Assembly (NCBI GenBank): GCA_002118135.1 | Contig: BDIU01000261.1 | Location: 62,001 to 126,000 of the forward strand | Direction: 5' to 3' | DNA from: Trebouxia sp. TZW2008 | Lineage: Eukaryota; Chlorophyta; Trebouxiophyceae; Trebouxiales; Trebouxiaceae | DNA: 64,000 nt | Shown here: one piece after another, positions 1-64,000 of the stretch | Layout of the letters: each line of letters opens with the position of its first letter | How positions within the stretch are numbered: the stretch's first letter is position 1 | The notes under the pieces: model-generated | Told to the model about the DNA's origin: nothing | The model's database searches: none | The model's input: the letters and a program-made list of their open reading frames with translations, nothing else | Position numbers and translations under genes: made by a program

Positions 1-179
1 AGTGATCTGCAGCAAAGGTCAGATCAGTGCTCAATCTGCTTGCTTGACTAGTGCTGCTGCTTGAGGCTGTCCTTCTGCAGCACCTACTTGATGGCTGCTG
101 CATACTTCTAAACTCATGTCTGAACCCAGAGCAATCTATAGCAAAGGAAAGCAGAACTCAGCATCCTTGCTTAACTGCT

Positions 180-350
180 GGTGCTGGTGTTGGTGCTGGT
201 GCTGGTGCTGCTGCTGCTGCTGCTGGTGCTGCTGCTGCTGCTGGTGCTGCTGCTGCTGCTGCTGCTAATTGCTGATGCTAATATTGGTGGCATTGGCATC
301 AAGTTGCCTATGCTTTCTGCTGCTGCTGCTGCTGCTGCTGATGCCGCTGC
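180..350. repeat. TGC/GCA triplet repeat tract
   Basis: An imperfect TGC triplet tract, interrupted by GGT and a non-repeat spacer around 265-315. On the minus strand it could encode Ser/Thr, Ala or Gln/His runs, and on the plus strand Ala/Gly, Leu/Val or Cys/Trp. No flanking exon signals or conserved protein context choose between these, so it is called as a microsatellite. A low-complexity coding exon remains possible. Confidence 0.75.
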
Positions 351-852
351 AAGATTGCCCATGTTTGCTGATGCAGGACTGCACTGGACCAGGTGCGACT
401 GTGACGTCAAAGCGCAGCAAAGCTGTTGCAGCTGTGTTCAAAGGTCATGCAAGACCTTATAGGCAGCTGCAACACCTGTGTTGGCTGCATCATCAGTCAA
501 CGCTCATCAACAGCCCAACAGCATGCATGCACAATTTTCTGCCTCAGTTGTACAAGACAGCTCATCAGAACTGTCAAAAGATCTGCGCAGCACTGAGGCA
601 AATGTGAACTAAGTTGTGATGCCAGAGTCAGACATTCCTTGCAGCACTGGTGCACGTGCAACGACTCTCAACTGGACGTGCACCAGACACATGAGACACA
701 AGCGGTTGCTGCATGTTGCTGTTGTGTTTTTTCGAAACTTGCTGGTCACCCAACCCTCGAGGTCATTGCCAGCAGCAACAACGCTGAATTGCACTGTTGT
801 GGAATGTCACCTTGAGAAAAGTGGAGCCGTCTGGGGCACTGGGGCGGTAATA

Positions 853-1320
853 CATGATGGGGCGGCACTGCACAGCCTGCAACCCCTGGATGCGTGCGTC
901 TGGAGGCATGCTCCTGCATGCGCAAAATATCATTTAAAATAGTCAAGAAACACAAACAAAGTACATGATAGAGCAGCAATGCACAGTCTGCAGACCTTGA
1001 TTATGCGCATCTGAAGGTATGCTCCTGCATGCCCAACAGGTCTTCCAATAAACAAAAGATAAACAAACCAAGTAAATGATGGGGCAGCACTGCGCGGCCT
1101 GCACTCCCTGGACACATGCATCTGGAGGCATGTTCCTGCATGCCCAGGAATTCAGCAAGAAAAGAAGAACAAACAAAGTACATGATGGGGCGGCACTGCA
1201 GGGCCTGCAAACCCTGCATGCATCTGGAGGCATCCTGCCAATTCCAACATTCTTCAACCACACACAAGGAAACCAAAGAATATGTGAACATGGAGGCATG
1301 CTCCTGCATGCACCATCGTG
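853..1320. repeat. Tandem array, ~110 bp unit, about 4 copies
   Basis: Units start near 853, 961, 1075 and 1181. Each begins with an (A)CATGATGGGGC-like motif, passes through a GCCTGCA block and GGAGGCATGCTCCTGCATG, and ends in an A-rich stretch resembling AACAAACAAAGT. A partial fifth copy of the GGAGGCATGCTCC core lies near 1283-1311. Copies have diverged, and the last one lost its A-rich tail. No open frame is conserved across the units. Confidence 0.8.
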
Positions 1321-1967
1321 CAGCTATCCCAGCAAACACACAAATTTGTGTCCATGCTGTTCGGCGTCATAACAGAAGCCTTTGTGAGTAGAGGCAGCCC
1401 GGCACAAAATGTACGTATGTAGAAAGCTTGGCACAGTATGCTTGCATTTTGACAACACTGATGTTCTAATGGTGTTGATTGTGCTGAGTGACTGAAACAC
1501 CAATACATGATCACTATGATAAAGGACAGACGCCTGAAAATTTCCCATGTGTTGTCTTGTGTAATTGGATCCCTTTCATCAACCAGTGCATGTTCTGCAT
1601 GCACAGACTTTGACGTCGCAAAAGTTCAGCAGCAGCTTCAAATGCAAAGCATGCTGCCGTGTATTGCATAACATGCACCATTGCCTTTGGAATCAACTTG
1701 ATATGATTGAGTCCAGTAATCACCATACTCTTTCTTTCAATGATCGCTACTTTATTATACTGATATTATACTGAGGTATTGCGTATCACACATTGGCGCC
1801 AAAGTATTGCGTATTTCACAATTTGTGCTGCATCTCAATGATTCATGCTCTCAAATACCACGTATTGTGTGTTAGGTATTGCACATTGAGCATTACATAC
1901 GGTGACTCCCCGTATCAAATGAACCGTTGAGCAGGGCATGCATCGCTTCTGTTAAGGCTGGTCCTCG

Positions 1968-2059
1968 GCAATGCATGTTGATTGATGCACCACCCGCACA
2001 TATGCAGGTGATGAAAGAGATGATGTGGGAGCAGTGCAGCCAAACAACATGCATTGCCA
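1968..2059. repeat. Short inverted repeat (14-bp arms)
   Basis: GGCAATGCATGTTG at 1968-1981 is matched by its reverse complement CAACATGCATTGCC at 2046-2059, with about 64 bases between. No terminal target duplication is evident. It may be a decayed foldback element or chance pairing of the common TGCA word. Confidence 0.5.
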
Positions 2060-4041
2060 ACGGTTGCCATTCAAGGACTAGTCAACAGATGGCCTGTGTG
2101 TGAAACTTGCTATATAGCAGCTGTGGCACTCACTGTGCCGTCCACGGATCATGCGGACGGTCAACACCTCAATCAAACACCCAAAGCGTCTTATGCCAGC
2201 GGCTGAACTTGGCTTCTCAAGGTGCTGGCCCGACAGGACAGCTCACCTGTTCAGGGTGTGCATCAGGTTGGTACAGGCAGCATCATCTAGCCCTGCTTCT
2301 AGTATGGTTCCATTAGCATAGGGCCCCTGCACCAGTGTATGTTTTCAGCAGCTGCGCTGCTACAAATGTACTGGCAGAATCCTACAAATGCATACTAGCA
2401 GCGCGTCCATGCTGAGCCATTGTGCAGATGCTGCTGATCTGAGTGGAGTGAGTTGTGCACACCTTAGATGAGCTCAGCTGCGCAAGGTGAAAGCAGTCTG
2501 TGCAACATGCAGCTAGCCACAAGCCACTGCAGCATGTGCTGACACTTGTGTACAAGTTCCCTGATGCAACATGTCTTTGCTGGCCTGTGCATGGTCTCCA
2601 GCAAAGCACAGTGCAAGTGAATACGCATGATGTGCGTATCTGCTGATGATGCTGCTTGCAGAGGCCCATCAACATAGAACCAGGACTGGAGCTTGTAGGT
2701 CTGTGCTGTTGCATGCAAGTGGTCTTCATTCCAAATCATGCAAGTGACACATGGGAAGTAAACGATACCGCTTGCAGAGGCCCTGCAATGTAGAAGTAGG
2801 GCTGGAAGTCATGAACTCTGAGCAGCACACTGGCGCCATCTGGGGTGTTGCCCCAAATGTGGAAAGCGCCAGCAGCCTCATCATTGATGTCTGTCACCAT
2901 CATCACCAGTCCCTGCAGTCATGCATGCTTGTTGTTATGCTATTCACTATTCACAGTAGACGACCTTTCTCAGTCTCAATAGGAAGGCCACAGGACACCA
3001 TTCATGACTACAGTAAAACTTTCTTTGGTGTCAGGGCAACAGTTTTGCTATTGAGGGCTTGTTCATTGGCAGCCAATGACAGATCTTGGCAGATGAAACT
3101 ACATTATAGTGGCAGTGTATGCAATGCAGCTCTCTATGGAGCGTATTGCTAAGCTTCGAACCTGTTGGGTATCTAGGCTTGCATCCTGAGGCTTTGCTGT
3201 TGACTGCACATGGGGTCGCTTCGGCCTGTGAAAAGCAACAGCGACAATTGGTAACACATGTACAAACACGGCAGGGTACTTGGGCTTGCTTTGAGACTTC
3301 ACCTGTGCGGCGTCACCGGCCCCGACAGTGTCGTTGTTACAGCAGGCCTCTTCACTGGCATGACCGGAGACTGATAACTGCTGGGCCAGACTATATCATG
3401 CGGCAAACAACTCAATCCCACAGACCAATCAGCACAGCCTTTTGCAAAGGCGGATGTAACTGAACACGCAAGTGCAACTGGTGTTTTTCCTTATGCCACG
3501 CTCATCTCGCTTTGCACATCTGCAAGGTTAGGGTTCATTCATGGTGATTACGATGCTGCTGTGCAATTTGCGCAGGTTTGAGATGAGCCTACACACAGCA
3601 GCTTCGCGGGTGAAGCGGTCGAGTCGGTGCCGCAGTGAGGTTCACTGCAAACCTTCCGGAACAGTAAAGTGTCGCTCTCGGAAAAACCGTTTTGTCTCCT
3701 TTGTTTCGCTAAGCTTAGCTCGCAGCAGCGCTTGCGCTGGCAAAGTCGCCCCGTACTAGACAAACAGCTCTCGGGTGCAACCGAGCATCAGCCAATGCCT
3801 GTCGCGTCAATCGCAGGCAGCCAAGTCATGCAGGGAAAGTCGTGAAAGGCCGAGTCCAGACTCACATCGGCTCTGGCCGGGTACGCTGGCTGTCGCATGT
3901 GGAATGGGCTTGCCGTGTCATCACCGCTTTCATCTGCGAGGCCAGGGCCGTCGCATTTGCAGCCCAAGGCAGCCCGACATTCGATATCCTGTAAGCTGAT
4001 CACTAGCGTTGTCGACTCCGCTCGTGCGCACTAGTATTCAA

Positions 4042-5402
4042 ATGCTCGCGTGTGACGCAGCAACGCCTAACCTCGTCGAAGAGTGCTCTCCAGCAAACTG
4101 GCAGAGCCCTCTAGCAAAAAGCGCCGGGCCGAAACAGCCTGTGTTCGTGGCACTTGGCAAGTTTGATGGCATGCATCAGGGTCACAGGCTGTTGGCTCAG
4201 CAAGCAGCCAGCTCAGGCGCCCTGCCCTATCTTCTGTCCTTCAGCGGTATGGCAGAGGTTCTAGGCTGGCCAGCACGCCTGCCGCTTGTGGCAGCGAGTG
4301 ACAGATCACGCGTGCTGGCCTCTTGGGCTCCTTACTGCCAAGGCAATGAGCCAAGACAGCGATTTATTCCGTTCGCAATGGTCAGAAGCCTCAGCCCTGA
4401 GCAATTTGTTCAAGTACTAGTGGAGAATTTGCAAGTTGCAGGCGTTGTGGTGGGCCAGAACTACCGCTTTGGGTTAGTCTGCCCCATGAATGCCACTTTG
4501 CTCAACTGCGGCAAATTGCAAGCATACTGCTGTTGCAAGCATACTGCACTTGCCAGCATTTTGCAGTTGCAAGCCTGCTGACCCTGGCAGCTGAACAGTG
4601 TGTCCTGTTGAGCGTGCACTGCATCTATTGCTAATTGCCAAGCAGCCATCTTACCATCCTGTTGGCTGTGAGTGCTGTACCTTTGATTGCGCAGGTACAA
4701 AGCTGCTGGCGACAGCAAGCTTCTACAGTCTCTTGGCAGGTCTCACAACATCCAGGTGGACATCGTCAACTTGCTGGAGGCAGGGAAAGGCGCTGTGAAG
4801 GGTCAGATTTCCTCTAGCAAAATTAGAAGCGCCTTGAATTGTGGACACATGCAACAGGTTGCAGAGTCTCTTGGAAGGCCATACAGGCTGATTTCTGAAG
4901 TTGTCCCTGAGGCAATGTGCCAACAACCTTCAGAGCCACAGACTAGTTTCAGGTTGACTGCGCTTGTACAGCTTTGCCAACAAAGATTGCAGAGCAGATG
5001 TCATGCCTATGCAGTTGCTCAGCATTTGCAGTGTGATGCAGGATACCCATGAAGTATCTTTGTAACCAGCCTCCAATGTATGACAGATGGTATTCAGTCA
5101 CTGCTTACACTTCTGGAGCAAACTCAACAGGTACATGCAGCTCCTCTTGCCATATCATGCAAATGAGTTTGTATGCTGTACGTATACCCTTGGTGACAGT
5201 TGCTGCTGATGCTGAACACGTTGCCAACTTGCTGTTTGCAGGTGACCAGGCACTTGAAAGTCAAGATGGCGCAGTCCATGTACATGAAAACGGCATTGAC
5301 TTCTGCAAGCATCTTAGTACCTGGGCACACCAAGCAGTGACAACACAGCCTCGCTTCCTTGCACTAGACTTTCACAAACGAATGATTTGTGATGTATTGT
5401 AG
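4042..5402 (+). CDS. FAD synthetase (RibF-type FMN adenylyltransferase)
   Basis: Transfers AMP from ATP to FMN to make FAD. The nucleotidyltransferase signature GKFDGMHQGH lies at about residues 39-48 and contains the HxGH active-site motif. A second block, VVVGQNYRFG, runs into YKAAGD across the first intron (4473-4694), and the SSSKIRSAL motif follows in exon 2. This order is that of the FAD synthetase half of RibF and of the plant plastid RibF proteins. The C-terminal part (KYLCNQPP.. from about 5040) does not look like a riboflavin kinase domain, as in plant RibF. Further introns lie at about 4910-5042 and 5131-5242. I used the first in-frame ATG; the N-terminus is short (about 33 residues before the domain), so plastid targeting is plausible but unproven and an upstream exon is possible. 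A TGTAA polyadenylation-like signal lies at 5435-5439. It converges on the next gene with 186 bases between stops. Confidence 0.82.
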
Positions 5403-5588
5403 CAGCTGATTTCCTCGACATCATGCATTGTGTTTGTAAGAATTTGGTCTCTGAACGTGAAGTGTACGTTTTGGAATTTTGATATAGGCTGGCTGCAAAG
5501 CTGCAACTCAACTTGGCACGAGATTGGGCAGATGAAGCACTCAGTGCTGCTGCGTTAAAAAATATAATGCAGCAGCATGTCACAAATG

Positions 5589-6830
5589 CTACAGCATGCC
5601 ATTTTTCTGTTTCTCAGGCGGTAATGCATCATACAGGGACGTTCCGTAAGCAGGAGGCCGTTTCAAATGGCTGGCAACAAATTTCTGGTATTCAGGCTTT
5701 GTCCTTGCAGGTGCATGCTGTTCTGCCTTGCCAGATGTGGTATTGCCAGGGTTTGCAGATGGTGTTGCAGGGCGAAGCTCTGACTTAATGACGTCCGCAA
5801 ATTGACCTTTCACTGCCTTTTCAGCCTTATCAATCTCTACTTGCTCCGCTGCAAATCTGGATTTCTTGAATGGCTGTTGCCCCAGCTCCTGTCCATGTCG
5901 CTTCAGATTTCCACCTTCGTTGTTCCCTTGTTGTTTGAGTACATACATCCTGGTTGAAGCGCCAAATGACAGCCTATTTACTTGCATGGTGAGCTGTGTT
6001 GGAACGCCCTGCAAGCCATTGACATGCTTGCTTGCCTACATTGATATGATGTATGGATGTTCAGCCTCCTGAAACGGCAAATTCATACAATTCATACAAC
6101 CTCAAGAGGCTTGCCTTCATACATGTCATGACAGTTGTCATACCTTTGAGACAGGCTTGCCATTGATGAATGTACCATGTGCAGAGCCTTGATCAATCAC
6201 AAGCCATTGGCCACCATCAGGTCGAAAACACAAAATGGCATGTTGGCGGGAAATTGACGCATGATCTAGCACAACATGTGCATTGGCACTCCTGCAGGCG
6301 AAACCAAGCCTTAGCCCATGGTTCTGTACTTTTCAGATAAACAGTGAGTCTGTTGACCAACGACCTGCCAAAAAGGGTGCATGGACTCAGGAGCTCAATT
6401 TGCTGAACTGGCTCGCCATTTTTCTGCACCTCTAGAAAGCAGCCCTGTGGGGGCCTTCCGGCCCAAGCAGGTGTCGTAGATTGAAGTGCCGGCGCTGTTA
6501 TTGGTGCTGCCATTTTGACAGGAGGCGGCGGCATAGCTGCTGCAGTTCGTGCTTCTTTCTGTTGCCGTCGTGAGGCAACAACTTCGATCTTGCCTGATCC
6601 CGTCGACACAACTTGTTCCTGGACAGGCCCTACAGTACACCTTGAGATGGATTATGCACATGGCTGGAAATGTGATGCAGCAGCGAGCCTCAGCAGCTGT
6701 CAACGCAGGGGCTCTCGAACGTCGTACCACCATCTTGCTTAACGAAAGCTCCAATTCCAAGTCGAGCTACTTTGCCTTGAGGACCTGGCTTGATAATATC
6801 ATCGTCCTCACGACCACTCCATCTGTCCAT
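5589..6830 (-). CDS. NIPP1/PPP1R8-like FHA-domain nuclear protein
   Basis: Homologue of the nuclear inhibitor of protein phosphatase 1, a splicing-linked FHA protein. The FHA region begins with WAGRPPQGCFLEV and LFGRS (phosphopeptide-binding Arg). The next exon (about 6147-6287) carries LDHASISRQHAIL and AHGTFINGKPV, the conserved Ser, His and Asn-Gly of the fold. The following exon starts at about 6012 and contains LSFGASTRMYVL, a hallmark of NIPP1-type FHA domains. A basic, Lys/Arg- and Pro-rich tail ends at 5589. The start is an ATG at 6830 opening MDRWSGREDDDIIKPGPQ. The first donor is probably near 6738, because that junction restores the frame seen at GPVQEQVVSTG. I see no clear RVxF phosphatase-docking motif in the tail. 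Family assignment is firm from the FHA motifs; phosphatase inhibition in this organism is inference. Confidence 0.8.
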
Positions 6831-7419
6831 GCTGATCACAGGCTGCAGTTGCGCTCATCAACAAGCGCTCTGATAACCAGATATAACGCTCGACCGGTTA
6901 CGCACGCACAGACCAGTCTAATATGACCCTTTTCCCTCAGGGCCCCTGAAGCTTGAGGCCTGATGACACGCTGCTTGCTCAGCAACATCAGACGCAGAGA
7001 AGTAGGAGAGCTAACAATCATCGCAGCACAGGCTGCACATCATCCTGTGAGAAACATGGCACACATGCAACAACTGCGTGACACATTGCTTCTTACACAT
7101 ACAGGCATAGTCACCTCCTTCTACGCTTGCAACTACTCAGGATTTGCATATAGCGTCTTGCCTTTAACAAGACACGTGCAGGATTGTGTGTCCTTGCATA
7201 TCTCTGATGACGCCCTGAATCAGATGACACACTTGTAAAGCTTCATAGGCTTCTCTAGGCTTGGTTTTCTGTTGATGCAAAATGCCACAGCGTAAAGTAG
7301 CAATGGTGCTTGCTGTGTTTATTGTCAGTGACATCCAGCGGTGTGGTGCATTACATGTAATTATTATAGTATAATATTGCATGTAATTGTAAATCATAGG
7401 CATACTGTTCTGACAGCTT
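6831..7419. other. Intergenic: NIPP1-like promoter and VARICOSE 3' end
   Basis: Both neighbours are on the minus strand, so this should hold the 3'UTR of the VARICOSE gene on the right and the promoter and 5'UTR of the NIPP1-like gene on the left. An AT-rich stretch at about 7350-7395 contains two inverted ACATGTAAT/ATTGCATGTAAT-like words and could serve as the 3'-end signal of the upstream gene. No open frame here looks coding. Confidence 0.5.
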
Positions 7420-10400
7420 TCAGGGGGAACAGGAGTGCAGCAGAGAATTGACCAAATGGAGACACATATGAGCTTGACTAGCTGCATCTCTGTTGGATGA
7501 CTCTGCTGATACACGCTGTAGCTTGCCATACAAGCTTTCAAGGATTCCTTTCACATGAGGCGCCAGCATAGGGTCCTGTGGATCAAGGGCCAGGGCAATG
7601 CTTTGAATCCACTTTAGCTTGGTCAAGGTGTCCTGCAAAGGCATTGCACTTCCTTTTTCTGCTGATCAATGCAGTTCTGAGAACCTGCTTCCAATTCACC
7701 AACATAACAAACACCGTTACATCACTCCTGGGCTGCCTTTATAAACAGAAGCTCCCATTATGATGCCATAACGCTGAAGACTTTTCTTCTTTTCTCGTTG
7801 CATTGCTGGCACAAGGGACAGCTGCCAAAGGCTCAGCAGCACGCATGCCAGCAACGCAATAAATATGGCCAGCTGACCTCTGCTTGATGATTACATATCA
7901 TGGAAGAGATTTATTTACCTTCAAGAGGTCATACCCAAGCTGTTGCAGCATAGGCAACAGAATTTGCTGACTGAGCACGGGTGGCTTCTGGGATAACAGT
8001 GAGCCAGGGTCTACTTGGCTGCAGAGCCAGGCCACCATGCTCACATCTTCCCTGTCCAACACATCAAGGAATGCCTCCTCGTACCTGCAAGACAACATTG
8101 ACATCACTACACCAGAATCGGTCAACCTGATATGAGACTCATACAGCACAGCATAAAATTCAGCTGCTTTTTAAGCAGGCGTGTATGCAATATGTGTCCA
8201 GCAGGAAGCATGCAAGCTGTCAGCCATGAGGTCTGACAATGAACATCTGATGCATGTGAAGCAAAGGTTTGTGCAGAGTGCAGCAGAAGCAATGACATGT
8301 GACTCACTTTTGGGATTTGATGAGGGCCAGAAGCCTGTGTGTAGGATCCTGCTGTGCTTCAATGTCAGCAACGCTCATTGGACCACCGCCTCGCCCTCCA
8401 CCTGTGCAGCACAGCATCAACCCATTAAGACAAATGCATGGTGACAGCGGCGTGATCTGTTACAATGTATGACATTGTAATGAAAGTCAAAGGACTGTCA
8501 ATACCAATTTCAGTCTTCACAATAGAGCTGTAACAGATAGACTACATAGCCATACACAGATGCAGAGCATTGCACACATTGCCCTTTTCATGATTGCGTG
8601 CAGCAAGAACAGGTGCGCAGGCCACGAAGTAAAACAGCACACAGCTAACATAGTAAACAGGAACGACTGCGCATCATGCAAAGCTCTCTGTTGCAGGAAA
8701 CAAAACCAAATGTAGATTATGGAAGAGACCTGCTGTTTCAATGCAGACATCTCTGCATGCTGTGGAGCAAGGAAGCAGTGCTACTGCATGACAAGCAACC
8801 ACTGATGATCAAGTCAGTGCCTCTGTCACACATACTTCTTTGCGAGGCCAGCTGAATGAGCTGCTTTTGGCCTGCATGGATGTCAGCCTTCAGGTCATCC
8901 ACTAGCTGTGCAGCAGTGCCAAGGCTCTCGCGCAGGGATGCTGCAACGCCTGCATTGGCTCCTCCTGCCGCTTGCAAATGCTCAGACAGGCCCCCAGAGA
9001 ATGTAGCTTGCACCTGTGACACACCCAGCAGTAAAGCATGCAACAAAGACGGGGTACTGTCAGCTGATTGCACCTGTGACACATTTGCCGTGACGCATGC
9101 AGCAGAAACAGATTCCTAACAGCTGACTCTGTACACACCGTGTCTGTAGACACAGATGTACAGACAAATGCTGTACTGCCTGCAGTGGCAACGTCAATAC
9201 ACTCACAATATGGGTCCAAACATGTCTGTGCTTGCACCATCAAAAGCTGGTATGAGCTGAGGCTACCCGGCATGCAGTGAGACTACAACATCAGCTGAGA
9301 GCAGGCCTGTCAGTCAGAGCAAGCTGTGTACACACCTGAGCAATCATGTCCTTGCATGCGCCTTCAAATGCGTGAAGTTCAAATGCTGAAAGGCATGCAG
9401 TGAGACAATACCATTGACAGCGAGCAAGCAGTTGTAAAACTGAGCAAACATGACCCTGAAGGCGCCTCTGAATACTGGTATGAGCTGGTGCTGCAAGACA
9501 TGCAGCAAGACTACAATATTGACTGAGGTCAGGCTTCCTAGTCAGAGCTAGCCTGAACACACCTGAGCAAACATGTCTCTGCAGGCGCCTTCAAATGCTG
9601 GCATGAGCTGGTGCTGGAAGGCAGCTGTGAAGGTGTCCTGCAAGGGGCGGGCAAGGGCCTGTTGCAGCTGCTTGCCCAGGCTGGCCTCCAGAACGGCCTG
9701 CAGTTGTGGTCCTGCCAGCTCCTGAGGCAGTGCTTCAGACAGAGCTGCTTGTACTGCACTGCTCACGTCCTGCTGCAGATTGCTGGAGAGGGCAGAGACC
9801 TGAAAGAAGAATAGGCATCAGCAAAGATCAGGTCGTGTCGCAGCCTGCATTTGTGGCCTTGACAGCTCCCCAGGCAGGGCTTCAGACAGAGCTGCTTGCA
9901 CTGCACTGCTTTGCTCACGTCCTGCTTTGCTCACGTTCTGCTGCAGATTGCTGGACATGGCAGACACCCAAAGGCAGATCAGCAATGACTTGAGTTTGTG
10001 GTCAAATGATGGGTTCTGAAACAGGTAATTGTGTGGGACAAACATGTCTGACCTTTGAAGCATAAAGACATGTCACAATGCCAAGCCAAGCAGTAATTGC
10101 AGCAGCAGGGTGAGATGGCAGTCTGCAGTTTTGCAGGGTGTTGCAGGGTGTCATGTGCAGAAATCAGAACATTCATCTCACTTCCACAATATTGAAACAT
10201 CCTTCAAATCAAGCATCATGCCCAGTGATGAAAGCTCAACGCTACAAGAGCACATGACAACTGGGGTTTTGGCTAGATGTTGACATGCTACATGAGTTTA
10301 CCTCAGCCTTGACAATCTCCTCCATACGCAACGGGATGTCGCGGTTCACGCTGGCGCTGATGATGCTGACTAGCTTCTCCATGCTGGCTTGCTGCTCAGC

Positions 10401-13400
10401 CAGCAAAGCACGTCGCTCATCTGCCATTACGCCACCTTGTGTCTTGACAAGCCTATTGATCTGAAGACATCATGGCGAGACGTCACGCGTCTTCGAAATG
10501 ACTGTACAGATACAGCTTGATGCACAACTCCATCACAGCTGCTGCCAAAATGAAACTGCTACAACACAGCACCACAACATATAACGCACATTCAAGGCAA
10601 AATGCACTAAAGTGGTGCTACAACGCCGAACATGCCAGCTTGAGTCCCAGATGAAAATGTGCACAAGGTGATTGAAACCTTACCTGTGCATCAAGTGCCT
10701 GCTGCATTCGCTTGCCCTCTGTAGCCATCTCACTCTTGATGTTACGCAGCATCTGATGATGCGCCTCATGCAGCTGAGCCAGCATGCGCTTGTGCTGCGC
10801 ATGTGTACGCTCAGCCACGACATCAGCAAGGCGCCTGATGGAAGCATCTGACAGGCTTGCAGTGCTGCTAGATGCAGCAGACTGAGCCTGCCTTGCAGCA
10901 GCAGGTGGCTGTGGCTGTTGGTCAGCATCAGTTGCTGCGGGTACTGGCTCATCAAGAATGGACGGGGCACTTGTTTCAGGGGCTGCATCTTGCACTGGCA
11001 GCAGATCCAGTGGCTGGCTGAAAGCAGCAGAGGTTGCTGCTGATGTATCTGGCGGCTGGCTAGGGCCTGAAGCTGTGGCATCTGTGTCTCTTGTCAGCAG
11101 CTTGACTGTGACTGTGTCTAAACTGGGTGGAGTAGGCTCAGACTGGCCACCTGGACTTGGCAAGGCGGCTCTTGATGGAGAGGCTGAGACGGTGTTGTAA
11201 TGCTCAGGTGTGAGGTAGGCAGCTGAGGGTAAAGCAGGTGTGCTGGGGGGAGGGGTACTGGCCCTACTGCCTGACACAGATGCAGTGGGTGAGTCATACT
11301 GAGGTGCAGAGGTAGCTTCCATTGTAGCTGCAGAGGACGGTATGGTCTCGGCTGACTGCTGCCGAGAGACTGCTCCTTCTTGCTGCTTGCTGCCTTGCGT
11401 GCTTGCAGTGAAGACTGCATCACTGATGTTTTGAGGCGCCCTGTTGCGTGATACAGGAGTGTGCTGGGACGGCACGCTGGCCATGCTGCTCTGTGAAGCA
11501 CTGCGCTGTACATGCCGCATGAGGTGAGTGGGTGTCAGCAACTTAGGCTGCTCTGTACTCACTGCAGGTGCTGCTGTAGTGCGGATGCTTGGCGGGGGTT
11601 GCTGAACAGCAATGTCTAGAGCAGGAACGCCGTCAGCTGAGGCAGGGGATTGAGCTGATTTGTGCTGTGCAGGTTGTGTCTGATCTGCTACTGCTGACTT
11701 GGGGGTTGCAATGTCCTGAAGTTGGGCAAGGGACTGAGCAACAGCATCTTCAGGCACTGTGCTGGAGGGTTCAAGGATTGGTGCTGGTGAGCACAGTGCT
11801 GGGCGGAGAGTATAGATCTGTATTGCCTGAGCCTGAACGCAGTGCAGCTGTAGCAGGTTGGGATCAACGGCTGGCTTGTACTGGGCTGCGATGCTGAAAA
11901 TGGGGTTGCTGACAGAGAACTCAGCCAAACAGTCAAAGCGCAAATCCTCGTCATGCCCAGTGAAATGCAGGGTGTAGATGGCTTTGTGTTTAGCATTGGC
12001 CAAGATGAGTAGATTGACTTGATGCTGAATGACAATGTGGTTGAAGAAGGCTACAGAGCCACTGCTGCTTTTGATGTGCACCGTCTGCAGGCAGGTTGCA
12101 GGATCTGCCACATGCCACAGCTTGATGAGGCTGTTGTCTGCATTTCCGGTGACCAAGACTGTTGAAGACAGCCACTGAGCTGTGCTGCAGGCTTCCTGCC
12201 CGTACGGTTCAAAGCTGGTGGACACCTTCAGATCCTTGTAGTCATCAAGGAACGTCCCGCCACCTGACACTTCCCACAGCACTACCTGCACTTGCAACAA
12301 AGTACTGTTTCATGGTGTGCACCACCAAAACAACAGAGGACTCACATGCACTTTACTCAACATAATGTTACAGACTGTACGTCGTGAAATGATGTTCAGC
12401 TCACATGAGAAACTTTGACAGGCAGCGCCAGGCGCAAAGCGTTCAAATGTCTTGCTGGAGATTTGCATGGCTGGTAAGTCACCAGGCAATGCATGGGCAG
12501 AAGCAAACATGCCTGATTGCCTGAGCTAACAGCCGCTAGCTTGCCACCAGCTGGGGCAAAGCTAAGTGAGGTGACATTGCCAGGGCTGTCAGACGTCACT
12601 TTATCCGACTCGTCTTCCTGACTTGCGCTCTCAGGCCTTCTTGAGAACTGGATTGAGCGCTGATTGCTCACTGCATACATACCTGGCACTGATGGGTGCC
12701 ATGCAAAGCTGACCCCTCCTGCAGAGGATTCACTGCCTGCAAAGCATGCTGCCCTATGATCCATACCGAGGCTGTTGTGCTAACAGGAGCGCATACAGTA
12801 CACGCTTGTGCAAGATAGCAGCGCAAATAGCACATCCTTCATGTCCACCCACCTTCTGCTGTATGAAGCTGGAGCACCTCAAGCAAAGTAGCTTTCAAGT
12901 CTGGGGTGTCTGCTCCGAGCTCAATGTCCCAGAACGCAAGTGCCCCTTTGGGGTCTATGCTAGCTAGTGTGCGCGTGGTATGGCTAGCAAACCTGCACTG
13001 ACATTGCAAACCATAGAAGGAGGGTGGAATGACTGAGCGCCTGGTCAAAATGGACTAGTTCAGCAAAACATCTGCTTGGTCAGTGTGTCTTACCTGATCC
13101 CTGGCGGTGCAGAAGCGCCCTTAAGCAATGCTCGCCGGCCAGTGCTCTGATGTAGTGCGCGAATATGACCTTGCTTGAGGGCATAGCAGATGTAAGCATC
13201 ATTGACAGCGATGCGAGGCTGAAACTCAAAATATGGCTCAGATCCAACAATGGTGATTGGGGTGACCTGCAGGACACAAGCAGTCATAGTTGCAGCTTGG
13301 CCAGATGAACAGACACAACCCATAAGACGTAAAGCACGCACCTCAAGCTGGACTTGGCTCTCTGCTGGCAAGCGGGCATCAACATCATACTCCACTTCAT

Positions 13401-13934
13401 CTATGCCTGATATGCTTCTGCCGCTGAAGGCTTCTGCAGCTGTGTCCCTACGGGTGCCTGTGACGAAGTCAGCAAACCTGTCAAGTATGGAGAATAATAC
13501 TTCCAAAGGTCAGTGTGCGCCAAACTTACCTGCAGCTGCTGCTGCCAGAGCATTGGCGGCTCCAGAGTTTGCTCTTGCAGCTAGTTTCTGCTCAACTGAC
13601 AGCTGCTGAGAGTTGGCGCTGTGCAAGGAGCGTGCTGCACCCACAGACTGACTGGAAGCAGAGGGTGGCAGGCCGTGAGAACCTCCATGATTGGATGGCG
13701 CGCTAGATTTTGGAGGCGCTGGAGGAGTGCTTGAGCTGCTGGCAGGCGCTGAGACGCTGTTGGCAGCAGCCTGCAGACCACAAGACTCCACGTGATCAAG
13801 GCTGGTAATTGCAGCGAGCTTCAGCGACAGGTGCCATTATGATCGAACAGGCTTTGACGTAATTGTACCTGTGCATTGCCATCGCTGTTGCCAGGCAAGG
13901 AGCGCAGAAAGCTTCCAAAGTCAAAACCAGACAT
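7420..13934 (-). CDS. VCS: VARICOSE/EDC4 mRNA-decapping scaffold (WD40 + coiled coil)
   Basis: Scaffold that joins DCP1/DCP2 in cytoplasmic P-bodies. The start ATG at 13934 opens MSGFDFGSFLRSLPG, followed by a Ser/Pro/Ala-rich linker (about 13530-13790). The EDC4 signature is in the next exons: EYDVDARLPAESQVQLEV, then TPITIVGS and AVNDAYICYALKQGHIRAL (about 13090-13390). WD40-type blades follow (LASIDPKGALAFWDIE at about 12900-13000; KLWHVADPATCLQTVH at about 12080-12130), then LLQLHCVQAQAIQIYTLRP, a classic VCS/EDC4 segment. A long Ser/Pro/Gln-rich linker precedes a Gln/Ala-rich coiled coil (about 10240-10850). The alpha-helical C-terminal domain includes FQHQLMPAFEGACRDMFAQV (about 9563-9620) and ends near 7420 with AHMCLHLVNSLLHSC, all matching plant VCS order. 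Partial copies of intron-exon junctions lie between 9240 and 9970 and are probably not all used. Exon edges in that part are uncertain. Confidence 0.9.
9240..9620. repeat. Tandem partial copies of a VARICOSE exon 3' end and intron
   Basis: The 3' end of one exon with its donor (the segment coding PAFEGACRDMFAQV, near 9563-9605) recurs in degraded form downstream on the gene strand, near 9450-9490 and 9335-9375. Associated intron sequence (GCATGCAGTGAGAC/ATGCAGCAAGACTACAA-like words) also recurs near 9275, 9395 and 9500. The copies carry substitutions and frame breaks, so they look like intronic relics of a 110-140 bp tandem duplication. Distances are by eye. Confidence 0.7.
9864..9966 (-). 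pseudogene. Duplicated exon 5' end with lost acceptor
   Basis: This segment matches the start of the exon at 9563-9799. Both encode SxLQQxV..SSAVQAALSEALPxEL. In the working exon the acceptor reads TTTCAG before GTCTCTGCC; here the equivalent bases read TTTGGG, so the acceptor is destroyed. The copy also has an internal repetition of a 13-16 base GCAAAGCAGGACGTGA-like segment. Its frame is open but it lacks a proper splice boundary, so it is read as a pseudo-exon inside an intron. Confidence 0.6.
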
Positions 13935-14453
13935 CTGAACAGATCGTTTTAGTTGGCACAGCAATGGCCTGTCAAGGTCAGCTAATTATGCAGCGTGTAT
14001 GGAACGACCTCAGGGGTATTCTGCAGCATGCAGCTGTACTTTGCGGACCATTTACGCCAGACAACACCTAATGCTTGGCACCTACGAGTCAGAAACCCTT
14101 CACAGGGTGGAGTTAGGGCTCGCACGTGTACAGGCTTGGAAGCATAGCCTTGAGGGTAGCGCGCGAAGCAACTTGCCGCAGAGCTGCTTGGGTGTGCGCA
14201 GCAAAGTCCTTCCGGGCAGACTTGCCGGGCGAGAGATGCCTGTCCTCTGATGCATGATATGTCAGTCTCAAAAGCGAAGCACTGATCACTCCGCAGTGTT
14301 GGCACTGAGCTTTCGTCGCGCGCAAAAGCGACAGCCGTCAACTGACAGCATGCATACCGTCCCACTTCAACAGCTCCGTGCAAGACACGGCACGCATAGC
14401 GGGTTTAGCTGACAGGCTAAGCTTGGCTTGTTTGCCTTTCCAGTTTGTGCCGT
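13935..14453. other. Divergent promoter region (VARICOSE / kinase)
   Basis: About 520 bases between two divergent start codons (VARICOSE at 13934 on minus, kinase at 14454 on plus). It should contain both promoters and 5'UTRs. I see no canonical TATA box, and the small open frames here show no family features. Confidence 0.5.
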
Positions 14454-17263
14454 ATGGACATGGACGATTTATTCCGAACGCTGACTCTGAGCAATGGTAA
14501 GCAAGTTTCCTGCTTTGTTCACTGCATGATGTTGCTGCCGACGTGCATGGGCGGGCGTGTCTTGTGAGGCCATCTCTGGTGAAGACACTCAGGAGCTACT
14601 TGTTGCTTGCAGTGTCTGGCGACATGCTTGGCACAGCAAAAGACGTTCTGGGATCCGACTGGAGCAACAGCAGCGATTGGAGCGACAGCCAGAACAACAA
14701 GCTAGATCAGCACACCTTGCCTTTGACAGCAAGTCAGCAAGCACAAGCTGTCAGGAGTCCTTCTCCAAATCTTGCATCAATCAGCGAGCAAACCAATGTG
14801 GTCATGACAAGCTCAAGCGCAGTGACTGGAACGTCAAGTAGCGCTCCAGGAACAAACTTGAGCAGGCCCTCTCATGGGTCAACCTGTTGCAGCGCAGTTC
14901 TGGCAGACCTGCCTGCAAGCGAGCAACTGCCAATGCGTGCGCCATCACCAAATGGTGCTGCAGACATGCCTATAGATGATCATGATGATGCTGCATCAGA
15001 GTTCAGCAGGTCATCAAGCAGCGATTGGGGTCACAATCACCAGCCTGGCACAAACTCAGAAAAACCAAACAGATTGCAGCTTTCAGAGCTGATTGGCAGA
15101 GGTGCTTTTGGCAGTGTCTATAAAGGCATCTGGAAAGGCAGACCCGCAGCCATCAAGGTCAGAGTCATGACTGGACCTTCACAGATGTCTTGTGCATGCT
15201 TGTCACATTTAGGCACAGATGTGACAGTCATCAAGAAGTGACGACATAGGAGGTGCATGCATGCTGCTTGTGGGCCTGCTTGTGCTGCCGACCTGCCTGT
15301 GCGTTGTCGTATGTGTTATATCATCAAGCCAAGTCAGCAGTCAACAGTGTTGTCTCAACAGCTTCTTGTAGATTTTGATTGTTTGCTTCTTGGCACAGGT
15401 GGTTGAGCACAATGATGGCTTGCTGGGAGAGTATGATGAACTAGACATGCTTGCCACTGATGACACTGCAAGAGGCCAGCTCAGTACAACAAGCAGTAGC
15501 CTCAATGACAATTCAGCAGTAGTCATGGAGGCAGCTCTCAGCAGCGCAGTTATGCACACAAATGTGGTTCAAACCTATGACTATCAGTCACATGTATCAG
15601 TAACTTCTGGCGGACAGGTGACTTTGCTATGCTCCCTGTCACCAGTTGCAAGCACATCTTGCATGCACTCTCTGCAACAAAACAGCTTTTTTGCAACAAA
15701 ACAGCTTTGTAGCGCTTTCATAGTTATAATACCTATTTGCTCTTAGGTTGAGTAGTTGATCTAGTTCACCTCTGAAGCTCAGCAGCACTCAGCAGTGCAG
15801 CATGCATGCTTGATTGCATGCTATGCTGGCACGCTTACTTTGCCTGCTGTGCTATGCATGGAAGCTAAGCAAAGCTCAATTGCTATGCTGTATACAGGAA
15901 ACGTATGTGGTTATGGAGTGGTGTGACAGAGGTTCTTTGGAGGCAGCAGTAACAGATGGCACGTTCCACCCTCATGAAATGGAGCTTGGCCAGGAACAGC
16001 CGGACATGTCTATGATATGCGCAACTTTGTTGGATGTGTCAGCTGGAATGGCATATCTGCATAGAATGCATATTCTCCATTGTGATCTGAAGTTGAAGAA
16101 CGTTCTTTTGAAGTCGTCTCAGGCAAGATCTGCTGTCTGACATTGTGTTGAATGAATTGCTTGAGGCTGCATCATATGCCACTTGTCCTGTCACTCTATA
16201 GGTGTGTGCCAGGAGATGGTTGTCTGTATCTGTTTGCCTGCCTGCCTGCCAGCCTGCCTGTCTGTACACACTTTGTCACTGTCGGCATCAAGATCACTCC
16301 CCTATCTATTGCATCAATCTCCTCAGGGTCTCAACATGCATGTCAAAGCCACATCTCAGTTGTTGCACAACGATGGCAGCATAGTCTGTCTTGTAGCATG
16401 GGCTGCTTCACTTCAGTCTTTCAATGCATTCTGTTGTGTGTTAGTTGATATGCAGTTTGTCTGCAGGACAATCCGCGGGGCTTTACTGCTAAGGTCTCTG
16501 ATTTTGGGCTGAGCAAGCTCCTACCAGATGGACACACGCAGAAAACTGACAATGTTGTTGTGGATGATGTTGGTGGCACTGTGACACACATGGCACCAGA
16601 GCTCCTGTCAGGAAGCAAAAGCACCATGTCCGCAGATGTCTATGCCTTTGGGGTTCTAAGTAAGTCATCAGATTGCAAAATCCTTATGCTCTGATCACCA
16701 AGTCCTTGTTCAAGTGCCTCGCAACCAGTTTAGTGGCTATTGGTGCTGTTCAGCATACGCGACTTGGCATGTATGTCATGCTAAGATGATGAGGGTTCTC
16801 AGCTTGCCAGGATTGCTCTGATCTGCTGTACTGATGCAGTGTATGAGTTATGGACGGGGAAGTCTGCATTCCCAGGACTCAGCAAGGTGCAAGTGATGGT
16901 TGGTGTGGTTTCTTCAAGCTTACGCCCTGCCTTCCCTACACACTGCCCTAGCTGGTACTCTGCACTGGCTGCAGCATGCTGGGCGCAGGCGGCCACTTCA
17001 AGGTACATATACCTGGCTTGTCATAAGCCTTGCTTGATGCTTCGCTTGTTTTGCATCTTGCACAAAGGCTTGTGTTCGCCTCTGTGCACGCAGGCAACAT
17101 GTAGTCTTTGGGGCCCTGGTCAAGCTTTGGTCAAGTTGGATGCTTGTTGATAGGTATTGATGCATCTGATTTTTGCCACTTCTAAGCATTGACCATACTG
17201 TGCAGGCCATCCTTTGTCGCAATAGGAGAAATGTTGCAAAAGCAGCCCATTGCTGTGCAATAA
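14454..17263 (+). CDS. TKL/MAP3K-like serine/threonine or dual-specificity protein kinase
   Basis: A low-complexity Ser/Asp/Pro-rich N-terminal region (about 165 residues) precedes a complete kinase domain. Visible subdomains: Gly loop GRGAFGSVYKG (near residue 175), AAIK (VAIK lysine), an EAALSSAVMHTNVVQ helix C with its Glu, hinge VVMEWCDRGSL, catalytic loop HILHCDLKLKNVLL, SDFGLSKLL (Mg-binding DFG), MAPELL (APE) and subdomain XI ending SRPSFVAIGEML. The catalytic loop reads HCD instead of HRD, so it is a non-RD kinase. Exon 1 is only 43 bases (14454-14496), and joining to 14613 keeps frame. The intron after LLKSSQ starts with GC at 16123 and ends at 16465. Stop TAA at 17261-17263. The domain order resembles plant TKL/Raf-like kinases; the substrate cannot be told from sequence. 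Confidence 0.85.
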
Positions 17264-18351
17264 CCAAGGAATGGGCTTTCAGTCAAGAAACAGTGCCTTG
17301 AGTGTTTGAAGATGCATAATAAATTGCCCATGGATGCCTGGTTTTGGGCGTAATTGGGTAACAGTAGCATGTACAAGAAGATAGTAGATACAGCAGGGAT
17401 ACATTTGGGCTTTGTACTATACTCAACCAGGGTTTTGCAGCTGTGCTAGATGACGTGCCTGAAATCTTGCCAGTCTAAGGTTAGAATCGACATTGTTAGC
17501 CACAGTGCACTGCGCATACATTTGCACACCTTGCGATTCTCAGGGTCAATCTGTGTTCTATCTTTTGCTTTCCCTTGGTCTTTGCGCTACTGTTCTGACT
17601 TTTCCACATACAGGAGGAATCAATAGTGCTGTGTTCTGGATGTTGAATTCAGAGGCTTGACTTCACTAGAATTGACCTAATTTTCACAAACCTGGCTTGC
17701 AACAACCCCCAACTAAAGGGGTCATGTCCCTATTAGACCTGTGTCATGTTGCAAATATATTATATATCTATAATGGGTATATCTCTTGCATCTCTCTGCA
17801 GTTGAAAGTGAATATACTGGCTCTCTAGATCTAATCTTTAAATGCTCCTGAATTTCATGCGTTTCAAGAGAGCACGATTCTCCAAACTTCGTGCAAGAGT
17901 CAGTTGTGGACGATCAGACAGAGCGCATGTTGCATGCTCTGACACATACATTCCGCCTTTGCTCATGCTGCGCTGTGGCATGGTGACTGTCATCGATCCA
18001 AAGGTGAGGAGGCGACCCTACAGCCAAGGCCACAACCAAGGAAAATTTGTTTGTAGGGTCATGACGTGATCTCCTGAGCATGGCAGCAGCAGGTTAGCGC
18101 CTCTGATCGAGGTGCGAGCAACAAGCAACCTCTATGCGCTAACTTCGCAAAGGCGATCAGCGTGATCATACGCTGTTTTGCACGACAGTAGTAGCTTTGA
18201 CATAGATCTGCCGGTGACGTTGTCTGTGCTAGACTTCAGGACCGGTTGCGTTCCAATCCACTTGCTTGCACTCGCACACATAGATTGAGTGAGTTCGTGA
18301 GATTTGGCTCCACCTGTAGCTGTATAGCTCAGGCTCCATCAAGCGGGCAAT
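17264..18351. other. Intergenic between kinase and clathrin genes
   Basis: About 1.1 kb between two plus-strand genes. It holds the kinase 3'UTR and the clathrin promoter. An AT-rich patch (ATATATTATATATCT, about 17754-17770) is the only striking motif. Short open frames at 17842-18069 show no recognisable features. I see no RNA gene. Confidence 0.45.
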
Positions 18352-21300
18352 ATGGCAGCTGCAGCACCAATCGCCCTGCGAGAAGCGCTGCTGGTAAGTC
18401 GCTTGATTAGTGAAGCATCGTGTTGATGCTCCTTCTGCCAGTGTGGTACCTGCTCTTGTCCACTACTTGTTTTGGCTCTGAATTCACTCGTCAAGAGGAC
18501 ATTTGCAATTGAGTGATGGCTAACGTGCCTTGGAAACTTTCAGAATGCGACGTTGTTGCTTGATGTGCTGCAGTTGCCGAATATCGGCGTCAGTCAGCAG
18601 TTTATCTCCTTCACAAATGTCACAATGGAGTCAGACAAGTTCATTTGCATTCGGGAAACCGGTGCTAACAACAGCGTCGTCATTGTCGACATGGCCAACC
18701 CCACGTCGCCCCTGAGGCGACCAATCACAGCAGAATCAGCCTTGATGAACCCTGTCAACAAAGTCATTGCTCTCAAAGCTACAGTGCCCTCTGTGGCTGG
18801 AGACAGTTTGCAAATTTTCAACTTAGAGCTGAAGTCGAAGATGAAGTCCTTCCAGATTACTCAGCCAGTTGTGTTCTGGAAATGGATTACGCCTGCAAAG
18901 CTTGGTCTTGTGACAGCCACCAGCGTATACCATTGGGATATGAATGTAAGCAAAATCTGAGCGTGTCGACGCTGTCAGCTAAGTTGTGTGGCTCCTACAA
19001 TTGGACTGCCGATCATTGCAGGGATCATCAGACCCCGAGAAGGTGTTTGACCGCACAGCAAATTTAGAAGGAACTCAGATCATCAACTACAGAGTTGACC
19101 CTCAGGAAAAGTGGTGCGTGCTGGTTGGCATTGCACCTGGGGCCCCAGAGCGGTATGTACTTTGTTGCTGGCAGTTTAAGTGCATTCGTTTTGTCGCTTG
19201 ACAAATGCTACATGGTGTCATGCTCATGCATGCACATCTCATGGATGTTGTGAGTGACAGCAGCTGATGTCTTGCAGACCTGCCCTGGTGAAAGGCTTCA
19301 TGCAGCTATACTCAGTTGAGCAGAAGCGCAGTCAGGCTCTTGAGGCTCATGCAGCTGCCTTTTCCACAATCAAGGTGAGCTTCAAGACTTCTGTTGTCCC
19401 ATGCAAGCACCATCAGCCAGATGAACCTCTGACACATGTCTTGACGCTTTGATGCAGCGGCCACAGAATCCTGGAGTTGAGAGCATTGTGATCAGCTTTG
19501 CCCAGAAAACATTTGCCAACGGTCAGCTGACATCCAAGCTGCATGTCATCGAGCTGGGAGCACCAGCAGGTACGAAAGATCCTCTGACAGCTCAAGTTCG
19601 TTGCTCTGCATAGCACACATTGCTGCTACTCACAGCAGCGGATCTAGCTCATATGCTCGTTGCAAGTGAGATCTTGTATCTTCCTCTAGTCATTCTTGCT
19701 CCTGAATAGTTGCATGCTGTGCCTGACATCTTGGTGCAGGCACATTCAATGACTCACTATGCAGTCCTGTGGTTTATGCCCTTGAACATTTGTGAACATG
19801 TATCACAAAACTTTACATTCTTGTGCTGCTTCCTTACGCAGTGGCCGCCTGTGCTCATGCAGGTCAAGCTCCTCTCAAGAGGAACGCTGAGCTGTTTTTT
19901 CCAGCTGAATTTGCTGATGACTTTCCAGTTGCCATGCAAATCAGTGACAAATATGGCTTGGTATACGTCATCACCAAGCTAGGGCTGCTGTTTGTTTATG
20001 ACCTTGAGACTGCCACAGCAGTCTACAGGAACCGCATCAGCCCTGAACCAATTTTCCTAACAGCACCAGCTCCAGGCATTGGGGGTTTCTATGCTATCAA
20101 CAGGTGATTTTGCACACCCAAAAACAATTTCACCTGGCCTTCTGTCTTCCATGGTCATGCCAAAGTGCTGCCAGCCTGCTCTCACATGTAGTTGCAGCAG
20201 TGCACTCCTCATCAACAGCAGTGTGCATACGACTGTGTTCATTTTGCTTGGCAACAGGAGTGAGTCATGCACGTCAGCTCCAGGTACTGCAGAGGCTACA
20301 CGCACGTTCAGCAGTTGATCATCATGATTGCATTGCACAATGCCTGTAGGCGGGGACAGGTGCTGGCTGCAACTGTCAATGAGCAGACAATGGTGCCTTT
20401 TGTGAGCCAGCAGCTAAACAACCTGGACTTGGCCCTGTCACTGGCCAAGCGAGGCAACTTGCCAGGTGCTGAAGCCCTTGTGGGTCAGAACTTTGACAGG
20501 CTGTTCAGCTCTGGCCAGTTCAAGGAAGCAGCTGAAGCTGCAGCTGAATCACCACAGGTCAATTTCTCCATTCACCCATATCTGCTCTCAGTCTTTGTGC
20601 TGGTTATGGGCAGTCAATGCAATTTGTCACTTAAGCATCTGCACAGAAATAATTCAGATTATGATAAGAAGTCACCCTCATTCTGCAGCATCTGCACCTG
20701 TTGCTGTCCAGGTGCTCTGCTGCCAATTGTCTAGCTTGCGCACTTGCTGCAGCTTGTTGTCTGAGCCTCTGCATGGAGGCAAAGCAAAGGTGTTATATCA
20801 ACATGTACCCTATTTCATGCGCTGCAACAACTGCTGGCTTCTGACAATACAGTTAACTGCAAGCTTCCACGCTTCGCCACGCGCTGCAGCAGCTGCTGGG
20901 CCCTGACAAACCGTCTGCCATCTGCAGGGTGCGCTGCGGACAAGAGAGACCATTGAGAAGTTCAAGAGGGTGCCTCCCCAGCCTGGCCAGACCTCACCCT
21001 TGTTGGTCTACTTTGGTACTTTGCTGACTCGTGGCAAGCTGAATGCCTTTGAATCAGTTGAGCTTAGTCAGCTGGTAATCAGCCAGAACAAGAAGCATCT
21101 GCTAGACAACTGGTTCAAGGTAGCTTGTTGACTCCATGCTTAAGCTGCAAAAAGCAAGCTGATGCTGCACAGCACTGTCCCTGGGGAGAGCCTTCCCATG
21201 TCCTCTCAGGCAAAACCTTATTGCTATGTGGGGCACAATGTGTGCAAAGCAATGCAAGTATAATGACTTCTGCTGCCTTACTTGTGAGAGCAAAATTCTG

Positions 21301-24300
21301 TCAACATTCGACATTCTGACAGCCAAGCTGAGGGTGAACTGGCTTGGTCGTTGTGCAGGAGGACAAGCTTGAGCCCAGTGAGCAGTTGGGTGACCTACTG
21401 AGGCAGGCTGGAGATGCTGATGCAGCGCTCAAGTGCTACCGTGCTAGTGGTGCCACCACCAAGGTCATTGAAGGTAGGCCTCCACTGCAAAATAGACATG
21501 GAGCAATTCAGCTCTGCGGTATCACAGCAATGCAGCTCTATGCTGTGCACCACCTCAGTCAGTGCAAGCAACTGCCTTAAGAAGCAGAACTGCTATATTG
21601 CTTGCACATGCAGAACTCAGCTTTGACGCGCCTGTCAACACTTGAGCAAGCTTGCACCTGATTGCCACAACATGCTATAGGCTCCAGGGTAGAGCGTTGC
21701 ACAACAAGATGATTCAAGGACGGCAGTCATCACATTATGTGCTTGCTGTGTGCAGGCTTGGCTGGCAAGGGCGACTTCAACGAGCTGATGTCATACAGTG
21801 GCCAGGCTGGCTACAAGCCAGACTACCTGTATCTCATGCAGCGCCTCATGATGGACAACCCAGAGGCAGCAGTCAATCTGGCCAAGATGATTGCTAGGCA
21901 GCCTGGCCCGCCCATGGACCTCAACACCCTGGCAGACCTGTTCCTGCAGCGCAATGCTGTCAGGGAGGCCACAGCCTTCCTGCTAGACGTCCTGCAGGAG
22001 AACAAGCCTGAGCACGACAAGCTGCAGACCAAGGTCAATTAATTGCTGCTTGGCAACATGTTGCTGCCATGTGGAATGTATCGTGCACTACCCAATGTCA
22101 GTTTTTGTGGTGATCTTGAGCACAGCTTGAGCTGCTTGTCGCCTGAGCCGTCATGGCTTGAAAGTCAATATACTTGTTTGCAAGCTTCCAGACACGACCT
22201 GATGCACTGCAAGATATGTGTGCTTGTTTGGTTAGAGCTACCATTGCATTTGTGCCTTGAGCAGGCACACCAAAAATAGCATGCTTGCTGATATCAGCAT
22301 ACTTGTGATGCAGCTTTTGGAGATCAACTTGGTCACCAACCCTCAAGTGGCAGACGCCATCTTGGCCAATGGCACGCTGACCCACTATGACAGGCCCCGC
22401 ATTGCACAGCTGTGTGAGAAGGCTGGCCTGTACATGCGGGCTCTGCAGCACTACACTGACCTGGTGGACATCAAGCGTGTCATTGTCAACACACATGCCA
22501 TTGAGCCCCAAGGCCTTGTGGAGTTCTTCGGCTCTCTCAGCGCTGAGTGGGCACTGGATTGTCTTCAGGTCCAGACTCATCTCTTTGTCCTTATGCTTGT
22601 TGATATTTTGCTTATTTATTTGCTGCACTAGTGAGCATCAACTGTTGGCCAACAAGCAAGGCTGAGTGTTTGTTTTGTGTTTTCACGTGTTCATCACCAA
22701 GAGCAGCTGTTGATGAGCATAGCCACAGGCTGAAGTGTCATTCTCTTTGCAACAGTCTAGCACAGCGTGAGATTGACCTTGGTCTGCAAAGCATATTGCA
22801 TCTGCCAACGTGTTTGGTACATACTACCAAAAGGCATTGTGTTTTGTACATACTACCAAAAGGCATTGTGTCCAGCTATAACGCAGCCCTTGTTACGACC
22901 CCTGCAGATGATGATTGGCTGCTAATCAGGCAATGCTTGCATGTTGCAGGAGCTGCTGAAGTCCAACATGCAGCAGAACTTGCAGCTAGTTGTGCAAGTA
23001 GCCAAGGAGTACACAGAGCAGCTGGGAGGCCCCAAGATCATTGAGCTGCTGGAGAGGAATGATAAATCTTACCACGGCCTGTATTTCTACCTCGGCTCTT
23101 ACATCGCTTTCTCTGAGGACCCAGAAGTGTACTTCAAGTGAGTCTGCCCGGTCAATGGTTGGCTGTTGCGTCCCTCTCAACTCTGATTGAGTGATGATGC
23201 ACCACTGCACAACGGCAAAACAAGTCAGTATTGTACAGTACTTTCGCAATCCAGTCATCATAAGTTTTACTTGGCTTTAATGCTCTGCTCAGCAAAAATG
23301 CAACATGCATCAAGCCTGTTGCTTCATGCTACCTTGCTGTCTTGCATCCTGGAGTCTGATTGCTTCACGTTATCTAGCATCACTTGCATCCTGACTTCGC
23401 ATTGCCCTGGCATTCACAGGTACATTGAGGCAGCTGCTAAGACAGGGCAGCTGAAGGAGGTGGAGCGTGTCACTCGTGAGAGCAACTTCTACCCACCAGA
23501 CCGCGTCAAGCAGTTCCTTATGGAGCAGAAGCTGCCAGACGCCAGGCAAGCCTCTCAATGCTGCTCACAGACATTTTGCAGCGCTGCTCATAGACATCTC
23601 AAAACCGTGCTAACAGACTATAACGCACTGCTGCTCACAGGCATGTTCAATCGCTGGTCACACACATTATGACTACTGCTGTACATAATGTAGGCGAGTA
23701 TGCATGGCTAGCGCAATGCAGCAGTCATGCACTGACTTGACTGCGTGCAGCGTAAATCACTGCTTTACAGTACCTATTAACGGCCACTCTGCATGGTCAA
23801 CATGTGGCAGTTCAGTAGCAAGCTGAACAGCACAGGCACATCACAGTCTCAGCTGATGTGAAGCTAGGGCTGAGCAAAGGACTGAGTTGTGGCTGTCATG
23901 TAGGCCTCTGATCAACGTGTGTGACCGTTTTGACATGGTGGGTGACCTGACACACTACCTGTACAGCAACAACATGCTGCGCTACATTGAGGGCTACGTC
24001 CAGAAGGTCAACCCAGGCAAGGCGCCCCAAGTTGTGGGCGCCCTGCTTGATGCTGAGGCCAGTGACGAGTTTGTGAACAACCTCATCCTGAGTGTGCGCA
24101 GCCTGATCCCTGTTGAGCAGCTTTGTGCTGAGGTGGAGCAGCGCAACAGGTCAGTATCATCTAGCTCTTGCTTGATCTTTTGACTGTTGCATCAGAAGCA
24201 CTAATTTTTGTTTGGGGCATTGCTCTGCTTGCAGTGCTCTCCCAGCTGTTTTGTCATGTTTTCAAAGCATCAGACTGGCAAGCATGCACATTTGCTGCAT

Positions 24301-27300
24301 GATAGCATTGACCTGGAGCAGCAGCTGCAGCTGTGCTGGTGCCTGTCTGAATCCTGCTTGCTCTGTTGCACAACCATAGTCAGTAGCTGTCATGCAATAC
24401 TATATGTCTGATTTCCCCGGATTCAGCGCTTTGGGCATGCAGACTCAAGTTGCTGAACCCATTCCTGGAGCACCTGGTGAGTGAGGGCAGCCACGACCCC
24501 CATGTACACAATGCTCTTGGAAAGATCATCATAGACAGCAACAACAACCCAGAGCACTTCCTGACCACCAACCCATACTATGACTCCCTGGTGGTGGGCA
24601 AGTACTCTGAGAAGCGGGACCCCAACCTGGCCTGTGTTGCATACAAGAGGGGCAACTGTGATGATGCCCTGGTGGACTGCACCAACCGTCACAGGTAACA
24701 GCACTCTGGTCTGTCAACCAAAAGAGCCACAATTGGTTGCACAACCCAACCAACATACATCACGCCCCCTGTTTTTGGCACCGTCAGGCATGTGTTGCGC
24801 CAAGCTCATGGCAGCGAAACATTCAAGCTGAGATGCAACACAAGCTTGTACCAGGGTTGCCTTGCTTATGCCAGATGTGGCGTGCTGCAGAGCATGCATG
24901 GGCTCGACATGTCCTTGCCCGCTTTTGCCAAGTGTGATACAAACTGCACTTATGCTGAGCTCATTCTTGTGTTGCAGCCTGTTCAAGGTCCAGGCCAGGT
25001 ACATTGTGGAGCGCATGGACAGTGACCTGTGGAACAAGGTGCTGGAGGAGGACAACCAGTACCGTCGCCAGCTCATTGACCAGGTGGGCTCTTCACCCGC
25101 CTGCACAGCAATCAAACGCAATGTCACGTATGCCTGAAAATACTGCGCATTGGCTATGACTCATGATTCATCACCTGCGCCTACACATGCGGCATCACAA
25201 AGGTCTTCAAGCTTCACCATGCTGCATATGTCATTGCCACTGATGCTTCATGGCGGCACTGGAGGCGTCTACATGGCAGTCATCTGTAGCAACCATGATA
25301 TGCAAAGCTCATTTTGTGCAAGCAACAAAAGCAGGTGTGAAAGATTGCTGCTTGAATGCAGGTGAACTCGACAGCACTGCCAGAGTCTCGCAACCCTGAG
25401 CAGGTGTCAGTGGCTGTCAAGGCCTTCATGCTGGCAGGCCTGCAAGGAGAGCTCATAGAGCTGCTGGAGAAGATTGTCCTGCAGAACAGCAGCTTCAGCA
25501 ACAACCACAACCTTCAGAATCTTCTGATCATCACAGCCATCAAGGTAGATCCTAAGAGCTTGTTGGGATGCTGTGCATCTTGCTTGCACATGTACATACA
25601 TCTACTGCTGGTTGCAGCACTTCTTGTCTAATCTCTGAAATGAGCCTTCTTGCTGTGCAGAGGCATGTCAACAAAGTTCAAACTGGAGCAAACTGTGATC
25701 ATCCAAGCATCTTTGCTGCATAAATGCCTCCCCCTGCTCAAATATGCTGTTTGCATGGAGCTAGCTCAATGCTCTTCTGTGTGATTGTACAGGCTGACAA
25801 GAGCAGGGTCAAGGACTACATCAACCGTCTTGACAACTTTGATGGTCCTGCTGTTGGCGAGATCGCTGTGGGCTATGAGATGTTTGAGGAGGCCTTTGAC
25901 ATCTACAAGAAGTTCGGCCTCAAGAGTCAGGCCATTAAAGTGCTGCTGGAACACCAGGGAGACCTCAACAGGGCCTTTGAGTATGCTGGCAAGGCAAGCA
26001 TGCTGCTTCTTCCTTGCTGTTCCCGTGTCATGCTGCTTGCTACCTGGTGCCTTACGCCATTGCTGTTGACTTCTTCTTCCCCCTTCTTGTGACCTTGCCA
26101 TGGTGTCTGCTGCCTGTCGCCTTGTGTGGTTGCTTTTGACCTGCTGCTTCCTCCTTGCTGTGCCTTTGCCATGCTGCTTGTCTCCTGTGGACTTCTAGCC
26201 AGACGGCCATGAAGCATTGCTGCTTGACTGGTTCTGCATCAGCTGTGTCTGGCGCACGCTTATAGCTACGACCCTCTGTCCTTAATTGCTACCTGTGGCC
26301 TTCTAGCCAGACAGCCATCAAGCATTGCTGCTTGGCTGGTTTTGTAACAGCAGTGTATATTATGCATGCTTACAGCTATGAAATCTAAGCTTGTTTACTG
26401 CCTGTGGCTTGGCGCCATTCCTTTTGGCATGCTTGAAGACAGATATCCAAGCTGTCCAGCTATGGTCTACATGCACTCAAGGCATTCCGCTGTCTTTTTC
26501 TGTGCATGGCCAACATAGCTGGACAGCTTGCATACCTATCTCCAAGCATCTCATCCAGGTTTTTTGCAATTTTTCTTTCATGTTGCTGCTTGGTTTGCTC
26601 ATTGTGCTGTGCTGAGTATGCTGTGCTGCTGTAGGTTGATGAGCCTGCTGTGTGGTCTGAGCTGGGACACGCTCAGCTTGACAATGGACTGGTGGCAGAA
26701 GCCATCGCCTCTTACCTGCGCAGCAATGACACCACCCGCTCTTCTGATGTCATTGAGCGCTCGAAAGAGGTCAGCTGCTGCTCATCTCCCATACCCTTTG
26801 AACTCTTGCTGCATAGCATGCAACTGCAACCTCGTTTCCCCTGCATTTGGTGCAATGCTGACAGACTTTGCAGCATTGTGCTTTCACTTTCAAAGCTTCA
26901 TCAGTGCTGTCAGCCTAATCTGTGGTGCTGCCAAGCTCACTATGGCAAGCTGACGTGGTCTCTCAAGCACGTCAGCCTTGCTGTTGCACTTCCAGGCTGG
27001 CAGCTATGAGGACCTGGTGAAGTACCTGCTCATGGTGCGCAAAAAGGCCAAGGACAGCAAGATAGACACTGAGCTGGTGTACGCCTATGCCAAGACCAAG
27101 CAGCTAGGCCCTCTGGAGGAGTTCATCTCCAGCCCCAACCAGGCCAACTTGCAGGTAAGGTTGTGTATGATAGTATGATTCACATGTCTTCAGGCACAGC
27201 ACGCACAAGTCTTGTGCGCAATCCTGCATAGGTCAGCTTTTGCTTGAGCTTCCAGGCGTTGCAGATGTAATTCATTTTGCGAGGAGCCACGTATACAGCT

Positions 27301-30300
27301 GAGCAGTATCAATACACAGTTGACATGACCTTGAGGTCTGTATCCTTGCCACACTCGGCACTCTCAGCACTCTCAGCTGGTGGTAGCACGCGACCCATCT
27401 GTCACTAAGCACTAACAAGTCAACGCCTGCCGTGCAGAGTGTAGGAGACAGGATCTTTGATGAGGGACTGTACGAGGCAGCCCGCATCCTGTTTGCCCAC
27501 ATCCCCAACTACGGCCGCCTGGCCAGCTGTCTGGTACGGCTGCACCAGTTCCAGCCTGCTGTGGAGGCTGCTCGCAAGGCGAACAGCCCACGCACCTGGA
27601 AGGAGGTCTGCTATGCCTGTGTGGATGAGAATGAGTTCAGGCTGGCACAGCTCTGTGGTCTCAACATCATCATCAATGCTGATGATTTAGAGGAGGTGAG
27701 CTTTTCACAACACCCTGTTTGGCATCACATGCAGGATTGAAGCTTGAAGAATGGTGGGTCTTGAATGCTTTGCAGCATGGCAATCATAATCAGTTTTGTT
27801 ATTCACTTGATGGCCAAATCTTCCCTGAAAGTATACATGCCTGGATCTGGTCTTGTCAATGCAGCTTGGGATACATAGCCATGCTGTCAGTATATGCCAA
27901 TTGTCTTCAATTGAGTTTGTCAACAGCAGCGTCTGATGTTTGAAAGCTTGTTGCATAGCTGCTGAGGGTGTTGATTGCTGCCACAGGTGAGCCAGTTCTA
28001 CCAGCAGCGCGGCTTCTTTGATGAGCTGATTGCTCTGATGGAAAGCGGCATTGGCTTGGAGAGAGCCCACATGGGTATCTTCACAGAGCTGGGCATCCTG
28101 TATGCCAAGTAAGCCTTCATATCACTGCAGTCTGTGTCGGTAAACCACCTTGACTTTGCAATCTTAGTGGCAGAGACGCCTTATCATTGTGGTACATGCG
28201 TGCTAGTGCTTTGCTGCACAACACAATTGACTGCAGACACTTGAGGGCAAAGCTGTCTGCATTTGGGGCAAGCCCTCTGTCTGCATGCATGCAGGATATT
28301 TACTGTCTCGCATGCATGTTGTACCCTTTTCTGTGTGCCAATGGCGCTTTCTGATTCTGTTTTGCAATTACCTCAGGTACAAGGACGAGAAGCTGATGGA
28401 GCACCTGAAGCTGTTCAGCACACGCATCAACATCCCCCGCCTCATCCGTGTGTGCGAGGAGTTCCACCACTGGAAGGAGCTGGTCTTCCTGTATGTGCAG
28501 TACGATGAGTATGACAATGCCGCCATGGTCATGATGAACCACAGCCCTGTAGCCTGGGAACACGTGCTGTTCAAGGATGTGGCTGTCAAGGTCAGCAGCG
28601 TGGAGGTGTACTACAAGGCCATCAGCTTTTACCTGGAGGAGCACCCAGACCTGCTCAATGATCTGCTCAAGGTCAGTAGACTGCTACTGATGCCTTCCTG
28701 TGTACAGGTGGCTCCATCGTGTCTGACATGGCGGCGCAACTGCAGCCCCGTCAGGCCTGAGTCATGCTCGCTTGCTGATGTTTAAGCCTGTGCTTGTCAC
28801 ATGATTTTTGGCTGTTACAGAGCAACTTGATGAACTGATGGCAATTGGCAGGTGCAGCATGTTACAGTTTTGGTCATGCTGACTTTCCTGTCTTGTTTGC
28901 AGGTCTTGGAGGCTCGCATTGACCACTCACGCGTGGTGTCAATACTGCGCAAGGCTGACCACCTGCCCCTGGTGAAGGACTACCTGATAGCGGTCCAGAA
29001 GGGCAACCTTGCAGCTGTCAATGACGCTGTCAATGAGTTGCTGATTGAGGAGGAGGACTTCAAGGTAACAGCACTTGCTTGTTTTACAACAAGGGATTGT
29101 ACAAATGAGTCTCCACATGCAGTGAAACTTGAGACTCTGTTTCATTATTGATACTCTGAAATGCTTGCATGGCAGGTCTGACATATTGCTGCAGAAATAT
29201 TGTGCATCCCACAAGCTGCTCTGCATCTCGGCGGTTCATGCTCTCAAGTTCTTGCGGATCACGTTTGAGTACTCAGAATGGTGACTTGGCTGTTTGAATG
29301 CATCAACGCTGCTGAAACAGCATCATCATTTCATGTTGACGGGTGAATTGATCCTGAGCGTCGTCAATTGCATGTGTGCAGGGTCTACGGGATAGCATCA
29401 CTACATATGACAACTTTGACCAGCTCAGCCTAGCGTCACAGCTGGAGAAGCATGAGCTCATGGAGTTCAGGCGCATCAGTGCCTTCATCTACAAGAAGGC
29501 ACTGCGATGGCGTAAGGCTGTTGCTTTGGCCAAGCAAGACAAGCTGTACAAGGTACGACCAGTCAGACCATGATGCTGCCCCTCAGAAGCTCTGTCACGA
29601 AATCACTTGTGAAAATTCACACTATGATCCTCCATTGTCAGTTAAGGGCAGTGCTGTTGTTTGAGCACTGCAGATGGCCCAGGGCTTTACACTGATAAAG
29701 TCAAACACATCACTGAACAGTCTGGTCAGCTTGTGTACGCTTGGCTGGATCTGCATCACGTATTTTGCCTGCAATGGTAAGGATCAAGAAAATTGCACGC
29801 TGGGGTTGCTACTCATTGTGCTGCTTGTTGGTTTGACAAGACCCTCTCTCAAGCTCAAGCATCTGTCTTGATCAGTTCGACCCATGCTGCTTCATTGTTG
29901 GTCGCACCAAGACACAGCATGCTGACATTGAACCAAAATCATTCTAAAAAGTATTGCTCAGGATCCTATAGCAGAAGTTGTCAAACTTTGCTGTGATGAC
30001 CATGTCTGCACTAGTATTGTGAGCAGTACTATTGAGGATAATATTTTAGCTGTTCAGCAATGTCAATGTGTTGTGTCTTGGCCCGCCCCACAAAAATGCG
30101 GCACAGGTCCCTTCGCTCAAGACGGCTGACCAGGCTTGAAGAAATTTTGTAGGGACCACCACATTTTGACAAACACATCTGCATGATGTGCACATCACGT
30201 CAACAAGTTGAATTTTGAGCTCAAGTCACTATGTCTACATCATGTGACCAGTGTGCAGTGGGCATTAGTGTATTGTTGCATTGTGCCCTGACTGTCTCTC

Positions 30301-31299
30301 AATGCATATATGGTGTGCAGGATGCTATGGAGACTGCAGCACAGAGTGCAGACCCAGAGATTGCAGAGGAGCTGCTCCATTTCTTTGTGGAGAACAATGA
30401 GCGGGAGTGCTTTGCTGCTTCATTGTACACATGTTATGACCTCATCAAGCCAGATGTGGCCTTGGAGGTAAGCAGAACAGGCTTCTTGCTGGACCCTTTG
30501 TACTGCTGCATTGAGTCCTGGCGTTTGTAGACCCACAAAATTGCATCAACTTGTGTGCTACATGCCACTACGCAGCCTTGCAATAGTGCAGTGCTGAGCT
30601 TGCACTGTCTCTGTTTGACTACAACCTTTGCATTGGCAGCGTCTGACGCATCTCAACTGCATTGCAAGTACAGCTTGCATGTATGTAATGCTGCCATGGC
30701 ATAGACAGTGTTACATGACTGCAAGACTTCTTGGTGCAGGTCGCCTGGCAGAATGGGCTCACTGACTTGGCCATGCCTTTCATGATTCAATTCATGAAGG
30801 ACTACGTGGGCAAGGTGGACACCCTCATGGCTGACCGCAAGGAGAACATGGAGGCCCGCAAGGTGTGTACCCCACCTGTTCTGTCTCTCTCAGCAGTGAT
30901 TGTGACTACCAAATGCACATTACCAGTTGCATATGACCAGATGCGTGTATGGCATCATTCATGTGACTATCTGTGTGTGCTGGCAGCAGATGGAGCAACT
31001 TGTGCTCTTGTGCTGTGCTATGGCTGCCCTGTGCTTCTCTGTGATCAACTGCAAGGCATTGCTGACATCCTAACAAATGCTATTCTGTATAGGACGCAGA
31101 CAGTAAACAGAAGGAACAGCAAGCGCAGAGCAATGCATACTTGAATCTGATGCCTCTTGCCTTGCCTGCGCCTCCTGTGGCTGGTGATCAAGGCTTTGGT
31201 GGTGGATCAGCGTATGGTGGTGGCCAAACATTTGGTGGCAGCGGTGCATTTGGTGGCGGATCATATGGCGGCCAGCAAGGCTATGGCCAGGGATTCTAG
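18352..31299 (+). CDS. CHC: Clathrin heavy chain
   Basis: Triskelion leg of the clathrin coat, acting in endocytosis and trans-Golgi traffic. The ATG at 18352 starts [14 protein letters not shown]. The beta-propeller follows ([46 protein letters not shown]). Then come the alpha-zigzag repeats of the leg, including [56 protein letters not shown]-type linkers and [20 protein letters not shown], and finally [17 protein letters not shown] before a Gly-rich tail ending GYGQGF at 31299. I count about 28 exons, summing to roughly 1,720 codons against about 1,700 for the family. The first exon is 42 bases (18352-18393). Two introns have GC donors (23546-23903 and 25994-26634). Introns carry hairpins and tandem duplications listed separately. 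Identity is certain; a few exon edges are approximate. Confidence 0.97.
22813..22872. repeat. Short tandem duplication in a clathrin intron
   Basis: A roughly 31-base unit containing GTACATACTACCAAAAGGC and ATTGTGT occurs twice in succession. It lies in the intron between the exons ending near 22568 and starting near 22950. The two units are nearly identical, pointing to a recent event. No coding effect. Confidence 0.75.
26186..26401. repeat. Tandem duplication of ~108 bp in a clathrin intron
   Basis: Two consecutive units, each beginning CCTGTGGNCTTCTAGCCAGAC and continuing through a GGCCAT-AAGCATTGCTGCTTG block, diverge toward their 3' ends. They lie in the 640-base GC-AG intron 25994-26634, downstream of a pyrimidine-rich tract of CTGCTT/CTTGCTGT words at about 26005-26185. 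Confidence 0.7.
26448..26530. repeat. Intronic hairpin, 17-bp perfect arms
   Basis: CAAGCTGTCCAGCTATG at 26448-26464 is exactly reverse-complemented at 26514-26530. Inside it a second 7-bp pairing (CATGCAC with GTGCATG) extends the stem after a small internal loop. The transcript would form a long stem-loop inside a clathrin intron. It could be a decayed inverted-repeat element or a small-RNA precursor; I cannot tell which. Confidence 0.65.
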
Positions 31300-31921
31300 G
31301 CTGTAGAATGCAAACTGAGTCTAGGTGTTACCAGTCTGAGTTGCTGCTCGTCTCGTCGTTGACATCGGTCAATAATGTTTCCTGTGACGCTGCTGCTGCC
31401 TATTCTGTAGAGGATCACGTGGTGTTGTGACTGTTCTGTTGACATGCACGGTCAGGAATGTTTGGGCTCAAGCTTGACGTTTCGTATGCTGGTCAATTTA
31501 ATGAATGACGGGGGGCACATGTGCTGAGAAACTTGTACCTTGCACATCAGCGTGACCTCACAAAAGTTTTGTGTCAAAAGCAGACCTGATGCCACTGGGG
31601 CTTCTCAAGGGCCTCTGAGTCCTTCGCAGGCAGCTCTTGAGCAGGCTTTCAGCCTCAGCTCGCGCCTACCATTGCAGCTGGCATTCGATCGCATGCTGAT
31701 GACCATCTTTGCTACCAGATTAAATTCGCTGTGATTCAGAGGTCCAAGAAAAGCGTTGATCACTAAGGAGGCATAGACTAGGTCAGGTAGAGCGAATACT
31801 AAATGAGCCAGCTGTGCATAGCCCGATTGCAACGGCGCCAAACCGCTACCACCAGCTGGCTCCCATTTAAGCGGTAACGTGAACGTGGCATGACACATGG
31901 CGCCACATTTTAAGCCAGTCC

Positions 31922-31928
31922 TATATAT
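31922..31928 (+). promoter_or_regulatory. Candidate TATA box of first poly-Ala gene
   Basis: TATATAT in the context CCTATATATCAGC, about 230 bases before the ATG and about 120 before the donor of the 5'UTR intron. This would place transcription start near 31955. The position and context are reasonable for a core promoter, but there is no direct evidence. Confidence 0.45.
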
Positions 31929-32047
31929 CAGCAGACCAAGTCTCAAGGCACAAAGCACTCAGCTGCGATCGTTTCCGGCTTGTGGATCGCTCATCTCTAG
32001 TGCACCGCCGTTCCCCCCTGTCTCTTGGCAGAGTCCGGTGCATCTAG

Positions 32048-32134
32048 GTAAGCACTCAGCGCCGAGTCGGTGCCTGCCTGTAGCAAGCTGGCGTAGCTTC
32101 CCTCCAGTCGCTGACGCGTGCAGTATCACCCGCA
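32048..32134 (+). other. Predicted 5'UTR intron of first poly-Ala gene
   Basis: CATCTAG|GTAAGC opens and CCCGCAG|GCAAC closes an 87-base intron that ends 20 bases before the ATG. The second poly-Ala gene has an intron of almost the same length at the same relative place, so the architecture is probably ancestral to the pair. Confidence 0.6.
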
Positions 32135-32154
32135 GGCAACAGCCCTCCGACGCC

Positions 32155-33212
32155 ATGAAGACGGCTACTTTGGCATGCTTCCTAGTGGTGGCTTTGGCTT
32201 TAGCTCATACCTACAACGCCAGGGACATCAAAGAAGGTAGGTCCACGCAAAGCCGACTTGGTGGTCGCTGCCTCGTGTCTGCATCCAGTCTGCGGCATGT
32301 GCGTTGCGTGGCACCATCGTCTAGCCGTGCAGCAACCAATCGGTGCACTTTGCTTGAATCTCAAGAGGCGCTTGCCAGCTCAATGATATGTTGTCTGCAG
32401 ACCTGGAAAATGGAGTGAACCACAAACGATCTCTTCTGGCTGCGTCTGCTGCAGCTGCTTCAGCTGCTGACAATGCCAACAGTGCAGCTGCTGCCGCTTC
32501 AGCAGCAGCCAATGATGCATCATCAGCTGCTTCTTCCTCCTCTGGATCTTCAGGTCTGATGAGCTCCTTGACACTGCATCCAAAGCATGCTGGTTATGAC
32601 TTATCTGTTTGCAACTTGACATCGAATTTTTGGAAATGCAACTGTCTGACTCAGTGCTGCTGCATGTAACGCCCAAGCAGCATGAGCTGAGGTCATCTGC
32701 TGCACTTGACATTGCACTTGCAGCGTTTTTCTACCTTGATCATGCTTATGTAACTTACTTCATGTGCAAATGCTGCTCATCATGCAGCACCCAACAAGAA
32801 GCGATTTGCCCAAGTGTCTCACTGATCATGATAGCGCTGACTGTACCCAGACCAGGTTTTATGTTGTCAACTGCATCATTGACAGTGCTTACTATGCACA
32901 ACTCATTGTTTGGCTCAGGCCTGACATACCTGTGCAGGTGGATATGGTCATGATCACGGCTACTCTGGGGACTCCTCCTCTGCAGCAGCTGCTGCATCAG
33001 CCGCTGCTAACAGGGCTGCTTCTGCTGCTGCCGCTGCTGCGTCAGCTTCAGGCAGCTCTGCTGCAGCAGCTGCTGCTTCCTCAGCCCAAGGCGCAGCCGC
33101 AGCTGCAGCTGCTGCTGCTAGCAATGATGATGCTGCTGCCGCAGCTGCTGCAGCTTCCTCAGCTGCCGGATATGCATCAGCTGCTGCTGCTGCTGCATCT
33201 TCATCAGACTGA
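32155..33212 (+). CDS. Secreted alanine/serine-rich silk-like protein 1
   Basis: Three exons (32155-32236, 32401-32553, 32938-33212) join in frame to about 169 residues. The N-terminus is a signal peptide (MKTATLACFLVVALALA), then a short linker with RDIKE and GVNHKRSLL. The rest is blocks of 4-9 alanines separated by Ser, Gly, Asn and Asp, for example ASGSSAAAAAASSAQG and SNDDAAAAAAAASSAAGY, ending AASSSD. A GGYGHDHGY patch opens exon 3. Both introns are phase 1. Alanine codons are mixed (GCT, GCA, GCC), so the runs are not a simple triplet slippage product. It resembles silk fibroin or spidroin poly-Ala segments, and also alanine-rich antifreeze or wall proteins; the composition does not decide. 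It pairs with the gene at 37820. Confidence 0.78.
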
Positions 33213-33885
33213 AGATGACAGAACCTCAACACTGGCCCCCTTCAGAAGCAACATCCTTGCCCAATCAAGACCTAGATAGTCTATGACTCAGCTTGCAAAC
33301 AACCATATGAGAATGATATGCTATCTTGCTATTTTACTTGTTCATATGCTTTGAATCTGGTATACACTTGCATGATGACCTATCTCAATCCATCAAGACC
33401 AACATTTTGTACATTAATCACATGAAATGATCCTGTAAGAATGAAACCTTGATAGTCATGTCACATTCACCGCTGCTGACAAGCTACATGAGCTGCAATA
33501 ATTGGCCTGCCCGCTGTTCTCGTCATCACTTAGGGCCACGCTTAGAGTCATGCTGACAGACTTGTGCTCTATTGCAAACCTGCTGTAACTGCAGCTTTGC
33601 AACTGCTCTGCTCTGCTCTGAAGAGATCTGCATTGCAGCAAGGCAGCAACAATGGCGCTGCAGACTTATGATGCACTCACAAACTCATGCAAGTGTTACC
33701 ACCCATTGGCCTTGAAGCCACGAGCGCTCATGAAACTGCCTGCCTGCTGTGTGGCTCATACATCTTGGCTCACTGCTGTGTGTAGGCCAAACAGGCATTG
33801 CACTCATGCTCTATCACCAGTCACAATCATGCTGTAATGCATCAGTCATTGACATAGAGGCATAGACTGTACCTGCCTTGGACTG

Positions 33886-34700
33886 CCATGAAAAGCATGC
33901 TGATGCCTAGCACCAGCACACACTGTGGCCTTTGCATCAGCAGGAACCACGCTACAGGGTCATGCTGCTTCCCACTCCAGCTTGCCAGTCATGTCCTTGC
34001 CTGACACTGAGCATAGCTGCTTTGAACTGCAACAGCCTCTGTCTTCTTTCTACGGTCTCTGCTGCAGCCATATCTGCCTCTCAGTTTGCTCATGCTACAG
34101 ATACAGGCCAGCTATTCAGCGTCATTAAGGTGGTGTGTTGACCATATTTGCAGCAACTGCAGCAGTGCTGCAGCTCAGCTGACGGGCTGCACATGCTGAA
34201 GAGTTTCACCCAGAGCATTAGAGCAATGCTGCACATTTTTCTTCTGCATTATCCTGAAAGCACCCTCGCTGCAATTGCTGCAAATATGGTGAACACACCA
34301 CCTTGATGGCACTCAACAGCTCGCCTGTGTCTGTAGCATTAGCAAACTGGCTGCATGAGGTGAACAGCTTCACCCACAACATTAGAGCAGTGCTGCTCAC
34401 GCTTCTACGTGATCCTGAAAGCACCCTTGCTGCAGTTGCTGCCAGTACGGTGAACACACAATCCACCGGCGCTCAACAGCTGTGTTTGTGCTTTCAGCAA
34501 TTTGAGAGGCAAATATGGCTGCAGCAGAGACCATCGAAAGAAGACACAGGCTGTTGTTGTTCAAAGCAGCTATGCTAAGTGTTAGGCAAGGACATGACTG
34601 GCAAACTGAAATGGGAAGCAGCATGACCCTGTAGCGTGCTTCTTGCTGATACACAGGCCACTGTGTTTGCTGGTGCTAGGCATCAGCATGCTTTTCATGG
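33886..34700. mobile_element. Large foldback element with nested repeats
   Basis: The ends are inverted: CCATGAAAAGCATGCTGATG at the left pairs with CATCAGCATGCTTTTCATGG at the right. The complementarity continues inward for roughly 200 bases per arm with few mismatches (left arm 33886-34110, right arm about 34497-34700). The core contains two direct copies of about 155 bases (about 34199-34360 and 34360-34515), and the block around 34110-34180 is inverted relative to them. No transposase frame and no clear target-site duplication were seen. It may be a foldback transposon or a product of local inverted duplication. Confidence 0.7.
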
Positions 34701-34897
34701 GAACAGCCCCTTTCACCACACCTTTGAACTCAGCCCGGACAGCTGTCGCTTTTTCTGTGAGGAATTGCAGTCATCTGTGCTGCATTGGGCGCAATTTTTG
34801 CGGGCAGACATGTGTATTGAATGGATCAGAAAGTGGCCTCTGCCAATCTGACAAGGTGGGGACATCAGGCTGCCAGTGTATGCACAGCTGCTGCTGA
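34688..34897 (+). CDS. Possible small cysteine-rich protein
   Basis: A 69-codon frame starting at the ATG inside the right arm of the foldback element. Its last 45 residues contain ten cysteines (NCSHLCCIGRNFCGQTC, then single Cys and a final CC pair), a spacing reminiscent of knottin-like secreted peptides. There is a moderately hydrophobic start but no strong signal peptide. No splice or expression evidence exists, and the ORF could be chance in Cys-permissive TGC-rich DNA. Confidence 0.2.
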   Translation: MLFMGTAPFTTPLNSARTAVAFSVRNCSHLCCIGRNFCGQTCVLNGSESGLCQSDKVGTSGCQCMHSCC

Positions 34898-35474
34898 CTC
34901 TTTAGGCAAAGGCTGTGGTGCAATTGGGTGCTGAGCCTTTGTTTCTGTTGTACTGAGCTGTTGGTTCTGCATGGCAGCTCAGCAAGAATGCATTGACTGT
35001 TGCGGAGAACCACAGGTTGTGTGCTGTTCAATAAGTGCAAAAGGAGTATGCTGCATCAGTACGGTGTTTTGTGAACCTGCTCTGTGACGTGGCAGACGGT
35101 AGTGTCAGCATGCAGAACTTCAGATCAGAAGCATTGTGGGCCTGTGATATACTTGCTCCAATCAGGTGAGTTGACTCGACAGAGCAGACTGTGTCAAGGA
35201 GTCATTGCAAAGCAGCGGCTGTGCACTGTTACTACAAGCCGCTTGCTGCTCAGAGGCTGCAACCTTCAGGTGCTCCATAGTGAATTGTTTTGTCATGCTG
35301 GCTACCAGACTCCTGTCAAGCAAGCAGGACCCTTCACAGACTTCTCAAACTGTTGACTTGAGTCTTTAGACCCAAAACAAGCTTTTGATGTTTGCAGGAA
35401 CTGACACTGTGCAAAGTCTTTGAGAAAACCTCAATGCTTGTCTATATGTCAGGTTAAGATGCAGCACCATCAGG

Positions 35475-36367
35475 CATTTGTCCCAGCTTGCATGCTGTGG
35501 TTGAAACTTTGAGCTCTTTGCATGCCAGCCAAAGTCTGTGCCACAGCAGCGCCTGCTTCAATTGCATGTTCAAATAAGTGCCTGACAGCAGAGCTGCCAA
35601 TCTGCATCTCCAGTGCACAGGATACCAAGTGAATTTGCAGGATCCAGAAGCAGGCGCAGCCAGTGTTGCTGTGAAGCAGCTGACTGCAGCTGCAGGTGCC
35701 ATGTTATACACCTGAGCTTGACTGCTTTGCAAGCAGCTGAAGCAGCGACTTGCCGAACCGCTTCAGACAGATGAGTGGCTGCAGTCACACTGTTGTCAGC
35801 ATTCTGACAGCAATTCAAATTCACAGACTTTGGCTGATCTGCACGATGCAAACAGTGTGTTGTCAGGTCAGTCTGAAAACGGAGTTAAGGAGAGCCTTTG
35901 TGATGTATATTGCCTAGCTGACACGCCTTCACTGCTCCTTGAGAAGCTGCAAACTACTGGAACAGCAGATATGTGGAAATGGGCTTTGCACAAGCAGGTG
36001 ATACCTGTCATCAAGCCAGCGTGTCATCTGCCACACTAGAGTCTGACTCATTGTTGGCCACAATAATAACAGGAGGATCAGACCTTTGCTGAAAAAGGCT
36101 TGTTGGATGACTGGTTGTATGTTGGGCTCTGTAATCATACAGTCCTTTGTTACAGCTTGCACACTGCAGATGCACCTTGTGCTCTGCCGCAGACAGGCTG
36201 CAGTCCTGCTGGCGCTGACAAGGCATTCTGCAACACGACTGGATGACAGATAGTCCTGTGCATAAGCTGCCCCAACAGCATTGACACATAAAGCATGCTG
36301 TTGGATATTTGCAGCCTTTGCCATACGATCCTGTAAAACAGTCAGCGCGGTCCACCTGCTGTTGCAT
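35475..36367 (-). pseudogene. Possible minus-strand gene fragment, unrecognised
   Basis: Three stretches read like coding sequence on the minus strand: around 36210-36350 (LQDRMAKAANIQQHALCVNA, then AQDYLSSSRVAECLVS), around 35720-35850 (THLSEAVRQVAASAACKAV) and 35475-35640 (ALEMQIGSSAVRHLFEHAIE, then AQTLAGMQRAQSF before a stop). They are amphipathic and alanine-rich. I could not find splice junctions joining all three in one frame, and the interval around 35860-36000 is closed. It could be a decayed gene or an unresolved one. No family recognised. Confidence 0.25.
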
Positions 36368-37717
36368 TCAGTGCCAGGTGGTTTCCTTGCATGGTGCATG
36401 GCGTTCAGCTTGAGGGTTATGACTGCTCTTTTGCCAACTGTAAGCAGGCCAATTTGAAAAGCAGGATCCGCTGCTGTTCAGTCAGCAACTCAACAGTAGA
36501 ATGGCTGTGCAATGTGAAAGGCTATGACAATCCTGGCAAGACAGCAGCTAGGCTGAGTGTGAGCAGGTGTGGCATAAGCATGTCACCACTGGGTAAGGAC
36601 CTGGCATGATGAACTGAGAGCTGCTGGCACAATGCAGGCCAGCAATTGCAACCCTGTAAGGGTGATGGTTTCAAGTCAACGGCGTGCTACCGCTGTATGA
36701 ACCAAGTCACATCTGCCACTGCAGCATTCAGCACCAGCGAGCCTTTCAGATGCTGTATCAAATCTTGTGCTTTTGCAGTGTGCGCCACCGATTGCAAATA
36801 TATATATATATTTGTGTTTGTTCACTGAAGAGAAAGGACATGCATCATGGCATATGGCATACATTGTATCAGCAGATGCCTCTGCATGATGTGGCAAGCA
36901 CATTCCTGGCATATGCTCCTTCATAACTGTTGTGAAAGCACTCAGTCCAGTTAAACTCCAATGCCTGGCGTCAATGAAAAGCTCAGCTCGTTGCCAGGGC
37001 TTAATTTCGAATCAGTAATTTGCCAATGAAGCCTTGCAGCCTGACTGCAGGCCAGTTCCTTTCCACGTTCACTGTCTGTGCACTCAGCTTACATGCATTA
37101 GTCATAGCAAGGATGTCAGTAATGCCAAGGTCTGCCAAGTGGACGGTCCACGTTCAATCGGCAAGTGACCGAAACTCGCTGTATGCACACGAATTGACAC
37201 GCTGAGCTAAGCCTAATGCGTAATGCTTGCTAGCAGTCTGTCAGATGACTACATGTACAAGAGAATGTGCTCAGTCCACCGATGAGTGGCAGTATGTCAT
37301 AGCAGCATGCCAATGTCACGCCCTGCTACGCGTGGCGACGGTCGAAAGCACGTGAGGAAACGCTGCACCGTATGCCCTCCAATAAACCGGCCACGTGCAT
37401 GGCAAGCAATCTGCATCAAATCTCATCGCCTCAGGCTCTCGGATTGACCCAGCATTGCAAGCCACTCATTGGCGACTGGACGCGCAACCCCTTATGTCAT
37501 TGGTGCCGCTTGGTCGTACATACGGGAGCCACCAATCGCTGCAGAGATATGATTGCTCAGACGTTCTAACTGCCCACACAGTCGGCTGGCGCTCACTTGC
37601 TTTTGGTCTTGCTTTGATTAAACTGCTGCTAGACTGTTGGTGTTTGCGGAAAGCCAGCAACGCGCATCTGCAGTGCACACGCGAAGGCAACCGCGCAGCT
37701 GACGAACGCTTGACCCG

Positions 37718-37798
37718 GTAAGTGCAAGCTCACTGCGCTGGAGGCGGCTTGCTCTGACAGTTGCCTGGGGACGCCACAGCAACTGACTGCCTACGCAG
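37718..37798 (+). other. Predicted 5'UTR intron of second poly-Ala gene
   Basis: TGACCCG|GTAAGT opens and CTACGCAG|GTCAAC closes an 81-base intron that ends 21 bases before the ATG. It matches the length and position of the 5'UTR intron in the first poly-Ala gene. Confidence 0.6.
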
Positions 37799-37819
37799 GT
37801 CAACAGAGGCGAGCTCGAC

Positions 37820-40738
37820 ATGAAGCACCAGTTCGCCGTCGCCTTGCTGTTCTGCGTCCTACAACTGACCGCTCTGCCCGCGCGAGAGCTGCAAGGTAAC
37901 GTTCACGAATTGCCCCGCATCACGCCGCAGCAGCACTGCCTTGCCTACGCTCAGCATGGTATCAGCTTCCAGCCGCTAATTGACCAGCCGCGTCATGCAG
38001 CTAAAGGCGGCTTTTCCTGTGCCGACTCAAGCTTGTGTTGCCACACGCAGGAGGACGACAGTTGCTGGCGAGCTCAGCAGCCTCCGCTGCAGCCGCCGCT
38101 TCAGGCAAAGCAGCTGCAGCCGCAGCAGCCGCCGCCGCAGCAACAGGTGAGCTTTGCACCCGACGCCACTGCGGGCAACGTGCAGTCGCAGCAGCAAGCC
38201 GGAATTCGGCGGTTGCGAGCATTGCGTTGTGTATAGCGTCTTTTCTCTAAGCATACTCTCTCTCTGTTCTGCTGTGCTTTGAAACTTCATCGACAGCTGA
38301 TTTATGCTTGCACACTGCAGGCAAGGATGGATCTTCAGCAGCTGCTGCTGCAGCTGCCGCAGCCTCGGGCAGTGCTGCATCTGCAGCTGCTGCCGCTGCC
38401 TCATCTGGTGACACCGCCGTAGCTGTTGCTGCTGCAGCAGCTGCTGGCAACAGTGCAGCAGCTGCTGCCGCTGCTGCTTCTGGTGACTCAAGCTCTGCTG
38501 CCGCCGCTGCTGCCGCTGCTGGTGACAGTGCTGCAGCTGCTGCCGCCGCTGCTTCATCAAGCGACTCCTGGGGAGGAAGCTCTGCTGCTGCCGCTGCTGC
38601 TGTGGCCTCAGGTTCAGCTGCTGCTGCCGCTGCAGATGCTGCCACAGGTGAAAATCTCTACTTCGTCTGTTGTTTGGTCCCAGATATACTTTGACAATGT
38701 CGCTGATAGTGTTGTTGATAGTCACTGACGCTTTGCTGTCAGCAAGCAGCAGCTGACACTGTGAAACCAGCTTGCTGATCAGCAAATTAACAGCTACGAC
38801 TGCTTTAGGCAACTTGACAAAAGGCTGCTCCATGCATGGCTGCTACAGCTGAGCCTCATGCATTTGTATATTCACCTTGCTGTGCTCTGACATGGCAAGA
38901 CTGCTGCAGCTGGTGACTCTGCTGTAGCTGATTCAGAAATACTACATCCACATGTCTGCCTTGCAATGCTGGCTTCTGACTTGATGACATTGCTGCAGGT
39001 GGTGACTCCTCCGCTGCAGCCGCTGCTGCTTCCAGCGCAGCTTCGGCTGCAGCTGCCGCATCTGCCTCAGGAGACAGCTCTGCTGCTGCCGCTGCCGCCG
39101 CAGCAGGCAAGAGTGCATCTGCTGCTGCTGCCGCAGCTGCCTCAGGCGACAGTGCAGCTGCCGCTGCTGCTGCCGCTTCTGCTGGAGGAAGTGCTGCTGC
39201 TGCTGCCGCCGCCGCAGCAGGTTCAAGCAAGTCAGGAGGATCCTCCTCAGCAGCTGCTGCCGCTGCTGCTGCCTCAGGCAAATCTGGCTCTGACTCTTCA
39301 TCTTCAGCAGCTGCTGCTGCTGCTGCCGCCAACAAGGCTTCATCTGCTGCTGCTGCCGCCGCAGCTGCCTCTGGTATGCCCTATACCTATTGCTGCTGCA
39401 CAAACTTGTCCTGTCAGCATAGATATTCAGCTGTCATATGTGCACTAGGTCTTTCTGCGTTGCTCAAACCAATTCAATTAAAGACAGCACGTGCCTGCTT
39501 CTGTATGTGCCTTGTACTGGCCGTGCACAAGCATGCCCTGTTGATATACACACAAACTTTCAGCTGCGACATTTGCACTTGTCCATTTTGAGTCTTGCAG
39601 TCAAGATGTATCGTATAAACAGCACACCATGCTGATATCCAAAGGCTGTGTAAGATGTCCAACTTAGTTGTCCATGTTAGATTACCTGCATGTCTGGTTG
39701 GCTGTGCTGATTACTATGCTGTGCTGGCTGTGCAGGTCTGGCGCTTTCATCAAACCTTGCATAAGCTACCTGACATACTGTCGATGCTACCAACGCTTGT
39801 GCATCTGCTGTCAATGCTGCTCATGACAATGGCTGCCTCTGCAGGTACATCTGGTGCTGCTGCTGCAGCTGCCGCTGCCTCTTCCGCATCCAAGGGTGCT
39901 GCTGCCGCTGCTGCAGCTGCCTCCGCTTCAGGCCACAGCTCTGCTGCCGCTGCCGCCGCAGCTGCAGGCAAATCTGCAGCAGCTGCTGCTGCCGCTGCCT
40001 CATCAGGAGATGGTTCTGCAGCTGCCGCTGCTGCTGCTGCTGCATCAGGCCACAGCTCAGCTGCCTCTGCTGCTGCTGCCGCCTCTGGTGGTGAGTCTGC
40101 TGCTGCTGCCGCCGCTGCTGCTGCAGCTTCCAAGGGAAGCTCAGATGACTCTGCTGCTGCAGCAGCTGCTGCTGCCGCAGCCAGCAAGGGCAAAAGCTCA
40201 GGCTCAAGTGGTGAGCAATGCTGCTGACACTGTGCATCAACGTTGATTGCATGCGTTTATAGTAATGCCCATTGAACAACAGCTACACTGCAGTTGGATG
40301 TCACGACTCACAGCAATGTTGGCTCACAGGCACTGTCAAGCCAATGTTTGCATTGTTGCTCAAGCTTTGTGTCAGGTTGTATCTATATCATCAATGTGCA
40401 CCTCCATGTATGTTATCGCCTTTTACAGTAATTTCCTGATGTACGATTGCACAAGTCACCACTTTAGTCACACTGCAGTGCTTGGTTCCCAGTTGCATGG
40501 TCCTTACATCAAAATATCGAGTGCCCTGAAATCATCCCTTACTGTAGCAACAAATTATGGCTCACCTGCAGATGCAAGCTCAGGCAGCGACTCCTCAGAC
40601 CACAGCTCTGATTCTGGTGCCAAGTCAGACACCTCATCATCTCCATCAAAGGGCGATAGCACAGCTGACACCAACTCCAGCTCTGGCAAGTCATCATCCA
40701 CCCCCAGCAGCGCTGACAACACAGCTACTTCAGGCTAG
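37820..40738 (+). CDS. Secreted alanine/serine-rich silk-like protein 2
   Basis: Six exons join in frame to about 468 residues: 37820-37895, 38051-38146, 38321-38647, 38999-39373, 39845-40210, 40572-40738. The first exon is a signal peptide (MKHQFAVALLFCVLQLTAL). Exons 2-5 carry about 20 modules of the form G-(D/N/K/H)-S followed by 5-10 alanines, for example GDSAAAAAAAAS and GHSSAAAAAAAAGKS. The last exon is a poly-Ser/Asp/Lys tail without alanine runs (SSGSDSSDHSSDSGAKSD). Every intron is phase 1 and splits a codon for Gly, or Asp at the last, so each internal exon is a symmetrical cassette. Exons 3, 4 and 5 are of similar size (327, 375, 366 bases), as expected from cassette duplication. 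The architecture resembles spidroins or fibroins; an alanine-rich ice-binding or cell-wall structural role is equally open. No homologue recognised by name. Confidence 0.85.
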
Positions 40739-41363
40739 ACGCCTCACCAGTATTACTTGACGTCTGACCGGCAGCCAGATTGTTTTGTGGTGCATAGGGA
40801 TCAGGATATCTTTGTAAGTAGTCATGCTGGACACATGCTGTAGCGGCGTTGCTGTTTGGTTCCTCATAGCTGTCAGCTTGAAGTTGTCGATGAATTGACA
40901 TAGACTTTTTCTGCCAGACTGCTGACATTATGCGGTACATTTGCCTCACTTTGAAGCTAGCAGGGTAAATATTGTCAAAGTGTTGTTGCTAGGGTATAGG
41001 TATCTCCTATAGCTTGGCCTGGTGTGGAGTAGCGGATTATCATTTTCAGCGCGCAAGTTTCGCACTTAGCTAACAGACATGGCTACTGGCCACATGACCC
41101 ATGATCATTTGTAAATATTGACTGGTGCCCGACCTGGACAAGCTTGTGCATATCTGCATTGTTTTCTCAGCTTGTCTGCTGCACATGCATCTCACAGAAA
41201 GCCTGTAGATGCTTTACATGTAGATTCTATGCTGTAGCAATAGCACGCAAGCTCTGCATTGTGCCAATGAGGCTGAGAACATCATGATCAACAGCTGAGT
41301 CAACAGCACAACAGCCAAAAGCCGCAAAGTATGCAAGTCAAGCTCTACCTAATGAATTGAACT
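40739..41363. other. Intergenic between convergent genes
   Basis: About 0.6 kb between the stops of the poly-Ala gene and the ODR4-like gene, so both 3'UTRs lie here. TGTAA words occur at 40812-40816 and 41111-41115 on the plus strand. No gene or repeat seen. Confidence 0.45.
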
Positions 41364-44300
41364 TCAACGTCTTTGCAAAAAGGCGATGCCCACAGCTAGC
41401 AAAGCTATTGCTACAGCAGCAGCACAGGCCAGTGCAAGTCCTGAGAACCTTGATTTGGTTGTAACTTGTGCGGGGCTTGGGTCCCACTGGCTCAGGGGTT
41501 TTGATGTTTGCAGCGCTGTGGCCTCGCTTTCTGTTGTCCTCTGCAGCACCATAAGATTGGCCTCAGCCAATTCAGCGCAGGTATGTAAAGCAGAACAACA
41601 TATCTTATAACAGGCCAACTGGCTGACAGAAGCTATGCTCGAGCGGATTGCGGTAAGTTTTGTCACGGGTAGCTTAGAGCCCCTGAATCGCCATATGCAT
41701 GTCTGCGTATGATCGTTTGTGGTCACTCAAATTTGTGCAGAATATAGTGAGGCAGTGATGCTTGCTTCGTACTGCAGAGGCAATGTCCATGATGCATGAG
41801 ATGGACACCACTGCATACACTTGGTGAGCCTCAGTGCACGATCATGCACAAGAGCCTGACAGATGAAAATAGCAGACTGCTGGGCACTCAATATTGTGCT
41901 AAATCAACACATTCTAGGTAGACTTGGTCAGTCTGGCAGATGACATGTAGAAGACTGCCATGAATGGTTATGTAGCTTACCGCCTGAGCTTGTGCATGGT
42001 GTCCCAACAAGCCTTGTATTCTGGCTGTGACATCTGCTCTGGACTCCCCAGCAGCCTGGTAGTCAAAGAAGTCAACCTGCATCATGCCTTCTCATGAGTT
42101 CAATACTTGACAATTGGTGCTGCCGTAGCGCCAAGAGAATGAGCTCAACAGACATTCATTTGTGGGTCTGGTCCCACAAATGACGAATGAAGGCTGTCTG
42201 CACTTGTACCTGGGCCCTCTGATCACAGGTACAAGTGCAGACAGCCTTCTTTACACACTGATGGCTACCGGGCATGATTTCCATATGCCAAAAACTATAT
42301 GCATTTGCGCTTGTATGATGGCCATTTCTTTGGCATGCAGCTTGTGACAACCTCATTTGCCGTGCTGTGTGTGTGTGTCACAATTGACGTTTATGTGTCA
42401 GCAACAGGCATCGCTGAGCAAGGCCAGTGGTTGTTTGTAGTACTGTGTCCATGCAACACTGCATGATGTGTGTGCATCTCCAATACTTTTGAGTCACAAA
42501 GCAGCAAAATGCAGAGTTTAAAAAGCAATACCGGGTGTGCTGGGAAGCTCAGCTGAGAGGGTAGAGATATGGTGACATTGGCTATTGCATGAGCTGCGGG
42601 CATGAGGAGAGGATGCTGTGCATCTTCAATGTTGTTGCTGCCTTCGCTGTTTTCTGCCTCTGCCATCACTATGTCCATTCTTGCTTGCAAGCTGGCTATC
42701 AAATCTGCCTGAATACATCCCATGGGCAATTTGAGTATTCGTGCTGTCTGGCGAGACATGTCAGGGCACTTGTTGACATGATGCAAATATACTGTTGACG
42801 CCACGTTTGTGCACTCAGCCTGACAGACTTAAGTAGGCTGAGTAACACCAGTGTCCAGTTCAAGAGTGATTGTGACAAAGGGATACTACCTCAAAAACAT
42901 ACGACCCGAAAAAGGGGAGAATCTTTTCTGACTGCCGCAAGTATAGGTGTATGTTCAGCTTCAGAAGAACAAGACTTTTCAACCCAAAGTGTGCACAGAA
43001 TTTGTGATATTTGCTACAGGTCAATGGTGCTCCACATGCATCTATACAGGCTGCAAAGCACACAGTACCTTGAGCATGTCAACAGCTGCATCCCAGGTGT
43101 CTTTCTTGTGCACCAGCGCACGCCCAGACAGCATGCCATCAAGCACAATGCGACCACTGACTGTGGCCTGTTGGCTGCTGCTGGGATCTGTTGTGTCCTG
43201 ACAGGCTGGCGGGTACAGCAGAGTGATTGTTGGTGCCAGGGCTATCTCACCCACAGCACTGCTGCTGCTGGGTATGCTGCCCTGGTATACAGCTGTGCTG
43301 CTGCGTATGCGCTCAGTTTCTGCTGTTACTGCTGTTTCAATGTGGGTAGACAAGGCTTGTGTGCTTGCTAGCACTGGTGTCGTCATGCTCACATGATGAC
43401 TGCAGAGCACAAGCCAAGTCGATGGTGCTGTCATCACACCAGATGCAAGCAGCTTATGTGAAGCAGGCAGCCTGTAAGCAGGATGGCTTTTGGCAACTCA
43501 AGCGTGATTGCAGTGCTGTTTGGTGCGTTGTTAGAGGACTCAAGAGGACTGCTCTGTCTAACATGGCATGAGCAGGGAAGCGTGTCAGTACTGCACCAGC
43601 GTGCTGACATTGTTGGATGACATTACTGCATGTGCTGCAAGCCATGTGACCATGCACTTGTTTATGTCTCTAAATGCACTGCAATCCTTTTGACCATGCA
43701 TTCAGGAATGCTGGTGGTCCACAGCTAGCAGCAACATGCTGTGGGTGGACCACCACTACAATGTGTTGCGCCAAGTATGAAACAGCTTCTTTGCATAAAA
43801 GACTTTATATAGACAACCCAGTGTGGTACTGCAAGGAAAGGGGTAGGGCTCTTCCAAGTAGTTGGAAACAAGTAAGGCAAAGGGCTGCAACGCTGACCTG
43901 CATTGGAGGGGAATAAAGCTTTGCAAGCAGTGTGCAAGCTTGAAGTCACAGACAGCAAGGCTAGCAGTGCTGGCCGAGCCAGGCGGTCTCTGTTTGCAAA
44001 GAAATTTCTGTGTCTGGGAGGAAATGGTCAGCAGCTTGTCTGCAGGCTCTGCTATGCCTGCTGACATGCTGTCTAGTGCCTTGCACAGCTGTGTGGCGGC
44101 ACTGTTGAATGATGCATCAGGCCCGTAGAAGTACAATCCCATAGCAGATATACCTGCAGTGCCAGCAGCAGCGTCAGCAGCTGTGTCAGCAGCAGTGTCA
44201 GCAACAATTGCTGGCACACTTTTGCTACTGCTTGCTATTTGCATGCATTTGGTGTCAGGGCTGAGAACAGCAATGAGTGTCTGTCAACAGATTCTAGCAA

Positions 44301-44875
44301 ACAACCATGCTGAATGAATGGCTGCAGCTGCTTGAAGTGACTCAAGCATATTGGCACTTGCGCTTGGCAAAGGCTGTTGACAGGGCAGACTGACCTCCTG
44401 GCAGCATAGCAGCTACTTGAGTGGCATGGTCCACAATTGCATCCACATCTAGCTGCACAAGCATGTCTTGCTGAGCTTTTTTCTGCTTCTTGCTGGACTT
44501 GTCTTCTGTAGCTTGCAACGATGCAGGCTGATTCGCATTGCCCTGCAAGTGTACAAACAGCAGACGTCGCTGCAAGCATGCACATCAGCACAGTGCACAG
44601 CCTGGTTGGTGTCAGTTCTCACTTGCTGAGATGTTGACAAAAGGGACAAGATTGTTGCTCGGGAGCCATTCCTGCCGATCAGCACTCCAACCTGCAATAG
44701 CTTGGTCACTCAGCTGGTATCATTTGATCCATCATTTGATCAAGTGCACATGCATCTGCTCCCATTGTTGAGATTCTGACTGTTGACGTTTATCTACCTC
44801 AACTTCAGCTCGAGATGTGACCAGCTTCTCTACATGCTGCCCCAGCAGTTCGTCTCCTTGACAAGCTGAAGGCAT
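41364..44875 (-). CDS. ODR4: ODR4-like tail-anchored membrane protein
   Basis: Homologue of ODR-4, an ER-associated protein linked in animals to receptor folding and trafficking and to UFMylation (family knowledge). ATG at 44875 opens MPSACQGDELLGQHVEKLV; the next exon reads VGVLIGRNGSRATILSLLS, matching the family's LIGQ..S block. Then LDVDAIVDHATQVAAMLPGG, GLYFYGPDASF (about 44130) and GRIVLDGMLSGRALVHKKDT (about 43110) follow in family order. The C-terminus is a hydrophobic anchor, GLALACAAAVAIALLAVGIA, ending FLQRR at 41364. Length and tail anchor fit the family. The middle (42400-43000) is poorly resolved, and the intron around 42150-42250 carries two adjacent hairpins. It is divergent to the N-acetylglutamate synthase gene. 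Confidence 0.8.
42153..42249. repeat. Two adjacent intronic hairpins
   Basis: The right hairpin has arms of 24 bases, perfectly complementary, at 42189-42212 and 42226-42249 with a 13-base loop. The left hairpin pairs TCATTTGTGGG (42156-42166) with CCCACAAATGA (42173-42183), loop TCTGGT, and a further CATTC/GAATG pairing (42153-42157 with 42185-42189) closes it after a bulge. They abut and lie within an intron of the ODR4-like gene. Origin could be a decayed inverted-repeat element or a structured RNA. Confidence 0.8.
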
Positions 44876-45735
44876 GGCTCGATGAAGAGTCTAGAGGCCG
44901 ATGTATGCACAGTGCCGTCTCGGATCCTGAAGGCTACTTCAAGCCAATCAGATGGTATTGCTCAGAAACCAAGCTGTTCGAGGAGCAGTCACAGGGTGCG
45001 ATGGCATCCACCAAGGCCTGAGACAAGAAAATCAAGCAGAAATACTGAGATTTTGAAGTCGGTGTTATGCTGCGTTGATCTGCTGTACGGCAACGCAACA
45101 CTGACAGGCAGGCCTCGAAAGGCGTCAGCGCGTTGCGCATTGCATGCTGCATTTGAGTTGGTCAAAGATGCATGTGCGATATGACTCAGAACTCAGCATG
45201 TCCACTTGAGTTGAGCACACCATCAGCACCTGCTCGGCGCCACATCGCTTGATTGTGTTGTAGTGTTGGCAGAGGATACATGCAGTCGTTGCGTGTCCAA
45301 TTTTCGATTGACAAGCTGAGTGCCTCACCAGACTTTAGCTCACTGACAGCCTGGACTGTGTGCCTCTCCAAAATGCGCATGATAGGCATCAAAGGGTTGT
45401 CCAAGTTTTGCTGTGCTTTCCAATTGTGCTTTCCAATTGGACACAAAACAGTCGGGCAGTATAGGCGATGCTGTCTGGCTCTCGGTGTGATGGCAGTCGG
45501 GAGTTTGTGTGACAATGCTGCCAGCCCAAAGGCAAGCTTCTGCCTCGGCTTCTGGAAATCCAAGCCAGTGGCAACAGGGCTGGTGTTCAGAATCCTTGAA
45601 CCGATGTCCAGGTTGCAGAGCCATCAGCTTGACCAGGTGCACTCCTGCTTACTGTAGTCCAGTAGCACGCTTGACGAATGCTCGTACAGCGGACTGCGCG
45701 ATTCACTGCAGGGCGCTACGTCCAGGCAGCTGCAT
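44876..45735. other. Divergent promoter region (ODR4-like / NAGS)
   Basis: 860 bases between two divergent start codons. Overlapping open frames exist on both strands at about 45186-45657, but none shows family motifs. A small direct duplication (TGTGCTTTCCAATTG twice) sits at about 45409-45438. It is treated as promoter and 5'UTR sequence. Confidence 0.4.
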
Positions 45736-48700
45736 ATGACAGGGCCTTGGTTGCTCAGTACCTCAAAGCTCGCTGTGTGTCCAGTCCTACAGCCGTCACG
45801 AAATAGGCCAAGAGGCCGGCATTTGTTTCACTGCAGAGCAACACAGCTTCCAAAGAACAAGCACTATCTCAGCTTGACTGGCAGCAGCGGCAGCAGCTCG
45901 GATGGTTCCGACACAAGCACGGGCGCCTTGAAGAAGGCCCCTGGGAGCTTGCGCAAGAAAGACTTCCGCAAATTTGTCCACTTTTTCCGTCAGGCTTCCC
46001 CGTATATCGAAGGACACAGAGACAGGACTTTTGTCATTGTCATTCCTGGCGAGGTTGGTGCTCAAAGCGACCATTCCGTTCACCTGCTGAACGTTCGATT
46101 GCCGGTAGATCCTCCGCTGCTGCGACTCACATTTCTGCTTTCAACGCCGCAGATCGTTGTAGAGGATGAGTTGCTGGCCACAGTGGTTGAAGACATCGAT
46201 CTGCTGCACAGTAAGCAGACTTGCTCTGACGCTTGCATCACTTCACTTCCACCTGCTTCAGAACCTGCTGAACATCTGTTGCAGGTTTGGGAGTTCGGAT
46301 TGTCCTGGTCATTGGTGCGCGGCAACAGATTGATGAGTTATTGGAGAAGCAAGGAGAAGCTCCACAGTATGCTGCTGGGTATCGTGTCACAGATTCAGTG
46401 GCCATGCAGACAGCAGTGCAGGCTGCAGGAGCAAGCAGAATGGCAGTTGAAGCCATACTGTCAAAGGTGCATGCCTGGCAAGTTTTGTCTCAAAGCTGTC
46501 ACCGCTACACATTCCAGCTCTGCATCCTGCACAGTCCCACTTCCACATCCTGCTTGACCTCTTGCAAAGGTCTGCACCGCAAAGTACAGCTTGAGATCCA
46601 TGCTTTACTCATAGCTTGCAGATGCTGGCAAGAATGCCAAAACCAGCAGCTGTTGACATTTTTTGTGGTCTTTGCATGACAGGGCTTGTCATCTTGCAGG
46701 GCCCTTCCCTACAGATGATACGCCGACATGCTCGCAGCTCAGAGCAGATGCACTATGGCCCTGCAGTGCAGACTGTCACTGGCAACTGGGTGGCTGGCAT
46801 GCACAAGGGCGTCATTGGAGGCGTTGACTATGGCTCAACTGGCGTGGTCAGTCTCATTTTGCACACCGTCTTGCAGTTTGCACACAAACTGATTGCACTG
46901 TCCTCAGCAGCAGGTTGCAAGCTTGCAGCTTGCCACAAACACAAGCATCAGTAGGCACGCTAGCATGACCACAGGTCATGTCCAAGCCAAATGCGTGTCA
47001 TGGCCAGTAGCTGCATACAGTGACTTCTCGTTGTACTGACTGCTTTGGTCACCGAGCAAATTGTCCTTACTCAGAGGGACCACTGCAGTCAGAATGCAGT
47101 GACTACTTCCCAATTGCATTGTCATTACATTGAAAATGCCCTTGCATCAAGTGTCCTTACAAACAGAAGTTACTGTAGCTGCATACAGTATATGCACTGA
47201 TGCATGCTGGACCTTTCTCTGCCATGAGGCAGTCTGACACGACACAGCATAATACTATTGCAACAAGCCGGCCTGGTAAAACAGCGCTTGGGCCAAACAC
47301 CCATGGCACCTGTGTTAGAAACTGCAATCTATTGTCATGATCATCGATACACTGGATACTGTTCACATCTAAAGTCCTTTCAGAGATCCAACAAGGGGCC
47401 CACAGGACACCACTCAATCCAGACCCAATGTAGGGCCGTACAGGCTGTCTAACTGTAGCTGATTATCACGAAGTCAAGTACAAAGTCATGATGTATCTGC
47501 TCTTCAGGTCCGCTTTGTGCAAGCAGACGCCATACGCAAGCAGTTGAACGCGGGCAATGTGGTGTTGCTGGGCAACTTAGCCTACAGTGCAGCTGGGGAG
47601 ATCCTCAATTGCGACTGCTACAGTGTGGCCACTCAGGCTGCCATTGATCTGCAAGCAGACAAGCTGTTCTGCATCACCACACCCAGCCTGCAGCCCTTTG
47701 ACCTTCCTCAGTGGCTTCCCATTTCTGATGCAGAGCGGCTGCTGCAGCAGCTGCTTGAGGATAAAAACAAGGGTGTCCAGGCCTCTGTGCATCAGACAGG
47801 TGCGGGCTACAACCATCATAGCAAACTGTGTCAGCACTCAAGTCTGTAACTTGACAAAAAAGTCAGTCACCACAGTCTCCTGTACTGGCTGGCTCACTGT
47901 CGTGACTACGCTTTGTGTTGCTGTCAGTGATGAATGTTGCCATCACAGAAACTGCAATGGGCATGCCTGTGCAATGCATACCCATGGTCCACGCTGTTCT
48001 TAACTGTTCTCTGCCTAGTATGCAAGGCCAACTGCCTCTGGCATACAAGGCATGATTTGTCAAATGAGGTTTGTGTTAGTTACATGCTGCGTGTGTCTCT
48101 TCTTTCTGCTTTCAGATGACAGCTTTACGGACGCAGGAAGATGCAAGTGCTGTCATGCCTTGCCTACATGCGTGCTTTCAGGTCACATCAAATCAGGGGA
48201 CGTCCTCCACTGTCGTAAACAGAAAGCATCAGATAGCAAAGATTTACAGCCAATCTGATCGGCCCTGTAGCACAAGTGTGACTTGCCTGCAGGACCCCTT
48301 GTGAGGCAGATTGCAAGTACTCTGTGCAACACCAGCCCATGCGTGATTGACTTTGAGAAGTATTACATGGCAAGGTTGCCCCCCCTCATTGTTGATCCTA
48401 GGAAACAGCGCTAACTTTCCTGCAGGGCCTTTTGTGAGGCAGACTACAAGCGCTCTGTCCAACACCGGCTTAAGCATGTTCGTTTTTGAGAAGTTGTACG
48501 TATTAGGGTTGCCCCTGCCCCTTATTGCCAATCCCATAACACAAATGTGATTGACCTGCAGGGCCTCTGACAAGGCAAACTGCAAGCGCTCTGTCCAACA
48601 CCGGCTCAAGCATGATTGACTTTGAGAAGTGGTATGTGTCCGGGCTGCCCCTGCCCCTCATTGCAGCCTGTGCAGCATGCCAGAAGGGCGTCAAGAGGGC

Positions 48701-50852
48701 TCACCTTGTGGATGCTCGCCTGGATGGTGCACTGCTGCTGGAGCTGTACTCCAGGGATGGTGTGGGCACCATGCTTTCAGCTGACTTCTATGAGGTGAGC
48801 AGTCAAAGTGTTCAACAACAGCTTTTTCTTGCTTGTGTGTAGTTGGTTGAAGCTTTCTGTCGTCACAATCTGCCACTTTGCTGAATGTCTGCCATTGCTG
48901 CGCTGAATGATGCCAAAGCAATGCAGCAGCCTCTGCAGATGCCCGCGTGGCATTGAGGCTTTGCGTTTGTGGTTTTATGAACTCAAACATCAAGACTGTG
49001 CTGATCTGGAAACTGACGGTGTCAAGCTGCAAAATGGCAGGGCCGTTTGTGCAGAACTGGCACTGTGTGCATCATATCTCAAACACGCAGTGCAATGCAA
49101 TGCAATGCAATGCAATGCAATGCAATGCAATGCAATGCAACATGACATGCGTTGCACATGTTGTATATTGACTGAAAGGGTTGTGGCTTGCAGGGCATCA
49201 GGGGGGCAGTGCCCCAGGACTTGGCGGCTATTCAGGGCCTGCTGCTGCCCCTGGAGGAGAAGGGCATCCTAGCGCCCCGCACACCCGCGCAGCTCATGGA
49301 TGACCTGCCCTTCTTCAGAGTTGCTGAAAGGGATGCCAAGGTGTGCTTCGCAGCCCTCCCACCCCCTCCCACCCACCCTCGATATAGAGATGTAAAGATC
49401 AAGGACTTGTCATGATCTATGACAGGGGAGCTGTTTGTGAACATGTTATCTTGTTTGTGCTGACAAACTTATAGCTAGACTCAAACTCTGCAGCACTTTG
49501 GAGCCTGTCTGGCCTTTGTGTGCAAAGCTATAACAAAGCTCACAGTGACCTCGTGCTTGCAGCTTGTTTGTCCAGCTCAACATGCTGTTGACGAACGTTG
49601 TACTGTGCATGATGACAGTGCTTACTAATGTACAGCTGCAAGGGTGTGTCAAGCTGAGCCTTGCTGACAATGCACTGCCACCAACACTGAAATTTTCCAA
49701 TAGCCTCATTGCCAGCCACACTGACCACTGCCATCAGTAGCCTCATTGCCCGTGGTAATGAATGTTGTGCACAGTAATGTCACTGCCAGTCACAATGAAA
49801 GCTGCCAGCAGTAGCCACTGGCACAAATTGCATACTTCCTCAAACACATGTTGTCCACCATCAGCAAATAATCAGCAGACTGAAGGGTGTGGGGCTCAGG
49901 TGCTGGGCTGCGCTATGGTGAAGCTGCTGGGCAGTGGTTGTGACAATGAGGTGGTGAGTGAGCTGGCCGCCTTCTGTGTGCACCCAGACTACAGGGGCTC
50001 CGGCCGCGGTGACAGCCTTCTGGCTTATCTTGGTCAGCTTCCTTGCTGTTTCAATGTGTGCATTGTGATGCTCAACACCATGATAGAAATTACCTGGGAT
50101 CATGTTGGAGATTGCCTTGGTCACCCCCTTGGCTGTCGCAGTGTGTGCATCATCATGCCCACGAAATCCCTGTAGTTGTGGCTGCCTGTAAATCGCAGAC
50201 AGGCAAATATGCATGATGTGTGGGTGTGAAGTCTGCTGCAGCATTTTGCGAGACAAACCCCTGTCTTGTGATAGCACAAAGCAGTTGCATATCGTCATTG
50301 AAGCACATCATCATTATGTGACTGCAAATGTTGTCAGGCTTGCTTGAATTGGGCACTGCTGCTGCAGAGCAAGAAGCAAAGAGCCAGAAGGTGGACAGGC
50401 TAGTGCTGCTGACAACACGCACTGCAGACTGGTTTGAGCAGAGAGGCTTTCAGCATGCAGGCCCTGCCCACGCAAGCCCCTTCTTGCCGGAGGCCAGACG
50501 GCTGCAGGTATGCACAAGACCCATGCTCTACCCTCAATGTGTGTTGTCAGGAGTAGCCTTCCAAGAGCAGGCGACTGTCTTTGCTGTGCTAAGCTTGACA
50601 TGCTTTAAACTGACCATCATGCTGACTTGCTCAGCAATGAATACGATGCATACAATATACAATGTAGAGATACAAAATATGTTGCATTCCCAAGATCTGC
50701 AAACGTGCCCCTGATGATGATTAATGCTGCAGGTTAACCAAGCACGCAATTCGCAGCTGTATGTCAAGAGCTTGAATGAGCCCCCGCCTTTTGAGACATT
50801 TGAAGAGGAAGATGAGGCTGATTTGCCATTGCCAGCTTTGCTGAAGGCCTGA
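45736..50852 (+). CDS. NAGS: N-acetylglutamate synthase (plant-type, plastid)
   Basis: Makes N-acetylglutamate from acetyl-CoA and glutamate, the first step of arginine synthesis. The N-terminus (from ATG 45736, MTGPWLLSTSKLAVCPVLQP) is Ser/Arg-rich and acid-poor, consistent with a plastid transit peptide. The amino-acid-kinase-like half is recognised from FRKFVHFFRQASPYIEGHRD, RIVLVIGARQQIDELLEKQG, YRVTDSVAMQTAVQAAG, GVIGGVDYGSTGV and NAGNVVLLGNLAYSAAGEIL. The junction region has GVKRAHLVDARLDGALLLEL. The GNAT half shows ELAAFCVHPDYRGSGRGD (acetyl-CoA loop) and LVLLTTRTADWFEQRGF, and the protein ends ADLPLPALLKA at 50852. This order matches plant synthases closely. Exons preceding the GVKRAH segment are triplicated (48288-48680). 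Introns also hold a MITE and a TGCAA array. Acetylglutamate kinase lies about 11 kb downstream. Confidence 0.93.
47016..47177. mobile_element. TA-flanked MITE, copy B
   Basis: In an intron of N-acetylglutamate synthase. The left end reads TA-CAGTGACTTCTCGTTGTA; the right end reads TACAAACAGAAGTTACTG-TA, an imperfect inverted repeat flanked by TA. Internal words CACTGCAGTCAG-ATGCAGTGA and CCTTGCATCAAG.GTCCTTA are shared with the copy at 52647-52823. About 160 bases and no coding capacity fit a Tc1/mariner-type (Stowaway-like) miniature element. Confidence 0.75.
48288..48680 (+). repeat. Triplicated exon region in NAGS
   Basis: Three tandem copies of about 130 bases, starting near 48288, 48421 and 48560, each preceded by CTGCAG-type acceptors. 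They encode related peptides: VRQIASTLCNTSP..VIDFEKYY, VRQTTSALSNTGLSMFVFEK and RQTASALSNTGSSMIDFEKW. Only the third continues into the conserved synthase sequence (CQKGVKRAHLVD). Copies 1 and 2 keep long open frames but have no obvious donor at the right place. Confidence 0.75.
49091..49140. repeat. Pentanucleotide array (TGCAA)10
   Basis: Ten perfect TGCAA units in an intron of N-acetylglutamate synthase, just upstream of the exon starting GIRGAVPQDL. A perfect array of this size is likely to be length-polymorphic. Confidence 0.97.
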
Positions 50853-51081
50853 GGCTGTTGTAGCTCCTGTTTGTGACCAGCATCTGTTCAGACTGCATAC
50901 ATAATAGTATTACGTTGCTGTCCCTTGTGTTATAACCAGCAGTACATAAAGGTTTCACTGATGGTTTCTTCTGTTCTGCGCTTGTTGTGCGTGTGTTTGC
51001 CCTTCCTCAGCTCAGCTTCTGTAAAATGCTTTTTCTGATCCTATTGAGAGCTGGAATGCATTCAGAATTGCAGTGCATTTG

Positions 51082-54000
51082 ATGCCAAGGCCTGCCCGTG
51101 CAGCCACAAACATGTCATTAGTCATGCAAGCTTCTGCGATCGCAATCACAGCTGGTTGCAGAGCACTTGGCGGAGCCGTGAGCTTGCGGACGTTCGTGTT
51201 ATCAGGCAGATGCGCGCGTTCTCGCCATTCAGTGCTAGTCGATGTAGCAGTTGACTGTCCAGCACGCTCGATGCAGCTTGTGCGAGGTGGCATGCTCTCG
51301 CACAGTGTCAGTTGCAGAATTGGCCGTATGCAAGTGCATGCCCCATGTCACCGCCCCTCTGTGCTTGCCAGATCTTGCAATCAGCAGCTGCGTTCGCCAG
51401 CAGGTCGATCGCAATTTCGGTGCGTGTTCTGCAAAAGTCTCGTCAAATAGCCATGCACTACTGATGCTCGCAGCCTTGTAACACTGAGCACTTTCACAGG
51501 TGCAATGCGCTATCGACAACCCAAGCAGATGAAGCGCTGCGATCGAAGCGTCATATCACAATCGAAGACCTTAAGGATCCGGCACATATAGGAGGCAGCT
51601 CTAGCTCTGAAGTAGAAGTTCAGGTAGAATTGCGAGTGTTGCAGGAGCCTCCTCTGAGCTAGAAGTGCTGTAGTCTTCGCTTGAAGTGTGAAAGCATTGT
51701 CTGTCTGCTTTGGACGTTTCACAAAGCTCTGATCATTGCCTCCAGCACAGCGTGACAACGCACATGACAGACTTGATGATGCCTGAATGATGGGTGATCT
51801 GCTGCCTTGCTGCAGGACTTTGGTTCAGACCTGTCTTTGGAGTCATACATGCAGCTACCTGTTGAGCAGTACTATGAGCTGGACCCCGCAATGATTCGGC
51901 CATTGGGCGGCAAGCGCTTTGCTTTGCAAGTTCCGCGAGTCAATGTGAGTTGGCTTTCACCCAGCTGCATTGCTGCTACTAACATTATTGCTAACAGGCC
52001 ACTTGCGTACAGCTCATCAATGTTGCATTGCTGCTACTACTGTGTTTGCTGATAGAACACTTGCATACAGCTGATCATCACTGCTTCTGCTGTGATTGCC
52101 AGTGGGACAGCTCATCAATGCTACATTGCTGCTACTGAAGTGATCGCCGATGGACCACTTGCATACAGCTCATCAATGCTGCATTGCTGCTCCTGATGTG
52201 ATTGCCGACAGCCATTTGCATACAGCTCATCAATGCTGTGAAACTGACATTTGCCTGCTGCTGCAGCTGTTCAATGTGTGGGTTGAGCCCCTTGTAGAAG
52301 TCGTCGTGCATCTTTCCGATCAGAAAGACAGTGTTGTCATTGAGGTGGGTGGCAGACAGAATACATTGTTCGTTTTGGCAAACTTGCTGGCAATCTATCT
52401 GGCAGCAACCTGACTGCGCTATTGATTCCAGACTCATCAGGCATGAATGGACACTTTGCAGGCTGTCACTGCCTCTGCATCACACTCTGCACGCATGCAT
52501 GCTACAAAGCCTGGCTGGAGTGGTAGCCTGTTCACTCTGGTTATACAAACATGAGACTCATGTTGCATACTTTCTACTGAGATTCTATGCCCCTGCTAGG
52601 TGCATGTAAAAGCAATGGACTGCCAAACAATCCTGCCCAAGCAAACTACAGTGACTTCTCTTTGTAACAGCTGCTTCGATTACCAAGGAACCTGCCCTTG
52701 CATCAATCTGTCCTTGCTCAGAGGCACCACTGCAGTCAGGATGCAGTGAATGATTCCCACTTGCGTTATCCCACATCCAGAATGCCGTTTCATTCAGTGT
52801 CCTTATAAAGAGAAGTCACTGTAGAACTGCATATAGAAGCAATGGACTGCTGAACAGTCCTGCCCCAAAGCGACTCATGTGCCATGCAGGCCAAGAACTG
52901 TCGTTTGTCTGGTTCTGACCTCATTGAGAACCTGCATCTGGATCAGAGATTCTGCTTGTCATTCTTCACCACCCTGACATGGCAAGGAGCTGCCAGCCGT
53001 CATTCAAATGGCAGCTCATCACAAGCAGTACAGCAGATCGGCAAGGGACGCATCAAGGTATACCTCCCAAGCACTCATGCTCAGCTGCCTTGTTGAGTTG
53101 CAAGTTCAGCCTCAACCGATAGAGGTTGAAAGAAATTCCACGCTCAATACATATGGTTTAGGATAGCACAGGACCGCAGATGCAGACAGTTGATTGCTCC
53201 AGTACATGCCTAGCTGGGCCTGCTGAGCCTGCCTAGCACACGTTTAGGATGAATTGATGAATGAAAAATAAAGTCCAAGCTGTTCGGCATGATAATGGGA
53301 GCGCCTATGAAGCAGCCCGCAGACCTCAAGCCAATGGCTGCTCAGAAGTGTGTGCAAGTGTAACAGACTAGTTAGTATCCCAGGAAGGTAGCATGTAAAT
53401 TACACTGTTGGAGTGTTCCCTTGTAAGCACAGCCTCCGCTGCCTGCATTCCTCTTCTCTGCATGACTCATCCTGAGCAATGCGCTGCAGCATTGAACAGT
53501 TCACGCCACAGACTGTTACAGCAAGACTTTGCAGTGCTGCAGCACCTCATGCACCTTGAAGGCACCGTATGTCCACATCAAGCTGACATGTGCTTTTGCT
53601 GCAGGGCGATGCACAGCTGGATGTGTGGAGCGAAGTTGTCCCACCCTTTCACCTTATGCCCAGATTTGCGCTGGAAGCCACCTCCAATGCTGTCATGGGT
53701 GCGTTGGTGGGTGGGCTGCTACCTCGCTTCATGGACAGGTTAGCAATCATTCTTACTTCTTACTAAACTACACACATCAATGCCATAGCTGGACGCTGCC
53801 TCAGCATTGCGCAGCATCTCACGCCCGAATTGGCAGAAGGCACATTCAATGCTTTCATGGGCACATTAATTGATGCGCTCTTACCTCGCTTCATGGACAG
53901 GTCATTTCCTTCTCTGATACATGGTTGCACTAGGCCAAAATTGCCTTGGCATTGAGCAGAAGCACAAATCTGACTTGATGCACAGCTTGCTAACTCACAT

Positions 54001-54112
54001 CCTATGCCTTCTTTCCTGCAGGCTAGGGAGTGACTACAAAAGATGGGCAACTGACCCAACATACAGACAAGCAAGAAGGGCTGCTGCTCAGCAAGAATCG
54101 CTTTCCGCGTAA
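51082..54112 (+). CDS. DUF1997-family protein, probably plastid
   Basis: The ATG at 51082 is the first in frame (others at 51112, 51124 and 51271); the N-terminus is Arg/Ser/Cys-rich and acid-poor, like a transit peptide. A spliced exon (51500-51621) reads NALSTTQADEALRSKRHITI. The conserved domain follows: SYMQLPVEQYYELDPAMIRP and GGKRFALQVPRV, then NVWVEPLVEVVVHLSD, LSGSDLIENLHLDQRFCLSF, and VVPPFHLMPRFALEATSNAV with GLLPRFMDR, ending at 54112 after LGSDYKRWATD. This order is that of DUF1997 proteins of plants and cyanobacteria (VEQYxxLD, then a Pro-rich middle and an LVxRLVP-like helix). Function is unknown. The penultimate helix exon is duplicated (53605-53738 and about 53803-53900). Introns carry a 58-bp minisatellite and a MITE. 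Confidence 0.82.
51966..52240. repeat. Intronic minisatellite, ~58-bp unit, about 5 copies
   Basis: Units built of ATTGCTGCTACT..GTG-TTGCCGA, CCACTTGCATACAGCTCATCAATG and a spacer recur about five times, with the third copy shortened. They lie in a DUF1997 intron between exons ending near 51943 and starting near 52266. Copies have diverged by about 10-20% by eye. Confidence 0.8.
52647..52823. mobile_element. TA-flanked MITE, copy A
   Basis: The 5' end TA-CAGTGACTTCTCTTTGTA and the 3' end TTATAAAGAGAAGTCACTG-TA form terminal inverted repeats of about 20 bp with one mismatch, flanked by TA on both sides, as for Tc1/mariner-type elements. The 177-base length has no coding capacity. A direct repeat of about 30 bases (GAAGCAATGGACTGC.. 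and ..CCTGCCC) flanks it at about 52610-52640 and 52831-52864. It lies in an intron of the DUF1997 gene; copy B is at 47016-47177. Confidence 0.85.
53605..53900 (+). repeat. Duplicated exon in the DUF1997 gene
   Basis: Exon 53605-53738 ends VMGALVGGLLPRFMDR. A second copy ends at 53900 with FMGTLIDALLPRFMDR and the same ATGGACAG|GT donor. Using CCTCAG at about 53797-53802 as acceptor, copy 2 can follow copy 1 in frame (phase 2) as IAQHLTPELAEGTFNAF, or be skipped, because both donors leave the same phase for the last exon. Both are therefore plausibly used. Confidence 0.7.
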
Positions 54113-54520
54113 TGCTTTTGGACTGCATTTTGCCAGTCAGGAGTCCTGCGTGCGGTCAAGCGTAGCTGAGTGTGAAGGCTGAAATGAATCCTTTAAACAG
54201 CTCATGCAGCCTGACTATGTTGCAATTGCTGCTCGCTACAAGCTCCAGTTGTGTACACTATAGGTAGCAATCATCATGCTGATCCATTTTGCAAAACATC
54301 CACAGACAAACGGTATTTCTTTTGCATCACTTACTCCTTGATGTATACGGCATTCAATTGTCGATGGACAGCTCAAGCAACATTTCAACAGCGTTTTGTA
54401 TAGCTTGTGTTGACTGCACCAACAGGCTGTGGAGACATTGGATGCTACAATTGCTTTCTTTGCAGACATCAACTGCATTGCTAGAACGGTCTAGATTCTA
54501 AATTCTAGACACTTGATATC
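54113..54520. other. Intergenic between convergent genes
   Basis: About 0.4 kb between the stops of the DUF1997 gene and the RNA methyltransferase gene. It is presumably the two 3'UTRs. CTAGA words form short palindromes near 54480-54510. No gene seen. Confidence 0.45.
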
Positions 54521-56390
54521 TCATTTCTGCCTTCCCAGCTGTTGATATAACTGGGCAGCGTGTTCGCTCAATGCAAACATTAATATTGCTCCAGCCTGGA
54601 ATACATTCAATGAGTCCATGGGACCAGACATGGGAATGGCAAGGGGGACGGAATGCTGCCTAGCTAGATCGCTCAAGCCTTGCCCTTCATTCCCAAGCAC
54701 AACACACAAAGGCCGCGACATCGCACTCATATGCTGCTCTGCAATTTGTCCTCCTGTAAGAGGATCACTTGGCTGGCTAGGACCAGCACCATAGCACTGC
54801 ATGTCATGCTTTTGCAAAACCTGCTGCAGCTGGTCCCAAGTGCCTTCTTCAATTGGCATTTTGAAGGCAGCTCCCCTGCCTGCCTTTAGAGCCTTGTCAT
54901 TAAAGGGGTCACAGCAGCCGGGGAGTAGGAAGCATGCGTCCCACCCAAGGGCCACAGCAGTGCGGAGCAGTGTACCCTGTAAAGCATATGCATGCCTTCA
55001 AGCCCCTTTATTGTAAGCTGGTAAAGATGCTAGCTTGCTTTTCAATTGCTTTTCAAGCGCATGGGAATGATGACTGACTGTTGAACTGCTTGTAAAAGAC
55101 AGTTGACAGCCCAAGCGCATGTGAAACACAGTTGACTGCCATTTATCTGTGTGGCAAGTGGAAGCACTGCAGAGACAAGGAAAAATGCAAGGCATTCCAG
55201 CACACTAGTGGGGTCCAGGCACGTGGCTTGCATGCATGCATGACAAACATCACGGGCTTTTTCATGTAATCGCAATGCTCACCAGGTTGCCAGGGTCTTG
55301 CAGGCCTTCAAGAGCCAATAGCCTCTGCAGCTTTTTGGTGCTTCCCTGTGCTAGGTTAGCAGGCTTGGGCATCTCAATGTCCGTCACAGCCTGCACACCT
55401 TTGGACAAAGAGTCTCAACTTGCCAGGCATGATCACAGACTCAATGCAGTTGACAGCAAGCATGGCATGATGCAGCAATGTGGATGTGCTGTCATGAGCA
55501 GCAATCACAGGCCAGCTCTGTGGGTTGCCTTGCATTGGGTCGGCAAAGAACCAATGTGTGTGCAATGGACTTGCCACACATGCTAAGAAGGCAAGTCACA
55601 CTATGATTGCAGCCCTACCTTCAGCGTTTTGCAGGCCTGCAATTTTGGCCATGACATGCTCTGTCACAGTAGCTACTCTTCCAGCTTCAATGCCTGCAGC
55701 AAACCCTGCACCTGAGAATAGGACAAATGTCACAATGCTTCTGACTACAGTGCCTCTTGCACACTTACAATTTTGCAGTGCACGTGCACAGTGCCTGATT
55801 GGCTGAGATCAGACAAGCTTCATCTTGGTCAAATGCATTGAAATTGCACAGACAAACAAACAGCTGATGAAGCATCACCTAAAGGTGGCTGCTGTCCCTG
55901 TGGTATAAACACAGAGTGTATGTGTAATGAATCTGTAGCTTTTGCATGTGCTCTGACTTCATCCAGCAAGTCTTGTCCAACAAGAAGCACCCTGCCATAT
56001 TGGCTGCGGTACTGTCTGTTAGTCCGCAGCTTGCAGCAGTGCTTTACTGCACTAAACCACAGGTGTGAAGGCTGGAGGTCATGCCAGGCAGAGTACAGCT
56101 CTAGTCTGGACGAAAACTGCCATATGATGCTGAAGGACACTTTTGCACGCACCTTGTGCATTGTTCACGCTGCTGATGTCAGCATGTGATGCAGCTGACA
56201 CATGAAGACGGCATCGCTTCCAAGTTGTCTGCTTCCTACAAGGGTCGGCTCTGTCAGGGAACCTGGCTGCGCGGAGTGATACTCCACATGCACGCATAAG
56301 CAAACTTACGAGGACGTGGATGGGTATAGCTGCATAAGGTGTGAGGGACGTGTTGGGTTTTGCAGAAGCAGTTGCTTTGTCAACAGACAT
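54521..56390 (-). CDS. SpoU/TrmH-family RNA 2'-O-methyltransferase
   Basis: Methylates ribose 2'-O in rRNA or tRNA with S-adenosylmethionine. The N-terminal stretch from ATG 56390 is Arg/Ser/Ala-rich (organelle-targeting type). It runs into ADISSVNNAQ, which splices (donor at 56152) to VKHCCKLRTNRQYRSQYGRV and LLVGQDLLDEV, the substrate-binding start typical of SpoU proteins. Later exons carry AVTDIEMPKPANLAQGSTKK, LQDPGNL plus GTLLRTAVALGWDACFLLPG (motif 1), then CVVLGNEGQGLSD (motif 2) and IPMSGPMDSLNVFQAGAILM (motif 3), the knotted SAM-binding fold. The stop is at 54521. Substrate and compartment cannot be fixed; plastid or mitochondrial rRNA is the likely target by comparison with plant members. 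Confidence 0.9.
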
Positions 56391-56723
56391 AACGGCAACC
56401 TGCCGCCAGTTAAGAGCATCACGCCCTGCTGTTGTCCTGCGACGAACTAGAACGTATTGCGGCCATCAAGAGCTACAGGTGGCAAGCGTCTTGACAATGC
56501 ACAACTGCATATGCGCAAAGTGCAGTGTTCGCTGCAGTGCCATGCTGCGCGATCCGCTGTGCATTGCAAAATTTCAAAATTTGCTTCTTCGTTGCATCGT
56601 TGCTGACACCTCGGTGCATTACTGCTTTACCGCGTGGCTTATTCTTCAGCTATACAGACGACACCGATTGCTGTGGCACTTGCCAAGACTGTTCTTTGAA
56701 TAGCACCTTACCTAGTACTCAGG
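56391..56723. other. Divergent promoter region
   Basis: 333 bases between the methyltransferase start (minus) and the start of the next plus-strand gene. Short frames present here have no support. No TATA box is evident. Confidence 0.45.
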
Positions 56724-59700
56724 ATGAGTACTACTGCCTGCAGTCATCGTCGCGTGGTCAAGCTGCGAGCCAGGCCGTCCTCGGCTTCAAAGGCTGATGA
56801 AGGTTTAGGATTGCCTGAGCCAGGTTTGCCAGGTCCAGATAGCCATAACGTCAGCAAAGACACTCACATCCGCAATTCGTACCCTACTCAACAGCAGCAA
56901 AGAAGCGAACTCGACGTACCTTGCCCCACTCACAAGAGCTTGACAGCAGAGGCCAAGCCAGCACAGACAGTGCAGACTCAGCCACCTGAAAAAGAGGCAG
57001 TGCAGAGGAAGCGCAAAGCTGACTGTCTGGGTGATGCTCGCACGCCACACAAGGCCAAACAAGCTCGTAGCCTATTCCAGAACAGCATTGCTGCGCCATT
57101 GCGGCGCGCACGACGCTCTCTGATCTGCATGAGCAAGGTACAGCACACAGCAGGCTTCAAACGTAATCATCATGCACTGTCTGTCCACAGCTAGTCAACC
57201 AGCACTTGTAAATCCGCTGGCCGGCAAAGCATGTGACGGAGCACAGCTGCTCTGGGATGAGTCTCAAATGCTTTGCTGCAATGCAAGACACCTCCATGTC
57301 TGATCAATGATATGTCTGGTCTCGTGGCAATGCAGACAATCCTCTTGGCTGGCGCACATTTCTTGCAGCCAATCAGGAGTCTTGCCACTGCTCCAGACCC
57401 CGCAGCTAATGGTCAAGGCAAGCCGCAGAGCAAAGTGCAGCAGCCCTATGAGTCCAGCACAGCACCTGAGTGCACTGACACCCCCAAGAGGGTCCAGTCA
57501 CTGAGAGCAGCGTCACCCTTGCTAGAAGAAATGCTTGAGTCACCAGCAACTGCCTCTAAGCCTGCAGACACCTGTTTGAGCAGGACTGGTAGCTCAGGCA
57601 GACAGGCTCTGTACATGGAAGCTGATGCAAGCAACAGCAGTCCCATCAGCAGAGCCAGCATAGGTGATGATTGCAAGGCAGACTTACATGATCATGGAAT
57701 TAGGAGACACAATGGACACAGCTCCAAGTTGCAGCAGGCTTCAGACAGGTCTGCATCATTGGCAACAGATAGGCATGATCAATCTGTGGCTGCTGCAGAG
57801 CCTTGCTTGCCCATGACGCCTATTGACAGCAAGGCAGAGGAACCTGCTACACAAGCAGATCTAGCTTGCTCACAGCTGATCGCAGCTGCCGCCTCAAAGG
57901 GCAGTCAGCATGACCCAGCCAGCTGCAGCATCCTTGTAGCAGGGGATAGTGCAGATGCCCTGGCCAGAACAGCAGCCACAGGAAAAGCAGTTGCTATGCC
58001 TGTTGTCACTGACATGTTGCAAGATGCTGCTCCCAGTAAGGCTGCCTCCCCTGCTGACATGCAAACGTCAGCTTTGGGCTTAAGCGGGAAGGCAGCTGAG
58101 CTTGATGGCAAGCCTGGGCTGCATGATGCTGCAACCCCAAGTCAGCCAAGTTTTGGTCAGCCGCAAGGTGCACTATCTTGAGCTGCCCATCCTCCAAATG
58201 ATCAGGCACTACACAGTTGCCATCTGGCCTCTATGCTAATGGCATCCTGACAAATTGCTTTGCCAGTTCATAGAACCGCAGGTCATGTGCAAGACATAAT
58301 GATTGTGCTCTCCTATCAGAACTTCAAACACATCATGATCAGTCCTCCAAAAGAACAAATTGTTTTAATGTTACACCTTGTAGTGAGCAATTGCAGCATG
58401 AATGTTGCTTGCTCAACACATAGCATCATCAAATATCACGTGAACAGAATTTTCTTTCACAACCAGTCTGTGCTGTAGATGGTCAAAACCAAGGCTCAGG
58501 CGTGGCTGGCACTCTGGAGGCTAGCTTCAGCAGTGAAGCATGCATGTCGCCTGTGAGGCCCATGTCAAGCCCAGCAGGGCGGCGAGTGAGTACATTCAAC
58601 GCCACGTCTTCTTGATCAGGATTATCTGTAGACCCAGCTGGTCGATGTCGCATTGTTTAGGCTTGCAGCACACTCACTGCCTCTACCCACTGTATGTATA
58701 GTCGCCTTTGCCATTTGCAGAGAACTTCAATGCTTCATGACATCATCATTATTTATACACTTGCCAGTAAGCTTTGATGATCCTGCTGGGTGCATACAGA
58801 GATTCACATATGCACCACCTTTTCATCAAGCATTGCGGATGATGGGCAGCAAGGATGCTCATTCCACACAGCCCAGATGCTGCTGCAAAGCATAAGTTGA
58901 CCTGAACCATTGACAATTGCTGATCTGCAGGTATCCTTCACACTGCCAGAGGGAGCACAAGATGAATCTTCTGTCAGAGTGCCTGGTAGAGGCTTTCCTC
59001 TGAAGTCCCCAAGCAGATCTACACCTGGCAAAAGGTACAACCTGCCACAAATGTTGTAACAACATCAGCTTGAACGTTTACAGCCTGACATTACGGACCG
59101 ATAGGCCACCAGAGTCTCAACATCGCTATTCAGCTAATGCTCTGCGAGCTTTCATGCCTTGTGAAGGCATTGCTGTCTGTTTTGCCAGACTCAGGCTGTC
59201 CTGCTAACGACAGCCCCCACTGTAGCTGGCTCCATGACGTGCAGGCAACAGTGTACGCCTTCTGCGTGCATGCATATAAAGGGTCTTTTGTCTGCATGCT
59301 GTTCAAAAAGGGGTAAAGGTGTGTTTTGTCTTGTTGCAGAACTGACAAGGTGTCATGGGTCTTGATGACCACAATATTGCATCTCTCAGACAGCACAAGC
59401 CAAGTGACAGCTGACTGATGTATCACATGCATGCAGGTATAGCCCCAGCAAGCACACACCATCCAGATTCCGCAGCGACCTTGCTCACCGCCACAGCCCG
59501 CACTTGCATGCTTGGTCTCCTTTGGCCAGGCAAGCATATTCATCCGCCCATCAGCCCAAGCAGACCTCAAGGCATCCCCTGTTGAGCAGTAGCCCGCAGG
59601 CATATCCCACATTCAATGCAATTCTGGCCAACAATGAGCAGCAGGCCAAGCCCATACTACGTGAAGTCGACCCAAAGCTGGTTGATCGTCATGAGACTCA

Positions 59701-61320
59701 GAATGCAGCTCAGACAGATGCAGATCAAGGCCGGCAAGTGTCAGCATCAAGCAGGCAGGAGAGTGATGAGCAGGCAGGCACGCAGCAAGCCAAGTCATTG
59801 GTAGGCGATGCCAAAGCACAGCTGGCTGAGCAGCATGACAGTACAGATGCTAGACTAGCAGATGCACATCAAGGCTGGCAGGTGTTGACATTGAGCAGGC
59901 ATGGCAGAGATCAGCAGGCAAGTGCGGAGCAGGATTTGGCACACGCAGGTAAACAGCAAGGGCGGCAGCTGTTGACATCAAGCAGACATGACAATGACGC
60001 CCAGACAGCACAACAGCAGGATGAAGCACAGGCAAGTGCAGATCAGAGCCAGCGGGCATCAATGTCCAGCAAACAAGATAGTCATGGGCAGGGAGCAGTG
60101 CAGATGTTGACAGCAAGCAGAGATGAGCAGGGGGGCGGGCAGGGGCAGGTGGGCTATGTTGACATCCCGCGCAGGACTGCCTGGCTACGGAAGGAGTTGG
60201 TCAGCCCAGGAAGGAGGTGCACTGCTCTTCAGGTTAGGGTCCACCTTTTCTGCAGACCCCAGATACAAGACTGCCTTGCTGACAGGCGCAATGACCTGCT
60301 TGACATGCCAATATTTGTCTACACGTTTTTACATGTGAGCATCTGCTTCCCATGCAACAGCTGACTGCTCAGTGCCCTAAGCTGTGAATCTTTCTTAACA
60401 TCAAATGCCATCTCAATTTAGGAATTGATGGAAGTTGACATTGCCATGCAGGCAGTGAAAGCCATTGACCCTCTGCAACAGGACTGTAGGGAGGCGTTCC
60501 TAAATGAAAAGCTCACTTTTAGCTGGAAATCTGGTCATGCTTGGGCATGTGTGAATCTGGCGGGCATCAATTTAACCGAAGACTCTTGTAACCAGCATCA
60601 GGTGAGCGTGCTGCTACATAAGTGTGCTTGAGGCAGTTGAGCACATCAGAGCACAATGTCCAAGCTATCTTCCCAGTCCATTTTCATTGCACACAGCATG
60701 CTGCATGACCTTGAGATTGCTGCCTTCCTGAGCATGACATTGTCACAGCGTCAGCAAATGAGAAGATAGAGTGAAAAGGAGCATGCTGCATGACCCAGGA
60801 CCTCTTCAGTGATCTTTGTGTTGCTGATAAACTCTTCAGCTCCAAGACCAAATGTAACAAAAGGGTCAGCGAATGTAACCAAGTTCAACGCAAAAGTCAA
60901 TATACAATCAGCACTGCTACGGCTATGGAAATGACATTGCAAAAGACTTGGCACATGTTATGCAGATGGAGTGGAAGGCAGCAGCTGAGCGCTTCATCAG
61001 CAAGCGGGGTTACATGGCTGCTGAGCAGCTGCGGTCCACACTGCAGCAGGAGTGGCAGCAGTTGAAGGCCATCAGACAGCGCTGCTGCATACCAGCGCCT
61101 CAGGTGAATGATGACAATGCTGCTTGCGTGTCATCGGTACAGGCTCAACATGAATGCATGTGCACATTGCTGATTGTGACATGCTTGGGCTAGCCAAAGG
61201 GTGGAGAGGCATGGGCACTCAGAGTCAATACGATGTTTGGTGTGCCTGCAGCAGCTCTTTGAACTGACACATCTGTCATTTAGGTTTATGGTAAATAGAA
61301 CTACACCCTTTATATTATGA
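56724..61320 (+). CDS. Unrecognised Ser/Gln/Asp-rich repeat protein
   Basis: Eight exons keep frame throughout: 56724-57137, 57336-58167, 58479-58585, 58931-59034, 59437-60232, 60422-60601, 60966-61103, 61252-61320, about 879 residues. The first third is basic and Pro/Ser/Thr-rich with nuclear-localisation-like clusters (VQRKRKADC, RRARRSLICMSK). Then come low-complexity acidic/Ser regions and SP/TP motifs (SRSTPGKR, KHTPSRFRSD). Exon 5 has about five degenerate repeats of around 40 residues containing QGxQxLTxSRHDxDxQAxxQQ-like cores. The C-terminus is predicted helical (DIAMQAVKAIDPLQQDCREA; RFISKRGYMAAEQLRSTLQQ). I recognise no family. A nuclear or cytoskeletal scaffold is possible but only inferred from composition. 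The last exon and stop are the least certain part. Confidence 0.65.
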
Positions 61321-62231
61321 TTTTCAAGCTGTTACATCTGATCGGTCTGCTTGGCAGGGATTGAGCCTTGCTTATGGCAGGGCAGGGGCATGTTTGTTGC
61401 AACACTGCACCTGCCAAGCCTGAGATTGTGACTTTCCTGCAGCAGAGCATGCTGCTTAGCAATTTATCAAAGCAGAGGTGTATTGACTGTCAATCAATTG
61501 CTGGTTCAGCTTGGTGGTCCTGCAGGGCTGTGAGGCAGCAAGACAAAGTAATATGCTGCCCCGCACCCCAAAGAGCATAATCAAGCAGAAGTCAGCCTTC
61601 CGACCGAGCGTAGTTGTGTGAGAGAATTCCTGGCGTTTGGTGTTGGCTCAATGCAAACAAGTAGTGCGTTTGCTGCAAGATGAAGACAGAGATCTTGGCG
61701 TTCATGCTGGCAAGCTGTGTTTGCAATTGCTGCCACAAGCTATGCAGTGATTGTCATGCTCAGAAGTGTCATGCAGGCCACTGGCAAGAAACTTGTGTCG
61801 AGCAGATGATTCCAGTATTGAGACTGTTGCATTGAATAAATCAGAAATGAGTTGCGTTACTGTAGCGTCTTAGCGTTATCAATTGAATTGCGTAAGTTGT
61901 ACACAACACAACACGCGCTGATGACGCAATTGTCCATACGTCTGGCATGTACGTGAGGCAATCTGCTTGGCACAGCAGCAATTTCTTTGCGAAACATGTG
62001 ACGACCGAGTCCACCCAGCCGCAGCAAGCCTGTCTGTGCATTCAGCAGCAAAAGGCAGTTTACTACTAGATGGAGCATTGTCATCCCAGGTACAGCTTTT
62101 GTGCACAGCATCAATACTGGTTGAAAATAAAGGCTGCAGCTACTGCCAATATGGTCTATGTCTCAATGGCTTGGCAGCCTAGCAGTTGCTGGGTAGCATG
62201 TATTGTACAGCAGTACAGCGGGTTTGAGGCA
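61321..62231. other. Intergenic between convergent genes
   Basis: About 0.9 kb holding the 3' ends of the repeat protein and of acetylglutamate kinase. An alternative downstream exon for the repeat protein at 61359-61421 is possible. A B-box-like open frame (61961-62182) is listed separately. No RNA gene or repeat recognised. Confidence 0.4.
61961..62182 (+). CDS. Possible B-box zinc-finger fragment
   Basis: The plus-strand frame reads ICLAQQQFLCETCDDRVHPA followed by ASLSVHS, matching the second half of a plant B-box (C-x-x-C-D-x-x-V-H-x-A-x-x-L-x-x-H). The first zinc-binding cysteine pair is missing: in-frame stops lie just upstream (about 61917-61923) and no clear acceptor was found. The downstream sequence to 62182 has no known domain. 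It is either a relic of a B-box gene or chance similarity. Confidence 0.2.
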   Translation: MCLAQQQFLCETCDDRVHPAAASLSVHSAAKGSLLLDGALSSQVQLLCTASILVENKGCSYCQYGLCLNGLAA

Positions 62232-64000
62232 TCAACCAGTGATCATTGTGCCAACTCCAGTGTCAGTAAGCAATTCCATAAGAAGAGAATGCGGCTGCCG
62301 GCCATCAATGATGTGTGTTGCATGCACGCCCTGTGCCAGGCATCTGATGCAGCACTCCACCCTGTAGCAGACAGCACAGGACTTCAAGAGATTGTTGCAT
62401 GTGTTGCTGATGAGTACGTGGCATGTGAACTTGGTGGTGTATTTCCTGAGAACACCATGGACCCTTACCCATGCAGGAGTGCTGCAGGACTTGTGCACAT
62501 GTCCTCCACAGAAGTAAAGGGCATTGACAAAGATCTCAATCTAGACAGGGTTTGTACAGTGGTCTCAGCTGGTAGGACCTGGAGACAGAGACCTCCCTTG
62601 GCAAGATGCCCATCACAGAGTACACTTTGCCTATCTTGCTCTACAAAATCATACCAGCAGTTGCACAAAAGCAACCCGCCACAGGATGCACAGTCAAGTT
62701 ATGGCAGCAGCTCTGTCATCACTTCCATAAATTATGCAATTTGATGCATTCCTCTGATCATCAGCTGGGTCCGCCTTGCCAAAACATTGACGTTTGACAC
62801 TTACTTGGGAATCATGCCGCCTGCGATAATGCCATCAGCAACAAGCTGCCTGGTGTGCTTGATATCTAGAGCTGTGTACTTGGTTGAAATGTCGTCCTTG
62901 TCCTTCAGAACGCCGGGAACATCTGTCATGAGGATGAGCTTCTCAGCTCGGAGAGCAGCTGCCATCTGCAGCATTGCAAGTCATGTTGTTGGCTGAAGTG
63001 CTGGCTCACAAACTGGCTTTGCAAAACAGTGCATTGCATAACGGTGCAATGCATCACAAAAAAGCATGCAGCCTCTGTGCCAGAGGCAACGATTGAAGGC
63101 GTGACCTGTGTCAAATTTTCAATCACTGAAATCATGACTTGCAGTGAGTGGGCATGCAAGCAAGCATACAGTGAGCCTCGGGTCTAAAGTTTGTTTCATA
63201 ACATGATGCATCGGTACATGATGACGCTCACCTCGCCAGCAGCAATATCTGCATTTACATTTAGCGCCTGGCCAGTTGCTGGGTCTGCTGCAACTGATGC
63301 CACGACAGGAATGTAGCCGTCGCGCACCAAATCCTCAATCAAGTTCTTGTTTACACTGGTGATGTCACCAACAAAGCCAATGTCCTTTTCAACCATCTGG
63401 CGAGCTCTGATAATATTGCTGTCTTTGCCACATAGGCCTACTGCCTCACCGCCTGCCTGCTGAATCATGGTCACCAAGCCCTTGTTGACTCGGCCACCCA
63501 AAACCATTTCCACCACATCCATAGTCGCCTCTGCACATCACTTTCAATCAAAAACAATCATGAAGGATTATCTGAACTCAAAAGCATTGTGATGACATAG
63601 CTTGCCTTTTCAGTTGAATGCAGGCTGCGCTTCATGATGTTATGGAGCCCTTCTGCTTAGCCAACAAGTGAAACAAGACTTAATGCACTTGACCGGATTT
63701 GATGCCTTATATCCCGGGCTGCCTCTCAAGTCAGAGGCTCCCACGATGACGCTTGACAGCGCAGACTTCTCTGTGTCTTTTCTTTGATGCCTGATATATG
63801 CACCGCTTGCTTATCAGGGCTATGACAAGCATTTTTTGCCGATGCGCAGCAAATGTCAGTGCTGATGATGCAATTGCTGTGACTGCACAGAGGCTGCCAG
63901 CTGCCTCAATGAGCAAAGGTACAGCATGGCCGCAATGCTGCATGTTTACTGTACAAAACCTTGTGATGGTCTCCTTTTGCTTTGCACTTGCAAGCATGCC
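62232..64000 (-). CDS. NAGK: Acetylglutamate kinase, 5' end outside window
   Basis: Phosphorylates N-acetylglutamate, the second and usually regulated step of arginine synthesis, in the plastid of plants and algae. Three exons are visible: 63232-63530 ([61 protein letters not shown]), 62805-62965 ([29 protein letters not shown]) and 62232-62361 ([32 protein letters not shown], stop). Junctions keep frame. They cover the C-terminal two thirds, including the ATP-binding and metal-linked Lys of GGMIPK. The N-terminal part (GGxA and the substrate-binding Gly loop) is not found in 63531-64000, which reads as intron, so it must lie beyond the window. Binding to PII signal protein is known in plants; I cannot judge it from this fragment. 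Confidence 0.93.

Follow-up and report, generated by a model that had tools for sequence, protein, structure and literature searches.

The two alanine-rich genes located in the window, a 64,000-nt stretch of contig DNA, belong to an algal family of at least seven genes, and we estimate a probability of roughly 0.57 that the Ala-block proteins of this family are secreted and serve as silk-like structural components of the wall or the surrounding matrix. The family itself, the exon plan common to its members and the occurrence of relatives in other genomes were observed directly. The earlier note had described a pair of genes; both proved real, with spliced models at 32155-33212 (gene 1, 3 exons) and 37820-40738 (gene 2, 6 exons), but they are not merely a pair. 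Their features, in window coordinates, are as follows.

32155..32236, + strand: gene 1 exon 1, with the start codon and MKTATLACFLVVALALAHTYNARDIKE, which resembles a signal peptide; a similar stretch is found in paralogue C194 and in P0001
32401..32553, + strand: gene 1 exon 2, a short pro-stretch with K-R-S-L-L (a putative S1P-type site) at its end, and the first Ala/Ser blocks
32938..33212, + strand: gene 1 exon 3, GYGHDHGYSGDSS spacer, Ala blocks and stop; gapless 76-codon match to C194
37820..37895, + strand: gene 2 exon 1, with the start codon and MKHQFAVALLFCVLQLTALPARELQ, which resembles a signal peptide; P0006 differs at 1 of 26 residues
38051..38146, + strand: gene 2 exon 2, containing the G-R-Q-L-L site and the first of the Ala blocks
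38321..38647, + strand: gene 2 exon 3, Ala-block array
38999..39373, + strand: gene 2 exon 4, Ala-block array, with a low-confidence helical model
39845..40210, + strand: gene 2 exon 5, Ala-block array
40572..40738, + strand: gene 2 exon 6, a tail rich in Ser, Asp and Lys that has no Ala blocks, and stop

Gene 1 encodes 169 aa (Ala 76, Ser 32) and gene 2 encodes 468 aa (Ala 235, Ser 106, Gly 43, Asp 21). All seven introns, two in gene 1 and five in gene 2, were of the GT-AG type and in phase 1, and the exons joined in frame as had been proposed. In both proteins a signal-peptide-like start (the signal peptides of all members were judged by eye) precedes an R-x-L-L site, and Ala makes up 53-54% and Ser 24% of the mature part. 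The silk-like alternation of Ala blocks and short linkers described earlier was borne out by the 27 blocks of at least 5 Ala in gene 2, 12 of which were exactly 8 residues long, and by linkers such as GDS, GNS and SGDSSS. The Ala codons were mixed, again in agreement with the earlier description, both in gene 1 (GCT 46, GCC 10, GCA 18, GCG 2) and in gene 2 (GCT 124, GCC 62, GCA 47, GCG 2).

Five further genes, C194, C233, C237, C244 and, as the loosest, C122, were located elsewhere in the same 68.5-Mb genome, giving a family of at least seven, a count that draws on 21 of the 26 contigs listed besides C248 (all but C428, C281, C273, C254 and C202) and, among the places of weak match, on C244. 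All seven genes followed a common plan of a signal-peptide-like exon 1, a phase-1 intron, an R-x-(L/I)-L site in exon 2 and Ala/Ser arrays. The site read R-x-L-L in all six full models and R-K-I-L in C244, the seventh member. As background, the six frames of the window contain 441 open stretches that begin with Met, some of which are not genes, and 16 of these carry R-x-L-L. Mature parts from five of the six full models contained 44-54% Ala, 21-24% Ser and, in each chain, 1-8 large hydrophobic residues (V/I/L/M/F/W/Y). C122 departs from this with 18% Ala and 25 large hydrophobic residues; its exon plan and site fit, but it may be only a loose relative, and where its model ends is uncertain. 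Members of the chlorophyll a/b-binding family were matched at exon level 47 times in the genome, which supports the algal origin suggested previously; that the alga is a green, lichen-type one is likely.

Ser-Pro-rich stretches were present in C237 (SPPSPPPPSPP), C122 and C244, and in C233 only behind an in-frame stop. Gene 1, gene 2 and C194 lacked them, with SP counts of 0 in gene 1 and 1 in gene 2, and the want of such an anchor in this pair counts against the silk-like wall or matrix reading. A Cys-rich domain considered for C233 was rejected, as reading of the DNA revealed a translated intron. Pfam searches of gene 1, gene 2 and C237 returned no family at E values up to 1, and the only match of gene 2 in the PDB had an E value of 0.9. 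Among 10 of the 30 listed open stretches of at least 150 aa, five matched Pfam families (two under the curated cut-off), none of them silk- or wall-related.

The Ala-block pattern is under purifying selection in two paralogue pairs. The dN/dS ratio was 0.22 both for C237/C233 (bootstrap 0.12-0.38, 117 gapless codons) and for gene 1/C194 (bootstrap 0.10-0.43, 76 gapless codons), a result that covers these four genes. Synonymous differences were seen at 32 of 62 aligned Ala pairs in C237/C233 and at 23 of 47 in gene 1/C194. When one sequence was rotated against the other by at least 3 codons, pN rose from the observed 0.172 to at least 0.371 in 111 rotations of C237/C233 and from 0.133 to at least 0.295 in 70 rotations of gene 1/C194. 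A dN/dS value of 0.31 for gene 1/gene 2 was discarded because the alignment was plainly wrong at the N-terminus. These values bear on the view that triplet slippage produced non-functional low-complexity sequence that was mistaken for genes. The many other GCN/CAG tracts in the genome, and the fact that no Ala/Ser gene of this type was recognised in 16 of 20 stretches, could be read in its favour, but it is contradicted by the mixed codons, the exon plan common to seven genes, the dN/dS of 0.22 in two gapless pairs and the relatives in other genomes, and we regard it as scarcely credible.

Those relatives are encoded by public contigs, some with a matching signal peptide and R-x-L-L, as in the resemblance of P0001 to gene 1 and of P0006 to gene 2 over their signal-peptide-like stretches, and some with the 117-residue block pattern in gapless register. 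P0012 aligned with C237 at 79% and with C233 at 85% over 117 residues and with no gap; the best of 100 shuffles of block and linker order reached 75.5% and 78.4%, respectively, with about 20 gaps on average. Viral contigs scanned with profiles A2 and A1 yielded no relative. The earlier note had held that absence of any orthologue together with neutral codon evolution would undo its reading; instead, relatives were found and the codons were constrained in both pairs tested.

The conservation of the blocks also bears on whether these chains would work without crystals, as a flexible hydrated matrix or a disordered desiccation protectant that fills an extracellular layer and vitrifies on drying. 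The high Ser and Gly content, the short linkers and the low confidence of the structural model agree with such a role, and if the alga is a lichen photobiont, drying would be part of its life. However, pure blocks of 5-11 Ala tend to associate, the Lys/Glu-rich composition of LEA-type proteins was absent, and block lengths were largely kept across relatives, beyond what a filler needs. We consider a disordered filler unlikely and favor the silk-like structural role.

For a secreted silk-like wall or matrix protein, the signal peptide would take the chain into the secretory pathway, and a subtilase similar to site-1 protease would cut after R-x-L-L, so that the mature chain would start within the repeat, spanning residues 32-468 in gene 2. 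Cleavage by AtS1P/SBT6.1 occurs at RxxL/RxLx, for example INRRIL-ATRRY in AtRALF23 (PMC13082318). An RxxL/RxLx-type site lies between the signal-peptide-like stretch and the mature part in 7 of 7 members, as would fit precursors processed by S1P (SBT6.1), and the predicted cuts include NRKIL-QSS in C244 and NRKLL-QAS in C237. The likeness of R-x-L-L to the S1P site of RALF precursors could also point to a signalling or surface-recognition precursor from which a small active piece is freed, with the Ala arrays as spacer. We hold this function to be very improbable: past the site, gene 1, gene 2 and C194 showed by eye no evident non-repeat domain, and Pfam recognised no domain in gene 1, gene 2 or C237. 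If the proteins are instead structural, blocks of 5-11 Ala from neighboring chains would pack outside the cell, as β-sheet or helix, and act as physical cross-links, while the short Ser/Gly/Asp/Lys/Asn linkers would stay hydrated and flexible. Some members would be anchored in the wall by their Ser-Pro-rich stretch, which is likely to be hydroxylated and glycosylated. A bolder proposal, which we hold tentatively and think more doubtful than probable, is a true silk outside animals: trebouxiophytes would have independently evolved a multigene family whose Ala-block proteins are processed, secreted and crystallised in the cell wall or sheath. Members with a Ser-Pro anchor would fix the network, the anchorless gene 1 and gene 2 would fill it, and a site-1-type protease would free the mature end.

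Exon 4 of gene 2, modeled alone with AlphaFold2 and no alignment, came out helical at low confidence (mean pLDDT 61.4, pTM 0.37). A survey of human poly-Ala regions reports a strong α-helix tendency (PMC9620824), which speaks against a β-silk but not against packing of the blocks. Helix-capping asymmetry was absent across the seven members and 71 blocks (Gly at +1 to +3 versus −3 to −1, p 0.7; S/D/N/T at −1 versus +1, p 0.65; the third exon of C244, which lacks a resolved donor, was entered as X). In contrast, five oyster-type proteins had Gly enriched after and S/D/N/T before the blocks (p 0.0097 and 0.012, related sequences pooled).

These oyster poly-Ala proteins, which database annotation names 'spidroin-1-like' or 'antifreeze protein Maxi-like' and which are comparable to the shell proteins Shelk2, MSI60 and Hic74, share with the algal family a signal-peptide-like start, blocks of 5-10 Ala and short linkers, often G-x-N. 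With profile A3, named oyster proteins were matched from E 1.4e-8 (P0018) and further ENA look-alikes from E 3.5e-9. The oyster proteins have different signal peptides, their arrays are separated by long non-Ala segments that contain large hydrophobic residues, and, unlike the algal family, the oyster sequences examined contain no R-x-L-L near the start. Most probably, the likeness is a case of convergence. Shell proteins of this kind have been termed silk-like (PMC6542584).

The 'antifreeze' label of the oyster look-alikes also favors an Ala-rich ice-binding or freeze-protective protein, whose Ala-block helices would bind ice outside the cell, but the label itself rests on likeness only. Two proteins of Trebouxia sp. 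A48 bear the name 'antifreeze protein 1-like'. Type I antifreeze proteins carry Thr regularly every 11 residues; together with the Maxi fish protein they are Ala-rich and secreted, as the algal proteins are predicted to be. The latter lack the 11-residue Thr, with no Thr pairs 11 apart in five of six mature proteins and one in the sixth (C244 not counted; 0-15 Thr each), and have Ser beside most blocks and Gly in many linkers, which would break long helices. The missing Thr spacing weakens the ice-binding option raised in the earlier note, and we find it distinctly improbable; of the roles listed there, a fibre or wall polymer is still the best reading.

Silk-like Ala-block proteins have been described from spiders, insects and molluscs, and in spider major-ampullate spidroins and saturniid moth fibroins poly-Ala blocks alternate with Gly/Ser-rich linkers. 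The algal proteins show the same alternation, but they are small, the linkers of gene 2 are mostly short and Ser-rich, and Pfam found no spidroin terminal domain in gene 1, gene 2 or C237. Molluscan proteins of this silk-like kind are treated in PMC6542584. A conserved family in walled microalgae, if true, would mean that this material principle had been invented independently, and if the alga is a lichen photobiont, bending, drying and rewetting may be imposed on its cells together with their walls. For wall biologists, the family is a gene set to seek in secretomes, for example the one predicted for Trebouxia sp. A48, in which 53 of 103 proteins lacked an annotation in a survey of eight Trebouxia genomes (PMC12712428); for material scientists, it may offer a small silk analogue. 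As a warning, low-complexity filters may miss such genes, and likeness may name them 'antifreeze'.

Within the chlorophytes, Ser-Pro-rich stretches are a trait of the hydroxyproline-rich wall glycoproteins of the pherophorin/extensin type. Three family members, and C233 behind its stop, carry stretches of this type, but gene 1 and gene 2 have none, and Ala arrays are not known from the pherophorin/extensin-type family. The Botryococcus braunii protein Bobra.0124s0018.1 (P0033), a look-alike from another alga, has R-R-L-K in place of R-x-L-L and a profile E value of 0.011, weaker than that of many oyster proteins; it combines an N-terminal hydrophobic stretch with Ala8-9 blocks and the linkers NN, GQ and NGNS.

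Both genes encode proteins built mainly of alanine blocks. Gene 1 (32155–33212) specifies 169 residues from three exons and gene 2 (37820–40738) 468 residues from six, and all seven introns are GT-AG and in phase 1. Each protein begins with a hydrophobic, signal-peptide-like N-terminus, after which comes a site of the form R-x-L-L: RSLL (residue 37) in gene 1 and RQLL (residue 28) in gene 2. Downstream of this site the composition was 54% Ala, 24% Ser, 7% Gly and 5% Asp for gene 1, and 53%, 24%, 9% and 5%, respectively, for gene 2, in agreement with the earlier note, which had described mature parts of almost only these four residues with mixed Ala codons; mixed Ala codon usage was seen in both genes. 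Gene 2 contains 27 blocks of 5–11 Ala, 12 of them with exactly 8, and its last exon codes for a tail rich in Ser, Asp and Lys that lacks Ala blocks. A tandem-repeat finder returned 15 rows with periods of 3–75 bases, 12 with 62–81% matches and three short ones with 89–93%.

Genome searches (68.5 Mb, 527 contigs) combined with reading of the DNA revealed five further genes of this type, named here by contig.

Further family genes in the same genome
C194: 190 aa, sister of gene 1
C237: 362 aa
C233: 321 aa, ending at an in-frame stop
C244: partial model
C122: 421 aa, a more divergent member that carries SPWG repeats and lies near a contig end; 3′ end uncertain

The two genes of the earlier note were found, but they are more than a pair: the family comprises at least seven genes, a lower bound set by the places that were read. 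The first search pointed to places on 26 contigs besides C248, 20 of which were read as wide stretches; four of these (L016–L019) hold family genes, and no family gene was recognised by eye, from a filtered list, in the other 16. C244 came from a later search, outside the 20 wide stretches. At C215, where a short locus was read, there were long tracts of pure Ala, and C272:135672–135812 is an eighth candidate (51% identity over 47 residues, 24–70 of C194, E 0.001). Introns of the six models of gene 1, gene 2, C194, C237, C233 and C122 were all in phase 1, and R-x-(L/I)-L occurred in the second exon of 7/7 members, compared with 16 of the 441 open stretches in the window that start with Met. 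The mature part of C122 is only 18% Ala; a Pro/Asp-rich exon lies ahead of its Ala region and S-P-W-G-x-S-P repeats follow it (L018 7975–8270). Behind its fourth exon, C237 has a GC donor (gcacgt, L017 4148–4153) in place of the GT of C233.

The Ala-block pattern was under purifying selection in the two pairs covered, gene 2 having no sufficiently close paralogue. Exon 3 of C237 and C233 (117 gapless codons) gave pS 0.526, pN 0.172 and dN/dS 0.22 (bootstrap 0.12–0.38), and gene 1/C194 (76 gapless codons) gave pS 0.442, pN 0.133 and dN/dS 0.22 (0.10–0.43); gapless alignments leave the aligner no room to flatter these ratios, and whole-length alignments yielded 0.24 and 0.25. Rotation by three or more codons never lowered pN below 0.371 (111 rotations) or 0.295 (70 rotations), respectively. 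Approximately half of the aligned Ala pairs differed synonymously (32/62 and 23/47), indicating that the blocks are ancient and have been retained at the protein level.

Three protein searches of public databases each scored about 8,000 candidates, those sharing most words, and the counts are therefore lower bounds. P0001, from a 47-kb ENA contig, matched gene 1 alone as query at E 1.0e-6 and carries MKAATVTCVLVVILALAHVYEARDVQG and RRQLLQSSAAAAAA; P0002 is its near copy with an altered start, and P0003 has the same plan (E 4.3e-4). P0006 (profile E 0.03) shares 25 of 26 residues with gene 2 exon 1 and goes on to match intron 1, read through; its source is therefore a near relative, despite a shorter or broken array. 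P0012, P0013 and P0014 are read-through exons aligning to exon 3 of C237/C233 (E 2.2e-23 to 1.8e-20). The gapless P0012 alignment scored 92/117 to C237 and 100/117 to C233, compared with maxima of 0.591 and 0.644 after residue shuffling and 0.755 and 0.784 after shuffling of block and linker order (n = 100 each). P0026 has an array like that of gene 2 with GDS and SSGDSS linkers (E 1.4e-4). The earlier note had set absence of any orthologue together with neutral codon evolution against its proposal; instead, relatives exist and the codons of two pairs are constrained.

Oyster proteins annotated 'spidroin-1-like' or 'antifreeze protein Maxi-like' matched the profile from E 1.4e-8 and their ENA look-alikes from E 3.5e-9, whereas a model from the alga Botryococcus braunii reached only E 0.011. 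Since animals outscored an alga, profile scores alone measure composition, and neither the oyster proteins nor the Botryococcus model were counted as family.

The signal-peptide-like start of each protein would direct secretion, and R-x-L-L fits the site-1-type subtilase motif RxxL/RxLx, reported for example as INRRIL-ATRRY in AtRALF23 (PMC13082318). Cleavage there would leave a mature chain poor in hydrophobic residues other than Ala in five of six models. In animals, chains of this type form networks held together physically by the packing of Ala blocks from separate molecules. Ser-Pro-rich stretches, typical of chlorophyte wall glycoproteins, lie within or at the end of C237, C244 and C122; this clue from members other than genes 1 and 2 is the main pointer to the cell wall. 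In C233 an in-frame TGA (L019 4485–4487) ends the last exon, and the frame continues for 80 residues as a Ser/Pro-rich tail resembling that of C237; the TGA may be a recent stop, a read-through site or a sign of a missed splice. A structure model of gene 2 exon 4 was helical at low confidence, human poly-Ala regions reportedly tend to helix (PMC9620824), and no capping signals were found around the family's Ala blocks. Judged from sequence, a secreted Ala-block network of the wall or extracellular matrix, with blocks as sheet or helix, is most likely. An antifreeze role retains a small share because the Trebouxia annotation described in PMC12712428 includes two secreted 'antifreeze protein 1-like' proteins. 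No account of such a family was found in literature searches on alanine-rich, silk-like, spidroin-like or antifreeze algal proteins, which covered few subscription journals; the word alanine is absent from the main text of PMC12712428, and both alanine and antifreeze from that of PMC6652019 (Asterochloris).

The chlorophyll a/b-binding family had 47 exon-level matches across the genome, which mark the source as a photosynthetic eukaryote. The GC content of the window is ~50%; the Trebouxia sp. A48 genome is reported at 69.09 Mb and 49.68% GC (PMC12712428). Pfam identified ordinary neighbours.

Neighbouring genes in the window
4000–4578: FAD synthetase
28231–28782: clathrin-repeat protein
43759–44283: ODR4-like protein

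Directly upstream of gene 1 (31090–31299), the end of a neighbour gene was read by eye as a Gly-rich frame (GGGSYGG-type, QQGYGQGF-stop), apparently as in RNA-binding proteins. Between genes 1 and 2 (33886–34700) lies an inverted repeat with 221-nt arms, 88% complementary and 373 nt apart, which resembles a foldback or MITE-type element and encloses two smaller nested inverted-repeat pairs.
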